The notes under the pieces are model-generated. The model worked only from the letters and a program-made list of their open reading frames with translations, had not been told where the DNA came from and made no database searches. A stretch of 64,000 nucleotides of DNA from Agrobacterium vitis (GTDB lineage: Bacteria; Pseudomonadota; Alphaproteobacteria; Rhizobiales; Rhizobiaceae), in NCBI RefSeq assembly GCF_013337045.2, contig NZ_CP118259.1, positions 1,178,001 to 1,242,000 on the forward strand, given 5' to 3'. Shown here one piece after another: positions 1 through 64,000 of this stretch. Positions within the stretch are counted from its first letter, which is position 1. Each line of letters starts with the position of its first letter. A program made the position numbers and the translations under genes.

Positions 1-627
1 CCGTTCCGAAATTCCAAGGATAACCGCAGTTTCCCAATAGCTTTTGCCGGCAGCCGTCCACCGCAGGGTTTCCTGTTCCCGTCGGGTGAGGATGGGTACT
101 CCTCCTATGTGGGCACCATCGCAGCGTTTCACCAGGCCTGCGTGAAATTTTCCCGCCAGAAGATGAACGTCGCGGTCATGGCAGCGGCGAAAGCGTCGCC
201 ACGTGTCGTCACACGCATTGCTTGCAATGACGAGAATCGCGCCGCGTCCATCGACCGAAAGGAGTGGATAGCTGACAGCCTGGCTTGGCAAGGGCAGATC
301 GCGCAGCTTGCTACGCAACAGCAGACCCTCTTCGCTCAATTGCGCCAGATCATGCATATCCACCGGTTCCATGGCCCGGCTGAGCTGTGACAAGACGTTA
401 CGCAAAACAGGCGCATCGAGCATGAGGATAGGGTCTTTTGCCTGCTGATCGAATGTATGCCCGTATCGATATAGAAGGGCGCCTGCCGAAGTGATGGAAG
501 CGTCCATGTAAAGACAGCCCGACAGGTTGTAGCTGGCTTGCAGGCGGTTCAGAAAATCGGTCCATTTCGCGCTGGTGGCGGTCTCCAGCCAATCGAGCAA
601 ATTGAAATAAATGTTATCGTCAAACAT
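1..627 (-). CDS. LuxR-family transcriptional regulator, 3' end beyond window
   Basis: Reading the minus strand from the ATG at 627 gives 209 open codons to the window edge, so the C-terminus is missing. The last ~30 residues (ILTRREQETLRW...AAGKSYWE...ILGISER) match the LuxR/GerE helix-turn-helix pattern. The ~165 residues before it have the length and place of an autoinducer-binding domain. The WxxxY...D-P signature that contacts acyl-homoserine lactone in TraR/LuxR is not evident, so it may be an orphan (solo) regulator. A GGGGC stretch lies just before the ATG. No luxI-like synthase is visible in the window. The LuxR call is firm for the HTH; the ligand is unknown. Confidence 0.8.
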   Translation of the reverse strand, partial: MFDDNIYFNLLDWLETATSAKWTDFLNRLQASYNLSGCLYMDASITSAGALLYRYGHTFDQQAKDPILMLDAPVLRNVLSQLSRAMEPVDMHDLAQLSEEGLLLRSKLRDLPLPSQAVSYPLLSVDGRGAILVIASNACDDTWRRFRRCHDRDVHLLAGKFHAGLVKRCDGAHIGGVPILTRREQETLRWTAAGKSYWETAVILGISER

Positions 628-900
628 GAAAGCCCCGCAATTTCTAAGGGTTTATTTTCTACCTTTGAGGGCAAATGTCCATGTGTCGAATAAGGTTTCA
701 GGTCTGCGATTTTGTGTCTTGCGAAGACGACTATGCCCGGCGAGAACGCCGAAAACTCCGTTTCTGGAAGAAACAGAGCAAGCGAGAGGATAATAAACAG
801 ATGGTGTCCCAGATCGTCATCGTCGCCCGGCTCGGCATGGCGTTTGCGATGAAAAATGGGATCCGGATTTCTTGAAAGGAAATGCAAGCAGGCAAATAAA
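628..900. other. intergenic stretch, no gene seen
   Basis: This is the upstream region of the LuxR-type gene. Short reading frames here have no ribosome binding site and no recognisable similarity. No lux box-like palindrome was found. It presumably carries the promoter of the regulator. Confidence 0.5.
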
Positions 901-933
901 AATCACTCAGGTTCGGAATGAACCTGAGTGATT
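901..933 (-). terminator. rho-independent terminator of the malic enzyme gene
   Basis: A perfect 14-bp inverted repeat (AATCACTCAGGTTC / GAACCTGAGTGATT, 5-nt loop) lies 29 bases after the malic enzyme stop. On the minus strand it is followed by TTTATTTG, a proper U-tract. Confidence 0.85.
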
Positions 934-961
934 ACAGAATGCGAAAGATGGAAAGTTGGGG

Positions 962-3292
962 TCAGACCTGCTGGTTGGCTTCCACGACAGCGAGGGCGGC
1001 CATATTGACGACGCCACGTGAGGTGACGGACGTTGACAGAACATGCGCTGGCTGGGCGGCTCCCAGAAGGATCGGGCCGACATGCAGCGCATCGGTCAAG
1101 GTGCGAACGATACCCAGCGAAATATTGGCGGAATCCAGGTTGGGGAAAACCAGCAGATTTGCATCGCCCGACAGCGTGCTGTTGGGAATGGCGCGCCGGC
1201 GCAAGGTTTCCGACAGGGCCGAACCGCCCTGCATTTCACCATCGACTTCCAGCTCAGGCGCTTCCTTGCGCAGGATCTCAAGCGCTGCGCGCATCTTGCG
1301 AGCACTTTCGCAATTGCGTGAACCGAAATTGGAGTGAGAGAGGAGCGCGGCTTTCGGCGTGATGCCGAATTGACGAATCGTCTGGGCGGCCAGAATCGTC
1401 ATTTCCGCCACTTCTTCCGCGGTTGGATTTTCCGTCACGAATGTATCAGTCATGAAAACCGCACCACGCTGGGAAATCAGCAGGCTGAGACCGGAAAAGT
1501 CTCGGACATTCGGCTTCTTGCCAAGAATCTGACCGACATCGTGGACATGTCTGTCAAACCGGCCTTCGACGCCGCAGATCAGCGCATCAGCTTCGCCGCG
1601 CTTCAGCGATAGCGCGCCGATTACGGTCGTATTGGTGCGCACGATGGTTCTTGCAGCTTCAGGGTTGATACCCGACCGTCCAACCAGCGCCACGTAATCG
1701 TCCACATAGTCTCGGTAGCGCGGATCGTCTTCCGGATTGACGATGGCAAAATCGGTGCCGGGCCGGATACGCAGGCCAAAGCGTTTCAGGCGCGTTTCGA
1801 TGATCTGTGGACGACCGATCAGGATCGGTTCGCCGATCCCGTCTTCCAACAGCACCTGGGCAGCGCGCAACACCCGTTCATCCTCGCCTTCGGCAAAGAT
1901 CACCCGCTTTTTCACAGCCGTTTTTGCATTCGCAAAGATCGGCTTCATGATGAAGCCGGAGCGGAACACGAAGCGGCTCAGGGTATCGAGATAGCTGTCA
2001 TAATCGGCAATCGGCCTTCGGGCGACGCCGCTGTCTTCGGCCGCTTTTGCCACGGCAGGGGCAATGCGCAGGATGAGGCGTGGATCGAAAGGTGAGGGGA
2101 TCAGGTATTCCGGTCCGAATGTCGGCGAATCGCCGGTATAGGCCCTGGCTGCCACCTCTGAGACTTCTTCGCGCGCCAGCGCGGCGATGGCCTTGACGGC
2201 GGCCATCTTCATCTCTTCGTTGATCGTGGTCGCGCCGCAATCCAGCGCACCCCGGAAAATATATGGGAAGCAAAGAACGTTATTGACCTGGTTGGGATAG
2301 TCCGAACGGCCAGTGCAGATCATCGCGTCGGGACGGGCGGTGCGCGCCAGCTCCGGCATGATTTCCGGCTTGGGATTGGCCAGAGCCATGATCAGCGGGC
2401 TTGGCGCCATCTGTTCCAGCAGTTCCGGCTTCAGGACACCGGCAGCAGACAGGCCGAGGAACACATCGGCACCGCCGATGCTTTCGGCAAGCACCCGCTT
2501 GTCGCTTTCCTGGGCATAGACCTCTTTCCAGGGGTCCATCAACTCGTTACGGCCCTTGTAGACCAGGCCCTCGATGTCATGAACCCAGATATTTTCGCGT
2601 TTCGCGCCGAGTGCGACCAAGAGGTTAAGGCAGGCCAGAGCAGCAGCGCCTGCGCCTGACGCGACGATCTTCACGTCGCCAATGGTTTTACCGGCCAGTT
2701 CCAGGCCATTCAGAATGGCGGCGGCGACGATGATCGCGGTGCCGTGCTGGTCATCGTGAAACACCGGAATATTCATCCGGTCACGCAATTGCTGCTCAAT
2801 CTCGAAGCATTCCGGCGCCTTGATATCTTCAAGGTTAATACCGCCAAAGGTCGGCTCCAGCGATGCGACGGTGGAGACCATGGCATCGACGGTCATGGCG
2901 TCGACCTCGATGTCGAACACATCAATGCCGGCGAATTTCTTGAACAGGACGGCTTTGCCTTCCATGACAGGCTTGGAGGCAAGCGGACCGATATTGCCGA
3001 GGCCGAGGACGGCGGTGCCGTTGGAAATCACCGCGACGAGATTGGCGCGGGCCGTGTAATCGTCAGCGGCTTGTGGATTGTCGCGAATGGCAAGGCAGGG
3101 AGCCGCAACACCGGGAGAATAGGCAAGTGCCAGATCGCGCTGGTTGCCCAGCGGCTTGGTTGCCTGAATCTCCAATTTGCCGGGGCGGGGATGCAAATGG
3201 TAGAACAGAGCCTGTTCGTCCAGATCGCCAGAGGCGGGCGAATTCGTCTTGGTCTTGTCGTCGGTCATGCTTCTTGCCGCTTCATCGTTCAT
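962..3292 (-). CDS. tme: malic enzyme with C-terminal phosphotransacetylase-like domain
   Basis: This 776-aa protein would oxidatively decarboxylate malate to pyruvate, linking the TCA cycle to gluconeogenesis and acetyl-CoA supply. The N-terminal malic domain holds YSPGVAAPC (Tyr near residue 58) and the [14 protein letters not shown] lysine region. [13 protein letters not shown] and [10 protein letters not shown] provide acidic metal ligands. A dinucleotide fold with [14 protein letters not shown] follows, and from about residue 450 a phosphotransacetylase-like domain runs to the end, as in rhizobial Tme and Dme and enterobacterial MaeB. The ATG at 3292 is preferred because AGGGGGG sits just upstream; the frame stays open to 3367. 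NADP (tme/maeB) versus NAD (dme) preference cannot be read with certainty. The gene ends in its own terminator. Confidence 0.9.
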
Positions 3293-3451
3293 CTCTTCCC
3301 CCCTCATACAACAAATCGTTCCACGGACCAGAACATATTTCTGGGGGGCATGGCAATTGCAGCTCATCGCTGTATCGAGCCCGTGTCATCATCCTGAAAC
3401 ACGAGTCTGATTTTGAGAGCATGCCAAAGCTGATCGTAAAGGACCATTCCC

Positions 3452-4312
3452 GTGAGCGACGAAACCGAAACGCGGCATGTGAGAACCCTCTTCATTTCGG
3501 ATGTGCATCTCGGCTCAAAGGCCGCAAAAACTGATTTCTTGCTGGATTTTCTGCGTGTTTACGATGCCGACACGATCGTTCTGGTTGGCGATATCGTCGA
3601 CGGCTGGCGGTTGAAACGCAGCTGGTACTGGCCGCAGGGCTGTAATGATGTGGTGCAGAAATTGCTGCGCAAGGCGCGCAAGGGGACAAGAATTGTCTAT
3701 ATCCCCGGAAATCACGACGAGTTCCTCCGGGGTTTTCCCGGAACCCATTTCGGTGGAATCGAAGTGCTGGACCAGATGATTCACGAGACGGCGGATAACA
3801 AGCGCTATCTTGTTCTACACGGCGACCAGTTCGATGTCGTGGTGCGCAACGCGCGCCTGCTCGCCTATATGGGCGACTGGGCTTATGACATGGCGATTGC
3901 CATCAACGTGGTTCTGGCAGCCGTCCGCCGCCGGATGGGCATGCCTTACTGGTCCTTTTCCGCCTGGGCCAAGCTACAGGTCAAACATGCGGTCAATTTT
4001 ATCGGCGAATTCCAGAAAGTCGTTGCCGACGAAGCGCGCCGCAACGACGTGCATGGTGTCATCTGCGGCCATATCCACCATGCTGTCATGGAGGATGTCG
4101 GTGGTATCCATTACATCAATACCGGCGATTGGGTGGAAAGCTGTACCGCGGTGGCCGAACATTACGATGGACATTTCGAGCTGATCGAATGGGGCACGCG
4201 CTATAACGCCGCTGCGCAACCGCGCCTGCTTGGTCCGCCGGAGCCGATTCGCATCTTTCCGGTGGAAAACCCCGCTGGAACAGAAACGCAGGCGGCGCGC
4301 TGCAACGCCTAA
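3452..4312 (+). CDS. calcineurin-like metallophosphoesterase, LpxH-like (UDP-2,3-diacylglucosamine diphosphatase family)
   Basis: The 286-aa protein carries the full metallophosphoesterase motif series: SDVHLG near residue 16, GDIVDGW near 46, GNHDE near 90, HGDQFD and GHIHH. These bind two metal ions. The YMGDWAYD region and overall length resemble the LpxH-like family often annotated as UDP-2,3-diacylglucosamine pyrophosphatase. Alphaproteobacteria are generally known to use LpxI for that lipid A step, so the true substrate may differ. The start is a GTG at 3452 with AAGGA upstream. It diverges from malic enzyme and precedes the lipid transport operon, which fits an envelope role, but it is separated from that operon by 172 bases. 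Confidence 0.75.
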   Translation: MSDETETRHVRTLFISDVHLGSKAAKTDFLLDFLRVYDADTIVLVGDIVDGWRLKRSWYWPQGCNDVVQKLLRKARKGTRIVYIPGNHDEFLRGFPGTHFGGIEVLDQMIHETADNKRYLVLHGDQFDVVVRNARLLAYMGDWAYDMAIAINVVLAAVRRRMGMPYWSFSAWAKLQVKHAVNFIGEFQKVVADEARRNDVHGVICGHIHHAVMEDVGGIHYINTGDWVESCTAVAEHYDGHFELIEWGTRYNAAAQPRLLGPPEPIRIFPVENPAGTETQAARCNA

Positions 4313-4484
4313 AGTGGTTATAGATGACAAAAGCCTGTGGACCGAAGTGTTGCCCATGGGTTGATCGACACTTTTCACGCAAAGATCAGTGGAATTGTCG
4401 CGAGGGAACGATATATAGTCGCCAGCATCAAGCCGATGGCGGCTTGCCCACTCTCTGAGTGATGGCTTTGAAAGTGTATTCGTT

Positions 4485-5630
4485 TTGAGTTCCGGTCAGA
4501 TGGACAATGCCACGGTCGATGCCGAACAGCTGGAAGGGGAGGCCGGGCAGCGGCTTCGCCTGAGCGGTCCGTGGCGAAATACCACGGTCGATACCGTGAT
4601 TCCAAAACTGCTGGAAATGCGTGAGACGCTGAATGGCCATGTCGAGATCGACATTACCGGCATTTCAAGTCTCGATACATCGGGCGCATGGATTATCCGC
4701 CGCATTGAACTGGCCGCCGCCAAGCAAGGCGATGTGCAGATTGTCGGTGGCAGCGACGCGATGCGGGAACTGATTTCCGCGCTGCCCGAACAGCCGCCTT
4801 TGCCAGAAAAGGTCGTGGATCACCGTCCCTTCTTCCAGCGGGTTTTAGAGCCGGTTGGCAAAATGAGCGTCAGCCTGTTCGAAGACGTCTTGGCTATGAG
4901 CTATGTGCTCGGCTCGGCGGTGCGTGGCACGCAATCCAAGGAAAGACGTGGCGGGCGGGCGTCCATTGCTTCCATCGTCAATCAGTTGGACCATATGGGT
5001 CTGCGGGCGGTGCCGATCATCCTGCTGATGTCCTTCCTGATTGGAGCAATTATCGCCCAGCAGGGTGCCTTCCAGCTTCGCTATTTCGGCGCCGAAGTCT
5101 TTGTGGTCGACCTGGTCGGCATTCTGCAATTGCGCGAGATCGGCGTGCTCTTGACCGCTATCATGATCGCTGGCCGTTCGGGCAGCGCCATCACCGCTGA
5201 AATCGGCTCGATGAAGATGCGCGAGGAAGTGGATGCGTTGAAGGTTATCGGCCTCAATCCGATCGGCGTCCTGGTCCTGCCACGTATCGTCGCGCTGGTC
5301 ATCGCGCTGCCACTTCTGACTGTTATCGCCAATTTCGCAGCGCTCTATGGCGCAGCGGTTGTCTCCCTGGCCTATTCCGGAATCACTTTTCAGGTCTTTG
5401 TGACCCGCCTGCACGATGCTGTGGATTATGCGACCTTTGCCGCTGGTTTGATCAAAGCACCATTCATGGCTGTCGTGATCGGTATTGTTGCAGCGGTTGA
5501 GGGTATGAAGGTTGGCGGCAGTGCCGAGTCGCTCGGCCAGCACGTCACGGCCTCGGTGGTGAAGTCGATCTTCGTCGTCATCCTCATGGATGGGATGTTT
5601 GCCGTATTCTACGCAGCGATCAATTTCTAA
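4485..5630 (+). CDS. mlaE: MlaE-family lipid ABC transporter permease with N-terminal STAS domain
   Basis: This is the inner-membrane permease of a Mla-type system that moves phospholipids between inner and outer membranes. Residues 1-110 form a STAS-like domain (DITGISSLDTSGAWIIRRIE), which in enterobacteria is the separate MlaB protein. From about residue 150 the MlaE fold follows, with RAVPIILLMSFLIGAIIAQQG, the motif LREIGVLLTAIMIAGRSGSAI, and several hydrophobic helices. The proposed start is TTG at 4485 with a weak GAAAG upstream; an in-frame ATG lies at 4500. It is the first gene of a four-gene operon, with mlaF starting 9 bases after its stop. Confidence 0.9.
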   Translation: MSSGQMDNATVDAEQLEGEAGQRLRLSGPWRNTTVDTVIPKLLEMRETLNGHVEIDITGISSLDTSGAWIIRRIELAAAKQGDVQIVGGSDAMRELISALPEQPPLPEKVVDHRPFFQRVLEPVGKMSVSLFEDVLAMSYVLGSAVRGTQSKERRGGRASIASIVNQLDHMGLRAVPIILLMSFLIGAIIAQQGAFQLRYFGAEVFVVDLVGILQLREIGVLLTAIMIAGRSGSAITAEIGSMKMREEVDALKVIGLNPIGVLVLPRIVALVIALPLLTVIANFAALYGAAVVSLAYSGITFQVFVTRLHDAVDYATFAAGLIKAPFMAVVIGIVAAVEGMKVGGSAESLGQHVTASVVKSIFVVILMDGMFAVFYAAINF

Positions 5631-5639
5631 GGGGCCGCC

Positions 5640-6515
5640 GTGGAACATCAAGACCTGAACAATCAAGACAGAGACAATCACCCGACACAAGAGGTGCCGC
5701 CGCTCAAGGAAGGGCGCGAAGCGGTGCTGTCCGTGCGTGGTCTGACTGTCGGATTCGGTGACAAGCTGGTGCTGGACAATCTCGATCTCGATGTCTATCG
5801 CGGCGAAATTCTCGGTTTTGTCGGCGCTTCGGGTGCAGGCAAATCAGTGCTGATGCGCACGGTTCTCCGGCTTTTGCCGCGTCAGGCCGGCCAGATCCAC
5901 ATTCTGGGCGCAGACTACGATTCGGTCAGCGCTGCCGAACGTTCCAATCTCGATACACGCCTCGGTGTGCTGTTCCAGCATGGTGCCTTGTTTTCCGCCC
6001 TGACGGTCAAGGAAAACATCCAATTGCCGATGCGGGAATATCTGAAGCTTCCGCAAGTGCTGATGGATGAACTGGCCTATCTGAAAATCCAGATGGTCGG
6101 CCTTTCTGCGGATGCCGGGGACAAATACCCCTCGGAATTGTCCGGCGGCATGATCAAGCGGGCGGCTTTGGCGCGTGCGCTGGCGCTTGACCCGGACCTG
6201 GTGTTTCTCGATGAACCGACCTCCGGCCTCGACCCGATTGGCGCTGCCGAGTTCGATGATTTGATTGCCCGTCTGCGCGATACGCTGGGGCTGACCGTCT
6301 ATATGGTGACCCATGACCTCGACAGCCTGTTTTCCGTCTGCGATCGCATCGCTGTGCTCGGACAGAAACGAGTCTTGGTTGAAGGACCGTTAACGGATAT
6401 GCTCGCCTGCGACGATGACTGGGTCAAATCCTATTTCCGGGGCAAACGGGCGCGCTCCATTCCCAAACATCAGGAAATGCGCGGCACCCGCGCGATTGCC
6501 GGCACGATTGATTGA
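5640..6515 (+). CDS. mlaF: MlaF-family lipid ABC transporter ATPase
   Basis: The 291-aa cytoplasmic ATPase powers the MlaE permease. It has Walker A GASGAGKS at 62-69, the signature LSGGM at about 166-170, and a Walker B/D-loop region LVFLDEPTSGLDPIG followed by the switch histidine in THDLDSL. The N-terminal ~25 residues are polar and charged and precede the ABC fold. The start is GTG at 5640 with AAGGGG eight bases upstream. It is tightly spaced between mlaE and mlaD, so the operon assignment is secure. Confidence 0.92.
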   Translation: MEHQDLNNQDRDNHPTQEVPPLKEGREAVLSVRGLTVGFGDKLVLDNLDLDVYRGEILGFVGASGAGKSVLMRTVLRLLPRQAGQIHILGADYDSVSAAERSNLDTRLGVLFQHGALFSALTVKENIQLPMREYLKLPQVLMDELAYLKIQMVGLSADAGDKYPSELSGGMIKRAALARALALDPDLVFLDEPTSGLDPIGAAEFDDLIARLRDTLGLTVYMVTHDLDSLFSVCDRIAVLGQKRVLVEGPLTDMLACDDDWVKSYFRGKRARSIPKHQEMRGTRAIAGTID

Positions 6516-6521
6516 GATCCT

Positions 6522-7889
6522 ATGGAAACCAAAGCAAATTACACCATCGTCGGCTTGTTCACGCTTCTTGTGATCCTTGCGGCATTTGGTTTTGTCTACT
6601 GGATGGCTGAATATGGCCGTGGTGGTCCCATGTCACCGCTGACCATCCGCATTCCTGGCTCTGCCAATGGTTTGAGTGTCGGCTCGCCGGTGCGTTTCAA
6701 CGGCATCCAGATCGGCTCGGTCGTTTCCTTGAGCATCGACCGTGACGATCCGGCATTTTCCATCGCTGAGACGCAGGTGCAGCAGGATGCGCCCATTCGC
6801 TCCAATACCAAGGCAGCACTTGAGGTTCAGGGCCTGACCGGTGCGGCCTATGTCGAAATGTCGGGTGGCGTTGGTGGCGACGATTTGCTGAAGAAAGCCC
6901 AGGAAACCGGCAAGACGGCGGTGCTGGTCGCCGATCAGTCCAGCCTGACCAATCTTCTGGCGACGGCTGACAAGATCATGAAGCGCGCGGATGACGCTAT
7001 CGCCAATGTTCAGGGCTTCGTCGCCGATGCGCGCGGGCCGTTGACGAATACGATGCGCAACGCTGAAACCTTTTCCAAGGCTCTGGCCGACAATGCCGAT
7101 GGCATCGACACCTTCCTGAAGAGTGTCAGCGCTCTCTCCGATACGATCACAGGTCTCTCCGGACGGCTTGATTCAACGCTTGCCGCAGCCGAAGACCTGC
7201 TGAAGGCAGTGGACCGCAACAAGGTCAACCAGATCCTGACCAATGCCGAAACCTTTACCGGCAAGATTGCCGATGCCTCCGACAAGGTCGGCGTCGCCGT
7301 CGATAATTTTTCGGCGACAGCAAAGACCTTCAACGATTTTGGTGTGAAGGCTGAAGGAACGCTTGGACAGGTCAACGCGCTGATCGCCGCGATCGATACG
7401 CAGAAGGTCTCTCGTGTCGTGGATGATGTCTCGGTGGCTGTCACCGACGCCCGCAGTGCGGCTGCCAATGTTCAGTCGGTGACCGAGACCTTCAAGGATC
7501 GTAAACCGGATATCGACCAGGCAATCAGTGACTTTACCCAGCTTTCCAACCGGTTGAACAATGCCTCGACCAGGGTCGATGGCATTCTGGCCAAGGTCGA
7601 CGCGCTGCTGGGCTCCGACGATACCAATTCGCTTTCGGCGGAGGCCAAACGCACCCTCCAGTCCATTCGCGCCGTGGCGGATAATCTCAATCAGAAGATC
7701 GGCCCGATTGCCGACAATCTGTCGAAATTCTCGTCTTCCGGCCTGAAGGACATTCAGACGCTGGTCAACGATACGCGCAGCACCGTGAAGAACCTGGATG
7801 ACACGATCAGCAATTTTGATCGTGATCCGCAACGGCTGATCTTCGGTGGCGACAACGTCAAGCAATATGATGGGCGGACAAGACGGTGA
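6522..7889 (+). CDS. mlaD: MlaD-family MCE-domain substrate-binding protein
   Basis: The 455-aa protein begins with METKANYTIVG and a single N-terminal transmembrane anchor (about residues 9-28). An MCE domain follows (roughly 40-120, with GLSVGSPVRFNGIQIGSV). The remaining ~300 residues are a long helical region rich in Asn, Asp, Ala and Thr that would extend into the periplasm. Such long C-terminal helices resemble LetB/PqiB or Mce-like tunnels more than the short E. coli MlaD. It binds and conducts lipid for the MlaEF motor. Its stop overlaps the GTG of the next gene (GTGA), showing translational coupling. Confidence 0.9.
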   Translation: METKANYTIVGLFTLLVILAAFGFVYWMAEYGRGGPMSPLTIRIPGSANGLSVGSPVRFNGIQIGSVVSLSIDRDDPAFSIAETQVQQDAPIRSNTKAALEVQGLTGAAYVEMSGGVGGDDLLKKAQETGKTAVLVADQSSLTNLLATADKIMKRADDAIANVQGFVADARGPLTNTMRNAETFSKALADNADGIDTFLKSVSALSDTITGLSGRLDSTLAAAEDLLKAVDRNKVNQILTNAETFTGKIADASDKVGVAVDNFSATAKTFNDFGVKAEGTLGQVNALIAAIDTQKVSRVVDDVSVAVTDARSAAANVQSVTETFKDRKPDIDQAISDFTQLSNRLNNASTRVDGILAKVDALLGSDDTNSLSAEAKRTLQSIRAVADNLNQKIGPIADNLSKFSSSGLKDIQTLVNDTRSTVKNLDDTISNFDRDPQRLIFGGDNVKQYDGRTRR

Positions 7890-8533
7890 CAGGTTTTTCC
7901 GTGAAAAAGGGACAGATGATGGGGTATTCTTTAGCGGTTCTGCGTCCAATGGCGGTGTTGCGCGCCGCTTGTACCCTGTCCATTCTCGGCGTGATGCTGG
8001 CGGGCTGCGGCACAACGCCGAACGACACATACGATCTGGCCAGTATCCGTGCCGCCACAACGACCCAATCGGCCCAGAAGCGGCAGGTTCTGGTTGCCGA
8101 TCCGACCGCGTTGAAAGTGCTCGACAGCGACATGATCGTGGTGCGGGTTTCCGGCACGGAAATGCAATATCTGGCCAAGTCGCAATGGAGCGACAAGCTG
8201 CCGCGCATGGTGCAGTCAAAACTGGTCGAGGCTTTCGAAAATACCGGTAAGCTCGGCGGTGTCGGCAAGCCGGGACAGGGCCTGGCAATCGATTATCAAT
8301 TGCTCTCCGACATCAGGACGTTCGAAGTCGAGGCTGGCGGTATTCGCCGGGCCAATGTCGAGATTTCCGTCAAGCTGCTCAATGACCGCAATGGCAGTGT
8401 GATTTCCCAGAAGGTATTTTCCGCCAGCGTTCCCGCCCGTGGCGGTGACAATCAGGCGCTCGTCAACGCGCTGTCGCAGGCTTTCGCCAAGGTCAGCGGC
8501 GATATCGTCAACTGGACGCTGACGACGATCTGA
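7886..8533 (+). CDS. ABC-type transport auxiliary lipoprotein of the Mla operon
   Basis: The 215-aa product has a lipoprotein signal peptide ending in the lipobox LAGC near residue 41 (a start at the internal ATG at 7919 would give a shorter leader). It then resembles the ABC-transport auxiliary component family (PqiC/YmbA-like), which docks an MCE protein to the outer membrane. The GTG start at 7886 overlaps the mlaD stop by four bases, so it is the last gene of the lipid transport operon. A 12-bp hairpin follows ten bases after the stop. A role in completing the trans-envelope lipid bridge is inferred from context. Confidence 0.8.
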   Translation: MTGFSVKKGQMMGYSLAVLRPMAVLRAACTLSILGVMLAGCGTTPNDTYDLASIRAATTTQSAQKRQVLVADPTALKVLDSDMIVVRVSGTEMQYLAKSQWSDKLPRMVQSKLVEAFENTGKLGGVGKPGQGLAIDYQLLSDIRTFEVEAGGIRRANVEISVKLLNDRNGSVISQKVFSASVPARGGDNQALVNALSQAFAKVSGDIVNWTLTTI

Positions 8534-8542
8534 TCCCTGGAG

Positions 8543-8568
8543 GCAACGCCGTCACATGACGGCGTTGC
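8543..8568. terminator. shared hairpin between convergent genes
   Basis: GCAACGCCGTCA and TGACGGCGTTGC form a perfect 12-bp palindrome with a 2-nt centre. It lies just after the lipoprotein gene and contains the stop codon of the opposing MocR gene. No U-tract follows on either strand, so it may block read-through or protect 3' ends rather than terminate classically. Confidence 0.55.
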
Positions 8569-9976
8569 TGCCGACCGGAATCTGGTCGAGAATCCGCCTG
8601 AGCGTGATCAGGCCACCTTCGGCGATGCTTCTATCCCGCCCTTCGCTAAAACCAGCGCGGATATGGTGAAACACCCGGGATGAACGGGCCGGTTTGAACT
8701 CGTCTTCATCATCGATCAATACGCCCTGGTCCAGCGCGGCCTGCTTGAATGTGCCAGACAGCCATGGTTCCGGCAGTTTCAGCCAGAAATACGGCAGGTG
8801 TGGATGCGAGCGGAATTCGTAGCCTTCGAACAACTGACGGACGATCTGTTCTCGAGCCGAAAGCTCTTCCAGCACGCGCCCGCGAATATCATCCGCAGCC
8901 CCCGACAGAACCAGACGTGCCGACAGCTCCGCCAGCAGGAAGGGCAGGCCGCCGCAGACCATTTTCTGGGTGACGCGGACCCGCTGGCTCATATGGTCAG
9001 GGCAGGCGACCCAGCCGCCGCGCACTCCAGCTGCGACGGATTTAGACAGGCTGTTGAGCAGAAATGTCCGGTCTGGTGCCAGTTGGGCCAGCAAGGGAAT
9101 GCCATCGCCGACCAGCGCCCCATAAATGTAATCCTCGATCAGCCAGACATTATAACGGCGGGCGATGTCTACGATCTCCAGCCGCCGTGACAGGGGCAGA
9201 CAGGACAGCGTCGGGTTCTGGCCTGACGACATGATGAAGGCTGCCTTTGGGTGCTCGCGTGCGCAGACCCGTTCAAAGTCCTCCGGCATGATGCCGTCAT
9301 GGTCGGAATCCACCAGTGAAATCTGGCGACCCATCAGCGAGGCGCTGCGGGCAATCTGTGAATAGGTCAGGTGTTCACAAACGATCCGGTCACCGGTGCC
9401 GCTAATGGCGGCGATCACCGCATTCACTCCGGCATGTACACCCATCTGCGGCACGATATTGGCGGCCTCCGGGCTCCAGTCGCCATTCGACAGCCAACGG
9501 CGACCTGCCTCCAGCCAATCCGGCAGCAGTGTTCGGGTGTAGCTGGCGATCTCGTCCGGTTGATCGCGGGCAATGTCGGTCATCAAACGGCCGATAATGT
9601 CAGCCTGGCCGACATCGATGGCAGCGGTGGTGTCAAAGCGCAGCTTGCCCGGCGGCGGCGACAGGGTTCGCGTGCCGCCATAGGTGAGGGTAACCGGGTC
9701 GCGATGAATATCGGTTTCGCTCTCAGCCAGGCTTGACTGGACGTAAGTGCCGCGCCCGACCTCACCAGTCACCAGCCCACGTTCCCGCAACAATGCATAG
9801 GCTCGGGTAATTGTCCCGATTGTTACCTTCAAATCAAAGGCAAGATCCCGCTGCGGCGGCAGCTTTGCGCCGGATGACAACCTGCCGGTCTTGATATCCG
9901 CCTCTGCCCGATCCGCAATCCTGATATAAAGCGGACCCTCTGCCGTCGAGAGGTCGGGGAGCCAATGTGTTACCAT
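8552..9976 (-). CDS. MocR/GntR-family regulator with aminotransferase-like domain
   Basis: This 474-aa protein has a GntR-type winged helix at the N-terminus (YIRIADRAEADIKTGRL, then KLPPQRDLAFDLKVTIGTITRAYALLRERGLV, about 15-90). A fold-type I PLP-dependent aminotransferase domain follows, with the Schiff-base lysine in NSLSKSVAAG. MocR proteins usually sense a PLP-reactive amine and control a neighbouring gene and themselves. The ATG at 9976 is chosen because AAGGA lies eight bases upstream; the frame extends to 10045 without a better site. It diverges from a DUF1127 gene across a region of repeated GACAAT words that even covers its own start codon, suggesting autoregulation. The effector is unknown. 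Confidence 0.85.
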   Translation of the reverse strand: MVTHWLPDLSTAEGPLYIRIADRAEADIKTGRLSSGAKLPPQRDLAFDLKVTIGTITRAYALLRERGLVTGEVGRGTYVQSSLAESETDIHRDPVTLTYGGTRTLSPPPGKLRFDTTAAIDVGQADIIGRLMTDIARDQPDEIASYTRTLLPDWLEAGRRWLSNGDWSPEAANIVPQMGVHAGVNAVIAAISGTGDRIVCEHLTYSQIARSASLMGRQISLVDSDHDGIMPEDFERVCAREHPKAAFIMSSGQNPTLSCLPLSRRLEIVDIARRYNVWLIEDYIYGALVGDGIPLLAQLAPDRTFLLNSLSKSVAAGVRGGWVACPDHMSQRVRVTQKMVCGGLPFLLAELSARLVLSGAADDIRGRVLEELSAREQIVRQLFEGYEFRSHPHLPYFWLKLPEPWLSGTFKQAALDQGVLIDDEDEFKPARSSRVFHHIRAGFSEGRDRSIAEGGLITLRRILDQIPVGSNAVM

Positions 9977-10102
9977 GACAATTATCCTTATTGTCACCTT
10001 CAATAGGACAATTGTATCTATAAATGCACAGATAACAAGCGACACAATTGAAGATTACGAGATTTTAGGATCATGGTGATGGTGACAATAGATACAATTG
10101 TC
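9976..10102. promoter_or_regulatory. divergent operator region with repeated GACAAT/ATTGTC elements
   Basis: TGACAAT-N7-ATTGTCA sits at 9976-9996 over the MocR start codon. A 15-bp word GACAATTGTATCTAT at 10007-10021 is repeated as its exact inverse complement at 10088-10102, 66 bases away, inside the start of the DUF1127 gene. Further ACAATTG words lie between. The arrangement is what a MocR dimer binding several half-sites would need. Binding by the adjacent MocR protein is inference. Confidence 0.6.
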
Positions 10103-10402
10103 TTGCGGGATACAGATGCTGCAGGCAGTGCCCAGTCAAGCAATCATCACGGCAGTGTTTTACGCGGTCCCGTATGGCGGCTTTTGAAACATATCGGGAC
10201 GGTGTGGGCACGGCTGAAGCGGTGGCAGGTGACGCGACGGACCCGAAAGGACCTTACGGATCTGGATGCGTGTCTGTTACGCGATATCGGCATATCACGT
10301 GACGAAGCCCGACTGGAAATGCGCAAGTCTATTTACCTGCACTGGACGGCTGAACTTTTACCGCCGCATCATCATGCACCGATCAAGTTCCCGATGCTGT
10401 AA
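10073..10402 (+). CDS. DUF1127 (YjiS-like) small protein
   Basis: The 109-aa protein ends in a DUF1127 domain at about residues 45-88 (WARLKRWQVTRRTRKDLTDL...LLRDIGISRDEARLE), followed by a His/Pro tail. The first ~45 residues are poorly conserved-looking. Alternative starts are the ATG at 10073 and another at 10079. Longer DUF1127 proteins of this kind occur in rhizobia; short ones have been linked to RNA turnover and phosphate or carbon metabolism, but no function can be assigned here. It diverges from the MocR gene, and one arm of the 15-bp inverted repeat lies inside its first codons, so MocR control is likely. Confidence 0.75.
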   Translation: MVMVTIDTIVLRDTDAAGSAQSSNHHGSVLRGPVWRLLKHIGTVWARLKRWQVTRRTRKDLTDLDACLLRDIGISRDEARLEMRKSIYLHWTAELLPPHHHAPIKFPML

Positions 10403-10427
10403 TCAAACCGATCATCGAGCACGATCG

Positions 10428-10985
10428 TCAGAATTTATAACCGATCATCACGCCCGCCCGGGTCATGCCATCATTCGGATCGCAGAGATCGGCATTGGAA
10501 GCGTGCTCGATCTGCCCCATGACGCTCCAGGTCTTGTTGATCCGGTAGCCGAGCGCTGCATATTCACGAAATAGCACGCGGCAGCCGAGATCCGGGCCGT
10601 TGCGGTGCTGCTCGTCAATGGCGCCATCATGGATCACGCCGCCAAAGCCTGCTTCGATAAAGGTTTTGGAGGAGAAAATGTCGGTCGTCCAACTAAAGCC
10701 CGCATAGATCTGATTGTTGAGGCTGTCGCCACCGATTTCGCCACCGACATGGACCCTTGGCCGGGCAAGGCTGTCAAGGAAGCCAGAGGCAGAGTCGCGG
10801 GAGAATGGGTCGAACAACATAGTGACTTCACCGGCGCCGCCATGTTCATGGCCCTGGATTGAGGTGACGGCCCCGAAACGCAATTCGTCGAAAATATTAT
10901 CGCCAGCAAATGCGGATTGGGTGGTAATGGTAAACAGTAAAAGGCCAGCCAAGGCCGAAGCTCTTATCGAAGACAGCGCAATCAT
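10428..10985 (-). CDS. PagL-like lipid A 3-O-deacylase (acyloxyacyl hydrolase)
   Basis: The 185-aa product has a clear Sec signal peptide (cleavage after QSAFA, about residue 27) and ends in a Tyr-Lys-Phe C-terminus typical of outer-membrane beta-barrels. IEHASNADLCDPNDG near residues 159-173 matches the PagL His-x-Ser catalytic pair (His161, Ser163). The family removes the 3-O acyl chain from lipid A in the outer leaflet, altering immune recognition and barrier properties. Family membership is well supported; activity is not proven, and the acidic third residue of the triad is not obvious. It is transcribed alone, converging with the DUF1127 gene. Confidence 0.8.
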   Translation of the reverse strand: MIALSSIRASALAGLLLFTITTQSAFAGDNIFDELRFGAVTSIQGHEHGGAGEVTMLFDPFSRDSASGFLDSLARPRVHVGGEIGGDSLNNQIYAGFSWTTDIFSSKTFIEAGFGGVIHDGAIDEQHRNGPDLGCRVLFREYAALGYRINKTWSVMGQIEHASNADLCDPNDGMTRAGVMIGYKF

Positions 10986-11129
10986 TGTTATTCAAATTCC
11001 TCGTTCGAATCCCGATGATTCGCCGAGGCTCAATCTGCCAATTTTTCCAAGAAAACGCAGTGCCAAAATCGCCACGCTGGACATTTATCGCCGCGTGGAC
11101 GAGGCGCTGTAGCGCGTTTCATCGAAACA

Positions 11130-11516
11130 TTAACGGCAGGCTGACGATCCGTTTGCCCAGCGCTTGACGTCGGCAGAAATACGGCCGGACAGGGGCTCGT
11201 TCATGACAGGGCCGAAGGCCTGAAGCCTGGCGGGCGTGCCTTGCGCCATGACCACCAGCAGGGGACGGATATCGCCGCTGCCCTTGCGCACCAAGAGAAT
11301 GCGCGGCTGTCCTGAATAGGAGGTCAGTTCGGCATCCATGCGATAGGCTTTGAAAGCCGGATCTCCGGACTTGAACCAACAGGATGAGGCGCTGACCATC
11401 ACCCGCTCCATCACGTCAAGGGCGCTTTGTGGCTTCACGGCAGCAGGCGGTGTCGGCTTGCAAGCACCCAGCATGGCGAGACCCGCAAGGGCGATCATAA
11501 AAAGTGGCTTGCGCAT
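11130..11516 (-). CDS. small hypothetical lipoprotein
   Basis: This 128-aa protein starts with MRKPLFMIALAGLAMLGAC, a lipoprotein signal peptide with lipobox LGAC (Cys19). The mature part contains two further cysteines (SSCWF, SSACR) that could form a disulfide. No enzymatic motif is recognised. It lies 44 bases downstream of purQ on the same strand and may be read through from the purine genes, though no functional link is evident. It is probably anchored in the outer membrane. Confidence 0.7.
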   Translation of the reverse strand: MRKPLFMIALAGLAMLGACKPTPPAAVKPQSALDVMERVMVSASSCWFKSGDPAFKAYRMDAELTSYSGQPRILLVRKGSGDIRPLLVVMAQGTPARLQAFGPVMNEPLSGRISADVKRWANGSSACR

Positions 11517-11560
11517 GAGTGAATCCGAGTCCGATTTGTAATTCAGGTCAACAACCGGTC

Positions 11561-12235
11561 TCAGGCTGCAGCGACGACGTCGAGAGCGGATGCAAACAGA
11601 CCACGCCCATCATTGCCGCCATGGGCGGCTTCGATCAGGTTTTCCGGATGCGGCATCATGCCCAGCACATTGCCCTTGGCGTTGATAACACCGGCAATAT
11701 TGTTGAGCGAGCCGTTCGGATTGGTGCCTTCAGCATAGCGAAACACCACCTGGCCATTGCCTTCGATGGATTGCAGCGTGTCGGCGTCAGCAAAATAATT
11801 GCCGTCGTGATGGGCCACCGGGCAGCGGATGATCTGGCCCTTGCCATAGGCGCGGGTGAAATCCGTTTCGTCATTGGCGATTTCCAGCTTCACTTCGCGG
11901 CACACGAATTTCAACGACGCATTGCGCATCAGCGCGCCCGGCAACATGCCGGCCTCCAGCAGAATCTGGAAACCGTTGCAGACGCCGAGAACCTTGACAC
12001 CCTGATCCGCCTTGGCCTTGATGGCCTGCATGACGGGCATGCGCGCGGCAATGGCGCCGCAGCGTAGATAGTCCCCATAGGAAAAGCCACCGGGAATGAC
12101 AATCAGGTCGACATCCGGGATTTCTGTTTCCGTCTGCCAGATGGTGACGGGTGCAGTGCCGGAAATCTTGGTCAGAGCCGCGATCATATCGCGGTCACGG
12201 TTCAGGCCGGGCAGTTGAACAACGGCGGATTTCAT
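11561..12235 (-). CDS. purQ: phosphoribosylformylglycinamidine synthase subunit PurQ (glutamine amidotransferase)
   Basis: PurQ hydrolyses glutamine and passes ammonia to PurL, making FGAM in purine synthesis. The 224-aa protein shows [16 protein letters not shown] at the start, the class I glutaminase nucleophile in VLGVCNGFQ (Cys86), and the histidine of MMPHPEN. The ATG at 12235 fits the family N-terminus; the frame extends to 12271 with no better start. It lies downstream of purC and purS, while purL is 28 kb away at 40.7 kb. A strong hairpin sits in the gap between purS and purQ. Confidence 0.93.
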
Positions 12236-12321
12236 GGCGTCGGCTCCCACTTGACTGTCTGTTCCAGACACTGCCGTGTTGATGTTTCAACCAGACGGCC
12301 TCTGGATCTTTTGTGATGTCA

Positions 12322-12362
12322 TTTGCCTTGGAACGATCGGCTTCCGTTCTTCCCAAGGCAAA
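12322..12362. terminator. intergenic hairpin between purS and purQ
   Basis: TTTGCCTTGG and CCAAGGCAAA pair over 10 bp, and inside them GAACG pairs with CGTTC, giving a long stem with a small bulge. It sits in the 196-bp gap between purS and purQ. It could be a partial terminator or an mRNA processing and stability element setting different PurS and PurQ levels. Confidence 0.5.
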
Positions 12363-12431
12363 TTCTAAAGCATCATGCGTCTTATTAACCGCATTCCGGC
12401 TTTGTCGTCCCCGTCACCGGGAACAGTCCGC

Positions 12432-12674
12432 TCAATCGATCGAGATCGCGTAATTTTCGATCACGGTATTGGCCAGCAGCTTTTCGCACATGGCTTTCAA
12501 TTCTGCTTCTGCCGCAGCCTTGTCGGCGGTATCGAGCGACAGGTCGAAAACCTTGCCCTGGCGGACATGGTTGACGCCCTCGAAGCCAAGCGCGCCGAGC
12601 GCTCCTTCGATAGCCTTGCCTTGGGGGTCCAGAACGCCGTTTTTCAATGTAACGGTGACGCGAGCCTTAATCAC
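12432..12674 (-). CDS. purS: phosphoribosylformylglycinamidine synthase subunit PurS
   Basis: PurS is the small bridging subunit of the PurSQL complex. The 80-aa product (IKARVTVTLKNGVLDPQGKAIEGAL...) matches PurS in length and in its typical N-terminal beta-strand and DPQG motif. The start is GTG at 12674 with GGAG upstream; the reading frame runs further upstream only because it overlaps purC. It follows purC by 16 bases, so the two are cotranscribed. Confidence 0.92.
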   Translation of the reverse strand: MIKARVTVTLKNGVLDPQGKAIEGALGALGFEGVNHVRQGKVFDLSLDTADKAAAEAELKAMCEKLLANTVIENYAISID

Positions 12675-12690
12675 GAGTGTGTCTCCAGAA

Positions 12691-13455
12691 CTACTTGACC
12701 AGAACCGGGCCGGTGCCGCGAACGGGTTCGTTTTCATTGATGATGCCGAGACGGCGCGCCACTTCCTGATAGGCTTCCAGCAACCCGCCCATATCGTGGC
12801 GGAAGCGGTCCTTGTCCAGTTTCTCGTGGGTTTCGACGTCCCAGAGACGGCAGCTGTCAGGCGAAATCTCATCGGCCAGCACGATACGCATCATGTCACC
12901 TTCATAAAGGCGGCCGCATTCGATCTTGAAATCGACCAGCTGAATGCCGATGCCGAGGAAAAGCCCCGAGAGGAAGTCATTGACGCGAATGGCCAGCGCC
13001 ATGATATCGTCCAGCTCAGCCGGATTGGCCCAGCCAAACGCGGTGATATGCTCTTCCGAGACGATCGGATCTTCCAGCGCGTCGGACTTATAATAGAATT
13101 CGATGATGGAGCGTGGGAGAACCACGCCTTCCTCGATGCCGAGACGCTTGGACAGGGAACCGGCGGCGACATTGCGCACGACGATTTCCAGCGGGATGAT
13201 TTCCACTTCCTTGATCAACTGCTCACGCATGTTGAGGCGGCGGATGAAGTGGGTGGGAATGCCGATCTTGTTCAGATGCGTGTAGACATATTCGCAGATG
13301 CGATTGTTCAACACGCCTTTGCCGTCGATAACATCATGCTTTTTCTTGTTGAAGGCTGTTGCATCATCCTTGAAAAACTGGATCAGCGTGCCCGGCTCAG
13401 GACCCTCGTACAGGATCTTGGCCTTGCCTTCGTAAATACGGCGGCGACGGTTCAT
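12691..13455 (-). CDS. purC: SAICAR synthetase PurC
   Basis: PurC ligates aspartate to CAIR using ATP in purine synthesis. The 254-aa sequence has the hallmark [32 protein letters not shown] at the N-terminus, [15 protein letters not shown], and [13 protein letters not shown] with [14 protein letters not shown] near residue 200. The length is normal for the bacterial family. It is the first gene of purC-purS(-purQ). The ~290 bases upstream hold no gene and should contain its promoter. Confidence 0.95.
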
Positions 13456-13748
13456 GACGGTTTGTCTCTATTGTTGGCGTCGCACAAGGGACGCTCTGTG
13501 TCACTGGTTGAGGCGGTCCATAAAGGAAAACGCGGCTTTTCACAATCCGGCTCTTGCCCCTTCCTTGTTTTTCTGGTCGCGCCCGGTTCGGGCGCATCCA
13601 TACAGGCTTCTGCTCCCTACCGTTCAATCCCCAATGCAGACACTACCGACCATGGAGAATCGCGATCTATCACAGCAGCCCAGGATATTATCTTTAGCAC
13701 AGCGGTGCCGAACCACGAAATCCATGGCCAGAGAAAGCCATGGATAAG

Positions 13749-14309
13749 TCAGTCCTCGGCGGAAAGCTTGCTGAGAAACTGGGCAAAAACCATGGTGCCT
13801 TCCGGCCAGGGACCATGACCGGATTCGGCATTGAGGTGGCCAGCCTCGCCCGCATCAACGAGAAGCGCGCCCCAGGCCTTTGCAATATCCTCGGCGTGAT
13901 CATAGGTGCCGAACGGATCGTTGCGGCTCGCGACCATCAACGTGGGAAAGGGCAGGGGCATGCGGGGATAAGGCCCGAAGGTCATCAGGTGGCGGGGCCG
14001 AATTGCTGAATTGGCCACGTCCGGCGGCGCCACCAGAAAGGCGCCAGCCACCTTGCGCTGAAAATGCGGCACGGCATGCACGATCGTCGGCACACCCAGC
14101 GAGTGGCCCACCAGCACGACTGGTTTTTCGGCGCGGTTGACCTCTTCTACCAGCCGCTTCACCCAATCTTCCCGGACAGGCTTTGCCCATTCGGCCTGCT
14201 CAACGCGGCGGGCGGTGGACAATTTGCCCTCCCAACGGCTTTGCCAATGGTCCGGCCCGGAATTGGTATAGCCGGGGACGATCAAAATTTCTGCTTGCGA
14301 TGCCTTCAT
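13749..14309 (-). CDS. RBBP9/YdeN-family serine hydrolase
   Basis: This 186-aa alpha/beta hydrolase opens with ILIVPGYTNSGPDHWQSRWE, the signature of the RBBP9/YdeN family. The nucleophile serine is in GHSLGV (about residue 70), the acid in SRNDPF and the histidine in the GHLNAESGHGPWPEG region, so the triad is complete. Substrates of bacterial members are mostly unknown. No signal peptide is present, so it is cytoplasmic. It is a single gene, divergent from the tannase-like gene. Confidence 0.8.
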   Translation of the reverse strand: MKASQAEILIVPGYTNSGPDHWQSRWEGKLSTARRVEQAEWAKPVREDWVKRLVEEVNRAEKPVVLVGHSLGVPTIVHAVPHFQRKVAGAFLVAPPDVANSAIRPRHLMTFGPYPRMPLPFPTLMVASRNDPFGTYDHAEDIAKAWGALLVDAGEAGHLNAESGHGPWPEGTMVFAQFLSKLSAED

Positions 14310-14451
14310 GCCGCTTATCTGCGATCCGTAGCGCCTTGCGTCAAGAGTGTGAGCGCGGCAACGACAAAAGAAAATGGTTTGTCTTGCCTACCAATATTGA
14401 CGCCAGCCCGCTGACGGGATTACCTTGCCCGGCATATTCTGGGAGGAATTC

Positions 14452-16122
14452 ATGTCAATATTTGCTTTGCGGAGTGCCGTGGTTACGGCTCTGCTGTTTC
14501 CGTCATTGATGTATGCATCTGGCGCCTATGCCGCCGGCACATGCGGCGATATCCGCAACACCGGCGGGCATCCGCCCGAATTGACCATAGCTGAGGCAAA
14601 ATCCGTCCCTGGTAATGCGGAGATGCCGCGCAGCCATTGCCTGGTCCAGGGGGAGTTGGCGGCTCACCAGGGCATTGACGGCAGAGCCTATGCCATCCAC
14701 TTCGAAATGCGGCTTCCGGATGACTGGAATGGCCGTTTCGTGCACCAGTTCAACGGAGGCAATGACGGCAAGGTCCTGGCTGCCACTGGCCCGCTGCTTG
14801 GCGGCAACAAGGCGGACAATGCGCTCAGCCGTGGTTACGCGGTGGTTTCCAGCGATGCTGGTCATGACGAGGCGGCATTTTCCGACAAGGGGCTTGCCGG
14901 TTCAGCCGCCTTTGGCTTCGACCCGGTCGCTCGCCAGGATTATGGCTATGGTGCCGTCGCCAAGCTCAACCCCTTGGCCATGCGGCTGGTGGAGCAGTAT
15001 TACGGACAAAAGATTGCCTTTCGCTACGGCATCGGTGGCTCGAATGGTGGCCGCCACGCGCTGATGGCCGCCACGCGACTGCCGGAGCAATTCGATGGTC
15101 TGCTGGTCGGCTATCCCGGCTTCAATCTGCCGAAAGCTGCCCTTCAGCATGCTTGGGACGTGCAGGCCTGGGCCAAGGTTGATCAGGATATCGCCAAAGC
15201 CTTTTCTCCCGCCGATATGGCGGTTCTGGCCAAGGGCATCCTTTCCGCCTGTGATGCCTTGGACGGTCGGGTCGATGGCGTTGTCGGCAATGCGGATGCC
15301 TGCCAGAGCCGTTTCAATATCAAAACCCTGGCCTGCAAGACTGAGAAGCAGCCTGATTGCCTTAGCCAGGACCAGATCACCGCCCTTCGCACCAGTCACG
15401 CAGGCCCGAGAAACAGCAAGGGCCATGCGCTGTACAGCAATTGGGATTGGGACCCGGGCATGGGGTCGGCCAATTGGCGTCTTTGGAAATTGCAAAGCCC
15501 TGTTGCAGCCTGGGGCGGCAAACCAATCATTGCTGTGATGGGCGCGGGTTCGCTGGCTCAGATCTTCACCACGCCGCCCGTGCCTGTCAACGGAACGCCA
15601 GAGGACCTGCAAAAGTTTTTGCTCGACTTCGATTTCGACCGGGATGCGCCGAAGATTTTTGCAAAATCAGGACCGTTCACGGAATCTGCCGCAGATTTCA
15701 TGATTCCGCCTGATAGCGCCAATCCGCGTTTGAAGGCATTTAAAGATGCGGGCCATAAGATGATTGTTTTTCATGGCAATGCCGATCCGGTATTTTCAGT
15801 GCTCGATACGGTCAAATGGTATCGCAAACTCGACAGCAATAACGGTCGCAAGGCGGGGGATTTCGTCAAATTCTACCGTATTCCTGGCATGCCACATGGG
15901 GCGGGTGGCCCCTCATATGACGATTTTGATTTCTTCACACCGCTTGTCGCCTGGGTAGAAAAGGGCGCGGCACCCGGTCCGGTATCCGCAGGGATCACCA
16001 AGGACAACAAGGATGGCGCAGCACTGACGCCGGGGCGCTATCTTTACTGCCCCTATCCCCTGGTTGCGCATTACGATAAAGCCGCTGCTGGCTCGGATTC
16101 CCCCCACTTCAAATGCCGCTAA
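14452..16122 (+). CDS. tannase/feruloyl esterase family protein
   Basis: The 556-aa product starts at an ATG with an ideal GGAGGAATTC upstream and carries a signal peptide ending near YAAG (about residue 28). The nucleophile serine lies in GGSNGGRHAL, and an aspartate and a histidine fit AGHKMIVFHGNADPVFS and GMPHGAGG. Several cysteines (TCGD, SHCLV, SACDALDG, ACKTEKQPDCL) agree with the disulfide-linked catalytic site of the family. Such secreted esterases release phenolic acids such as gallate or ferulate from plant esters. The precise substrate is not predictable. A strong terminator follows. Confidence 0.85.
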   Translation: MSIFALRSAVVTALLFPSLMYASGAYAAGTCGDIRNTGGHPPELTIAEAKSVPGNAEMPRSHCLVQGELAAHQGIDGRAYAIHFEMRLPDDWNGRFVHQFNGGNDGKVLAATGPLLGGNKADNALSRGYAVVSSDAGHDEAAFSDKGLAGSAAFGFDPVARQDYGYGAVAKLNPLAMRLVEQYYGQKIAFRYGIGGSNGGRHALMAATRLPEQFDGLLVGYPGFNLPKAALQHAWDVQAWAKVDQDIAKAFSPADMAVLAKGILSACDALDGRVDGVVGNADACQSRFNIKTLACKTEKQPDCLSQDQITALRTSHAGPRNSKGHALYSNWDWDPGMGSANWRLWKLQSPVAAWGGKPIIAVMGAGSLAQIFTTPPVPVNGTPEDLQKFLLDFDFDRDAPKIFAKSGPFTESAADFMIPPDSANPRLKAFKDAGHKMIVFHGNADPVFSVLDTVKWYRKLDSNNGRKAGDFVKFYRIPGMPHGAGGPSYDDFDFFTPLVAWVEKGAAPGPVSAGITKDNKDGAALTPGRYLYCPYPLVAHYDKAAAGSDSPHFKCR

Positions 16123-16190
16123 GACAAATGAGCAGCATCTGACCGGGGAGCCAGTTTGCCCTTTTTCGGGCCGGTGGTGGTTTTGTTATG

Positions 16191-16224
16191 AAGGCATCGC
16201 GCATTTTCACATGCGCGATGCCTT
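16191..16224 (+). terminator. terminator after the tannase-like gene
   Basis: AAGGCATCGCGCAT and ATGCGCGATGCCTT form a perfect 14-bp stem with a 6-nt loop, followed by TATGCTTTT. It starts 69 bases after the stop codon. Confidence 0.8.
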
Positions 16225-16597
16225 TATGCTTTTAAATCATGCAGTCGCCCGTTCTTGTCGAGATTTTACGCGACTGACATTACACGTATGCGTAGATTTT
16301 CATGGTCTGGCTTATGTCGTCTGTTGCGAAAAAAACAATCAATAGGTGATTCTTTTTAAAATAAACCAATAGATGGAATCTTTAATCCGTAACCCAGTTT
16401 GTTTTTGTGGTTGTATTTCCGATTTTTAGTTTGATTTCTGTCTGTACCGGAGAAATCGGCTTGAATATCATTTGCCAGTGGATTTTTAGTGAGCAGCAGG
16501 CGATAATTGTAAATATTATTTAAGGTCGACGGGTGCAAAAATACTTCTTCTCCGCAGAGGGGCGTAAAAAGGCAACCGTTTTTTGGGTTAACATCTC
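16225..16597. other. AT-rich intergenic stretch upstream of the GGDEF gene
   Basis: About 370 bases of clearly lower GC than the neighbours. No gene with a plausible start is seen; it presumably holds the promoter of the diguanylate cyclase-like gene. Confidence 0.5.
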
Positions 16598-17839
16598 TTG
16601 GTTTTACTCTTCAACATTCCAACGCTGATGATCTGCCTGCTGGTCGGATGGACCTTGAATTCTGTCCTGATGAGCATCAGCTGGTTTTTCGACCGCAAAT
16701 CCAACCATTTGGGTCTTTGGAGTATCGGTTTTTGGTGTGTTTCAATCGGTACATGCTTGCAGGCTTTGCGCGGTATCGTTCCTGAATCTCTCGGTATCGG
16801 CGTTGGTGGAGCACTGGTGCTTCTGGGCTCCGGACTGGTGTGGGTTGGGTTTCGGATCTTCGATGGATTTTCCCGTTCCCATTGGTTTGTGGTCGCAATA
16901 ACTGCGATTTGGCTCCTCTGCTATTTTGGAGTGAATGTTTTTTCCGCCAATCCGGACTACAGAATTGTCCTCTACACGATTTTGACCGTTATGCAGATCG
17001 GCGCTTTGGTCGCCTCGATTGGGTCCGGCTGGAAGAGCGACCGTTTTCCAGTCCGCCTCGTCATTATCTTCATGCTGCTGTCCTATGGCTTTGTCATGTT
17101 GCTACGCATTCCTCTGGTGATGATTTGGCCGGTCACCGAGGTTGGTGGCGTAGCCCAAACAGCATGGGTGTCGGTCGTTACCTTTATTTTATACGTCAAT
17201 AGCCTTGGGCTGGGGATCGGCATTTTTGCGCTCAGCAGCCATCGAAGCCTCATGCAGTATAAGCATGCCTCCGAGATCGACATGCTGACCGGCGTTCTCA
17301 ATCGCCGCGCTTTCTATGAGCGCGCCCAGTCACAAATGCTCAAGAGCGCTGGTGTGCTGGCGCTGATCGATCTTGATCATTTCAAGTATATCAATGATGC
17401 GCATGGACATGCAGGAGGGGATGCAGCCTTGTGTGCCTTCGGGAAAACGATGATCGAGCAACTTGATGCGAACATGGTGTTTGGCCGGCTCGGTGGGGAA
17501 GAATTCGCTTTGTTCATGCCGCAAATGACAGGTGATGAAGCGCTGGCCTTTTGCGATGGGCTGCGGCAATCCGTTGCCCGGCTCACCACACCCTGGCGTG
17601 ATGCGATGATCACCATGACCATCAGTATCGGCATGCATGAGGTGGCCAAAGCCGGGGCGGATCTTGACGCGGTGTCTCTTCGGGCGGATGCAGCACTTTA
17701 CCGGGCTAAGGACCAGGGACGGGATCGTTGTATTTTGAGCGCTGCGGAGGACGTCGTGGCGCAGAAACCGGAGGAGGGGATGGCGGCCGTCATCGCGCTT
17801 ATCGGTGCTAAACCAGCGGCGGTACCTGAACTATCGTGA
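16598..17839 (+). CDS. membrane-anchored GGDEF diguanylate cyclase
   Basis: The 413-aa protein has six to seven hydrophobic segments in residues 1-215, forming an integral membrane sensor. A GGDEF domain follows from DMLTGVLNRRAF (about 228) with the active motif GGEEF at 299-303. No RxxD inhibition site is present before GGEEF. It would make cyclic di-GMP from GTP at the inner membrane. There is no EAL domain. The start is uncertain: TTG at 16598 and ATG at 16628 are both in frame and neither has a strong ribosome binding site. Confidence 0.85.
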   Translation: MVLLFNIPTLMICLLVGWTLNSVLMSISWFFDRKSNHLGLWSIGFWCVSIGTCLQALRGIVPESLGIGVGGALVLLGSGLVWVGFRIFDGFSRSHWFVVAITAIWLLCYFGVNVFSANPDYRIVLYTILTVMQIGALVASIGSGWKSDRFPVRLVIIFMLLSYGFVMLLRIPLVMIWPVTEVGGVAQTAWVSVVTFILYVNSLGLGIGIFALSSHRSLMQYKHASEIDMLTGVLNRRAFYERAQSQMLKSAGVLALIDLDHFKYINDAHGHAGGDAALCAFGKTMIEQLDANMVFGRLGGEEFALFMPQMTGDEALAFCDGLRQSVARLTTPWRDAMITMTISIGMHEVAKAGADLDAVSLRADAALYRAKDQGRDRCILSAAEDVVAQKPEEGMAAVIALIGAKPAAVPELS

Positions 17840-17866
17840 TGCGTCGAAAAGTGCTGGTAAGGGGAA

Positions 17867-17897
17867 TGCCAAGCGCCATCTTTGAGGGCGCTTGGCA
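17867..17897 (+). terminator. hairpin between the GGDEF and GST genes
   Basis: TGCCAAGCGCC pairs with GGCGCTTGGCA over 11 bp with a 9-nt loop, followed by AATTCTTGTT. It lies between convergent genes and may serve both. Confidence 0.65.
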
Positions 17898-17948
17898 AAT
17901 TCTTGTTAATCAGAGGTCCGATGTGTCAACCGGATCTGAAAATCAGGG

Positions 17949-18572
17949 TTATGCGTTGGCCGCAGCCTGGGCTTCGGCGTCGATTTCGCTCGCACGGCGA
18001 TAGGCGTCACGATCGGTCATCCGGGCAATGTAATCGGTAAACACCGGACGTGCTGGCACGCTGTTGACCCGCAGTGAGAACGACAGATGCGATGCGAGAT
18101 AGAGATCGGCAGCGCTAAAGCTTTCGCCAGCGATATACGGGCTTGCGGAAATTGCCGAAGCAACCACATCCATCATCGTATCGATACTGCCGTAGCCAAC
18201 CATGCCACGGCGCTCATCGGGGACCGCGAAGCCACAAGCCTGGCCGATGACGGCGGCTTCCACTGGACCGGCAGTGAAGAACAGCCAGCGATAATAGCTG
18301 CCGCGATTGGCAAGGGAAGGTGCAAGGCCCGCCTCAGGAAAGGCATCGGCCAGATAGGCCAGAATGGCTGGCGTTTCCGTCACGACGGTTTTTCCGTGAC
18401 GGATGGCCGGGACCTTGCCGAGCGGATTGATGGCGGTGTAGTCCGCCGCCTTCATCACTGGACCATAGGCGACCAGTTCCGTCTGATAGGGTTGGCCGAT
18501 CTCCTCCAGCATCCAGCGAACGATGCGCCCTCTGGACATGGGATTGGTGTATAAAACGACTTGCTCGGTCAT
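17949..18572 (-). CDS. glutathione S-transferase family protein
   Basis: The 207-aa protein has a thioredoxin-like N-terminal domain (VVLYTNPMSRGRIVRWMLEEIG) with the glutathione-binding ETPAI motif (about 66-70), and an all-helical C-terminal domain from residue 85. Family members conjugate or reduce electrophiles with glutathione in the cytosol. The serine in NPMSRGR is a candidate catalytic residue. It is a single gene; a three-hairpin repeat begins 28 bases upstream of its start, in its likely promoter. Confidence 0.85.
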   Translation of the reverse strand: MTEQVVLYTNPMSRGRIVRWMLEEIGQPYQTELVAYGPVMKAADYTAINPLGKVPAIRHGKTVVTETPAILAYLADAFPEAGLAPSLANRGSYYRWLFFTAGPVEAAVIGQACGFAVPDERRGMVGYGSIDTMMDVVASAISASPYIAGESFSAADLYLASHLSFSLRVNSVPARPVFTDYIARMTDRDAYRRASEIDAEAQAAANA

Positions 18573-18600
18573 GGTGCTCTCTTCCCCAAAAAATCATAGA

Positions 18601-18724
18601 ATACGAAGGCGCAAAGATGCTCACGCATCTTCGCCTGACAAGAATTTCGAATATCTCAAATCTGTGAAGGTTTGAGATATTCGACAATAAAATACGGAAA
18701 ATCATTCTCTATGGCTCTCCGTAT
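18601..18724. repeat. three-hairpin mobile repeat, copy A
   Basis: This 124-bp unit begins ATACGAAGG and ends CTCCGTAT, so its ends are inverted. It folds as three stems: AAGATGC/GCATCTT with a TCAC loop, GAATATCTCAAA/TTTGAGATATTC, and ATACGGA/TCCGTAT. A second copy with the same order and orientation lies at 48653-48777. Differences between copies fall on both sides of the second and third stems, keeping the pairing. It resembles in layout the intergenic mosaic (RIME-like) or MITE elements of rhizobia. Confidence 0.8.
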
Positions 18725-18731
18725 CAATGCG

Positions 18732-18757
18732 AAAACCCGGCGCGATGGCCGGGTTTT
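18732..18757 (-). terminator. terminator of icd
   Basis: AAAACCCGGC and GCCGGGTTTT form a 10-bp stem with a 6-nt loop, 18 bases beyond the icd stop on the minus strand, ending in TTTT. Confidence 0.8.
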
Positions 18758-18774
18758 GCAAAACGTGTGACGGA

Positions 18775-19989
18775 TCAGGCAGCCATTGCAGCCCGAAGGT
18801 TTTCATCCACCTTGTCGAGGAAGGCGGTGGTCGACAGCCACGGCTGGTCGGGACCGATCAGCAGCGCCAGATCCTTGGTCATGTAGCCAGCTTCGACCGT
18901 GTCGACGCAAACCTTTTCAAGGGTGAGGGCGAACTTGGCCAGTTCGGCATTGTCATCCAGCTTGGCGCGGTGCGCGAGGCCACGGGTCCAGGCAAAGATC
19001 GACGCGATAGAATTGGTCGAGGTTTCCTGGCCCTTCTGGTGCTGGCGATAGTGACGGGTCACGGTGCCGTGGGCGGCTTCGGCTTCCACCGTGCGGCCAT
19101 CTGGCGACAGCAGAACCGAGGTCATCAGGCCGAGCGAGCCGAAGCCCTGGGCAACCGTGTCAGACTGCACGTCGCCGTCATAGTTCTTGCAGGCCCAGAT
19201 ATAGCCGCCGGACCATTTCAGCGCAGAGGCAACCATGTCGTCGATCAGGCGATGCTCGTAGGTAATGCCGGCGGCGTCGAACTGGGCCTTGAATTCGGCC
19301 TGGTAGACTTCCTCGAAAATATCCTTGAAGCGGCCGTCATAGGCCTTCAAAATGGTGTTCTTGGTGGACAGGTAGACTGGCCATTTGCGCATCAGGCCGT
19401 AGTTCATCGAAGCGCGGGCGAAATCGCGGATCGAATCATCCAGGTTGTACATGGCCATGGCTACACCGGCGGACGGTGCATCGAACACGTCCTTCTCGAT
19501 GACCTGGCCGTCTTCGCCAACGAACTTGATGGTCAGCTTGCCCTTGCCGGGGAATTTGAAATCGGTTGCCTTATACTGGTCGCCGAAGGCATGACGGCCA
19601 ACAACGATCGGCTGGGTCCAGCCGGGGACGAGACGGGGTACGTTCTTGCAGATGATTGGCTCGCGGAAAATAACGCCGCCGAGGATGTTGCGGATCGTGC
19701 CGTTCGGGCTTTTCCACATTTCCTTCAGGTTGAATTCCTTCACGCGGGCTTCGTCTGGCGTGATGGTGGCGCATTTGATGCCGACGCCGTGCTTTTTGAT
19801 CGCGTGGGCGGAATCGATCGTCACCTGGTCATTGGTTGCATCGCGGTTTTCTACCGAGAGGTCGTAGTATTCAATCTCGAGATCGAGATAGGGAAGGATC
19901 AGCTTTTCCTTGATGAACTGCCAGATGATACGGGTCATTTCATCGCCGTCGAGATCGACGACCGGGTTGGCAACCTTGATCTTTTGCAT
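18775..19989 (-). CDS. icd: NADP-dependent isocitrate dehydrogenase
   Basis: The 404-aa enzyme oxidises isocitrate to 2-oxoglutarate in the TCA cycle. It begins [23 protein letters not shown], the mark of the homodimeric, eukaryote-like IDH class found in alphaproteobacteria rather than the E. coli class. [32 protein letters not shown] and the NADP-binding [16 protein letters not shown] are present. Length is normal. It is transcribed alone, divergent from trmJ, and has its own terminator. Confidence 0.96.
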
Positions 19990-20211
19990 AAGTCTTCCTC
20001 ATCGATAGGGCGGCTTTAATTCGACCGCGTCTCTGTCCATATGACCGGAGTTGCCTATAGCATTCTCGCAAGCCAAGGCAAACAGGAAGCCGCGTGTGGA
20101 CTTCATTTTAGCTTGAGCGCGCTTTGCCTTCCGCCTCTTGCATTTTGGGCTGTTTATGCCCATGCAGGCGTAAATTTGCAGGGTTGAATGAATTATTGCA
20201 GGAAAGGCGCC

Positions 20212-21072
20212 ATGGCAGGCACGAACAGCGAGCGCGAGCTTATCGCCGAGGGACCAGCGATTATTCTGGTGGAACCGCAATTGGGCGAGAATATCGGCAT
20301 GGTGGCCCGTGCCATGGCGAATTTCGGGCTGGCGGAGCTGCGTCTGGTCAATCCGCGTGATGGCTGGCCCTCGGAAAAAGCCCGGTCCGCCGCATCCAAA
20401 GCCGATCATGTCATTGATGGCGCCAAGCTTTACGATACGCTCGAGGAAGCACTGGCCGATCTGAATTTCGTCTATGCGACCACGGCGCGCCAACGGGACA
20501 ATTTCAAGCCCGTGGCCTCGCCGGTGACGGCGGCCTCAACTTTGCGAACTCGGTTTCTGGCCGGTGAAAAAACCGGAATTCTTTTTGGGCGTGAAAAATC
20601 CGGTCTGAAGAATGAAGATGTGGCTCTGGCCGATGAAATCGTCACCTTTCCGGTCAATCCCGCTTTCGCGTCGCTGAACATCGCTCAGGCTGTGCTGCTG
20701 ATGTCTTATGAGTGGATGAAATCCACCATGGAGGACGTTACCCAGACGCCGTTTCAGGGTGTCGATCAAATGCCTGCCAGCAAGGAGGAAGTCATCGGCC
20801 TGTTCGAGCATATGGAGGATGCGCTCGATGCCAGGGGATATTTCCGCCCGATCCATAAAAAAGCACGAATGATCGACAATCTGCGCGCCGTGCTGACGCG
20901 ACGTGGTTTCACCTCACCGGAAATCAATGTCATGCGTGGCGTGGTCTCGTCACTCGACCGCTTCTCCCGCCGCAATCCGCGCGGCGCTGGAGCGCCTTTG
21001 GAGGGTGATGAAGTGGACGGTATTGAGAGGGACGAAGCTGATGGTAGCGGGCATGAACGAGACCAGGACTAA
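20212..21072 (+). CDS. trmJ: SpoU/TrmJ-type RNA 2'-O-methyltransferase
   Basis: This 286-aa SPOUT enzyme would methylate the ribose at position 32 of tRNAs. It shows the SpoU motifs: [21 protein letters not shown] at the N-terminus, [12 protein letters not shown] in the middle, and [19 protein letters not shown] near residue 165 forming the knotted AdoMet site. The C-terminal extension ([20 protein letters not shown]...) is TrmJ-like. The ATG at 20212 follows AGGAAAGG. Its 3' end overlaps murI. Confidence 0.85.
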
Positions 21073-21862
21073 ACTCAAACCGATCCTGGTCTTTGATTCC
21101 GGTATTGGCGGCTTGACCGTTCTGCGTGAAGCCCGGGTGCTGATGCCGGAGCGCGGCTTTATCTATATCGCCGACGACGCTGGTTTTCCCTATGGCAATT
21201 GGGAGGAGGAGCCGCTCAAAGCGCGGATCGTCTCGTTGTTTGCCAATCTTCTGGCACAGTATGATCCCGAGGCGGTGATCGTCGCCTGTAGCACGGCCTT
21301 CACGCTGGCCGGTGCCGCGTTGCGCGAAGCCTTTCCCGGCATGCGCTTCATCGGCACCGTACCCGCCATTAAACCAGCCGCAGAGCGCAGCCGTTCCGGG
21401 CTTATTTCCGTGCTGGCCACGCCTGGCACCGTCAAGCGCGCCTATACGCGCGATCTGATCCAGTCCTTTGCCAGCCAGTGCGAGGTAAACCTCGTCGGCT
21501 CTCAACATCTGGCCCGGCTGGCTGAAGCCTATATTCGCGGTGAACCGGTGGAAGAGGCGGCGCTGAATGCCGAGATCGCGCCGTGTTTCATCGAAAAACA
21601 AGGTGCGAAGACCGATATCGTCGTGCTCGCCTGTACCCATTATCCGTTTCTTGCCAATGTCTTCCGCAAGCTGGCTCCCTGGCCGGTGGATTGGCTTGAC
21701 CCTGCGGAAGCCATCGCCCGTCAGGCACGGCGTCTGGTGCCTGTTGTGGACGAGGGCGCGCATTCGGACGACTATGATTTCGCGGTCTTCACGTCGGGCC
21801 AGCCGGTCTTTTCCACTCATCGGCTGATGCAGGGTTTTGGTCTGCGCGTGGCAGCGGGCTGA
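21053..21862 (+). CDS. murI: glutamate racemase
   Basis: MurI makes D-glutamate for peptidoglycan. The 269-aa form starts [23 protein letters not shown]. The two catalytic cysteines are in VACSTAFT and ACTHYPF, with the Asp of FDSG, all as expected. The start is uncertain: ATG at 21041 or 21053, both inside the end of trmJ, so the genes are translationally coupled. No terminator is obvious downstream. Confidence 0.93.
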
Positions 21863-21892
21863 CGTTTGTGACGGAAATAGCCAGAAGATAAA

Positions 21893-22354
21893 TTATCGCG
21901 TTCGCGCGTTTAGGCTCTCAGTGAGCTGTTCGACCAGGCAGGCAAGCTGCTGCAGACATTCGTCCCAGGCCAGCCGAACTCCCTCTTGCGATACCGTATC
22001 CGGAATACCGGATTGAACGATTGACAGGTCCGTTCCTCTTACTGCCGGTTTCATCTGAATCACGGTCTCGACCCGCGCAGTCCAGAATGGGTCATCCATT
22101 CTTTCTGTGTAGCGGATGCGCTCGTTGAGGACCAATTCGTCGAATTCGGCGATCATCACATAACTTAAATCTGACGCGGTGCTGCTAAAACGAATCTTGT
22201 AACCGCCACCTTCGCGTCCATCGAAATGAAGCGGTTGGCAGGTAAAGTCCTTCCTCTGCATCCATTGTACAACAGCCTGCTCGTCAAGAAACGCTTTATA
22301 GACGCGACTGATCGGAGCCTGGATGAGTTTATCAACGCGAATGGAAAATGCCAT
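21893..22354 (-). CDS. SRPBCC (AHSA1/START-like) domain protein
   Basis: The 153-aa protein matches the activator of Hsp90 ATPase homologue 1-like/START fold: IRVDKLIQAPISRVYKAFLDEQAVVQWM at the start, GGGYKIRF in the middle, and a C-terminal helix with WDECLQQLACLVEQL. These small proteins bind hydrophobic ligands; many rhizobial copies have unknown roles. The ATG at 22354 has GAAAGG eight bases upstream; a TTG further up is less likely. Confidence 0.8.
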   Translation of the reverse strand: MAFSIRVDKLIQAPISRVYKAFLDEQAVVQWMQRKDFTCQPLHFDGREGGGYKIRFSSTASDLSYVMIAEFDELVLNERIRYTERMDDPFWTARVETVIQMKPAVRGTDLSIVQSGIPDTVSQEGVRLAWDECLQQLACLVEQLTESLNARTR

Positions 22355-23175
22355 TCCGAGACCTTTCGCGCCCAAAGGGCTATAGGTGTTCGTAAAAACA
22401 GTAGATATTCAAGGTTTTTTCATCGTTTTAGAAGCGGATGCACTTTAAACCGCACCCGTCCTGTATTGAGGCGATCTTTATAGGACGCAATGCGGGGGTC
22501 AACTATCTAAAGATTTCACACTATGTTTTTTTGTTATTTCGCGTCATACGAAATGTGATGCCGCGACTAAGTCGCTAAAGTAGAATTGGTTGGAAGTGGA
22601 TTTTAATGCTCCAGATAAAAAATATCGAGCATTCAACGTGTTATTGTGGATTTGATAAAATCGGACCTGCTTGAAGAATACCATTATCTGGGAAACACAC
22701 AGCCCTACAAAAATACGGGAAGCGCTGTGACATGGTGGGAAAAAACACCAAAAATGCTGCATCGTCTTCAAATAATCATCGTCAACATGATCTTTACGGG
22801 GCTCGTCAGCGGTTATTTTTCTTGATAAATGTCAGTTATTCACGACAAGCCCTGTGTGTATCTCTTCGGAGATTGGCTTTTGATGGCGACTTGAATTTTT
22901 GTCCGGCTCACTCGTCGGCTTGCATCAAGGTCCCCTCATGCTCGCAGATTCTTGCCTTGCCGATGCTTAGCTCCCTGAGGCGTCTACATTTTCAGGCCTC
23001 GGTATGTTCTGCCTTTCTGCATGATCTGCCTTTTTCGGCAAAGCGGGCGACCGCATTTTCCCAACCATGTCTCATCCATTGAAATTGTTGCGAGCCATTT
23101 GGAATGCGGCGGCGACTTGTGCTACAGATTTTATCCCGCCGCCATCCATGCGGCTCCTAAGAGATTTGAAACAGC
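22355..23175. other. 820-bp stretch without a supported gene
   Basis: The sequence is more AT-rich than its surroundings. Two short frames (22544-22771 minus, 22732-23082 plus) have no ribosome binding site and no recognisable motif. It may hold relics or the promoters of the flanking genes. Confidence 0.5.
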
Positions 23176-24468
23176 TTGTTTGCCGAAATCGTCATTGTTG
23201 TCCTGCTCACCATCTTGAACGGCGTATTGGCAATGTCCGAACTGGCGGTCGTCTCCGCCCGTCCGGCGCGTCTGAGGGTTCTGGCCGAAGCCGGTCATCG
23301 CGGTTCTGCCGTTGCCATCCGGTTGGCTGAAAATCCCGGTCGGTTTTTGTCGACCGTGCAGATCGGTATTACCCTTGTCGGCGTTTTGTCCGGCGCGTTT
23401 TCGGGAGCTACTCTCGGCGCCCGATTGACCCAGTGGCTTTTGCTGCAAGGGATGTCAGAGGCCCTGGCCAGCACGCTCGGCGTCGGCTGCGTCGTGGTCG
23501 GCATTACCTATCTGTCGTTGATTGTCGGAGAGCTTGTGCCCAAGCAGATTGCGCTGCGAAACCCTGAAATGGTCGCCTCGCGTATGGCGGGTGCCATGCT
23601 GATCCTGTCCAAGGTTTCGCTGCCGCTGGTCTGGCTGCTGGATGGCTCGGGACGGGCTGTCCTGTCGCTGCTCGGCCAGAAGGGTGCATCCTCTGGCACG
23701 GTCACGGATGAGGAAATCAAGACGGTTCTGGCCGAAGCACAAAGTGCTGGTGTCATCGAATCGGAAGAATCACAGATGATTTCCGGCGTCATGCGCCTGG
23801 CGGATCGCACGGCGCGTGGCCTGATGACACCGCGCCGCGATGTCGAACTGATCAGCGTCGATGACACGATTGAGGAAATTCGCGAGACATTGCGTAAAAG
23901 CCAGCATTCCCGGCTGCCGGTGCGCAACGGCAATTCCGACGAAATCGTCGGGGTCATGCTGGTGAAAAACTTCTACGATGCCTTGGCCAATGGCGGCACG
24001 GTCGACATTCGCTCGATTATCAGCGATGTGCCGATCGTATCCGATCTGGCCGGTGCCATCGATATCATCCAGTCGATCCGCAAGACGGTTCTGCATATGG
24101 TGCTGGTCTATGACGAATACGGCCATTTCGAAGGCATTATCACGTCAGGCGATATTCTGGAGGCGATTACCGGTGCCTACCAGGAAGAGGGCGAGGAAGA
24201 GCCGGCTCTGCTGATGCGTGAGGACGGTTCCTATCTGGTGGCTGGCTGGACACCGATCGACGAGTTCATCGAGCATATCCGTGTGCCCGTGGATGACGAC
24301 CCGGATTTTACCACCGTCGCAGGCTATGTGCTGGATGAGCTGAAACGCATTCCGGCGCTGGGCGAAAGCTTCGTCAAGAATGGCTGGAAATTCGAAGTCG
24401 TTGACCTGGATGGCCGGCGCATCGACAAGCTGCTGGTCTCGCCGGTCCTGGCAGACGATCCGGATTGA
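23176..24468 (+). CDS. hemolysin-family (CNNM/CBS/CorC-HlyC domain) membrane protein
   Basis: The 430-aa protein has a DUF21/CNNM transmembrane domain (residues 1-~185, four hydrophobic segments, with LVGELVPKQIALRNPE). A pair of CBS domains follows (about 205-330, starting at MTPRRDVELIS), then a C-terminal CorC_HlyC domain (WTPIDEFIEHI...GYVLDELKRIPALGESF). Such proteins are annotated as hemolysins but act mostly in Mg/Co ion homeostasis. The start is a TTG at 23176 without a strong ribosome binding site, so the true start could differ slightly. Confidence 0.85.
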   Translation: MFAEIVIVVLLTILNGVLAMSELAVVSARPARLRVLAEAGHRGSAVAIRLAENPGRFLSTVQIGITLVGVLSGAFSGATLGARLTQWLLLQGMSEALASTLGVGCVVVGITYLSLIVGELVPKQIALRNPEMVASRMAGAMLILSKVSLPLVWLLDGSGRAVLSLLGQKGASSGTVTDEEIKTVLAEAQSAGVIESEESQMISGVMRLADRTARGLMTPRRDVELISVDDTIEEIRETLRKSQHSRLPVRNGNSDEIVGVMLVKNFYDALANGGTVDIRSIISDVPIVSDLAGAIDIIQSIRKTVLHMVLVYDEYGHFEGIITSGDILEAITGAYQEEGEEEPALLMREDGSYLVAGWTPIDEFIEHIRVPVDDDPDFTTVAGYVLDELKRIPALGESFVKNGWKFEVVDLDGRRIDKLLVSPVLADDPD

Positions 24469-24610
24469 TTTAAGCCGCGATTGCCTGTGGGTTTCGACGA
24501 GAAGACGCAGGCATCTTCTTTTACTTTCTGTTAGGAAATACGGATTGAACAGCGTGGCCGCATTGCGGTGCAGGAACGCGTCATCATTCCATCGTGAGGG
24601 AATATATAAG

Positions 24611-26125
24611 GTGCAGGTCGGGATCGATATGGGAACAGTGGCGGGTGGCCAACCTGCCAGGCTCGATATCGAGGAGCTGCTGGCAACCCGTCTTCTTGTT
24701 CAGGGTAATTCCGGCTCCGGCAAATCGCATTTGCTGCGGCGCCTGCTGGAGCAATCCGCTCAATGGGTTCAGCAGGTCATCATCGATCCCGAAGGGGATT
24801 TCGTGACGCTCTCGGAAAAATACGGCCATCTGGTCGTAGATGGGGAACGCAGCGACGCCGAATTGATCGGGATTGCCAACCGCATCCGCCAGCATCGCGT
24901 TTCCTGCGTGCTGACGCTGGAAGGGTTGGATATCGAGCAGCAGATGCGCGCAGCCGGTGTGTTCCTGAACGGCCTGTTTGATGCCGAGCGCGAGTATTGG
25001 TATCCGGTGCTGGTCGTAGTCGATGAGGCGCAGATGTTTGCCCCCTCGGTCGGCGGGGATGTCTCGGAAGATGCCCGCAAACTGTCGCTGGGCGCGATGA
25101 CCAATTTGATGTGCCGTGGCCGAAAGCGCGGCCTGGCGGGTGTGATCGCTACGCAGCGTCTGGCAAAGCTTGCCAAGAATGTCGCGGCTGAAGCCTCCAA
25201 CTTCCTGATGGGCCGCACCTTTCTCGATATTGATATGGCGCGTGCCGCCGATCTTCTCGGTATGGATCGCCGCCAGGCGGAAATGTTCCGCGACCTGAAG
25301 CGCGGTAATTTCGTCGCCCTTGGCCCGGCGCTATCACGCCGTCCCTTGCCGATCGTGATCGGAGATGTGGAGACATCAGCGCGCTCCTCCAGTCCGAAAC
25401 TGATGCCTTTGCCCGATGCGCCGCAGGATGTGGAAGATCTAATCTTCACCCCGGATCCTGAAGAGTTTACCCGTCCGCTCGTTCGCCGTGCGCCGCCAGC
25501 CCCGCGTCCGACCACCGATATTCTGGCCGAGCTGGCCCGTGCAACGCCGGTGAGCGTCGAGGATGTCGCCCCACAGAGATCGTCACAGCCGGAAATCACC
25601 GCCGAGGAACGCGAGGAGCGGATGGCGGCGGTGCTGGCTGAAATTCTCGATGATCCACAGGCGGCCTATCGCACCGATTCCGTTCTCTATCAGGAATTCC
25701 TGGTTCGAGCCCGTATGCGCCGGGTCGGCGGTCCACCGATGGCGATGGGCGAATTTCGTCGTCGCGTCGCCGTGGCACGGGCTGATGTCGATGAAGAAAC
25801 CGCGTCCTCTGACAGCTGGCAGGAGGCGCTGTCTTTATCAACGCGGGTTTCGGATGACTTGCAGGGCGTTTTCCTGCTGATCGCCAAGGCGGCCATCCGG
25901 TCCGAGCCTTGCCCTTCCGATTTGCGGATTGCCCGAGCCTATGGCACCCATTCCGCCCGCCGTGCCCGTCGGTTGCTTGGCTATTTCGAGGAGCAGGGGA
26001 TGGTCGTGGTGCATACGGATTTTTCCGGAAAGCGCATCGTTGCCTTCCCTGACCTGGAATCAGAAACCAAACCGGGTGATCCGAATGCAGCCGATATGCC
26101 GGATAGCCGCACTGCTGCGGAATAG
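24611..26125 (+). CDS. HerA-like ATP-binding protein
   Basis: The 504-aa protein has a P-loop GNSGSGKS (residues 32-39), a Walker B VLVVVDEAQMF, and a conserved RGRKRGLAGVIATQRLAKLAKNV segment with a motor-like arginine, placing it in the HerA/FtsK-like ATPase group annotated as DUF853/DUF87. The C-terminal ~200 residues are charged and Pro-rich, ending in a helical domain. HerA-type ATPases often act as hexamers on DNA; no nuclease partner (NurA-like) is seen beside it. The GTG at 24611 follows GAGGGAA; the frame extends upstream into the preceding gene without a better start. Confidence 0.75.
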   Translation: MQVGIDMGTVAGGQPARLDIEELLATRLLVQGNSGSGKSHLLRRLLEQSAQWVQQVIIDPEGDFVTLSEKYGHLVVDGERSDAELIGIANRIRQHRVSCVLTLEGLDIEQQMRAAGVFLNGLFDAEREYWYPVLVVVDEAQMFAPSVGGDVSEDARKLSLGAMTNLMCRGRKRGLAGVIATQRLAKLAKNVAAEASNFLMGRTFLDIDMARAADLLGMDRRQAEMFRDLKRGNFVALGPALSRRPLPIVIGDVETSARSSSPKLMPLPDAPQDVEDLIFTPDPEEFTRPLVRRAPPAPRPTTDILAELARATPVSVEDVAPQRSSQPEITAEEREERMAAVLAEILDDPQAAYRTDSVLYQEFLVRARMRRVGGPPMAMGEFRRRVAVARADVDEETASSDSWQEALSLSTRVSDDLQGVFLLIAKAAIRSEPCPSDLRIARAYGTHSARRARRLLGYFEEQGMVVVHTDFSGKRIVAFPDLESETKPGDPNAADMPDSRTAAE

Positions 26126-26180
26126 AGTTTAGCCACGGTTTTAAACCTGGAGCCTTGCTGACTGGCCAAGTTGTGCCGCA

Positions 26181-27164
26181 ATGGCTGCCCATGATGGTTT
26201 GATGACCAAGTTTCCCCTAGCCCTCCGACGGAGGCATGTCCTGAGCCTTGCTTCTTTGAGTTTCCTGGGTCTCGCGACATCAGGGCAAGCCGCATCCCTG
26301 GCGCCCGGTGAAGTGCCGCTTTGGCCGGGTCGGGCGCCGGGCGGTGGGGGGCCTCGGCTTGGCAGGCGGACCATTCACAAGGCAGCATTGCTGCGGATCG
26401 CCACGCCAACCCTGCGAATGGTCCGTCCTCAAATCCCAAATGGCACAGCCGTGCTGATTGCACCCGGCGGCGGCTATCATTTCGTTGAGGAGCGTAAGGA
26501 GGGCGAAGCCGCCGCGCAGTGGCTGGCCGCCCGTGGCGTTACCGCTTTCATTCTCACCTACCGTCTTCCGGGCGAAGGCTGGTTCGTCGGCCCGCGTGCG
26601 CCATTGCAGGATGCCCAGCGGGCCTTGCGGCTGATCCGTGCACAGGGTGACACATTGGGCCTTGATACTCAGAAAATTGGCAGTATGGGATTTTCCGCCG
26701 GTGGGCATTTGATGGGCATGCTATCAACCCGCTTTGCTGAGCCGGTGTATTCGCCTGTGGATAATGCCGATACGCTGTCGGCAAGGCCGGATTTCACCAT
26801 GCTGGCCTATCCGGTGATTACCCTGAAGGCCCCTTATAATCATACCTGGACCCGGGTCGAGATGGTCGGCAAGCATCCAAGCGATGCCGATGTTGCGGCC
26901 TGGTCGGTGGAAACCCATGTCAACTCCACTTGCCCGCCGGTCTTTCTGGCCCATGCCAAGGACGATCCGGTTGCCAATATCGAGCATTCCAGACTGATGC
27001 AGGCGGCTTGCCGCAAAGCTGGTGTTTCCGCCGATCTGGTCGAGCTTGAGCAGGGTGGCCACGGCTTTGCCATGGGCGAAGGGAGCATGGGGAAAACGCC
27101 CAGGCCGCCGGTGCTCTGGACACCGGCGCTTGAGGCATGGATGCAGGGCCGCAATCTGGTTTGA
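26181..27164 (+). CDS. secreted alpha/beta hydrolase (acetyl xylan esterase/BD-FAE-like)
   Basis: This 327-aa esterase has a twin-arginine-like leader (LRRRHVLSLASLSFLGLA) ending near SGQA. The fold shows an oxyanion motif APGGGYHF, a nucleophile in GFSAGGHL, an aspartate in HAKDDPVAN and a histidine in EQGGHGFAMG, a complete triad. The type is common for periplasmic carbohydrate esterases. The start may be 26181 or the ATG at 26202. A pair of palindromic repeats separates it from the convergent pepT. Confidence 0.8.
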   Translation: MAAHDGLMTKFPLALRRRHVLSLASLSFLGLATSGQAASLAPGEVPLWPGRAPGGGGPRLGRRTIHKAALLRIATPTLRMVRPQIPNGTAVLIAPGGGYHFVEERKEGEAAAQWLAARGVTAFILTYRLPGEGWFVGPRAPLQDAQRALRLIRAQGDTLGLDTQKIGSMGFSAGGHLMGMLSTRFAEPVYSPVDNADTLSARPDFTMLAYPVITLKAPYNHTWTRVEMVGKHPSDADVAAWSVETHVNSTCPPVFLAHAKDDPVANIEHSRLMQAACRKAGVSADLVELEQGGHGFAMGEGSMGKTPRPPVLWTPALEAWMQGRNLV

Positions 27165-27170
27165 TCCAGC

Positions 27171-27262
27171 ATCGTACCGAAAAGTGGAGACCGGTTTTCG
27201 GATAATACGATGCGAAAATAAGATCATCGTACCGAAAAGTGGAACTCGGTTTTCGGCACGAT
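27171..27262. repeat. two copies of a CCGAAAA...TTTTCGG palindrome
   Basis: Two hairpin units, 27171-27211 and 27226-27262, repeat with a 55-bp step. Each has an inner pair CCGAAAA/TTTTCGG and an outer pair ATCGTA/TACGAT (ATCGT/ACGAT in the second). The same inner core with a different outer pair (ATCGGC/GCCGAT) forms the array at 43921. They lie between two convergent genes and may stop transcription from both sides. Confidence 0.8.
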
Positions 27263-27273
27263 GTTATAGGGCG

Positions 27274-28509
27274 TCAGTCTGCCCGCTCTTCCCAGACCTT
27301 TGTCAGCTCCACAATGGTTTTCACGGCGACTTCCATGTCCTGAACGCTTATCCATTCGAGTGGCGAGTGGTAAGCATGGCCACCAGTATAGATATTGGGG
27401 CAGGGCAGGCCCATGAAGGACAGGCGCGAGCCATCGGTTCCGCCGCGAATGCTGTGCAGCACGGGGGTGAGGCCAACGCGGCGCACCGCTTCCTCAAGAT
27501 TGTCCATCACCATCGGAACTTGGTCGAGCACCACTTTCATATTGCGATATTGCTGCTTGACCTCGAATCTGTAGGTCGATCCGGGGTAGTCGCGCATCAC
27601 ATCGCGGGTAATCTCTTCCAGTCGCGCTTCTTTCTGAGCTAAGCCTTCATCGACAAAATCGCGGATGATGAATTTCAGATGAGCTTCATCCATGGAACCG
27701 CTGATGTCGGTGGGGTGAATGAAGCCCTGGCGGCCCTCGGTGGTTTCGGGGGTCTGGTCCTTCGGCAGCCGGGCAATGATAGCGCTGGCGATCTTGATGG
27801 CGTTTTCCATCCGGCCCTTGGCCGTGCCGGGATGGATGGCAACACCGGTTATGGTGATATCCACGCCGTCTGCCGAAAATGTCTCGTTCTCGATCTCGCC
27901 GATCGTGCTGCCATCCATGGTGTAGCCAAAGGCTGCGCCCAGCTTTTTCAGATCCACCTTGTCGGCACCTCGGCCAATCTCTTCGTCGGTGGTGAAGAGG
28001 ATTTTGATGGCGCCATGCCGGATGTGCGGATTGTCGATCAGGAACTGCGCCGCCGCCATGATTTCGGCAATACCCGCCTTGTCGTCGGCACCCAGCAGTG
28101 TGGTGCCATCGGTGGTGACAATGTCATGGCCGATTTGCGTGGTGAGCTGCGGATTGTCACTGACCCGGATGATCTGATTGGCGTCGCCGGACAGAACGAT
28201 ATCTCCGCCCTGATAGTTTTTCAGCAGCTGCGGCTTCACATTCGTGCCGGTGAAATCCGGTGCCGTATCCATATGCGAGCAGAAGCAGATCACCGGAACC
28301 GGCTTGTCGACATTGGCGGGAATGGTCGCATAGACATTGCCGTGCTCATCCAGATGGGCGTCGGAAAGGCCCATGGCCAGCAATTCACTCACCAGCACAT
28401 GGCCGAGGTCCTTCTGTTTTTCCGTGGAGGGCTGGCTGGTTGATTCGGGGTCTGATTGTGTGTCGATGACGACATAGCGCAGGAAACGGTCGAGAATTGT
28501 ATCGGGCAT
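27274..28509 (-). CDS. pepT: peptidase T (tripeptide aminopeptidase)
   Basis: PepT cleaves the N-terminal residue from tripeptides in the cytosol. The 411-aa M20B enzyme shows the first zinc histidine in FCSHMDTAPD, the bridging aspartate in LGADDKAG, the catalytic glutamates in FTTDEEIGRG, and a final ligand in YTGGHAYHSPLEW. Length and motifs are standard. It is a single gene. Confidence 0.94.
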   Translation of the reverse strand: MPDTILDRFLRYVVIDTQSDPESTSQPSTEKQKDLGHVLVSELLAMGLSDAHLDEHGNVYATIPANVDKPVPVICFCSHMDTAPDFTGTNVKPQLLKNYQGGDIVLSGDANQIIRVSDNPQLTTQIGHDIVTTDGTTLLGADDKAGIAEIMAAAQFLIDNPHIRHGAIKILFTTDEEIGRGADKVDLKKLGAAFGYTMDGSTIGEIENETFSADGVDITITGVAIHPGTAKGRMENAIKIASAIIARLPKDQTPETTEGRQGFIHPTDISGSMDEAHLKFIIRDFVDEGLAQKEARLEEITRDVMRDYPGSTYRFEVKQQYRNMKVVLDQVPMVMDNLEEAVRRVGLTPVLHSIRGGTDGSRLSFMGLPCPNIYTGGHAYHSPLEWISVQDMEVAVKTIVELTKVWEERAD

Positions 28510-29306
28510 GCGGGCGGTCCATCACGGTTTGTGGCTATGGTTGGTGGCCACGGTTTGGGGCGGGGGCGGCTTTGCCTATCCGCAGGATATGCGATGCCGA
28601 CCCGCGGCATCTGCAATTTTACAGTATTCAATTTGCGACATTCTTGGCGCAAAAGAGATCTTGTAAATGTAAGCGTTTCACAAGACGAAGGTTTGCTCAA
28701 CCCATTTGTAACGTCTCCGTATTTTTATCTTTCACCATTGGCAACGGCCAATACTCAAGCAAACACTGTCAGAAATGACCCTGTCGACGGACGGTTCCGT
28801 GACATGACATCCGTCTCTTTATTGTCGCGCAAGACTAAGAGAGTGTCATGATATTTGCTTTTTCCTATGCATCCTAAGGGAGTATTTTGATTTAATGTTG
28901 CGGCGCAGAAAAATAGCTGTGCTTTGATAGGGACTCGTGGAATTGAACGGAATTTGAAAATTTCAATATTTTAAATTATCATGACATCTATCAAGTTTAG
29001 CATTCAAATAATTGTAATTTATATGTAAAATATCCTGAGTTTTTGCCCGTCGATAAAAAGGGATTTTGAAATAATAACGGAAAAGTGATTGATGTTTTTG
29101 CTGCACGGCAACAGAAATCACATTTTCGTCCTCGAAATAAATTACTCTCGGTTGTGCAGGCGGGGAATGGTTAAAGGGATCGATTTGGTCCAGCCCTGCA
29201 CGATAACCAGCCGGATTGCTGTTTCAAATCCGCGTGGCTCACGACACGGATGCAATGCATCCCGGCTTTAATATCTAGCCAGCTATTTATCAGGAGGATT
29301 TTTGCA
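28510..29306. other. AT-rich intergenic region upstream of the carbonic anhydrase gene
   Basis: About 800 bases, strongly AT-rich between 28650 and 29090, without a frame that has both a start signal and recognisable content. It holds the promoters of pepT and of the carbonic anhydrase operon. The low GC could reflect foreign DNA or a regulatory region. Confidence 0.5.
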
Positions 29307-30011
29307 ATGAGTGATTTTTTGAAGCGCGTTTCGAGTTTCCGGGAAGAAGTATTTCCAACCCATTCGGGTCTCTATCGCAAACTGGCCCGTGAAGGGCAGC
29401 AGCCCCAGGCCTTGATGATTTCCTGCGCCGATAGCCGGGTCATGCCGGAAGTGATTACCCAGTCCGGCCCTGGCGAATTGTTCGTATGCCGCAACGCGGG
29501 CAATATCGTTCCACCGTTCTCGACCATGAATGGCGGCGTTTCCTCGGCCATCGAATATGCTGTCGTGGCGCTTGGCGTGCGCGACATCGTCGTGTGCGGC
29601 CATTCCGATTGCGGTGCCATGAAGGGTCTGTGCAATCACGAACTGCTGGCGCCAATGCCCAATGTGGCCGCCTGGTTGCGCCATAGCCAGGCAGCCTATT
29701 CCATCGTCTGCGAGGCCTATCCTGACGATCTGCCGCACAAGGACAAGGTGCGGGCCGTGGCGATGGAAAATGTGGTCATTCAGCTCGATCACCTGAAGAC
29801 CCACCCCTCGGTCGCCGCCAAACTTGCCACCAATGACATTACTCTGCATGGCTGGTTCTTCGACATCGAGACCGGCGAGGTGCAGGTTTATGATGGCGCG
29901 GAGAAACGCTTCCTGGTGATCGAAGGTGAAAAGCCGCTGCCGGTTGCGGTTTCCGGGCGTGCCACGCCGCATATCATGGCCGATCCTTTCGTAGCGGTGG
30001 CGGCGGAGTGA
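29307..30011 (+). CDS. can: beta-class carbonic anhydrase
   Basis: The 234-aa enzyme interconverts CO2 and bicarbonate. Zinc ligands are visible in CADSR (Cys40, Asp42) and HSDCG (His99, Cys102), with the conserved RNAGNIVPP loop. The ATG at 29307 has an ideal AGGAGG upstream. It is followed after four bases by a SulP-family transporter, so the pair is an operon, suggesting coupled bicarbonate uptake and conversion. Confidence 0.93.
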   Translation: MSDFLKRVSSFREEVFPTHSGLYRKLAREGQQPQALMISCADSRVMPEVITQSGPGELFVCRNAGNIVPPFSTMNGGVSSAIEYAVVALGVRDIVVCGHSDCGAMKGLCNHELLAPMPNVAAWLRHSQAAYSIVCEAYPDDLPHKDKVRAVAMENVVIQLDHLKTHPSVAAKLATNDITLHGWFFDIETGEVQVYDGAEKRFLVIEGEKPLPVAVSGRATPHIMADPFVAVAAE

Positions 30012-30015
30012 GGCG

Positions 30016-31542
30016 ATGGAAAAAACCAGTTCAGCTCTGACACGGGACATCGCTTCGTCCATCGTTGTCTTTCTCGTCGCCATTCCGCTGTGCCTCGGCA
30101 TTGCCATCGCATCCGGCGTACCGGTGGCGATGGGCCTCGTCTCCGGCATTGTCGGCGGCATTGTTATCGGCGTCATCGCCGGTTCCCCCTTGCAGGTCTC
30201 TGGCCCGGCGGCAGGGCTTGCGGTGATCGTCTTCGGCTTTGTTGAAGAATATGGGCTTGTTCTTCTGGGGCCGGTGCTTATCGTCGCCGGATTTTTGCAG
30301 GTCCTGGCCGGCTATCTCAAGCTCGGCTCGTGGTTTCGCGCCATTTCGCCTGCCGTCGTGCATGGTATGCTGGCGGGAATCGGTATCCTGATCGTCCTTG
30401 GCCAGGTCCATGTGCTGATGGACGCCAAGCCTGCTGCCGGTGGCGTTGAAAATGTCGCCGCCATGGATGAGACCATCGGCAAGGTGATCAGCGGCGGCAT
30501 GAGCAATCACAGCATAGCGCTCATTATCGGCCTGATCTCTTTGCTGGCCATGGTTGGCTGGGAAAAATTGCGGCCAGCCCGGCTGCGGCTGGTGCCGGGG
30601 GCATTGATCGGCGTAGCCGCCGGAACCTTGCTGGCGGTCGGCCTCGACCTGCCGATTGCCCGGGTTCAGGTTCCAGCCACCCTGCTGGAAGGCATTCGCT
30701 TGCCAACGATGGAAAGCTTTGCCGGGCTTGCCCAGCCGGGGGTGATCGCCACCGTGCTGATCATCGCCGTCATCGCCAGCGCCGAAACCCTGCTATCGGC
30801 TGCCGCCGTTGACAGGATGCATGATGGCGAACGCACCCGTTTCAACAAGGAACTGGTGGCGCAGGGCGTCGGCAATAGCCTGTGCGGCCTACTGGGTGCT
30901 CTGCCGGTAACCGGCGTTATCGTTCGCTCCTCTGCCAATATCCAGGCAGGCGCTGCAACGCGCCGCTCTACTATTTTCCATGGAATCTGGATTCTGGCTC
31001 TGGTGGCGCTTCTGCCACAATTGCTGGGCGTCGTGCCTTTGACCGCTCTGGCTGCAGTGCTTTTGGTAACCGGCTGGCGACTGGTGAGCTTGCAGCATGT
31101 GCGTCACCTGTTCGATCACCACGGCTGGGTGCCAGTCGCGGTCTGGGCCACGACGGTCAGTCTTGTCGTCGTCCAGGATCTTCTGGTGGGGGTTGCGGTC
31201 GGCCTGTTTCTCTCGATTATGGAAATCATTCCGTTCCTGCGCCGTAAACTGCATATCGACCATCATGAGAATGATGATTCGATCCAGTTGAAGCTGAACG
31301 GTGTTGGGACCTGCCGGGACGTTCCGGCATTGCTGGCCACACTGGAATCGCTTCCAGACGGAAAGAAAGTGCTGATTACGCCCGCAGGGCTGCATTATGT
31401 CGATCACACCTATGCCGAAACCCTGACGGAATGGGTGACGCGCGAAAGACGGGCAGGGCGACCGCTCGAGGTGAGCGCTTCCAGTCAGCTTGCCCCGAAA
31501 GTTGCCTCCATGGTGGATCGGCTCTGCGTCAAGCCTGCATAG
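30016..31542 (+). CDS. SulP-family anion transporter, probably bicarbonate
   Basis: The 508-aa protein has about eleven hydrophobic helices and the SulP sequence GSPLQVSGPAAGLAVIVF. Its C-terminal portion after residue ~415 is short and STAS-like. SulP proteins encoded next to carbonic anhydrase are believed to carry bicarbonate (BicA-like) rather than sulfate. The start is four bases after the carbonic anhydrase stop, and the ribosome binding site lies inside that gene. A strong terminator follows. Confidence 0.85.
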   Translation: MEKTSSALTRDIASSIVVFLVAIPLCLGIAIASGVPVAMGLVSGIVGGIVIGVIAGSPLQVSGPAAGLAVIVFGFVEEYGLVLLGPVLIVAGFLQVLAGYLKLGSWFRAISPAVVHGMLAGIGILIVLGQVHVLMDAKPAAGGVENVAAMDETIGKVISGGMSNHSIALIIGLISLLAMVGWEKLRPARLRLVPGALIGVAAGTLLAVGLDLPIARVQVPATLLEGIRLPTMESFAGLAQPGVIATVLIIAVIASAETLLSAAAVDRMHDGERTRFNKELVAQGVGNSLCGLLGALPVTGVIVRSSANIQAGAATRRSTIFHGIWILALVALLPQLLGVVPLTALAAVLLVTGWRLVSLQHVRHLFDHHGWVPVAVWATTVSLVVVQDLLVGVAVGLFLSIMEIIPFLRRKLHIDHHENDDSIQLKLNGVGTCRDVPALLATLESLPDGKKVLITPAGLHYVDHTYAETLTEWVTRERRAGRPLEVSASSQLAPKVASMVDRLCVKPA

Positions 31543-31565
31543 GTAAAGTCACGTCGGACACAGAA

Positions 31566-31592
31566 AAGGGGCGGCTCATGAAGCCGCCCCTT
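31566..31592. terminator. terminator between the SulP gene and terC
   Basis: AAGGGGCGGCT pairs with AGCCGCCCCTT (11 bp, 5-nt loop), followed by CTTTTATATT. It serves the SulP operon and perhaps the convergent terC. Confidence 0.8.
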
Positions 31593-31623
31593 CTTTTATA
31601 TTGGCTGTTGGCTGGAGAGAAAA

Positions 31624-32613
31624 TTACTCTTCGATAACATCCTTTTTCTCGTCCTTGCGGGTCGCCCACAGAGATCCAACAATACCAGCTGCCAGGATTG
31701 CCAGCGTGATGGTTAGCGACAGCAGCGGTGGGATCTTGGCGATACCCAGCATGTCGGCAAGAAAGATTTTCGAGCCGATGAAGATCAGCACGACTGACAG
31801 CGCGTATTTCAGGTAAGCGAAGCGGTGGATAAGGGCGGATAGCGCGAAGTAGAGGGCGCGCAGGCCGAGGATGGCGAAGATATTCGAGGTGTAGACGATA
31901 TAGGGATCAGTGGTGATCGCAAAAATCGCCGGGATCGAATCGACCGCAAACACCAGGTCGACGAATTCCACCATGATCAGCGCCAGAAGCAGCGGCGTGA
32001 TATAGGTTTTCAGCTTGCCAGTCGTTTCGTCCTGCTTGCGCACCACGAAACTGTCGCCTTCCAACTTGTCGGTGACAGGCAGGTAGCGCCGCGCCAGCTT
32101 CAAGGCCGGGTTGTTGGCGACATCATATTGGCTGTCGGCCGATAGCAGCATTTTGACACCGGTAAACACCAGGAAGGCCGCAAAGAAATACAGAACCCAG
32201 TGATAGCTTTCGACAATCGCCGCACCTGCCGCAATCATGATGCCGCGCAGCACGATCACGCCGAGAATACCGTAGAGCAGCACCCGGTGCTGATAGGCGC
32301 GAGGGATGGCGAAATAGCCGAAGATCATGGCGATGACGAAGATATTGTCCATCGCCAGGCTTTTTTCGATGACAAAGCCCGTCAGATATTCAAGTCCGGC
32401 TTGCGGACCCGATTGCCACCATATCCAGCCGCCGAACAACACGCCCAGAGTGATGTAGAAGGCCGAGAAAGCAAAGCTTTCGGCCATGCCGATCTCCTTG
32501 CTGTTCTTATGCAGAACACCAAGATCGAGAACCAGAAGAAATAGAACGATTGCAAGGAAGAAAAGCCACATCCATGTTGGCTTGCCCATAAAATCGACCC
32601 AAAGAAAATCCAT
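31624..32613 (-). CDS. TerC-family integral membrane protein
   Basis: The 329-aa protein has about nine hydrophobic helices and the TerC marks GFVIEKSLAMDNIFVIAMIF and ALIMVEFVDLVFAVDSIPAIFAI, with paired acidic residues thought to bind metal. TerC/Alx-type proteins function in manganese efflux or in metal loading of secreted enzymes; the specific role here is unknown. The ATG at 32613 follows AAGGAAACC; the frame stays open to 32754. A hairpin (32645-32698) lies in its leader, but hallmarks of the Mn-sensing yybP-ykoY riboswitch were not seen. Confidence 0.88.
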   Translation of the reverse strand: MDFLWVDFMGKPTWMWLFFLAIVLFLLVLDLGVLHKNSKEIGMAESFAFSAFYITLGVLFGGWIWWQSGPQAGLEYLTGFVIEKSLAMDNIFVIAMIFGYFAIPRAYQHRVLLYGILGVIVLRGIMIAAGAAIVESYHWVLYFFAAFLVFTGVKMLLSADSQYDVANNPALKLARRYLPVTDKLEGDSFVVRKQDETTGKLKTYITPLLLALIMVEFVDLVFAVDSIPAIFAITTDPYIVYTSNIFAILGLRALYFALSALIHRFAYLKYALSVVLIFIGSKIFLADMLGIAKIPPLLSLTITLAILAAGIVGSLWATRKDEKKDVIEE

Positions 32614-32644
32614 CGAGGGTTTCCTTTGCCGGAGGGTTTTTGTT

Positions 32645-32698
32645 GCAGTTCCGACATCACGGGTATCCGGCACTCGCGTCAGAGGGGCCCGGAACTGC
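32645..32698. promoter_or_regulatory. hairpin in the terC leader
   Basis: GCAGTTCCG (32645-32653) pairs with CGGAACTGC (32690-32698) around a 36-nt structured-looking loop, ending about 30 bases upstream of the terC start. It could be a leader RNA element or an operator. No known riboswitch was recognised. Confidence 0.45.
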
Positions 32699-32747
32699 TG
32701 ATACAACGGTAAATGAGGCGGGCCTGCCACGAGTTCAAGGCCGGTGC

Positions 32748-32776
32748 TTGACATTTGTGACGGCTCTGCGTAGAGA
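32748..32776 (+). promoter_or_regulatory. sigma-70 type promoter of rpsD
   Basis: TTGACA (32748-32753), a 17-bp spacer and TAGAGA (32771-32776) make a strong housekeeping promoter. It predicts a transcript starting near 32783 with a ~160-nt leader before rpsD. Confidence 0.75.
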
Positions 32777-32783
32777 CCCGTCC

Positions 32784-32812
32784 AACGCCGGGTGGAAACG
32801 CCCGGTGTTTTT
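32784..32812 (+). terminator. terminator-like hairpin in the rpsD leader
   Basis: AACGCCGGG pairs with CCCGGTGTT (one G-U pair), followed by TTT, directly at the start of the predicted rpsD transcript. This may be an attenuator or protein-binding structure. S4 is known to regulate its own operon by binding mRNA in other bacteria. Confidence 0.5.
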
Positions 32813-32944
32813 ACGACATGTCCCGTGGAGGCTCCGCTTTTTTAGGTGTGAGCCGCCTGTCAGGAAAGCCGAAAGGCGATCCAGAGGAGGGCGTGTTTCC
32901 CAAAATGGGTTCTAAAAGGCCCAATAACAACAAGAGGAAATACG

Positions 32945-33562
32945 ATGAGCAAGCGCGCATCTTCCAAGTATAAAATCGACCGCCGCATGGGCGAAAATAT
33001 CTGGGGCCGCCCGAAGTCCCCGGTCAACCGTCGCGAATATGGCCCCGGCCAGCACGGTCAGCGCCGCAAGGGCAAGCTTTCCGACTTCGGTGTGCAGCTG
33101 CGCGCCAAGCAGAAGCTGAAGGGCTACTACGGAGACCTGCGTGAAAAGCAGTTCCGCGCCACCTACGACGAAGCCAACCGTCGTAAGGGCGATACTTCCG
33201 AGAACCTGATCGGCCTCTTGGAATCGCGTCTGGACGCCATCGTCTACCGCGCCAAGTTCGTGCCGACTGTGTTTGCTGCTCGCCAGTTCGTCAACCACGG
33301 CCACGTTTCGGTCAATGGCGTCAAGGTCAATATCGGTTCCTACCGCTGCAAGGCTGGTGACGTTATTGAAGTGCGTCAGAAGTCCAAGCAGTTGGCCATC
33401 GTTCTGGAAGCCACGCAGCTTGCCGAACGTGACGTTCCCGATTACATCGAAGTTGATCACAACAAGATGGTTGCGACCTTCGTTCGCGTTCCCGGCCTGT
33501 CGGACGTTCCTTACGCCGTCATCATGGAACCGCAGCTGGTCGTCGAATTCTACTCGCGTTGA
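32945..33562 (+). CDS. rpsD: 30S ribosomal protein S4
   Basis: S4 starts 30S assembly by binding the 5' domain of 16S rRNA and helps maintain decoding accuracy. The 205-aa sequence shows [21 protein letters not shown] and the S4 RNA-binding motif [34 protein letters not shown]. The zinc-binding N-terminal cysteines of some S4 proteins are absent (the C-minus form). AGAGGAAA precedes the ATG. It stands alone between terC and glsA with its own promoter and terminator. Confidence 0.98.
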
Positions 33563-33581
33563 TTTCGATCTGAAATTCGAG

Positions 33582-33605
33582 AAAGCCGCCTTTACGGGCG
33601 GCTTT
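33582..33605 (+). terminator. rpsD terminator
   Basis: AAAGCCGCC and GGCGGCTTT form a 9-bp stem followed by TTCTGTTT, 19 bases after the rpsD stop. Confidence 0.9.
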
Positions 33606-33717
33606 TTCTGTTTGCAGCGCAGCAAAATTTGATAATGATGCCTGTTGGCTTCTGCACGAAAAACGTGACGGTCATGCATCTGCCGGGATGAGTACCAGCC
33701 CGGCATGGGGAACCCAG

Positions 33718-34644
33718 ATGGATTTGCAGGCAATTGTTGACGACATTGTCGGTGAGATGCAGCCTCGACTCGGGGAAGGCAAGGTTGCCGATTATATTCC
33801 CGAGCTTGCGACGATCGACCCGAAGCAATTCGGCATTGCCATCACTACCGTCGACGGCCAGACCTTCACCGCAGGCGATGCAGCGGTGCCATTTTCCATC
33901 CAGAGCATTTCCAAGGTGTTCATGCTGACGCTGGCGCTTGGCAAAACGGGTGAGGGCGTCTGGAAGCGGGTCGGGCGAGAGCCCTCCGGCTCATCCTTCA
34001 ACTCCATCGTTCAGCTGGAGCATGAGCATGGTATTCCGCGCAACCCCTTCATCAATGCGGGCGCCATCGTTGTGACGGATATGGTGCTGGCCGGGCATAA
34101 GCCGCGCGAAGCCATCGGTGAATTCCTGCGCTTCATGCAATTCCTGGCCGATGACGACAGTATCACCATCGACCGGAAGGTGGCGCAGTCTGAGCAGACG
34201 ACTGGCTACCGTAATTTCGCACTGGCCAATTTCATGAGCGGTTTTGGTAATCTGCACCACGCGGTGGAGATGGTTCTGGGTGTTTATTTCCATCAATGCG
34301 CGCTGGCGATGAGCTGTGTGCAACTCTCCCATGCGGGTCTGTATCTTGCCAACCGGGGTACAAATCCGCTTAGTGGCTTTTCCGTGGTCTCGCCAAAGCG
34401 GGCGCGGCGCATTAACGCCTTGATGCTGACCTGCGGCCATTATGATGGCTCGGGGGATTTTGCCTATCATGTCGGTCTGCCCGGCAAGAGCGGCGTGGGC
34501 GGCGGCATCCTGGCGATAGCGCCGGGCAAGGCCTCTATTGCAGTGTGGTCTCCGGGATTGAACAAAGTCGGCAATTCGGCGCTTGGATCGGAAGCGCTCG
34601 AACTGCTGGCTACCCGGACCGGCTGGTCGGTTTTTGGAAATTGA
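33718..34644 (+). CDS. glsA: glutaminase A
   Basis: This 308-aa serine-dependent glutaminase converts glutamine to glutamate and ammonia. Catalytic SxxK is seen in [11 protein letters not shown], with [22 protein letters not shown] and the [26 protein letters not shown] region that completes the site. The ATG at 33718 after GGGGAA gives the typical 308-residue length; an in-frame ATG at 33688 is possible. Confidence 0.93.
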
Positions 34645-34765
34645 TGTGAGAACGGTTTTTGCTTTCCCGTGAGGGCGATACCGGAAGAATGCAGGGTCGA
34701 TAGGCATAAAGTTCGGCGCGCATTCATGCCGTGACTATGATATAGCGGGCAAAAGGCCTGCAGGA

Positions 34766-35578
34766 GTGGGACAAGTCTTGAACGTGATCTCAGATATGAA
34801 AATCAATGCGGCGCCGCTATGCATCGTGGCTGATGGCTATGGCCTGTCGCCGGGCGTCAATCAGGCAATCAGGACGCTGCTCAGCGAGGGCAAGGTGCGT
34901 GGCACCGGCTGCATGACCGTGTTTGCCGATTGGCGCGACGAGGCATCTCTGTTGCTGCCAGTGATCGACAGATGTGGCGGCGCCATCGGCCTGCACCTGA
35001 CGCTGACCAATTTCCTGCCTTTGAGCGGTGTGCAGCCCATGTGCTCCTTCCGCCGTCGCCTGACCCAGTCCTTCATGGGCGGTGTCGACAAGGGCAAGCT
35101 GCAACGCGAGCTGGATGCGCAGCTCAACGCTTTTATTGATGTGATTGGCCGCGTGCCTGATTATATCGACGGTCATCAACACATTCATTTTCTGCCCGTC
35201 GTGCGGGAATGGCTGGTGGCGCGGCGTGATCTGCTGATCAGCCCGCGCGGCAACAGTCCCTGGCTGCGTGGTGAGCCGGATGCACGGCTGGCGACCAGCC
35301 TTGCCCAGCGCGCCAAGATCAGCCTGGTGCAGCGCATGGCCCGCGGTTTCAACACGGAAATGCAGGCTGCGGGCTATGCAATCAAGGGACCGCTGACCGG
35401 TTTTTACGAGCGCGGCAAGCCGAACGGCTTTGCCGATGCGCTTCGCTATTTTCGCAGCCATGCGCCGCACGATGCGGTTGTCATGTGTCATCCCGGCCAT
35501 TCGGATGCGATCCTGCGTGCGCGTGACCGGCTGATGATGGCCCGCGAGGTTGAATTTGCCGAGCTGATGCGCCAGTAA
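34766..35578 (+). CDS. YdjC/ChbG/HpnK-family carbohydrate deacetylase
   Basis: The ~270-aa protein belongs to the ChbG/HpnK family of metal-dependent N-deacetylases acting on chitooligosaccharides or hopanoid glycans. GLHLTLTN and YIDGHQHIHFLP give the metal-binding histidines. The first acidic motif reads ADGYG rather than the usual ADDYG/ADDFG, losing one of the paired aspartates. The start is unclear: GTG 34766, TTG 34778 or ATG 34798. HpnK-like deacetylases belong to hopanoid pathways, but no hopanoid genes are nearby. Confidence 0.75.
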   Translation: MGQVLNVISDMKINAAPLCIVADGYGLSPGVNQAIRTLLSEGKVRGTGCMTVFADWRDEASLLLPVIDRCGGAIGLHLTLTNFLPLSGVQPMCSFRRRLTQSFMGGVDKGKLQRELDAQLNAFIDVIGRVPDYIDGHQHIHFLPVVREWLVARRDLLISPRGNSPWLRGEPDARLATSLAQRAKISLVQRMARGFNTEMQAAGYAIKGPLTGFYERGKPNGFADALRYFRSHAPHDAVVMCHPGHSDAILRARDRLMMAREVEFAELMRQ

Positions 35579-35656
35579 GGGAAGATCCGTCCGACAGGCG
35601 TAACTTTCACGGATCGACCGTATTAGACAAATCAGCGGACAGGGGCGCATCCGAAT

Positions 35657-36532
35657 ATGAACCTTGCATTGGCGGAACGTAGAGAGGCCGATGAGGTCGA
35701 CGACGCGCAGGAGAGCGTTCGCCATCCTCTGTTTGATGCCGCACCGCAATCGGTCTCCTTCAACAAGCTGCGCAAGCGATTGCTGCGCCACGTGCGTCAG
35801 GCAATCGACGATTTCGGCATGTTGAACGGCCAGAAGCGCTGGCTAATCGGCCTTTCCGGCGGCAAGGACAGCTATGGCCTCCTGGCGCTGCTGATGGACC
35901 TGAAATGGCGCGGCCTGTTGCCCGTTGAATTGATCGCCTGCAATCTCGATCAGGGTCAGCCTAATTTTCCCAAGCATGTCCTGCCGGATTATCTTAAATC
36001 CATCGGCATGCTGCATCGCATCGAATATCGAGACACTTATTCCATCGTCAAGGAAAAGGTCCCGGCAGGCGGCACCTATTGTTCGCTCTGCTCACGACTG
36101 CGGCGCGGTAATCTCTACCGTATCGCCCGTGAAGAAGGCTGTGATGCGCTGGTGCTCGGCCATCACCGCGAAGACATTCTCGAAACCTTCTTCATGAATT
36201 TTTTCCATGGTGGCCGGTTGGCGGCCATGCCAGCCAAGCTGTTGAATGATGAGGGCGATCTGTTTGTGCTGCGACCGCTGGCCTATGCGGCGGAAGACGA
36301 TCTCGCCAAATTCGCCGCTGCCATGCAGTTTCCAATCATTCCCTGCGATCTCTGTGGCTCGCAGGACGGTTTGCAGCGCAACGCTATGAAGGACATGCTG
36401 GCCGGGATCGAAGCCAAGATGCCGGGCCGCAAGGATGCGATGCTGCGGGCGTTGTCGCATGTGAACCCCTCGCATCTGCTTGATCCCGCACTTTTCGATT
36501 TTTCCGGGCTGACTGTCACGAAGCCGTCATAA
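35657..36532 (+). CDS. ttcA: tRNA 2-thiocytidine synthetase TtcA
   Basis: TtcA adds sulfur to cytidine 32 of certain tRNAs, using ATP and an iron-sulfur cluster. The 291-aa protein has the PP-loop SGGKDS at 67-72, the CxxC pair CSLC at 142-145, and a third cysteine in PCDLCGSQ. These are the cluster ligands. The ATG at 35657 is standard. It precedes the inositol-phosphatase pair on the same strand. Confidence 0.92.
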
Positions 36533-36584
36533 GGCGGGCGCATCGAGATTTTTGACATTTCACCAGCTTAAGAGAGTCTCCCTC

Positions 36585-37412
36585 GTGTTTCATGACCATG
36601 ATATCGACGCCGTCCTGCAGATCGTCAAGGACGCCGCCGCCAGCCAGATCGTGCCTCGTTTTCGCCGTTTGGGTGTTTCCGATATTTCCGAGAAGAAATC
36701 CTCTATCGATCTTGTCACCGAGGCCGATCTTCTGTCGGAAAAGCAGATGACGGACGCTTTCCTCGCCCGTTGGCCCGGCGCCCTGATCGTCGGAGAGGAG
36801 GCTTGCGAAACAAATCTAGGCGTGATCGACGCGTTGAGGGATGCCGAACTGGCATTCGTCATTGATCCGGTCGACGGAACGTTCAATTTCCAGGCAGGTC
36901 TGCCTTTGCATGCCACCAATCTTGCCGTCGTGGTGCGTGGTGAGACCGTGGCGGGAATTATCCACGAATCGGTGCTTGGCGATACGCTGGTGGCCGCTCG
37001 CGGTGCCGGTGCGCAGTTCCTGCGCGCCAATGGTGAGCGCGTGCCGGTCAAGGTCGCTGCCCCATGCGATCTCTCGGCCATGGTTGGAACGATTTCGATC
37101 AATGAATTGTCGGGCGAGGAAAAGCGCCGCATTGCCGGTAATCTCACAAAGACGAAGATGGCGTTTGCCTTCAATTGCTCGGCCTATGAATATTGGCTGG
37201 TTGCCACCGGCAAGGTCCATTTCATCGGCCATTATAAATTGATGCCCTGGGACCATCTGGCGGGCGTGCTGATCCATCAGGAAGCGGGCGGTGTGACGGC
37301 CCGGTTTGATGGCAGCCCCTACCTTCCCGGCGACATCACCGGTGGCATCCTGACGGCACCGGATCGCGAGAGCTGGGAGATGATTCTACGCGAAGTGATC
37401 CAGGCGCGATAA
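36585..37412 (+). CDS. inositol monophosphatase family protein, paralogue 1
   Basis: The 275-aa enzyme has the metal-binding motifs of the IMPase/CysQ family: the EADLLSE region, GEEAC, DPVDGTFNF (about residue 97) and PWDHLAGVLIHQEAGG. It is a Mg-dependent sugar or nucleotide phosphatase; the substrate is unknown. The GTG at 36585 with GAGAG eight bases upstream is preferred; a TTG at 36552 is in frame. A second copy follows after 26 bases. Confidence 0.82.
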   Translation: MFHDHDIDAVLQIVKDAAASQIVPRFRRLGVSDISEKKSSIDLVTEADLLSEKQMTDAFLARWPGALIVGEEACETNLGVIDALRDAELAFVIDPVDGTFNFQAGLPLHATNLAVVVRGETVAGIIHESVLGDTLVAARGAGAQFLRANGERVPVKVAAPCDLSAMVGTISINELSGEEKRRIAGNLTKTKMAFAFNCSAYEYWLVATGKVHFIGHYKLMPWDHLAGVLIHQEAGGVTARFDGSPYLPGDITGGILTAPDRESWEMILREVIQAR

Positions 37413-37438
37413 GACTGACAACTCTAAAAGGAACAGAC

Positions 37439-38260
37439 ATGGCCGATATCGACATTGCAGCCCTTGCCAATCTTCTGCAGGAAGCGGCAGTCAAGGAAAT
37501 CCTGCCGCGTTTTCGCAATCTGGGCGAAGGCGATGTACGGATGAAAACCGAGGCCATCGATCTGGTCACCGAGGCCGATGAAGCCGCCGAGCGGTTGATC
37601 CGTGCTGGTATCGAGGAGATTATGCCCGATGCGGTGTTCATCGGCGAGGAAGCGGTTGCCGCTGACCCGGCTCTGCTCGACAAGCTGGCGGATGCCGAGC
37701 TCGCCGTGATTGTCGATCCGATTGACGGCACGTTCAATTTTGCTGCCGGCCTGCCGCTGTTCGGGGTCATGCTCAGCGTCGTGCGCCAGGGCGAAACGGT
37801 TGCGGGCCTGATTTACGACCCGATGGGCAATGATTGGGCAATCGTTGAAAAGGGCAGCGGTGCTTGGCTCTGCAAACCCGACGGCAACCAGGAAAAGATG
37901 GAGGTGCGCCCGGCACCCGATCTCGCCCAGATGATCGGCATTGCCAATGTCGGCTTTTTCGAGCTGGAGGCGCGCCGCAAGCTGCTCGTCAATCTGGCCG
38001 AGGTGCGGCTGTTCACCAGCTATCGCTGTGCCGCCCACGAATACCGTATTCTCTGCCAGGGCCATATGCATTTTGCCATGTATAACAAGCTGATGCCCTG
38101 GGATCATCTGGCCGGAACGCTGATGGCTCAGGAATCGGGAGCCTATGCAGCTAGGTTCGACGGCTCCGCCTATCTGCCGCATCACACCAGCGGCGGCCTG
38201 CTGATTGCCCCTGACAAAGAGAGCTGGACAGAATTGCGCGAAAAGATTTTCAACGTTTGA
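37439..38260 (+). CDS. inositol monophosphatase family protein, paralogue 2
   Basis: This 273-aa protein is clearly related to the preceding gene along its whole length. It has EADEAAERL, GEEAV, DPIDGTFNFAAGLPLFG and PWDHLAGTLMAQESG. Both copies carry TFNF where the commonest IMPase motif reads TTNF. The ATG at 37439 follows AAAGGAAC. The pair ends in a strong bidirectional terminator, so the two form one unit, perhaps with divided substrates such as inositol phosphate and a nucleotide or sugar phosphate. Confidence 0.85.
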   Translation: MADIDIAALANLLQEAAVKEILPRFRNLGEGDVRMKTEAIDLVTEADEAAERLIRAGIEEIMPDAVFIGEEAVAADPALLDKLADAELAVIVDPIDGTFNFAAGLPLFGVMLSVVRQGETVAGLIYDPMGNDWAIVEKGSGAWLCKPDGNQEKMEVRPAPDLAQMIGIANVGFFELEARRKLLVNLAEVRLFTSYRCAAHEYRILCQGHMHFAMYNKLMPWDHLAGTLMAQESGAYAARFDGSAYLPHHTSGGLLIAPDKESWTELREKIFNV

Positions 38261-38278
38261 AAACTTCGATTACCCAAT

Positions 38279-38315
38279 AAAAAAGCCACGGCAGGTGATC
38301 TGCCGTGGCTTTTTT
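38279..38315. terminator. bidirectional terminator
   Basis: A 16-bp stem AAAAAAGCCACGGCAG/CTGCCGTGGCTTTTTT with a 5-nt loop lies between the convergent phosphatase and MFS genes. It carries six T on either strand. Confidence 0.92.
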
Positions 38316-38332
38316 GTTCGGATATCCGATTG

Positions 38333-39589
38333 TCAGACTTTGGGGTTATGCGGCTGGAACAGCTTGCCCTTTTCGGCAATCAAAACGAAAACCAGCCCTA
38401 TAACGCCGAGGAAGAAGTAGCCTGCCACCAGCGGGCGGGATGTTCCGTCGAAGGCTTGACCAACGATAGCGCCGAGAACCGAGCCGCCGATGGTGGAAAT
38501 GAAGCCGAGCACCGAGGAGGCCGTTCCGGCGACATGGCCGAGCGGTTCGATGGCAAGCGTCTGAAAATTGCCGCCGATCCAGCCGAACTGGAACATTGAG
38601 ACAGCAAAGAATGCCATGAACACGACGAAGGGCAGTGGTGTCGGCCCGAAGGTTTCAGCCATCAACCATAGAGCATTGATGGTGATGAAACCAAGAAGTG
38701 AGCCATGAGACAGGCGCCGCATGCCAATCCGACCCACCAGCTTCGAGTTGACGTAGGACGACAGCGCCATGAAAATCGCTACGGCAGCAAAAGCGAAGGG
38801 GAACCAGACGCCCAGACCATAAATGCCCATGTAGATCTGTTGGGCAGAGTTGATGAAGCCGAACAGCGCCCCGAAGATGAAGGTGCTTGCCAAGGTGTAG
38901 AACAAGGCGATGCGATTGGTCAGGACGATCTTGAAGCCCTCGAAGATCACCTTGGGGGTGAATTCCCGGCGGTTTTCCGGGGTCAATGTTTCCGGCAGTC
39001 GCATGTGCATCCACATGCTGGTGAGAATGCCGCCGACGGCAATGAACAGGAAGATCAGGTGCCAGTTGCCAAAGAACATGATGATCTGACCGGTTCCAGG
39101 CGCGATAACCGGGATTATCATGAACACCATCATGATCAGCGACATGACTTCCGCCATCTGGCGGCCACCGTAGACATCGCGCACGATGGAAATGGTGATG
39201 ACCCGGGTTCCAGCCGACCCGGCACCCTGGATGAAGCGCAGGATCAGCAATCCGGCAAAGCTTGGCACAATGGTGATGGCCAGCGCCGCCAGAACATAGA
39301 CGATGAGACCGATCAACATCGGCGTGCGCCGCCCGAACCGGTCCGACAGCGGGCCATAGACCAATTGCGCGCAGCCAAAACCGATCAGGTAGGACGTCAC
39401 GACATATTGCCGGTGATTTTCATTGACGACATTGAGGGCTTCGCCGATCTGCTGCAAGGCAGGAAGCATGATGTCGATCGCCAGCGCGTTCATTGCCATC
39501 AATGCGGCACAGAGAAAGACGAATTCCAGCTTGCTCATGCCTTGCAAGGCAGCTGGAGCGGAACGAAGGGGAGCTGTCATGGAAAACAT
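38333..39589 (-). CDS. MFS transporter, Bcr/CflA drug-resistance subfamily
   Basis: The ~418-aa protein has twelve predicted helices and the MFS signature GPLSDRFGRRTPMLIG between helices 2 and 3, plus the exporter motif in helix 5 region (APGTGQIIMFFGNWHLIF). It begins LEFVFLCAALMAMNALAIDIMLPAL, typical of Bcr/CflA exporters of small drugs and metabolites. The start may be 39589, 39580 or 39538. A terminator-like hairpin lies 15 bases upstream of the first ATG. Confidence 0.88.
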   Translation of the reverse strand: MFSMTAPLRSAPAALQGMSKLEFVFLCAALMAMNALAIDIMLPALQQIGEALNVVNENHRQYVVTSYLIGFGCAQLVYGPLSDRFGRRTPMLIGLIVYVLAALAITIVPSFAGLLILRFIQGAGSAGTRVITISIVRDVYGGRQMAEVMSLIMMVFMIIPVIAPGTGQIIMFFGNWHLIFLFIAVGGILTSMWMHMRLPETLTPENRREFTPKVIFEGFKIVLTNRIALFYTLASTFIFGALFGFINSAQQIYMGIYGLGVWFPFAFAAVAIFMALSSYVNSKLVGRIGMRRLSHGSLLGFITINALWLMAETFGPTPLPFVVFMAFFAVSMFQFGWIGGNFQTLAIEPLGHVAGTASSVLGFISTIGGSVLGAIVGQAFDGTSRPLVAGYFFLGVIGLVFVLIAEKGKLFQPHNPKV

Positions 39590-39603
39590 GTCCTAGAAAA
39601 TCA

Positions 39604-39630
39604 AAAGGCGTCGCAAGGCGCGACGCCTTT
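39604..39630 (-). promoter_or_regulatory. terminator-like hairpin in the MFS leader
   Basis: AAAGGCGTCGC/GCGACGCCTTT, an 11-bp perfect stem with a 5-nt loop, reads on the minus strand into TTTTGATTTT just before the transporter gene. If the promoter is upstream of it, it would act as an attenuator; it may also be a second terminator for grxD. Confidence 0.5.
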
Positions 39631-39758
39631 ATCAGATACTGCATTAATCCCTCAATCGGAATCGATTATGAGAGCCTTGCTGTCGTTAGGCTATTAGCCA
39701 AACTCTGTGTGCGTCAAATTTGCCGCACTGCAATATGCATAGGGGGTGGGAAAGGTAC

Positions 39759-39782
39759 AAGCCCGGAATACCACCGGGCTTT
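39759..39782 (-). terminator. terminator after grxD
   Basis: AAGCCCGG/CCGGGCTT with a 7-nt loop, 13 bases beyond the grxD stop. The U-tract is weak. Confidence 0.6.
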
Positions 39783-39794
39783 GTCCGTTCTGCA

Positions 39795-40130
39795 TCAGGC
39801 TGCGCCGCGGACCGTAATGCCCTTTTCCTCAAGATGGGATTGCAACTCACCAGCCTGGAACATTTCCCGGACGATATCGCATCCGCCGATGAATTCGCCC
39901 TTCACATAGAGCTGCGGAATGGTCGGCCAGTTCGAATAGGTCTTGATGCCTTCACGAATTTCCTGGTCGGCGAGCACATTGATGCCCTTATAGTCGATGC
40001 CGAGATAATCGAGCATCTGCACGACCTGGCCCGAAAATCCGCATTGCGGAAACTGGGGCGTGCCCTTCATGAAAAGCACGACGTCATTGCTTTTGACAGC
40101 ATTATCAATGAATTCGTTTACACCGCTCAT
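39795..40130 (-). CDS. grxD: monothiol glutaredoxin Grx4/GrxD
   Basis: The 111-aa protein has the monothiol active site FPQCGFS (Cys30) and the glutathione-binding [20 protein letters not shown]. Grx4-type proteins bind a [2Fe-2S] cluster with glutathione and deliver it, often together with BolA. A bolA gene lies 300 bases upstream on the same strand with one small gene between, which supports this partnership. Confidence 0.95.
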
Positions 40131-40231
40131 GGATTTATCCTTTCACATGCGGGTCAAGGCCGCAGTATTCCATTGCCTATATAGGCGCAATTTGCCGAAA
40201 TTTCAAAAGTCAAAACGGCGGTTAACCGTTA

Positions 40232-40432
40232 TCAGCCCCGGTTGCGGGTCACACGCCGGGCCTGACGGGCGGCTTTGTTGCGGTTATTTGCCCGTGTCGG
40301 CTCGACCTTCTTGTCGGCAGCAGGAGCATTCAACCGTTGCAGGCGGGCCTGCTTGTATTTCTTTCGGTCGGACATTTCAGCTTTCACCGATTTGATCAGT
40401 GAGGAGAAAAACGAGGTGATCGGGTTGCTCAT
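40232..40432 (-). CDS. small basic hypothetical protein between bolA and grxD
   Basis: The 66-aa product (MSNPITSFFSSLIKSVKAEMSDRKKYKQ...) is rich in Lys, Arg and Asn, with a possible amphipathic N-terminal helix and a very basic tail (NRNKAARQARRVTRNRG). No domain is recognised. It starts 15 bases after the bolA stop, so it is in the bolA-grxD cluster. A nucleic-acid or ribosome-binding role could be imagined from its charge but is not shown. Confidence 0.6.
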   Translation of the reverse strand: MSNPITSFFSSLIKSVKAEMSDRKKYKQARLQRLNAPAADKKVEPTRANNRNKAARQARRVTRNRG

Positions 40433-40447
40433 GATGATGTGATACCG

Positions 40448-40684
40448 TCAGGCTTCGGGGATGGAGGTTTGCAGGGCGAGCGCATGCAGCACCCCGCCCA
40501 TATTGCCTTTCAGGGCATCGTAGACCATCTGGTGCTGCTGCACCCGCGACTTGCCGCGAAAGGCTTCTGCCACGACTTCAGCGGCATAGTGGTCGCCATC
40601 GCCTGCCAGATCGCGGATAACGACCTTGGCGCCGGGAATACCCACTTTGATCATGTCTTCGATATCGCCGGGCTTCATAGCCAT
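40448..40684 (-). CDS. BolA family protein
   Basis: The 78-aa protein has the BolA fold: MAMKPGDIEDMIKVGIPGAKVVIRDLAGDGDHYAAEVV, then FRGKSRVQQHQMVYDALKGNMGG with the conserved histidine in QHQMVY. BolA proteins pair with monothiol glutaredoxins in iron-sulfur metabolism. It follows purL by 39 bases and precedes the small basic gene and grxD. Confidence 0.93.
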   Translation of the reverse strand: MAMKPGDIEDMIKVGIPGAKVVIRDLAGDGDHYAAEVVAEAFRGKSRVQQHQMVYDALKGNMGGVLHALALQTSIPEA

Positions 40685-40723
40685 GGTTCTGCTCCCATTC
40701 TGATCTTTTTGCGCGCCTGATCT

Positions 40724-42961
40724 TTACTGCGCGGCGGCCAAGCTTTCGGCCTTGCCATCCATGAATTCAGGGAACCACGATTCATGCGTGTTGCGCAATT
40801 CCTCAACGGTGATTGTACACATACCGTCGATGACGAGCGCATCGCCGCCAACCTTGCCGAGGCGGCGGAACGGTACGCCCGCGCCTTCGGCATTGGCGCA
40901 GATGAAATTAGCGAGATCGGCTGGAACCGTCACCACATAGCGGGCCTGGTCTTCACCAAACAGCAGGGCATGGGCCGGACCGCGGCTTTCCGACAGGTCA
41001 ATGGTAAGGCCCTTGGCCGAGGCCATTGCCATCTCGGCCAGAGCAATCCCCAGGCCACCGGAGGAAATGTCATGGCACGCAGTTACCTGACCATTGCGGA
41101 TCGCCGAGCGGATGAAATCGCCATTGCGGCGCTCGGCATGTAGGTCCACTTCAGGCGCCGGGCCATCGGTGCGGCCAAGAAGGTCGCGCAGATAGATCGA
41201 GCTGCCGAGATGGGAGCCATCGGTGCCGATCAGCAGGACATGATCGCCATCCTGGGCGCCGCCGATTTTCGCCATCCGGCTCCAATCGGGCAGCAGGCCA
41301 ACGCCGGCAATGGTCGGGGTCGGCAGGATCGCGACGCCATTGGTCTCGTTATACAGCGAGACATTGCCCGAGACGATTGGGAAATCCAGTGCTCGGCAGG
41401 CTTCGCCAATGCCCTTGATGGCTTCCACGAGTTGTCCCATGATTTCAGGCTTTTCGGGATTGCCGAAATTGAGATTGTCGGTGGCGGCCAGCGGCTCGGC
41501 GCCGGTAGCGGTAATGTTGCGCCAGCATTCAGCCACGGCCTGTTTACCGCCTTCGAACGGATCGGCTTCGACATAACGCGGCGTGACATCCGAGGAGAAG
41601 GCCAGTGCCTTGGTCGGATGATTTTCCACCCGCACTACGCCCGCGTCGCCGCCGGGAAGTTGAAGCGAATTGCCCTGGATCAGCGTGTCATATTGTTCAT
41701 AGACCCAGCGGCGGCTGGACTGGTTGGCCGAACCGACCAGCGACAGAATGGCGGCACGGTAATCGGCTGGTTCTTCCACCAGATTGGCGGGCAGGGGGCC
41801 GCGCTTGTCTGATTCGCGCCAGGGACGGTCATATTCGGGTGCCTGGTCGCCGAGATCCTTGATCGGCAGATTGGCGACTTCCTCGCCTTGATGCAGGATG
41901 CGGAAGCGCAGGTCGTCGGTTGTCTTGCCGACAATGGCGAAATCCAGACCCCATTTTACGAAGATCGCTTTGGCGACCTCTTCCTTGGAGGGCTCCAGCA
42001 CCATCAGCATGCGCTCCTGGCTTTCCGAGAGCATCATTTCATAGGCTGTCATGTTTTCTTCGCGCACCGGCACGGTGTCGAGGTCAAGCTCGATGCCGAG
42101 ATCGCCCTTGGCGCCCATTTCCACTGCCGAACAGGTGAGACCGGCGGCGCCCATGTCCTGGATGGCGATGACCGCGCCGGTTTTCATCAGCTCAAGGCAG
42201 GCTTCCAGCAGGCATTTTTCGGTGAAGGGGTCGCCGACCTGTACGGTCGGGCGTTTTTCCTCGATGGATTCGTCAAATTCCGCCGACGCCATGGTCGCGC
42301 CGCCGACGCCGTCGCGGCCGGTTTTGGCGCCGAGATAGACGACCGGCAAACCAACGCCCTTGGCTTCCGACAGGAAGATCGCATCCGATTTGGCAAGACC
42401 GGCGGCAAAGGCGTTGACCAGGATATTGCCGTTATAGCGCTCGTCGAATTCCACTTCGCCGCCCACCGTCGGCACGCCGAAGGAGTTGCCGTAGCCACCG
42501 ACGCCGGAGACGACGCCCGCCACCAGATGCCGGGTTTTCGGATGATCCGGCGCGCCGAAGCGCAGCGCGTTCATGGCCGCAATCGGACGCGCACCCATGG
42601 TGAAAACGTCGCGCAGAATGCCGCCGACACCGGTCGCAGCGCCTTGATAAGGCTCGATATAAGAAGGGTGGTTATGGCTTTCCATCTTGAAGACCACGCA
42701 ATCGCCATCATCGATATCGACCACGCCTGCATTTTCGCCGGGGCCTTGAATGACGCGCGCGCCAGTTGTGGGCAGGGTGCGCAACCAGCGCTTCGAGGAC
42801 TTGTAGGAACAATGCTCGTTCCACATGGCCGAGAAAATACCAAGCTCGGTAAATGTCGGCTCCCGTCCGATCAATTGCAGAATCCGGTCATATTCCTCCG
42901 GCTTCAGGCCGTGGGAGGCAACCAGTTCCGGGGTGATCGGGATGGAATTCGGGATCGTCAT
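40724..42961 (-). CDS. purL: phosphoribosylformylglycinamidine synthase, small-type PurL
   Basis: The 745-aa ATP-dependent synthetase subunit works with PurS and PurQ to make FGAM. It begins [27 protein letters not shown] and has NEHCSYKSS with the conserved histidine, [22 protein letters not shown], and the second half repeat with [11 protein letters not shown] and ASDNLNFG-like motifs. The glutaminase domain of the large-type PurL is absent, as expected with a separate PurQ. The ATG at 42961 is the family start; the frame is open further upstream to 43174. Confidence 0.95.
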
Positions 42962-43307
42962 GGCTCTCTCTTGCACTGGGAGTGAGAATTTTGCCGCCCT
43001 TTTATAACAGGCAATTCGTTCGCGCGACTGGAAAATGCGGCGGCGGCGGGTAAAATACGGCCTTTCCAAGGTTTGCGTGTTGATGGCTGGTCTTTGGCCG
43101 GATCTGCGCAAATTCCAGGGCTGGTGAAAGCGTGGTTTATGGCATCTCAGACAATCTGTTTGGGGATAGACCATTTCTTTTCACATTTTCGCCCCGGCCT
43201 GCGGTAAACTTATGCGCGATGTAAGCGAGGCGGATGAGCCTGTGCTACAGCATGCGAAACGTCTGCCCGCTTTGCCGGGCCGGTTGGAATTCTAGACAGG
43301 TGCCTTT

Positions 43308-43919
43308 GTGATCGATCCTTATGTCATGCTGGGTTTGGAGCGCGATGCCGATGAGGCGGCGGTCAAGGCGGCGTATCGCAAGAAAGCCAAGAGCGCCCAT
43401 CCGGATGCTGGCGGTGATCAGGACGAGTTTGGCCGGATCACCACATCCTACGATCTTCTGAAGGACCCGGTCCGCCGTAAGGTCTATGACGATACCGGCT
43501 ACGATCCGCAACTGGCCGATGTCGCCGACCTGAAGGGCCTGATGGTGCTGGAATCGCTGATTAACGACATGATTCTTGACGAGCGCGAACCCGGCAGTTT
43601 CGATCCGGTCGCGGGCCTGCGCCGTAAACTGACCGACGATATCCTCAAGGCCCGGTTCCATATTCTGGAACTGGAACGTCACCGCACCCGTATCCGCAAG
43701 CATGTGGATCGTATTGGCCGGCGGCCTGAAACCGATGTGCTCGGCTCGATGTTGCGCGCCCGTACCCAGTCGATTGCCGAAGCGATCAAGAATGCCGAAA
43801 CCCAGATCGACGCCATTGAGCGCGCCTATTCCATGCTGGAAGGCTATTCCTACGAGCTGGAACCGCTGGTGGAAACGCTGTCCGATCCTGTCCCGGAGCT
43901 GCCGAAGGCGGCCGAATAG
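43308..43919 (+). CDS. J-domain (DnaJ-like) protein
   Basis: The 203-aa protein has an N-terminal J domain (IDPYVMLGLERDADEAAVKAAYRKKAKSAHPDAGGD..., residues 2-65) with the HPD motif that stimulates Hsp70 ATPase. The rest is charged and helical, without the zinc-finger or C-terminal domains of DnaJ. It is a type III co-chaperone of unknown client. The start is GTG at 43308 with a short AGG upstream. A tandem palindrome array begins two bases after the stop. Confidence 0.85.
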   Translation: MIDPYVMLGLERDADEAAVKAAYRKKAKSAHPDAGGDQDEFGRITTSYDLLKDPVRRKVYDDTGYDPQLADVADLKGLMVLESLINDMILDEREPGSFDPVAGLRRKLTDDILKARFHILELERHRTRIRKHVDRIGRRPETDVLGSMLRARTQSIAEAIKNAETQIDAIERAYSMLEGYSYELEPLVETLSDPVPELPKAAE

Positions 43920-43920
43920 C

Positions 43921-44106
43921 ATCGGCCCGAAAAGTGTGGAGCGGTTTTCGGGTAAGCCGATGCTTGGGGAAGCTATCGGCCCGAAAAGTGTGGAGCGGTT
44001 TTCGGGTAAGCCGATGCTTGGGGAAGCTATCGGCCCGAAAAGTGTGGAGCGGTTTTCGGATAAGCCGATGCTTGGGGAAGTCGTCGGCTTGAAAAGTGTG
44101 AAGCTG
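43921..44106. repeat. 54-bp tandem array of hairpin repeats
   Basis: Three nearly identical 54-bp units start at 43921, 43975 and 44029, and a fourth decayed one begins at 44083. Each contains an inner palindrome CCGAAAA/TTTTCGG inside an outer pair ATCGGC/GCCGAT. Because 54 is divisible by three, frames across it stay open and give an 18-residue repeating peptide, which is a by-product of the DNA repeat. Related units lie at 27171-27262. Confidence 0.92.
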
Positions 44107-44773
44107 CTTATGGCGCGCGCCATCATTCCAAAAAATAATCCAAGCAAAAACGCATTGCTGTTGTTTTTTTGCCAAGTTGATTCGTCGTGGCTTGGCTGCC
44201 TCAAAAACATACATCGAATTTCTCCCTGGACCAAAACTGGGTCATTTTGGAGCGTCGCGGATTTAGGTTGTTAACGCGCCCTTAAGTCCTGTCGAGAGAA
44301 GCCGATAAGGAAATGTCAACCCGTTCCGCTTCCTCAATGGAATTCAATTTTCCGCTTTCTCATTGAAAAACATTTCGTTTTTTTTAAATTATTGAGCGTT
44401 TTACCGAGGGCTTGCTGGTCGGCGTTTAAATATGACGGTCGCGAAAACGAAATTTGTCGCGAGGCACCATTGCGGCACAGTTTCAATTTTCGTAATTTAC
44501 GACGTCAGGATAAATTTTTCTCTGCGGCGTGGAACCAATTGAGATGTCGGACATTTCTGTTGCGGTTTTAGACGGTTCAACGGCGTGCCAATCCGATGAG
44601 CGCGTATTTTTTACCTGGATGCGCGGCAGACGGATTTCGATTTGGACCTATTTTAAGCTGGCTATCATGCGGGTAAAAAATTTGTCGAAGGCGTGGGCCT
44701 TTGGCGAGAGGCGGTCAAGGGAATGTCGGGTGGCTGGGAATCATCGGCGTTTTTTTTCCACGGAGATCGTATT
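44107..44773. other. 670-bp stretch without a supported gene
   Basis: AT-rich in places (44330-44400). A 91-codon frame from 44529 lacks a ribosome binding site and recognisable content. It probably contains the promoter of the HTH gene. Confidence 0.5.
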
Positions 44774-45178
44774 ATGGGGCTTTACGATATTAACCGGCTA
44801 CTGAATGTGAATGACGACACCTTGGGCGGGCGACTTGCAACTGCGCGGGACTGCGCGGGTATGGATATCGCCGATTTGGCCTCGATTGCGGGCGTGCCGG
44901 TTGCGAAATTGCGCTCATGGGAGGCGGATCGCAGTGAAGCCGATGCCAGAAGTCTTGGTTTGGTTGCCGATAGTCTTGGCGTTTGCCGCCAATGGTTGAT
45001 GACCGGCAACGGGCGAGGGCCAGACGAAGAGGACAATGGAGGCGATGCCGAGGATGACATGCTTTTGGTCATGCGCCGCGAGCTTGATCGTTTGACCCAT
45101 ATGTATCAGGAAACCGGCAGTATGATCGAAATCCTGCATCGCAGGATTGGCGATTTGGAGCAACGGTCCAGCCGGTAA
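44774..45178 (+). CDS. small XRE-like helix-turn-helix protein with C-terminal coiled coil
   Basis: The 134-aa protein has a Cro/C1-type HTH at about residues 18-78 (LGGRLATARDCAGMDIADLASIAGVPVAKLRSWEADRS). An acidic linker (PDEEDNGGDAEDD) and a helical coiled-coil tail follow. The ATG at 44774 follows GGAG. It probably acts as a transcription regulator; targets are unknown. It converges with lipB. Confidence 0.75.
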   Translation: MGLYDINRLLNVNDDTLGGRLATARDCAGMDIADLASIAGVPVAKLRSWEADRSEADARSLGLVADSLGVCRQWLMTGNGRGPDEEDNGGDAEDDMLLVMRRELDRLTHMYQETGSMIEILHRRIGDLEQRSSR

Positions 45179-45198
45179 TGGGTGCTTTACAACGCTGA

Positions 45199-45930
45199 TT
45201 ACCGCGGCTTTGAATGACAGTCGGGCAATGTCGGTCCGAATACCGTTTCAAATGCCTCTTTGAGATGAATATCGACATCGGCCATCGTCACAGGCAGGCC
45301 GAGATCGACCAGGCTGGTAACGCCATAGGCAGAGATGCCGCAGGGCACGATGCCACTGAAATGAGACAGGTCTGGCTCGACATTTAACGACAAGCCGTGA
45401 AAGCTGACCCAGCGCCGTAGACGAATGCCGAGAGCGGCGATCTTGTCTTCAGTCACGCTACCGTCCGGTAGAGGTGCCTTATCTGGCCGGCGAACCCAGA
45501 CCCCGACCCGATCTTCCCGCCGCTCGCCGCGAATATTCATCATATCCAGCGTGTTGATGATGACATCTTCCAAGGCAGCGACATAGGCCCGTACATCCTG
45601 ACGGCGACGCTTCAAATCCAGCATGACATAAACGACCCGCTGGCCCGGCCCGTGATAAGTATACTCGCCACCGCGACCGGTGGAGAAAACCGGAAAGCGC
45701 TGCGTGTCGATTAAATCCTTCGGATCGGCACTGGTGCCCGCCGTGTAGATCGGCGGGTGCTCCAGCAGCCAGATCAGTTCGTCGGCGGTGCCATCAGCAA
45801 TGGCCGCCACTTCCTCCTCCATCACGCGCAACGCATCCTCATAGCCAACAAGTCCGTCGCTGACCCGCCACCGGATCGGCGGATTGCCAGGGCTGGCAAG
45901 CATGGACTTGTCGAGATCGGAACGAAGCAT
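45199..45930 (-). CDS. lipB: octanoyltransferase LipB
   Basis: LipB moves octanoyl groups from acyl carrier protein to lipoyl domains in the first step of lipoic acid synthesis. The 243-aa enzyme has the motif [13 protein letters not shown] near residue 85, the catalytic lysine in [11 protein letters not shown] (Lys164) and cysteine in IVPCGI (Cys198). It is a single gene. lipA is not in the window. Confidence 0.95.
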
Positions 45931-46416
45931 GAGAAGCTATCCTTAAGCGCGCAACTGGCCTTCGCCGTTGCATGGGTTGGTTTATACCGCCGCGCACAAT
46001 ATGTGGGATGGCGGCGGTATAACACTTTACGTTTGTTGCATAATTTTCTCTATGCCGATTTCGGCCAAAAGAATTATGCAATGGTGAAACGGCAACGGAG
46101 TTGAGCGGACGCACACGCTGGCCGTTCGATTGTTGCATGAATCAGATAGGGTCGAGGATAAGATGTCCGCGCATCCTCGTTTTGACCTTATCAGCAAGGG
46201 GAACATGATCGGCAATCTCCCGTGACCTAATCTTATGAGGTTTATTCCGGCAGCGCACCGCATTTCACCCTGCATTTGGCCCGGCAGGAGTGAGTTTTCA
46301 ACAGGCATATCAATGCCGTGGAGCGATTTCATAAAAATGTTGCAAGCCGCCCTTGTGTACCCCCGGCGCATTTGCTAGATGCAGCCCGTCGGCGCAAGTC
46401 GGCACTCTACCACGAT
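45931..46416. other. intergenic stretch between lipB and tRNA-Leu
   Basis: No supported gene. It should hold the lipB and tRNA promoters; short frames on both strands lack start signals. Confidence 0.5.
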
Positions 46417-46501
46417 GCGGTCGTGGCGGAATTGGTAGACGCGCAGCGTTGAGGTCGCTGTGGGGCAACCCGTGGAAGTTCGAGTCTTCTCGACCGCACC
46501 A
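46417..46501 (+). tRNA. tRNA-Leu (anticodon GAG)
   Basis: The 85-nt gene has the acceptor stem GCGGTCG/CGACCGC, the anticodon stem CAGCG/CGCTG around the loop TTGAGGT (anticodon GAG), a long variable arm as in leucine tRNAs, TTCGAGT in the T-loop, and an encoded CCA. A recombinase remnant lies 90 bases downstream, the usual place for an island integrated at a tRNA gene. Confidence 0.96.
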
Positions 46502-46503
46502 AG

Positions 46504-46524
46504 AACCCGGCTTTAGGCCGGGTT
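46504..46524 (+). terminator. terminator of tRNA-Leu
   Basis: AACCCGGC/GCCGGGTT with a 5-nt loop, followed by a long T-rich tract, two bases after the tRNA. Confidence 0.9.
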
Positions 46525-46590
46525 TTTCTTTTTTTATTACAATTAGTTAGGTTTCCAATGTGTCCAGCGTTTTAGATGCCATTGGACACT

Positions 46591-46740
46591 TCAGAGCCAA
46601 CCAATTTGTTTTCCAACTTTTGATAGAACTGTCCTTGCAAGGTGCCTGCGCTCAACGCGACGGGCATAGACCTCGCTGGTTTTGGCCTCCGAATGGCCGA
46701 GAATGGCCATGATTTCGTATTGGCTGAATCTGAATAGCCC
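46591..46740 (-). pseudogene. C-terminal remnant of a tyrosine recombinase (phage-type integrase)
   Basis: Read on the minus strand, 46740 to the stop at 46591 gives ...FRFSQYEIMAILGHSEAKTS, then EVYARRVERRHLARTVLSKV, ending WL-stop. This matches the last part of a tyrosine recombinase catalytic domain: LGH box and the nucleophile tyrosine in EVYA. The N-terminal part is missing because an IS3-family end abuts it at 46731. It sits just downstream of tRNA-Leu, so it probably once integrated an element there. Confidence 0.75.
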
Positions 46741-46763
46741 CGAGTTTCGTAGACACCCTCGGG

Positions 46764-47053
46764 TTACGTTTTCTGCTGTTTCTCGAACTCGACAGGCGAC
46801 AGCATCCCGTTCCTTAGGTGCTTGTGTTTCGGGTTGTAGAACATTTCGATGTAATCGAACCCGTCCTGACGGGCTTCGTCACGTGAGCGATAGAGCCTGC
46901 GGCGTATGCGTTCACGCCTCAGAAGGTTGAAGAAGCTTTCTACGACTGCGTTGTGGTGGCAGTTTCCACGACGGCTCATGGAGTGAACCAGATTGTGATG
47001 CTTCAAGAATGAGGCCTAGTCCATGCTGGTGAACTGCGAGCCCTGGACGCCCT
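46764..47053 (-). pseudogene. IS3 orfB, 3' fragment
   Basis: The minus-strand reading gives GVQGSQFTSMD-stop-ASFLKHHN, then LVHSMSRRGNCHHNAVVESF and FNLLRRERIRRRLYRSR, ending SPVEFEKQQKT. It contains the last acidic residue (Glu of AVVESF) of the DDE catalytic triad. The in-frame stop and the separation from the 5' part show it is dead. Confidence 0.85.
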
Positions 47054-47061
47054 TCTAAGAG

Positions 47062-48138
47062 TCAAGCCGCAATTTGGCTTTGGTTGATTTCCCTGTGCCG
47101 CCGCATGATGATGGCGAAGACTTCGCGGGCAATGTAGCGTTTGAGGCAACGAATAGCCTCGAGCTTCGAATTTCCGGCTGCGATCCGTCGGGCGACGTAG
47201 TCCTGCGTGCGTGCCTCCAATCGAAGCCTCCCGATGGCGATGATGTGGATGGCGCTGTTTGCTGCGCGATCCCCACCCCTGTTCAACCTGTGCCGGACCG
47301 TTTTCCCGGAAGAAGCGGGGACTGGGCTAACGCCGCACAATGCGGCGAAGCTCGCCTCGGACTTCAACCGGTCAGAGTTATCGCCCGCCGTGAGCAGCAA
47401 CTGCGCCGCACTGTTCACGCCGATTGCGGTTTGAGCAAGGAGTTCAGGAGCGAGATCCTTGACGATAGCCTCAATCATGTCGTCGAGGTCGGCGATCTCG
47501 TCATGGAGTTCGAGATAACGCCGCGCCAGAGACTTGAGAGAGATGCGGTAGGCTTCCTCGACCTGGCGATACGCAGTGAGGTCAGGTCTACCGGCTGCGA
47601 GCGTACGGATCAATTGCATCCGCGTCATGCTGCGTAGCGGATCGCGGATTTTGTCCGGTGCGCAGACGATGGTCATCTGGATCATCTGCAGGGCAATGCG
47701 GCGCGCCTGAATAGCGGTTTTGCGGCAAACCCTTAGGACGCGTAAACTTTCTACCATGCCGTCCCTGCTGCGTGGCGTTACGGTGTGCCGTCTCGCAAAG
47801 GCTGCGTGGGCCGCACTTTCTGCGTCGAAGTCGTCATTCTTGCCGCGCCGGCGGCGGTCGAGTTTGTCAGGTGCGGTGACCTCCAGAATCTCGACACCTG
47901 CGGTTTGCATGTAGCGCAGCAACCCCGCGCCGTAGCTGCCAGAGCATTCGATCCCGACCCGCTGGAGTTCCCCGAATGATCGCATCCAAGCCAGCATCAA
48001 GCGATAGCCGTGTCGGGTTGTCGGGAAGCTCTCGGTACCGAGAACGCGGTCGCGATGATCAACGACTGCCGCGACATGCAAGTCCTTGTGTGTATCGACG
48101 CCACCAATGACGTGAGTTTCTGCTCGGTGTTCAGCCAT
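47062..48138 (-). CDS. IS110-family DEDD transposase
   Basis: The 358-aa protein has an N-terminal RuvC-like DEDD domain: GGVDTHKDLHVAAV (first Asp), ECSGSYGAGL (Glu) and KNDDFDAE (last acids). The C-terminal Tnp domain has LCGVSPVPASSGKTVRHRLNRGG with the serine used in catalysis and NSAIHIIAIGRL. It appears full length and intact. It recombines DNA without free ends, guided in characterised members by a bridge RNA from the element's non-coding end. Confidence 0.92.
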   Translation of the reverse strand: MAEHRAETHVIGGVDTHKDLHVAAVVDHRDRVLGTESFPTTRHGYRLMLAWMRSFGELQRVGIECSGSYGAGLLRYMQTAGVEILEVTAPDKLDRRRRGKNDDFDAESAAHAAFARRHTVTPRSRDGMVESLRVLRVCRKTAIQARRIALQMIQMTIVCAPDKIRDPLRSMTRMQLIRTLAAGRPDLTAYRQVEEAYRISLKSLARRYLELHDEIADLDDMIEAIVKDLAPELLAQTAIGVNSAAQLLLTAGDNSDRLKSEASFAALCGVSPVPASSGKTVRHRLNRGGDRAANSAIHIIAIGRLRLEARTQDYVARRIAAGNSKLEAIRCLKRYIAREVFAIIMRRHREINQSQIAA

Positions 48139-48424
48139 CTAATTGTCCTCTCCTGCGGCATGAGAATTATTTGCCTGAAGGATGCGGGGACAGGACAGTC
48201 ATGGGACCTGAGGGTCATGCCCTTCTTGGGTCACCGTAGCACCTTCGAGGCAAGACCTCACCGCAGGGCGTTCCCGGATGATCGACAGGTCCGCGGAAAG
48301 ACACATATTGGGTCGATCGGAATGAGGGTCAGATCATACCGGGAAGCCATGCGGCACCAGCCCAGAGGATGGTCAAACGGTGTTTGAGTCAAACCACCTG
48401 AAAACTGGTATCAATCATATGACT
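48139..48424 (-). ncRNA. candidate guide (bridge/seek) RNA region of the IS110 element
   Basis: The ~286-bp non-coding end upstream of the transposase is where IS110-group elements encode their bridge RNA. At 48264-48271 it contains CAGGGCGT, the exact complement of ACGCCCTG that spans the insertion junction in the target. At 48317-48325 GATCGGAAT differs by one base from the other half (GATCCGAAT). No secondary structure was computed; the assignment is by position and these short matches. Confidence 0.45.
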
Positions 48425-49035
48425 ATCCGAATGGACCACAACCTGACCCTTTGGCTTGCGTCGCCAAACCGCCATGAGCAAGGCCTGCAGCACGACATCA
48501 GTGGTTTGCCGGCTCTGCATTGACGAGCCAATCACCCGGCGGAAATAGAGATCGATGACGACAGCAAGGTAGGCGAAGCCCTCGCAGGTCCGGATATATT
48601 GCCGGGACGACGCTTGTAACCGATTTCAGCCTTGATCCCAGCAAGCCGTGTCATACCAAGTCTCGAAGATGCTCACGCATCCTCGACTTGAACAAATTGA
48701 AAATATCTCAAATCCGTCAGAGGCTTGAGATATTTTCAAAAGGAATACGAAGAGCCATTTTCGATGACTCCTCGTATCAGACGCGCGACGCGGTTCGGGC
48801 AGCACATCTCGCCTTGGTCGAGAAGGTCGTCATGGAGCTTGCGATAGCCATAGACCTTGCCGCTCTCTTCCCAAGCCTGAAACAGGAGATCGGTCTGTCG
48901 TTTGTCCTCGCTGGCCCGTTTGCTCAACGGGCCCTTCAGCCAGGCGTAGAACCCGCTCGGGCGCACATGGAGAAGCCGACAGATCGTCCGGACCGAAAAT
49001 CGCAGGCGATGCAGGGCTATGAACGCGTACTTCAC
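48425..49035 (-). pseudogene. IS3 orfB, 5' fragment interrupted by a repeat and a deletion
   Basis: From 49035 the minus strand reads MKYAFIALHRLRFSVRTICR, an OrfB N-terminal HTH, with GKVYGYRKLHDDLLDQGE. It runs to RVARL, where the repeat at 48653-48777 enters. Beyond it TRLAGIKAEIGYKRRPG resumes. A deletion and frame change then lead to YIRTCEGFAYLAVVIDLYFR and WRRKPKGQVVVHSD at the IS110 junction. Confidence 0.85.
48653..48777. repeat. three-hairpin mobile repeat, copy B, inserted in IS3 orfB
   Basis: The 125-bp unit begins ATACCAAGTC and ends CTCCTCGTAT and has the same order of stems as copy A at 18601-18724: CGAAGATGC/GCATCCTCG, GAAAATATCTCAA/TTGAGATATTTTC and ATACGA/TCGTAT. It splits orfB codons for RVARL and TRLAG; on the minus strand TGA is present on both sides of a core TACG...GGTA, which suggests a 3-bp target duplication. 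This shows that the repeat can move. Confidence 0.85.
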
Positions 49036-49050
49036 TTTGCATCGCTGGAA

Positions 49051-49299
49051 TTATGCGGCCGCTTTTTTAAGAATGTCGCGCTCCTCGGTGACGCGAGCCA
49101 GTTCCTTCTTCAGCCGCCTGATCTCGTCGGCCTCGTCGCTGGTCTTGCCGTTCGATGTGCCGAACTTCTTCTTCCACTCGTATAGCGAATGCTGGCTGAC
49201 CCCGAGCCGTTGCGAAACCTCCGTCACCGGGTAGCCACGCTCGGTGATCTGACGCACCGCGTCGCGCTTGAACTCTTCCGTGAAATTGCCTTTGCCCAT
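49051..49299 (-). CDS. IS3-family transposase OrfA
   Basis: The 82-aa protein (GKGNFTEEFKRDAVRQITER...) has an HTH_Tnp_1 domain (VTEVSQRLGVSQHSLYEWKKKF) and a leucine-zipper tail (IRRLKKELARVTEERDILKKA) that joins OrfB. It looks complete, but its partner OrfB is broken, so the element cannot move on its own. Confidence 0.88.
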   Translation of the reverse strand: MGKGNFTEEFKRDAVRQITERGYPVTEVSQRLGVSQHSLYEWKKKFGTSNGKTSDEADEIRRLKKELARVTEERDILKKAAA

Positions 49300-49442
49300 G
49301 TAGGCATCATGCCTCATGATTTAGGAGAGAAGGCCTCTACAAATCTAGGGGCTATTCAGTCGCCATTCCGCCGTAAGTTCGCAACAGCCGTCAAACCCGG
49401 TATTCCAATGCTTCTGAATTATGTCGAGCGTTCATTATTGAA

Positions 49443-52400
49443 TTACCGGAAATCTCGGGCTTTAGGGAATGGGTTCGGCATAGTATTGAGCTCTGAATTT
49501 GTATCCTTATGCCGAGTTCGGCATAAGGACACAAATATGTCTCGAGGCTTTGGTGGTGACCTTTCACGGCTGTCGCCGCCTCCCGGTGAACCATGCGCAA
49601 ACTCGTCCCCTCTGCCTGTCGGCAGCTTGAACTCCATGTCCCTGTCGGCAAGGCTGGAAAGGTCTGGCGTCAGGTCGAACAATTGCTGCGCGATAAGATG
49701 GACAACCTCTCCTTCTCGTTGAATTCGGCCATTGATCGCCATCATCGATGACCCAAGAACGACACGCCGCCGCTTTTCAAAGAGTTTGGGCCAGACGACG
49801 ATGTTTGCAGGTCCAGTCTCATCCTCAATGGTGATGAACATCACCCCCTTGGCAGAGCCCGGCTTTTGCCGGACCAGCACCAAGCCTGCCGTCATGACCC
49901 AGCGGCGGTCGCGTGCGGCCATCGCCTCCTCGCAGGTGATAATGTTGCGTTTCGCCAGATCGGTACGCAGGAAGGCGATCGGATGATCTCGAAGCGTGAG
50001 CCCGATATGCCCGTAATCCTCAACCACGTTATGGCCTTCAGTCATTTGCCGGAGGTCAACCTCTGGCTCACTTTGCTCGGCGATAGTCTTCATCTCACGT
50101 TCGGCGGCAGCCGCAAACAGGGGCAGAGGCTCGTCGCGCAAAGCCTTGATCGCCCAGAGCACGTCGCGCCGTTCAAGCTTCAAGGAAGGCTGGAATGCGT
50201 CAGCGTGGGCCAGTTCGACTAGTGATGCCGCCGGCACGCCTGATCGCCGCCACATGTCATCGACAGAATCGAACGGACCATTCATCCGGGCCGCCACGAT
50301 TCGAGCGACATCCGCAACGACCAACCCTTTCACCATCCGCATGCCCAATCGAACCGCATGCCGCTGCGTGGTGCCAATCCTTTCCAAAGTGCAATCCCAG
50401 CGTGATCGATTGACGCAGACAGGACGAACCTCAACGCCATGGGCGCGGGCATCGCCGACAATCTGCGCGGGTGCGTAAAAGCCCATCGGCTGGCTGTTCA
50501 GCAGGGCAGCACAAAAGACATCCGGGAAATGGCATTTCACATAGTTCGAGGCATAGGCGATCAACGCGAACGATGCGGCATGCGATTCCGGAAAGCCGTA
50601 GGACCCGAAGCCCTCGAGTTGGCTGAAGGTCTTCTCGGCAAATTCAGGAGTGTAACCATTCTTGACCATGCCTGAGACCAGCTTTTCCTTGAACCGGCTC
50701 ACGCCGCCCGTGAACTTGAAAGTCGCCATGCTCTTTCGCAACTGATCGGCTTCGCCACCGGTAAAACCGGCGCAGACCATGGCGACTCGCATCGCCGATT
50801 CCTGAAACAGTGGCACGCCCAGCGTTTTGCCGAGGACGGCTTCCAGTTCCGGCGTCGGATAGTCGACGTCTTCTTTTTTCTCCCGCCGGCGCAGATAAGG
50901 ATGCACCATATCCCCTTGGATCGGCCCAGGACGCACGATCGCCACCTGCACGACGAGGTCGTAAAATGTCTTGGGCTTCAGACGTGGCAGCATCGCCATC
51001 TGCGCTCTGGATTCGATCTGAAACGTCCCCAGCGTGTCGGCCTTGCAGATCATCGCGTAGGTCGCCTCATCCTCTTGGCGGATCTTTGCCAGATCCAGAT
51101 CATCGCCCTTGTGCTCGCGGATCAGATCGAACGCCTTCGACATGCAAGTCAGCATGCCGAGCGCCAACACGTCGACCTTCATGAACTTCAGCGCCTCGAC
51201 GTCATCCTTGTCCCACTCAATGATCTGTCGATCCTCCATGGTGGCTGGCTCAATGGGAACGAGATCGTCGAGACGATCATGAGTGAGCACGAAGCCACCC
51301 GGATGCTGTCCCAGATGACGGGGAGCACCCATTAACTGTTGTGCCAATTGTAGAGTAAGGGTCAGCCTGCGATCGTCTGGATTGAGGTTCAGCTCGCGCA
51401 CATTCCGATCGCTAATTTCCTGCGACCAGGACCACATGCCCGATGAAAGTGCTTTGATCAGATCTTCCGGCAAGCCTAGCGCCTTTCCGACGTCTCGGAT
51501 GGCTCCCTTTGCCCGATACCGGTTCACCGTCGCGCAGAGCGCTGCTTTATCCTTGCCGTAGGTTTTATAGATCCACTGGATCACCTCTTCACGTCGCTCG
51601 TGCTCGAAATCGACGTCAATGTCCGGAGGCTCATCGCGCTCCTGGCTGACGAAGCGTTCAAACAGGAGATTGTTGGTTTCCGGGTCGATAGACGTCACGC
51701 CAAGGATATAGCAGACAGCCGAGTTCGCGGCGGACCCACGGCCCTGGCAGAGGATGCCTTGCGACCTTGCAAACCGAACGATCGAAAACACCGTCAAAAA
51801 ATACGGCGCATATTTCATCTTATGAATGAGGTCGAGTTCGTGGCGGATGATCTGCAAAGTCTTCGGGGGCAGTCCCTGCGGATAGCGATCAGGTACACAT
51901 TGCCAGACGTAGTGCTCCAGGGACTCCTGAGCTGTCTTCCCAGGCACGATAGCCTCTTCCGGATACTGGTACGTCAATTCCTCAAGGGAGAATTTGCACC
52001 GATCAACAATTTCCATGGTTCGCCGCAATGCTTGCCTGTAGCGCGGAAACAGACGTTCCATTTCTTCCGGAGGCTTAAGATAGCGATCGGCATGACGCTC
52101 GCGCTCGAAGCCGACTGTATCGATCGTCGTGTTGTTACGAATACAGGTGACGATGTCCTGAAGTTGCCGCCGTCCCGGTTCATGAAACAGGACATCGTTG
52201 GTGACGACGGTCTTCACCTTGAAGCGGGCCGCCATGTTCGAAAGCTCGTGCAGCCGCAGTTGATCGTTCGGACGACGGCGCAGACACAGCGAGAGATAGG
52301 CCAGGTCCCCGAACACCTCCGCCATCTTTCGCAATTGGACCGCACACGTGTCATCGGCGAGATCGGGCACCAATATGCCGAGCAGGCCTTCGCCATATTG

Positions 52401-52736
52401 GGCGATGTCATCAAGCGTCAGGATGCAATTGTTCTTGCCACCTCTGCCCTTGCCCAGCGTAATCAACCGGGTCAGCCGCGAATAGGCCGCGCGTTCCGTC
52501 GGGTAAACCAGGACCGACATGCCATCCTGCAGATCCAGCCGGCAACCGACGACCAGACGCACACCTGTAGCGCGGGACGCTTCGAGTGCCCGAACGATAC
52601 CGGCGAGCGAGTTGCGGTCGACAACACCAATGGCATCGATGCCGAGGCTCTTTGCGGTCTCAAACAGCTCTATCGCACTGCTGGCACCGCGCAGGAAGGA
52701 GAAATGGGTGGTGACCTGAAGCTCGGCATATCTCAT
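49443..52736 (-). CDS. dnaE2: error-prone DNA polymerase DnaE2 (ImuC)
   Basis: The 1097-aa C-family polymerase performs SOS translesion synthesis together with ImuA and ImuB. It has a PHP domain ([17 protein letters not shown]), the catalytic block ([35 protein letters not shown] with the active aspartates, and [16 protein letters not shown]), and an OB-fold domain near residue 990. The ATG at 52736 overlaps the imuB stop as ATGA. The last ~35 residues are unusual: between PKPRDI and PKARDFR the frame passes through a 40-bp palindrome, giving [19 protein letters not shown]. An in-frame insertion there would likely be tolerated. Confidence 0.93.
49497..49536. repeat. 40-bp near-perfect palindrome inside the dnaE2 3' end
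   Basis: Two 19-base arms, ATTTGTATCCTTATGCCGA and its inverse complement, match at 18 of 19 positions around a 2-base centre. The core is TCCTTATGCCGA-GT-TCGGCATAAGGA. A further TTCGGCATA lies about 40 bases away. It is in frame with dnaE2. Confidence 0.85.
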
Positions 52737-54244
52737 GCAAAGATCCCCTGGACGAACCATTTGTGCGAGCCGGTCTCGCCATCCACACCGTCTCCTGCCC
52801 GGAACACCCAGAGACGCACGCCAGCTTCATCCTCGATGATGAAATAATCCCGCACCGCTGCCCATTCGGATGTACGCTGCCACCACTCACCAAATATCCG
52901 CTCGGGCCCATCGGCGCGCTTCACTTTTCGCCGCTTGCCCCGCCATGTGACGGAAACGGGTGGATGGTCGGGCATCAGCGCGATGACCTCGACCAGCTCT
53001 GGATGCGCAAGCAAGCGCACCGGTCGCGGCCAATGATGCGACCATGATATCGTGACATCTTCCGCCACGGCCGCGATACGCTGAACGCTACGCTCCGGAA
53101 CATCCGAGGCGACGGGTGCGAAGCGATACACCCTTTGTCCACGATTGCCGAAGAGGTCGATGAGCGGCGTGATATCCGCGCTCTCTTCCTCAACGAGACC
53201 AGACGATCTCTGTGTCTCCTCAAGAGGTTCCGCCATGATCGCCACCAGGGTCAGTTTTTCGATGCCAAAGCCCGGGTCAATCTTTTCCGTCCGGTCCCTG
53301 AACAACTTCGTCAACCAGGCCACATCGCGTGCCGCCTTCGCGGTGCCCACCCGTAGAGCCTGGGTGGTGTTATCCACCCTATGGACGATAAGATCGAGCC
53401 TGCGGCCCCCCAGGCCTTGTCTGTGAAGTTCGTTGCAGAGCTCCCCAACCAGTCGACCGACATATTTGTTGATCGTTTCGGCAGCCCCGATCGGTTCCTG
53501 GAACGCGCGGCTGACCTCAATTCGTTCCGGGCTGCGAATAGGGTCGATCGGTTCGTTGAGGCGGCCGAAAATCTGATCGAGGCGGCGCGCGATGTCTGGA
53601 CCGAAACGCAGTGTCAGCGGCGCGCGCGGTGTCGCAGAAAGCTCACCGATGGTTCGAAAGCCAAGGGTCCTCAGGTCATTTACGATTTTTTTTGGCAGCC
53701 TCAGCAAGGACACTGGTAAGCGCTGGACGGCGCGAGCGGTTTCGCTGCGGGGCACGATCATCACTTCCTGGCTGATGGCCCGTGCACAGGCATGCGCGGC
53801 ACCCCAGGTATCCGCGATGGCAATACGCACCGTCAGTCCCCTGCCGCGAAAACGATTGGCGATGCCGGTCAACATCGCAAGCTCTCCGCCCTGTAGATGA
53901 TCGGCACCCTCGGTATCCATGACGATACCATTTGGAGCATCGATGGCGACGATCGGCGAATATTGAGCGAGTACCCATAATGTGATGCGTTCAAGAGCCA
54001 AAGCGTCGGCCACCGGATCGGCATCGATCATCAGAAGCCCCTGGAACAGGGCCTGGGCCTTTGCGGCCTGCATTCCCACACGCACGCCCGCCTTTTTAGC
54101 TGCCGCATCTACCGCTGACACCCATCGTTTTGAGCCGGTCCTGGCGATCATGGCGATCGCTTGCTCAACCGGAATGGTGGGATCGGCGCGACGAATGCGA
54201 TCCGTCGGCAGATCTGGAAGATAGATCGATACGACCCTGGTCAT
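52733..54244 (-). CDS. imuB: ImuB, Y-family polymerase-like protein
   Basis: ImuB is the adaptor of the mutasome, linking DnaE2 to the beta clamp. The 503-aa protein has a Y-family fold ([63 protein letters not shown]) but, as in the family, lacks the catalytic acidic triad of DinB. The ATG at 54244 is family-typical and lies 80 bases inside imuA. Overlaps on both ends show tight coupling imuA-imuB-dnaE2. Confidence 0.93.
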
Positions 54245-54917
54245 CACACGCTCCAACGATAAACTCAGCACACTCGCCTGCACGCGATCTCATCAGTTCC
54301 AGCAACCAGGTTGCCCGCCCCACACCGGGCACGGGCAATTCCTGCGATGGCAACACGCTGACCCTCCAACGGGTGGTCGATGCGGTCGGTTGGCCATAAT
54401 CATTGGCTTCTGTCTGTCGTCGCCATCTGCGAACAACGAGCGCCAACGTACCCTTCTTTTCGGCAGCAAGTTGAAGGCGTCTGCTTGCCAGCATCGGTAG
54501 CCGGACCAGTTCGCCAACAACGGCGCCAAGGCCGCCATAAGACAGCGCCTCCTCCATGGACGCGAGGACGTCCTTTTCCGTGTCTCCCTCTACAAAAATG
54601 ACGCGATTTGCATCGAGACCGACCTGGGCCAGTGCCGGAAAGAACAGATCCGGCCGTGTCAGGCACCAGACGATCTTTCCTTTCGTTCTCGCTGCAATCC
54701 CGGCTGCAAACAGGGCAGCGGCGGCTCCATCGACCGTGTCGGCGCCACCGCCCGCAAACTCATGCAGTGCGCCGCGAGCAAGACCACCTCCCGGCAGCGT
54801 GGCATCGATCTCGTCCAGGTCGAACGGCAAAGACCCAGACTGCTTCGAAAAGCCTCCTTCAAGAGAAGCAATCCGATCACGAAGATCGGCTATGGCGTGC
54901 TCGCGCGTAGCCGTCAT
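54165..54917 (-). CDS. imuA: ImuA, RecA-like SOS mutagenesis protein
   Basis: The 250-aa protein shows a RecA-like fold (GALHEFAGGGADTVDGAAAALFAAGIAARTKGKIVWCL) without a clear Walker A, which is usual for ImuA. VIFVEGDTEKDVLASMEEAL and LALVVRRWRRQ are typical. Its C-terminus overlaps imuB. The ATG at 54917 follows AGGATTTACG. A GTTC-N7-GTTC box lies 68 bases upstream, so the cassette is under LexA. Confidence 0.9.
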   Translation of the reverse strand: MTATREHAIADLRDRIASLEGGFSKQSGSLPFDLDEIDATLPGGGLARGALHEFAGGGADTVDGAAAALFAAGIAARTKGKIVWCLTRPDLFFPALAQVGLDANRVIFVEGDTEKDVLASMEEALSYGGLGAVVGELVRLPMLASRRLQLAAEKKGTLALVVRRWRRQTEANDYGQPTASTTRWRVSVLPSQELPVPGVGRATWLLELMRSRAGECAEFIVGACDDQGRIDLSSRSADGSHSSRRSHHSG

Positions 54918-54984
54918 TGTTCACGTAAATCCTCTCGGTCCGTGGTGCCCATTAGAACGGTATCATGCCGTTTTGACTGCTAAT

Positions 54985-54999
54985 GTTCTTTGTTTGTTC
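54985..54999 (-). promoter_or_regulatory. LexA (SOS) box of the imuA-imuB-dnaE2 cassette
   Basis: GTTCTTTGTTTGTTC is the alphaproteobacterial LexA target GTTC-N7-GTTC. It lies 68-82 bases upstream of imuA. A GTTC-N7-GAAC word at about 55055 is not the canonical form. Confidence 0.85.
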
Positions 55000-55384
55000 T
55001 AACGTTGAAAAAGAGTCAAGCGGATATAAAATGGGAACATTTTTCCGTTCTTTAGCAGAACAAAAGATTCACAAGTTGAATCAGCGGACTAGATGGTGAT
55101 CCAGCCAAGTGATGCTGTTGAGAAAATTGTTTCGTCAGAGCACGGCCAACATAGGAACACTCTGTGGAAAAGGGGACGCTACAGCAAAAGAGTGAAGTCG
55201 ATTATTCGAAAGGAGATTGGATTTGTCGACAACCGTACGTCGGACGCGGTGGCCGGCAGGCAGTCGTGGCGATCGAATGCTCTGGGACCAAACCTTGGAC
55301 CGCCGGAGCGAACTCAAGACTGGATAAAACTTGGAGGCAAGGTCACGGAAGACGAACTGTCAGCTTCAATGGTTCTTCATATTA
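55000..55384. other. stretch between the SOS promoter and the IS5 element
   Basis: A 99-codon frame from 55093 to 55392 (plus) has no ribosome binding site or recognisable motif and runs into the IS end. The DNA here was originally continuous with the 3' end of the aspartic protease gene before the IS5 insertion. Confidence 0.5.
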
Positions 55385-56233
55385 GGCCGTAGACTCATAA
55401 CGATCTGATCCAAATTCTTGCTGCTGCCAATTTGACAGCGGCGAGAAAGTTCAATGGGTCTTTGTCGTAACGGGTTGCGATGCCTCTGAACTGTTTGAGT
55501 TTGCTGAAGAAACGCTCAACGAGATTGCGCTGTCGGTAAACCCATTGGCTGAAAGGGAAGCTTCCCTTCCGATTGCTCTTGGCAGGAATATTGGCCCATG
55601 CCTGCCTTTGCTTTGCAAATGCTCTGATCGCGTTGGTATCGTAGGCCTTGTCCGCCAGCAGGATCGCACCCTTGGAGATTGTCTGTAACAATGGTTCTGC
55701 CATGCGACCATCATGGGTTTGACCGGCTGTGAGTGCGAGACGGATCGGTCGGCCATCGGCATCGACAACGGCGTGGATTTTGGTGGTCAAGCCGCCACGG
55801 GAACGTCCCATGCAGCCATCGTGTTGATCCCCCTTTTTCCCGTGGCCGCATGTTGATGAACACGGACACAGGAGCTGTCGATCATAACGATATCGCCGTC
55901 GAAAGCCTTGGAAATCTCGCCCAGAACATGATCCCAGACACCCGCCTTTCGCCATCGCACGAACCGGTTGTAGCAGGTTGTATATGGACCATATCGATCA
56001 GGAACGTCTGCCCAGGGTGAACCTGTCCGAAACCGCCACAAGATGCCGTTGATCACCCGCCGGTCGTCAACCCGTGGCACCCCACGCGGCTTGTTGGGCA
56101 ACAAGGGCTGGATGACAGTCCATTCGAAATCGGTGAGATCAAACCGGCGACGGGTCATGAGAGGCCTCCAAATCAAGGCCTCAGTGAATCAAAATCAGGC
56201 CGATTTGCAAACCCGGTTTATGAGTGTGCGGCC
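55385..56233 (-). mobile_element. IS5-family (IS427-like) insertion sequence
   Basis: An 849-bp element with imperfect inverted ends (GGCCGTAGACTCATAA and, inversely at the other end, GGCCGCACACTCATAA). TA is present at both flanks as the target duplication. It encodes a two-frame transposase. It is inserted at the stop codon of the aspartic protease gene. Confidence 0.88.
55395..56158 (-). CDS. IS5-family transposase in two frames, joined by -1 frameshift
   Basis: The first frame (from 56158) gives MTRRRFDLTDFEWTVIQPLL, RTGSPWADVPDRYGPY and IVMIDSSCVRVHQHAATGK (first catalytic Asp). The second ends at 55395 and gives GCMGRSRGGLTTKIHAVVDA, LLADKAYDTNAIR (second Asp) and RNLVERFFSKLKQFRGIATR (Glu), completing the DDE triad. 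On the minus strand five A and five G (55829-55838) form the slippery site A-AAA-AAG, as known for the IS427 group. Both halves seem intact, so the element may be active. Confidence 0.88.
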
Positions 56234-56940
56234 TAGTCCGTCAGACGCAGTTCGTCGCCGCGGATCTGGATGCTGTCTAGCGTCGAGAGAAAACTCATAC
56301 CAAGCAGGCTGCCGTCCATTCGGCCCGGCTGGGTGATCAGGGCGCGGACATTTTCCCGGATCACGGGGCCGATGGCCACCTGCCGCAGGCGCAAGGGCGA
56401 GGCTAGCGCTTCGCCATTGGCGGTGCTGACGGTGACGCTATAGGTCAAGTCGTTGATCTTGATGCCGATGCTGGCAGCATCTTCGGCGCGTAGCACCACG
56501 GCGCTGGCGCCGGTATCAATCATCATGGGGATATCGACACCGTTAATGCTGACATTTGCCGAAAAATGTCCGGAGGAGCCTCTTTGCAACACGAGTTGGC
56601 TCTGGCCATCGCCGGTTGTGGTCACCACCGCACGGCCCGGCACCAGTCCTGCCAGCACCCGGTCGGCGACGGAAGCCGCATCGTTACGGTAGATATAGCC
56701 GGTGACGAGGATCAGCGCGATGAGCACCCAGGCAGCGGCAAATCGCAGGTTCTGGCCCAGGTTCTGGCGGCTGGCGACAATGCCTGCGGAAAGCATCAGC
56801 GCAAAGGGCAGAAGGGTGACAACACGGGCGAAGTCGTCATTATCCATGCCGAAGCTCTGGCCGCTATCGCGGTTGATGATCAAAACCGCGGTGCCTGCGA
56901 GCAGGATGCCGATGACAATGCCAAACCCACCGAGCTTCAT
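56233..56940 (-). CDS. membrane-anchored retropepsin-like aspartic protease (TIGR02281-type)
   Basis: The 235-aa protein has three hydrophobic segments (about 5-22, 40-58, 68-84) and then a retropepsin-like domain with the active site MIDTGASAVVLR (about residue 140). Family members are single-domain proteases that dimerise; the rhizobial and Perkinsela-type homologues have unknown substrates. Its C-terminus is LLGMSFLSTLDSIQIRGDELRLTD. The stop TAG is built from the IS5 junction; before insertion it would have read TAA, so the product is unchanged. Confidence 0.85.
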   Translation of the reverse strand: MKLGGFGIVIGILLAGTAVLIINRDSGQSFGMDNDDFARVVTLLPFALMLSAGIVASRQNLGQNLRFAAAWVLIALILVTGYIYRNDAASVADRVLAGLVPGRAVVTTTGDGQSQLVLQRGSSGHFSANVSINGVDIPMMIDTGASAVVLRAEDAASIGIKINDLTYSVTVSTANGEALASPLRLRQVAIGPVIRENVRALITQPGRMDGSLLGMSFLSTLDSIQIRGDELRLTD

Positions 56941-56943
56941 GGT

Positions 56944-57141
56944 CTAATCCTGTTCTACCGGTGGAGACCCTCGCAAGCTCAGCATGATTTCCGTCCGTTG
57001 CTGCTCGCTATAGCGCGACCAATTGGCGATATGGTTCAGGCTGCGCCCGCAGCCCAGGCAGAAGGCACTGGTCTCGTCCAGAGTGCAGACGCCAATGCAA
57101 GGCGAGGTGGCGCAGGGCGAAGAGGCTTGAGCGTTTGTCAT
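56944..57141 (-). CDS. DUF1289 small cysteine-rich protein
   Basis: The 65-aa protein has four conserved cysteines (SPCIGVCTLDE...AFCLGCGRS) that would bind a metal ion or Fe-S cluster, followed by an IANWSRYSEQQR helix, all typical of DUF1289. Function is unknown. It lies three bases upstream of the aspartic protease gene and nine bases after cobS, so the three are cotranscribed. Confidence 0.85.
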   Translation of the reverse strand: MTNAQASSPCATSPCIGVCTLDETSAFCLGCGRSLNHIANWSRYSEQQRTEIMLSLRGSPPVEQD

Positions 57142-57150
57142 GCTGATGTC

Positions 57151-57933
57151 CTACAAGGCCATGGCGATGCTGGCCAGCGCGGTGATTTCACAAATCTGTT
57201 GGGTAGCGCCTATGGTATCACCAGTCTGGCCGCCTAGCCTGTGCGAGACCAGCCGATTGGCCGCGAAGGCCGCCGCGCCACTTGCGACAAGCATGACCAC
57301 CAGCGGATGAAAAGAGGTAACTGGCGCGATGGTGACAACCGCGACGGCCAAGCCGAGGAACAGGGCCGCATATAGGCTATTATCATCCGGTTTTCCAAGC
57401 GATGCCGCGACACCATCGGGTTTTGCCGGGGGCAGGGCGTGCCAATGCCAAACCATCAGCGCCCGGCTGACGGCGGCAATGCCGATCATCACCAGCGCAA
57501 CATGGATAGGAGAGAGACTATTGACCAGCGAGGCCAGCGCCGCGACCCGCAGGCCAATGCTAAAAACCAGTGCCAAGACGCCAAAGGTGCCGACCCGGCT
57601 GTCTTTCATGATGTCCAGCGCTTTTTCGCGGTTGGCACCCCCGAGGCCATCGGCTGTGTCGGCAAAGCCGTCCTCATGCAAAGCGCCGGTCAGCAGAACC
57701 TGCAAACCAATTGCGGCAAAAGCGGCGATCAGACTGCTGGCGCCGAGGCCCAGCATTAGGGCCAGCAACAGGCCAGCGGGGGCAGCAATGACCGCACCGG
57801 CCAGAGGAAAGGCGCGGGGCGTGCGGCTCATTTCGCCGGAATGGTTTTGGAAAAAATGCGAAGCGATCGGCAGGCGGCTGAGGAAGCCGAGCGAACGGGC
57901 GAGATCGTCGACAAATGCAGTCAGGGTCATCAA
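57151..57933 (-). CDS. cobS: adenosylcobinamide-GDP ribazoletransferase (cobalamin synthase)
   Basis: The enzyme joins adenosylcobinamide-GDP with alpha-ribazole in the last step of B12 nucleotide-loop assembly. The 260-aa membrane protein has several helices and the hallmark GALHEDGFADTADGLGGA (about 83-100) plus GATQQICEI. In the Pseudomonas denitrificans naming it is cobV. It diverges from cobT, whose product supplies alpha-ribazole phosphate. Confidence 0.95.
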   Translation of the reverse strand: MMTLTAFVDDLARSLGFLSRLPIASHFFQNHSGEMSRTPRAFPLAGAVIAAPAGLLLALMLGLGASSLIAAFAAIGLQVLLTGALHEDGFADTADGLGGANREKALDIMKDSRVGTFGVLALVFSIGLRVAALASLVNSLSPIHVALVMIGIAAVSRALMVWHWHALPPAKPDGVAASLGKPDDNSLYAALFLGLAVAVVTIAPVTSFHPLVVMLVASGAAAFAANRLVSHRLGGQTGDTIGATQQICEITALASIAMAL

Positions 57934-58243
57934 CGTCGTCCACTCTTTATATCTGAGGATTTGTGCGAGTTTCCTGGAGGGAAACTGTGCCGAATCCGGC
58001 TCTTTTCATGGTTTAATATATAGTTTGCCTATTGCTATTTGCCAGTCGCCGCGAAGGCTGGACGATTGGTTCCGTTGTTAGCGTTTTCCGCAAAATCGTT
58101 TTCTCGTAATGTTTGCGAAAACCGGTAGGTCAGGGTTTTTTCGTTCATTGATAAAATTTTGTGCGAATCGATTCCGATTTCGGAATTTATGCATTAAGAA
58201 AGGCGCCAAATCCGCCTGACTAAAAGACAAGAAAGCCTGCCTG
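57934..58243. other. cobS-cobT divergent intergenic region
   Basis: The 310-bp gap must contain both promoters. A small hairpin AGTTTCC/GGAAACT lies at 57968-57986. Hallmarks of a cobalamin riboswitch were searched for by eye and not found. Confidence 0.5.
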
Positions 58244-59266
58244 ATGAGTGTAACCGGCCTGCCGTTTGACGATTTCCGAGTGCTGCTGCGCGATTTGCCA
58301 GGGCCTGACAGCCATGCGCTTGTGGCGGCCCGCGACCGCGACCGTCAATTGACCAAGCCGCCGGGCTCGCTTGGACGGCTGGAAGAAATCGCCATGTGGC
58401 TTGCCGCCTGGAGTGGCCGTGCGCCGGCGGTGAACCGTCCACTGGTGGCGATCTTTGCCGGCAATCACGGCGTGGCCCGGCATGGGATTACCCCGTTTCC
58501 GTCCTCCGTCACCCAGCAGATGGTGGAGAATTTCGCAGCCGGTGGAGCGGCGATCAACCAGATTTGCGTTGCCCACGATCTCGGCCTGAAGATTTTCGAT
58601 CTGGCGCTGGATTATCCGACTGGCGATATTACCGTCGAGCCGGCTTTGTCGGAGCGTGATTGTGCGGCCACTATGGCCTTCGGCATGGAAGCGATCGCCG
58701 GTGGCACGGATCTGCTGTGCCTCGGCGAAATGGGGATTGGCAATACGACCATTGCCGCAGCAATCAATCTGGCGCTTTACGGCGGTTCTGCCGAGGACTG
58801 GGTCGGGCCTGGCACCGGCTCGCAAGGTGAGATGCTGGAGCGCAAGATCGCTGTGGTCAAACAGGCGGTCGAGTTTCACCGCGATCACCTTTCCGATCCG
58901 CTGGAAGTGATGCGCCGTCTGGGAGGACGCGAAATCGCCGCCATGGCAGGCGCCATTCTTGCGGCACGAATGGAGCGCATTCCGGTGCTGATCGACGGTT
59001 ATGTGGCAACGGCTGCCGCTGCCCTGCTGAAAGCTGCCAATCCCTCGGCGCTCGACCATTGCCTGATCGGCCATGTCTCGGCGGAGCCGGGGCATTTGAA
59101 GGCCATCGACAAGCTGGGCAAGACGCCGCTTCTGGCGCTTGGCATGCGGCTGGGCGAGGGGACCGGTGCAGCCCTTGCAGCTGGCATCGTCAAGGCGGCT
59201 GCGGCCTGCCATACGGGGATGGCGACCTTCGAACAGGCCGGCGTGACCAATGCCGGCACCCATTGA
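58244..59266 (+). CDS. cobT: nicotinate-nucleotide--dimethylbenzimidazole phosphoribosyltransferase
   Basis: CobT makes alpha-ribazole-5'-phosphate, the lower-ligand precursor of B12. The 340-aa enzyme shows LTKPPGSLGRLEEIA, FAGNHGVARHG, LGEMGIGNTTIAAA, the P-loop-like GPGTGSQGEML, and the catalytic glutamate in ALGMRLGEGTGAALA. It pairs functionally with cobS and is called cobU in the Pseudomonas scheme. Confidence 0.95.
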   Translation: MSVTGLPFDDFRVLLRDLPGPDSHALVAARDRDRQLTKPPGSLGRLEEIAMWLAAWSGRAPAVNRPLVAIFAGNHGVARHGITPFPSSVTQQMVENFAAGGAAINQICVAHDLGLKIFDLALDYPTGDITVEPALSERDCAATMAFGMEAIAGGTDLLCLGEMGIGNTTIAAAINLALYGGSAEDWVGPGTGSQGEMLERKIAVVKQAVEFHRDHLSDPLEVMRRLGGREIAAMAGAILAARMERIPVLIDGYVATAAAALLKAANPSALDHCLIGHVSAEPGHLKAIDKLGKTPLLALGMRLGEGTGAALAAGIVKAAAACHTGMATFEQAGVTNAGTH

Positions 59267-59309
59267 GGCATCTTCTGTTGAAAAGCCTGGTATTGGGACG
59301 GCCTCAGAC

Positions 59310-59699
59310 ATGAGTTTAGAAGACGATAAACCCGCCCCCTTTGAGAAAAAGACCGGGTTTGCCCATCTTTTTGCTGCCACTCGCTATTCCATGCAGGGCG
59401 CGCGCCGCTTGTGGCGCGAGGCCGCGTTTCGCCATGAAGTGCTGGCGTTCGCAACCGGCCTGCTGCTCCTCGCGCTGCGGGGTGCAGCACCCGTCTATTA
59501 CCTCGGCTTTTTACTGTTGATGCTGGTGCTTTTTTCCGTCGAGGCTCTAAATACCGCCATCGAAGACGTGATCGACCGGATTTCACCGGAATTTTCGATC
59601 GTCGCTCGCAATGCGAAGGACTTAGGATCATTTGCGGTGTTCTGCCTGTTGGTTGCCAATGGGCTCTATATCAGCTGGGTGATGTTTTTCGCTGGCTGA
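59310..59699 (+). CDS. dgkA: diacylglycerol kinase
   Basis: DgkA phosphorylates diacylglycerol to recycle lipid, for example after periplasmic glucan synthesis. The 129-aa protein has three helices and the motif FSVEALNTAIEDVIDRI with the catalytic glutamates, then ARNAKDLGSFAVF. The ATG at 59310 gives family length; an earlier ATG at 59250 overlaps the cobT end and would add 20 residues. It lies directly downstream of cobT. Confidence 0.9.
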   Translation: MSLEDDKPAPFEKKTGFAHLFAATRYSMQGARRLWREAAFRHEVLAFATGLLLLALRGAAPVYYLGFLLLMLVLFSVEALNTAIEDVIDRISPEFSIVARNAKDLGSFAVFCLLVANGLYISWVMFFAG

Positions 59700-59727
59700 G
59701 CCGCTCTACTGAAACAAGGATGAATGA

Positions 59728-59970
59728 ATGAAACGCCTGCTGCGCCTGATACTGATCATGGCAATCGCCGCTATCGTGCTCTTTGGCTCGCGCTGGTATA
59801 CCTATGTCACCAATACGGAAACCCCGTATCAGGAAGTCGGTATCGACATTAACAGCCGTTTGCCGGACCCCTTCAACAAATGGGGTTGCGCTAAGCTGCA
59901 AGCCAATTTCAGCACCATGCTGCCGCCCTATGGCTGCCAAAACCCCACCGACCCGAAGCAATGGCGCTAG
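59728..59970 (+). CDS. small hypothetical membrane or secreted protein
   Basis: The 80-aa protein has an N-terminal hydrophobic helix (LLRLILIMAIAAIVLFGS) and a short extracytoplasmic part with two cysteines (WGCAKL, YGCQNP) that may form a disulfide. AAGGATGA precedes the ATG. It follows dgkA by 28 bases and ends before a clear terminator. No family is recognised. Confidence 0.6.
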   Translation: MKRLLRLILIMAIAAIVLFGSRWYTYVTNTETPYQEVGIDINSRLPDPFNKWGCAKLQANFSTMLPPYGCQNPTDPKQWR

Positions 59971-60028
59971 GGTCTGCCCGGTTTAAGTGGAACTGATCTG
60001 ATTTAACGCTCACTATTCTTTAATTTTT

Positions 60029-60060
60029 AGCGCTTCCGGGAAACTGGGAGCGCTTTTTTA
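60029..60060 (+). terminator. terminator after the cobT-dgkA unit
   Basis: AGCGCTTCC pairs with GGGAGCGCT, followed by TTTTTTA, 59 bases after the small membrane gene. Confidence 0.85.
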
Positions 60061-60238
60061 TGGGCATATTTCGACGCTGTTGTGAAAGGCAGATCCTCAC
60101 CACATGTTCCCAATAATTTCAGGGTAAATCGCGTTTGTGGTCGGCAGTCGATGGTTACAACGCATGTGTATCATTCCGTGACTTTTGCAGGCCGCAGCAA
60201 AAGCGTACCGATCGGTATTCAACAAGCAACATTGAGCC

Positions 60239-60556
60239 ATGATGGCGTTGCAATTTGATCAGGTGGAAATCATCAATGACTGGCATGTCATGGGGATGAC
60301 GGCGATCTTCCTTACCAACCTTATCTTGGGCAAAGAGCACTCTTTTGCTGAGAAAGATCGGGTTTATGTCACATGTTTTTCGGCATGGCTTCGTTGTGCG
60401 CTGAAAGCCTGTAGCGATATGGCCAAACAACATCCCCTCAATCTGCCTGGAGTCGCGACGCCGAACTGGCCTAGCGAGAGACTTGGGTTGCCCCGGCATT
60501 GGATCGGATTGAACGATAGGGTCCGGGTCTGCAATCCAGATTTGGGCAGCATTTGA
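60239..60556 (+). pseudogene. possible decayed oxidoreductase fragment
   Basis: Between 60061 and 60715 no good gene is seen. A 105-codon frame here contains FDQVEIINDWHVMGMTA, which resembles the DDWxVxGMxGTGS segment of acyl-CoA dehydrogenase-like flavin monooxygenases, but what follows (IFLTNLILGKEHSFAEKDRV) is degenerate. On the minus strand a 165-codon frame (60155-60652) overlaps it without recognisable features. The assignment is weak. Confidence 0.25.
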
Positions 60557-60715
60557 TGGGTTTTTGCCTTTCCCTCGCGTTTTGGGGAGGGGAGCAGTGT
60601 TTGTAGGGCCGGTGTTTGGAGGAAGACAGGCCTGATCGAACGGCTCGGTCAATTGATTGAGCCGAAGCGCGCGGTAGGAGGCCGCGCGCTCTATCTACCA
60701 GAGGAGGAGGATGCC

Positions 60716-62149
60716 TTGAAGCAGGGAAAGAGGACGTGTGCCGTCGCCAGTCTGGCGACGGAGAGAGGGCTCGAATACAGTATTCATGCAGCAAAACTGT
60801 TCTGTGCATTGTGTTTGATCGTGCTGTTTGGAATTGCTGTCCCAGTGGCGGCCCAGCCTGCTTTGGTTGCCGATGTGTCCTCATCTGGCCTGGGGAACCT
60901 TCCCGATCCGGTTTACGAAGGCCCTTTGGCGTCCGTTGGAAAATCTCTGCATGATAACGGAATTGACCTCAGGTTGGACTATTTCAACATTTACCAGAGT
61001 TCCCCGACATATGGATTCAGCTCGACTGCCTATGGTGGGTTAATCTTTGACGCGACTGGTCATCTGTCGCCTGATTTTCGACTAAGGCTCACGGAAACGT
61101 TTAATTTTCCGGCCCACAATGTCGGTGGTTACGCGAATGTCTTCGTTGGGCCTGTTCGCGACAAGTCAGACACGGATCTTACCCGCTTAACATTCCAGGC
61201 GGATTTTTTCGATGATCGTCTCCTGATCGAGGCTGGTCGTATGGGGCTTGTTGAAAATTTCCTGACCAGAGGCTTCTGCGACGGTCCCGCCTGTGTGAAC
61301 TCCACACAAGGGGCAACCCTCCATCTCCCTGAGGCGGGGCTTGCCGTTTGGGGCGCGCGGGCGGCATATAAAATGACGCCCAACACAACGGCGGGCTTCG
61401 GTATCGTTGAAAACAATACTGACAATTGGCTAGACGGCGATGGTTGGGATTGGGAAAAGGGCAGTACCGATGGGTATATTGCGGTTGCCAACATTATTCA
61501 TGCAGAGAGTTTCATGGATACCCCTCGTCCTCTAAAATTCGAGATTGGTGCCTATCGTCGCTCGGCCGCCTATAATGATGCACTCTATGATGATGGGCCT
61601 GGAAACCCAACATTCAGCTCCGCTTCGCCGACTGTCATCACCCATAAAAATGGCACGAACGGTCTTTATGGACAGGTCCGAAAAGTCCTGTGGAGCGATC
61701 CTAACGGTGGTCCGGTTCCGAAGAATCTGGCGTTCTATGGTGGTGTTTTCCACACGTTGGGTGACGGCCAGGCCTATCCCTGGGAAGCCTATGCTGGCCT
61801 TGAATATTCGGGCTTCCTGCCAGAAAATCCGCTCACCACGATAGGTGCGTCGATCCATTATATCGCCCTCAGCGAGGAACGTGCGCAATATGAAACAAAC
61901 GCCCGGCGGGTCATGGCAGGGCTTGATCAGCGCCAGTCGAAGGACACGTTCATGTTTGATGTGCATGCAAGAACGGGACTGTTCAACAGGGGCGTTCTCA
62001 ACGCTGGTGCCGCGTATATCGTCAATCCGAACACAATCGTTCCGACCGATTTCTCGTCAAAACAACAGAAGGACGGCTTCTTCTTTTATGTAGCGCTGGC
62101 GTTCGACCTCGGCGGCAGCCTGGGACTTTCGCCCCGCATAGGGCCTTAA
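60716..62149 (+). CDS. OprB-family carbohydrate porin
   Basis: The ~477-aa protein has a signal peptide (LFCALCLIVLFGIAVPVAAQ) and an OprB-type beta-barrel pattern (LRLDYFNIYQSSPTYGF..., RLTFQADFFDDRLLIEAGRMG..., AFYGGVFHTLGDG). OprB porins admit sugars through the outer membrane. A TTG at 60716 preceded by GAGGAGGAGG is the best start; the frame extends to a weaker TTG at 60653. It stands alone with a hairpin after the stop. Confidence 0.8.
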   Translation: MKQGKRTCAVASLATERGLEYSIHAAKLFCALCLIVLFGIAVPVAAQPALVADVSSSGLGNLPDPVYEGPLASVGKSLHDNGIDLRLDYFNIYQSSPTYGFSSTAYGGLIFDATGHLSPDFRLRLTETFNFPAHNVGGYANVFVGPVRDKSDTDLTRLTFQADFFDDRLLIEAGRMGLVENFLTRGFCDGPACVNSTQGATLHLPEAGLAVWGARAAYKMTPNTTAGFGIVENNTDNWLDGDGWDWEKGSTDGYIAVANIIHAESFMDTPRPLKFEIGAYRRSAAYNDALYDDGPGNPTFSSASPTVITHKNGTNGLYGQVRKVLWSDPNGGPVPKNLAFYGGVFHTLGDGQAYPWEAYAGLEYSGFLPENPLTTIGASIHYIALSEERAQYETNARRVMAGLDQRQSKDTFMFDVHARTGLFNRGVLNAGAAYIVNPNTIVPTDFSSKQQKDGFFFYVALAFDLGGSLGLSPRIGP

Positions 62150-62179
62150 AGCGCCCTCACAATTGTGTAAGAGCGCTTT
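62148..62179 (+). terminator. hairpin after the porin gene
   Basis: AAAGCGC/GCGCTTT surround a second palindrome CACAATTGTG. It starts at the stop codon and may terminate both the porin and the convergent BON gene. Confidence 0.6.
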
Positions 62180-62203
62180 CAACCCTCGACATGACAAGCA
62201 CCA

Positions 62204-62701
62204 TCAGTCCTCATCGGGCTGATGGGCATCGACCCCCATGGCTTCGATCTCGTTGATGACATGACGAACGCCGGGAACACTGAGCGCCAAACGCGCCGCC
62301 ATCCGCAGTTCTTCATTGGTGTCGACCATGCCACTTAAGGTCGCCGTATGGCCATCGACGCTGATTTCGATGTTATCGAGCTCCATGTCGTCGACTGACT
62401 CGAACCGTTCGGCAATGCGGCTCTCAATGTCATCGCTGTCTTCACGACCGATGGTGGCGGGGCTCAAACCGTCCTTCAATGGCTTTTCTTCACCATCGGC
62501 CTCGACGGTATCGATTCGGTAGCCACGATTAGTATCACGGTCAAAATTGCCAGCGGTTTCTCCGTAAGCACGATTTTCCGGCGCGTCCGAGGCCGCTGCC
62601 GGTGTGTCGGAATAAGGCCATCCATCGTTGATGTCGCGCTCTTCCAAGTCCCGCAATTCGTCTTCGGTGGATGCAGCGTTTCCATGCTTGGCATAAATCA
62701 T
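62204..62701 (-). CDS. BON-domain protein
   Basis: The 165-aa acidic protein ends in a BON domain (about residues 95-160: IESRIAERFESVDDMELDNIEISVDGHTATLSGMVDTNEELRMAARLALSVPGVRHVINEI). BON domains bind phospholipid or are stress-linked. No signal peptide is present. The N-terminal half is disordered, with DINDGWPYSDTPAAAS and RAYGETAGNFDRDTNRGY. The ATG at 62701 follows AGGAG. Rhizobial homologues are common but uncharacterised. Confidence 0.8.
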   Translation of the reverse strand: MIYAKHGNAASTEDELRDLEERDINDGWPYSDTPAAASDAPENRAYGETAGNFDRDTNRGYRIDTVEADGEEKPLKDGLSPATIGREDSDDIESRIAERFESVDDMELDNIEISVDGHTATLSGMVDTNEELRMAARLALSVPGVRHVINEIEAMGVDAHQPDED

Positions 62702-62815
62702 AACACGTTCTCCTGGTGTTTTCTTTCGGATAAACGTTTCAGGATTGATTTGGTTCATATCCCCGGTTGGCCGGGGATTCCAGGCCATCCGGGTGTCAGA
62801 CACCGCATGTGACGA

Positions 62816-63316
62816 TCATGTTTGCGACGATATTGCCTTCTGCCATTTCTTCAGCAACCGATCGCGTTTCAGGCGGGAGAGCCGCTGGATCCAGAACAGG
62901 CCGTCGAGCTGGTCTATTTCATGCTGCATGCAGATGGCGGCAAAGTCCTGAAGCTCCTCCTCGTGAACCGTGCCGTCCAGCGATTGGTAACGAAGGGTGA
63001 TCTGGCGCGGTCGTGTCACGGTCTCGGTCATGCCCGGCATGCAGACACTCCCTTCATCATGCTCCAGAGTGTTTTGAGAAAAGGAGAGGATTTCAGGATT
63101 GACGTAATCACGCCGTCCACCCAATTCGGGCAGATCGAGGATGACCAGGCGCACCAACTCGCCCACATGGGCGGCGGTAATACCGACGCCGGGTGCGGCG
63201 CGCATGGCATTGTATAATGCATCGGCAAAACTGATCAGTTTATCGTCAAACGCCGTCACGGCCTGGCAAGGCTTCGCCAGCAGTGGATGAGGGTAGCGCA
63301 GGATTTTCAGGGCCAT
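62816..63316 (-). CDS. peptide deformylase-like protein with altered active site
   Basis: The 166-aa protein aligns along the whole length with peptide deformylase, but the three signature motifs are changed. GxGxAAxQ reads GVGITAAH (residue 50 His instead of Gln). EGCLS reads EGSVC (Ser90 where the zinc cysteine should be, with Cys92 nearby). HExxH reads HEIDQ (His132, Glu133, then Gln136 instead of the second zinc histidine). Numbering coincides with E. coli Def. It probably lacks classical activity or uses another metal site; a canonical def is expected elsewhere in the genome. Confidence 0.8.
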   Translation of the reverse strand: MALKILRYPHPLLAKPCQAVTAFDDKLISFADALYNAMRAAPGVGITAAHVGELVRLVILDLPELGGRRDYVNPEILSFSQNTLEHDEGSVCMPGMTETVTRPRQITLRYQSLDGTVHEEELQDFAAICMQHEIDQLDGLFWIQRLSRLKRDRLLKKWQKAISSQT

Positions 63317-63334
63317 GACAGAATTATAGGTGGC

Positions 63335-64000
63335 TCAATCGGAGCCAGCCGCCTCGCGCAGTTTTCGACGGTCGGGCACGATGACATGGCGGTTGTTCTC
63401 GATGACGATAATGCCCTCCTTGCGCAGTTTGGTCATCTGCCGGCTGACGGTTTCAATGGTCAGGCCGAGGAAGTCGGCGATATCGGCGCGCGAAAGCGGC
63501 AGGTCGAAGCTTTTGCTGAACGCCTGCATCGGGTCGATATGGGTGGCAATCAGATGGAGAAAACTGGCCACCTTTTCCTGCGCGGTTTTACGACCGAGCG
63601 TCAGCATCCATTCGCGGGCTTCATCCAGCTCCTTCAGGGATTGTTCGTGCAGCTTGCGCTCGAAATCAGGAGCATCGGCGACCAGCCGGTCGATGACAGC
63701 ACGGGGAAAAGCGCAGATTTCCGCGTCGGTCGCGGCTTCCGCCGTCAAACTGCTTTCCTTCAGGAAGGGGCGCCCCATGAAATCCGGGGCAAATTGCAGG
63801 CCAACGATCTGTTGGCGGCCATCTGCCATCATTTTCGACAGCTTGACCACGCCCTTGACGATATTGCTATAGCTGGAGATCTGCTCTCCCTGGCCGATCA
63901 CTTCCCCGCCCGCTTCGATATGGCGCTTTGTCGAGATACGGTTGAGCTCGATCAATTGAAGAATCGAAAGTGACGCGCATACTCCGCCATGCCTGGCTTC
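63335..64000 (-). CDS. fnrN: FnrN-type Crp/Fnr transcriptional regulator, 5' end beyond window
   Basis: The frame is open to the right edge: upstream of a TTG at 63955 the peptide reads RHGGVCASLSILQL, the start of an Fnr-type sensor with one of the N-terminal cluster cysteines (GVC). Two more should lie beyond the edge. EICAFPRAVID carries the internal cysteine equivalent to E. coli Cys122. The DNA-binding helix LPLSRADIADFLGLTIETVSRQMTKLRKEG is Fnr-like (E-SR). It should sense oxygen through a 4Fe-4S cluster and bind TTGAT-N4-ATCAA sites to control microaerobic respiration. It is 18 bases from the deformylase-like gene downstream. Confidence 0.88.
   Translation of the reverse strand, partial: EARHGGVCASLSILQLIELNRISTKRHIEAGGEVIGQGEQISSYSNIVKGVVKLSKMMADGRQQIVGLQFAPDFMGRPFLKESSLTAEAATDAEICAFPRAVIDRLVADAPDFERKLHEQSLKELDEAREWMLTLGRKTAQEKVASFLHLIATHIDPMQAFSKSFDLPLSRADIADFLGLTIETVSRQMTKLRKEGIIVIENNRHVIVPDRRKLREAAGSD

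Follow-up and report, generated by a model that had tools for sequence, protein, structure and literature searches.

A probably transposable three-hairpin element of about 123 bp in Agrobacterium vitis and related Rhizobiales

The 64,000-nucleotide stretch of Agrobacterium vitis DNA analysed here (the window; contig NZ_CP118259.1 of assembly GCF_013337045.2, positions 1,178,001 to 1,242,000) holds two similar non-coding segments, A and B, each predicted to form three consecutive hairpins, and B lies within an IS3-type element. This raises the question of whether A and B belong to a mobile family and, if so, of what kind. An earlier note, made from the letters alone, regarded them as a non-autonomous mobile unit (MITE/RIME-like) or as a mobile structured RNA. 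We are largely confident that both belong to a repeated non-coding element of ~123 bp with TAC...GTA ends and a T-N-A target; it is likely transposable, a DDE-type transposase probably moving it in trans. Directly observed are the number of copies, their limits, the duplicated target, sites that are empty in related strains, and covarying bases in all three palindromes.

Copies A and B (Table 1) are alignable over their full length. Their limits are set by R1, a covariance model built from 23 copies of the own genome, A and B included; both segments previously reported are present, with the ends given then (48653-48777 and 18601-18724) each one base too wide. Three hairpins in the same order are predicted in both, with DNA minimum free energies of -26.6 (B) and -29.6 kcal/mol (A), equivalent to z -7.1 and -7.7 against shuffled sequences, and 0 of 200 shuffles of either copy folds as well. 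The shared hairpin order proposed before is thereby borne out, and the inverted ends are confirmed as TAC...GTA.

Table 1. Features of copies A and B and their surroundings (positions in the window).
Feature	Position	Strand	Basis and remarks
Copy B, three-hairpin element	48654..48776	+	123 bp, TACCAAG...CTCGTA; model R1 134.9 bits (B among the 23 model sequences); empty-site comparison
Left 3-bp target-site duplication of B, TCA (TGA on -)	48651..48653	.	sequence; single in empty site L048
Right 3-bp target-site duplication of B, TCA	48777..48779	.	sequence; empty-site comparison
B hairpin 1, apex GATGC-TCAC-GCATC	48657..48690	+	predicted fold; family covariation
B hairpin 2, long AT-rich stem	48697..48739	+	predicted fold; family covariation
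B hairpin 3, right end of element; one GANTC site (GACTC)	48746..48776	+	predicted fold; family covariation; sequence
Copy A, more diverged	18602..18723	+	122 bp; model R1 102.8 bits (A among the 23 model sequences); same place in relatives G308, G352
A hairpin 1	18607..18636	+	predicted fold
A hairpin 2	18644..18688	+	predicted fold; other palindromic repeat there in G305, G334, G346
A hairpin 3	18693..18723	+	predicted fold
IS3-type element fragment, host of copy B, split by it	48400..49340	-	matches annotated IS3 family transposase genes; LR723676
GST gene; copy A lies 29 bases upstream of its start codon	17949..18572	-	Pfam GST_N families
Isocitrate/isopropylmalate dehydrogenase-family gene, other flank of copy A	18775..19989	-	Pfam Iso_dh

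Copy A is flanked by GAA and TCA, i.e. by no intact duplication; the corresponding site of two relatives has GAA/TAA, which makes a decayed TAA duplication likely. As the earlier note proposed, copy A may influence expression of the GST gene. The IS3 piece together with the same insert is found again at 142.7 kb of contig C1 (L020), 98% identical over 373 bases and followed by IS110-family sequence, and hairpin 3 of that copy is broken off at the start of another sequence, transposase-like by eye; the B locus was thus copied once more after the insertion. An IS110-family transposase gene (window 47062-48138) adjoins the same IS3 fragment, which may therefore carry two later insertions. Elsewhere in the window, a weak model match near the 3' end of the GST gene (17800-17897, 24.3 bits, E 0.003) is possibly a decayed copy, an IS5-family transposase in two overlapping pieces (55407-56146), with six genome copies of identical scores, belongs to a probably recently active element, and a terC RNA element (Rfam RF03067) scores above gathering at 32642-32700 (-).

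The family extends far beyond these two copies in the own genome and its relatives, as the covariance-model search proposed earlier reveals. The own genome contains at least 82 matches at E<=1e-3 (best 150 of 1454 candidates scored), opposite-strand overlaps excluded; the model gives 93 rows at E<=0.01, five of them overlapping an opposite-strand match, and 83 at E<=1e-3, one of which overlaps in this way. BLAST with copy A yields at least 47 matches (40 of 73 candidates scored), some being the opposite-strand palindrome of the same copy. The 5' end pattern matches the genome 65 times, compared with 5 for the reversed control, and the 3' pattern 51 times, some of them both strands of one hairpin, compared with 0. 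The family is far from chance. At E<=1e-4, five close genomes of the same genus have 59, 72, 73, 74 and 69 matches and further congeners 53, 16, 8, 8 and 2; G237 has none among 12 scored candidates. Rhizobium paknamense DSM 100301 (G342) has at least 149 matches at E<=1e-4 (150 candidates scored) with the highest scores, an apparent recent burst. Two of its copies (G342:C1:628233-628355 and 628359-628481) stand head to tail, separated by 3 bp, as if one had inserted at the other's target duplication.

The first model has matches in 10 of 297 genomes of the family, counting the own genome, with 12 candidates scored in each. Across the order, a second model, built from 16 diverse copies, detects the element in 31 of 397 genomes, again including the own one, and in 14 of 142 genera; for 15 of the 31 genomes the match number is a minimum (best 8 candidates scored). 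The order-level loci (n=24) measure 122-125 bp in 23 cases and 113 bp in one. Their stems vary in sequence; the TAC-like ends recur, as do the apices of hairpin 1 (GATGCTGACGCATC) and hairpin 3 (TCATTTTCAATG). A short form of ~100 bp without the stem of hairpin 2 is present in G016, G230, G284 and Pannonibacter plasmids. Among 84,980 species genomes, an exact hairpin-2 pattern is confined to 37 stretches, in R. paknamense and three genomes of A. vitis (own genome possibly left out), and it has 0 matches in viral contigs. Annotated plasmids matching copy B comprise 13 records: 11 of A. vitis, one of Allorhizobium ampelinum S4 and a partial one of A. salinitolerans. A plasmid search with a copy from another family returned no match. 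Methylobacterium nodulans has one diverged plasmid copy, and two Asticcacaulis plasmids (Caulobacterales) possess one matching place each, in one case with a TAA duplication (by eye).

Insertion is documented by empty sites. The IS3 of a Rhizobium sp. TCK plasmid (LR723676), 90% identical to that of the window over 567 aligned columns before the insert, reads uninterrupted GCGTCTGACAAGG, whereas the window reads GCGTC-TGA-[123 bp]-TGA-CACGG. Copy B, which splits the IS3 orfB, therefore inserted into an IS that was already present, presumably with an effect on that IS. The TGA noted earlier on both sides of copy B is a true 3-bp target duplication, present once in the empty site. Six more plasmid records (H2-H7) have IS3 matches that stop exactly at the insertion point (query position 564), which would fit absence of the insert. 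Two LysR loci of the A. vitis complex give filled and empty pairs, each differing by exactly 126 bp (123 + 3): pAtS4e is filled at the S4 locus (CAGC-TTA-[123]-TTA-CTGC) and the CG78 and VAT03-9 plasmids are empty (CAGCTTACTG); pRvVAR0630a is filled at the VAR06-30 locus (CGC-TTA-[123]-TTA-GCC) and S4 is empty (CGCTTAGCC), as are CG78 and VAR03-1 with a few bases different at the junction. A filled/empty comparison of a 6-kb region with three elements was uninformative, gene content differing among the relatives there. At L123 (514-2434), synteny with most compared relatives resumes exactly at the element end (2434/2435), which suggests a rearrangement with one end at the element.

Exact 3-bp duplications flank 36 of the 52 best-scoring loci (two further ones, with a cut flank or an interrupting IS, were dropped before the count), and all are TNA: TTA 18, TAA 14, TCA 2 and TGA 2. 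They occur at 15/28 loci of the own genome and 21/24 of relatives, leaving 16/52 without an exact one; counting the same insertion once (five of the 52 are repeats across genomes, in four groups), 32/47 sites are exact. Of 24 loci with full flanks from other families of the order, 17 have exact duplications, all TNA, and 7 do not. Second-model cousins and short forms have them in 6/16 cases, one being TGC and not TNA; the other ten include three short-form loci whose right end was cut wrongly. Empty sites, 3-bp duplications, polymorphism between strains and a count of at least 82 copies thus all support the non-autonomous mobile unit of the earlier note. That note had staked the proposal on copies beyond the two, on duplications and on IS3 relatives lacking the segment: copies are many, duplications are present, and one IS3 relative is without the insert.

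Most copies are intergenic. According to a simple ORF heuristic, the 50 best copies of the own genome are distributed as 24 between tandem genes, 15 between convergent and 5 between divergent genes, 5 overlapping an ORF and one at an edge, i.e. 44 of the 49 classifiable copies are intergenic. Several copies abut a stop codon, since TAA and TGA fit TNA, and in annotated plasmids a CDS ends at the element in 4/9 regions, two of which are the same locus. Targeting of stop codons was considered and dismissed, 6 cases being observed and 5.8 expected in 30 loci. Several copies in G342 and G107 (L220:2345, L223:4879, L235:318, L227:310, L258:320) contain another rhizobial repeat placed precisely within the hairpin-1 apical loop and flanked, as judged by eye, by TA duplications. 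This loop therefore looks like an insertion hot spot, at which elements become mosaics. At the copy-A site of G305, G334 and G346 (L183, L184, L185), a two-palindrome module, which we take to resemble RIME1, replaces hairpin 2; two other relatives keep hairpin 2.

The three palindromes covary. Two-sided changes affect 28 of 44 pairs (14.6 +/- 2.0 in shuffles) and 243 cells (81 +/- 11), figures that lean upward, as the alignment is fitted to the model and the rows are related. The pairing-preserving changes reported earlier for stems 2 and 3 are real and prove to be family-wide in all three hairpins, hairpin 1 included. Such stems could also belong to an RNA regulatory unit (3' end stabiliser, attenuator, sRNA) or a mobile structured RNA, its mobility being incidental. 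Stable predicted folds (z about -7), covarying stems, apical loops that recur across families and the intergenic position of most copies all speak for an RNA, and transcribed repeats are known in Sinorhizobium meliloti, as the accessible part of the source states (PMC2873474). However, mispairs on the modelled strand amount to 109 G-U and 145 A-C in 94 distinct rows, although alignment with an RNA model favours G-U (binomial p 0.03, on non-independent cells). Per hairpin the numbers are 36 v 41, 34 v 33 and 39 v 71, and hairpins 1 and 3 of 47 superfamily rows have 18 G-U and 24 A-C; hairpin 2 of these rows (58 G-U, 25 A-C) was left out by choice, its stem being misregistered between subfamilies. 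Since selection on an RNA of the modelled strand should raise G-U over A-C, pairing looks to be preserved at the DNA level rather than in such an RNA; the A-C surplus of hairpin 3 would still be compatible with an RNA transcribed from the opposite strand. At gathering score, the element has no Rfam match in the window, and two weak hits in L090 are far below that score. We consider an RNA improbable, and the mobile structured RNA of the earlier note is not supported. Three adjacent pairs of hairpin 2 change together in blocks, which would fit template-switch correction of quasipalindromes.

GANTC sites invite another reading, one voiced as speculation for CIR repeats: a maintained CcrM methylation platform that has spread because of the methylation sites it carries. 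In the Allorhizobium group, 63 of 94 rows have the site in hairpin 3 (200 shuffles: mean 11.5, maximum 19), 36 rows have GANTC in both arms, 20 of these with the central N unpaired, and 7/12 cousins carry it, but at order level it is limited to 6/26 (shuffle mean 3.3, maximum 8). GANTC is consequently not a core feature and may come from one ancestral copy; this reading we rate as slightly less probable still than an RNA. A REP/REPIN-type element mobilised by a RAYT/HUH single-strand transposase would share short palindromes at both ends, a mostly intergenic position and the lack of coding capacity. HUH insertion makes no target duplication, though, whereas the empty sites reveal one of 3 bp, and the unit here is 123 bp with three hairpins, so that we give this origin hardly any credence.

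For the transposable element that we prefer, a DDE-type transposase would act in trans on a non-autonomous, MITE-like unit, an enzyme type suggested by the short target duplication, as from a staggered cut. It would recognise the TAC ends along with hairpins 1 and 3 next to them; the palindromes would be kept as DNA, either as dyads or as extruded hairpins, and not as RNA. IS1031-type elements make TNA duplications. A transposase with matching ends, for which the earlier note had advised to look, was not found in the regions searched. In the own genome, the lists of 5' and 3' end patterns contain no IS-length pair, and 13 regions mainly around orphan ends comprise fragments or ordinary copies only. 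No IS-length element bounded by both ends is present in 40 regions of G342, G107 and G322, mostly at 5' ends outside listed model hits (100 of 144 end matches listed for G342); these regions hold standard copies, degraded copies and copies with nested repeats. The copy in L221 has hairpin 3 split by an IS-sized insert with an IS5-family match. IS5-family elements (NF033580) were rejected as partner: at 7 of their loci, from three genomes, that were examined for inverted repeats, the one convincing pair starts with CTAGGCC, not TAC. A scan for TNA-TAC...GTA-TNA in 340 sequences (1.29 Mb, some overlapping) gives 77 pairs of 120-129 bp, 2 shorter and 11 longer ones. Among the longer, pairs of 2756 bp (L226, L304) enclose a GGDEF-EAL gene and one of 1726 bp (L236) an SRP54-type GTPase gene; they hold no transposase, so in each case two separate copies have been paired by chance. 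Nested repeats account for L223/L315 and L228, L338 holds an insert, and further longer pairs lie in L150/L169, L252 and L253.

More tentatively, and with the balance somewhat against it, the element may represent a pan-alphaproteobacterial transposable superfamily of ~123 bp with TAC ends and a TNA target, in which the architecture is read as DNA by a hairpin-reading transposase, stems are rewritten in matched pairs and apical loops are kept. If so, the same route would explain the movement of CIR-type repeats. For a similar class of repeat, clean filled and empty sites, a defined 3-bp target and an apparent recent-burst strain are now available, so that one can search for the transposase and test what the hairpins do. 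Within the A. vitis complex, the element would serve as a strain marker.

As in MITEs, the element is multicopy, short and non-coding (a transposase would not fit into 123 bp, and the listed matches are of model length), and it possesses the target-site duplication and empty sites described above. Its terminal inverted repeats (TACSAAG...CTTSGTA) are imperfect and, unlike those of classical MITEs, short (~7 bp). Classical bacterial MITEs are thought to use a transposase in trans and duplicate TA, whereas the three-hairpin element duplicates 3-bp TNA. RIME1 is 108 bp long with two large palindromes, in contrast to 123 bp and three palindromes here, and the nesting suggests that the three-hairpin element and the RIME1-like module are separate units. 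ERIC, Correia/NEMIS and RUP are, in the accessible part of a review (PMC2229807), likewise small and accompanied by a target duplication, but form one end-to-end fold and not three independent palindromes.

No description of the three-hairpin element was recognised in the accessible portions of the open-access literature searched. By description, the closest repeats are the alphaproteobacterial CIR/RIME/Bru-RS class. RIME1, RIME2 and the A, B and C mosaic elements of Rhizobium and Sinorhizobium are likewise rhizobial intergenic palindromic mosaics, according to the parts of the sources available (PMC2573895, PMC2245857). Bru-RS of Brucella, likened by its description in the available part of the source (PMC2267715), is also alphaproteobacterial, palindromic and intergenic, but differs in length (103-105 bp). 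CIR (CcrM-associated intergenic repeats, Chen and Shapiro 2003), known here by description only from the accessible part of a review (PMC2229807), share the alphaproteobacterial occurrence, a length of ~100-125 bp, the intergenic position, independent long inverted repeats instead of one end-to-end hairpin, 5'TA3' termini and GANTC near the apex in part of the copies. They have two arms and a linker (~110 bp), whereas the element described here has three arms and mostly 122-123 bp, with the short form elsewhere, and its GANTC is not universal. For CIR the same review lists the target duplication as '?'; for the three-hairpin element, duplication and empty sites are both at hand.
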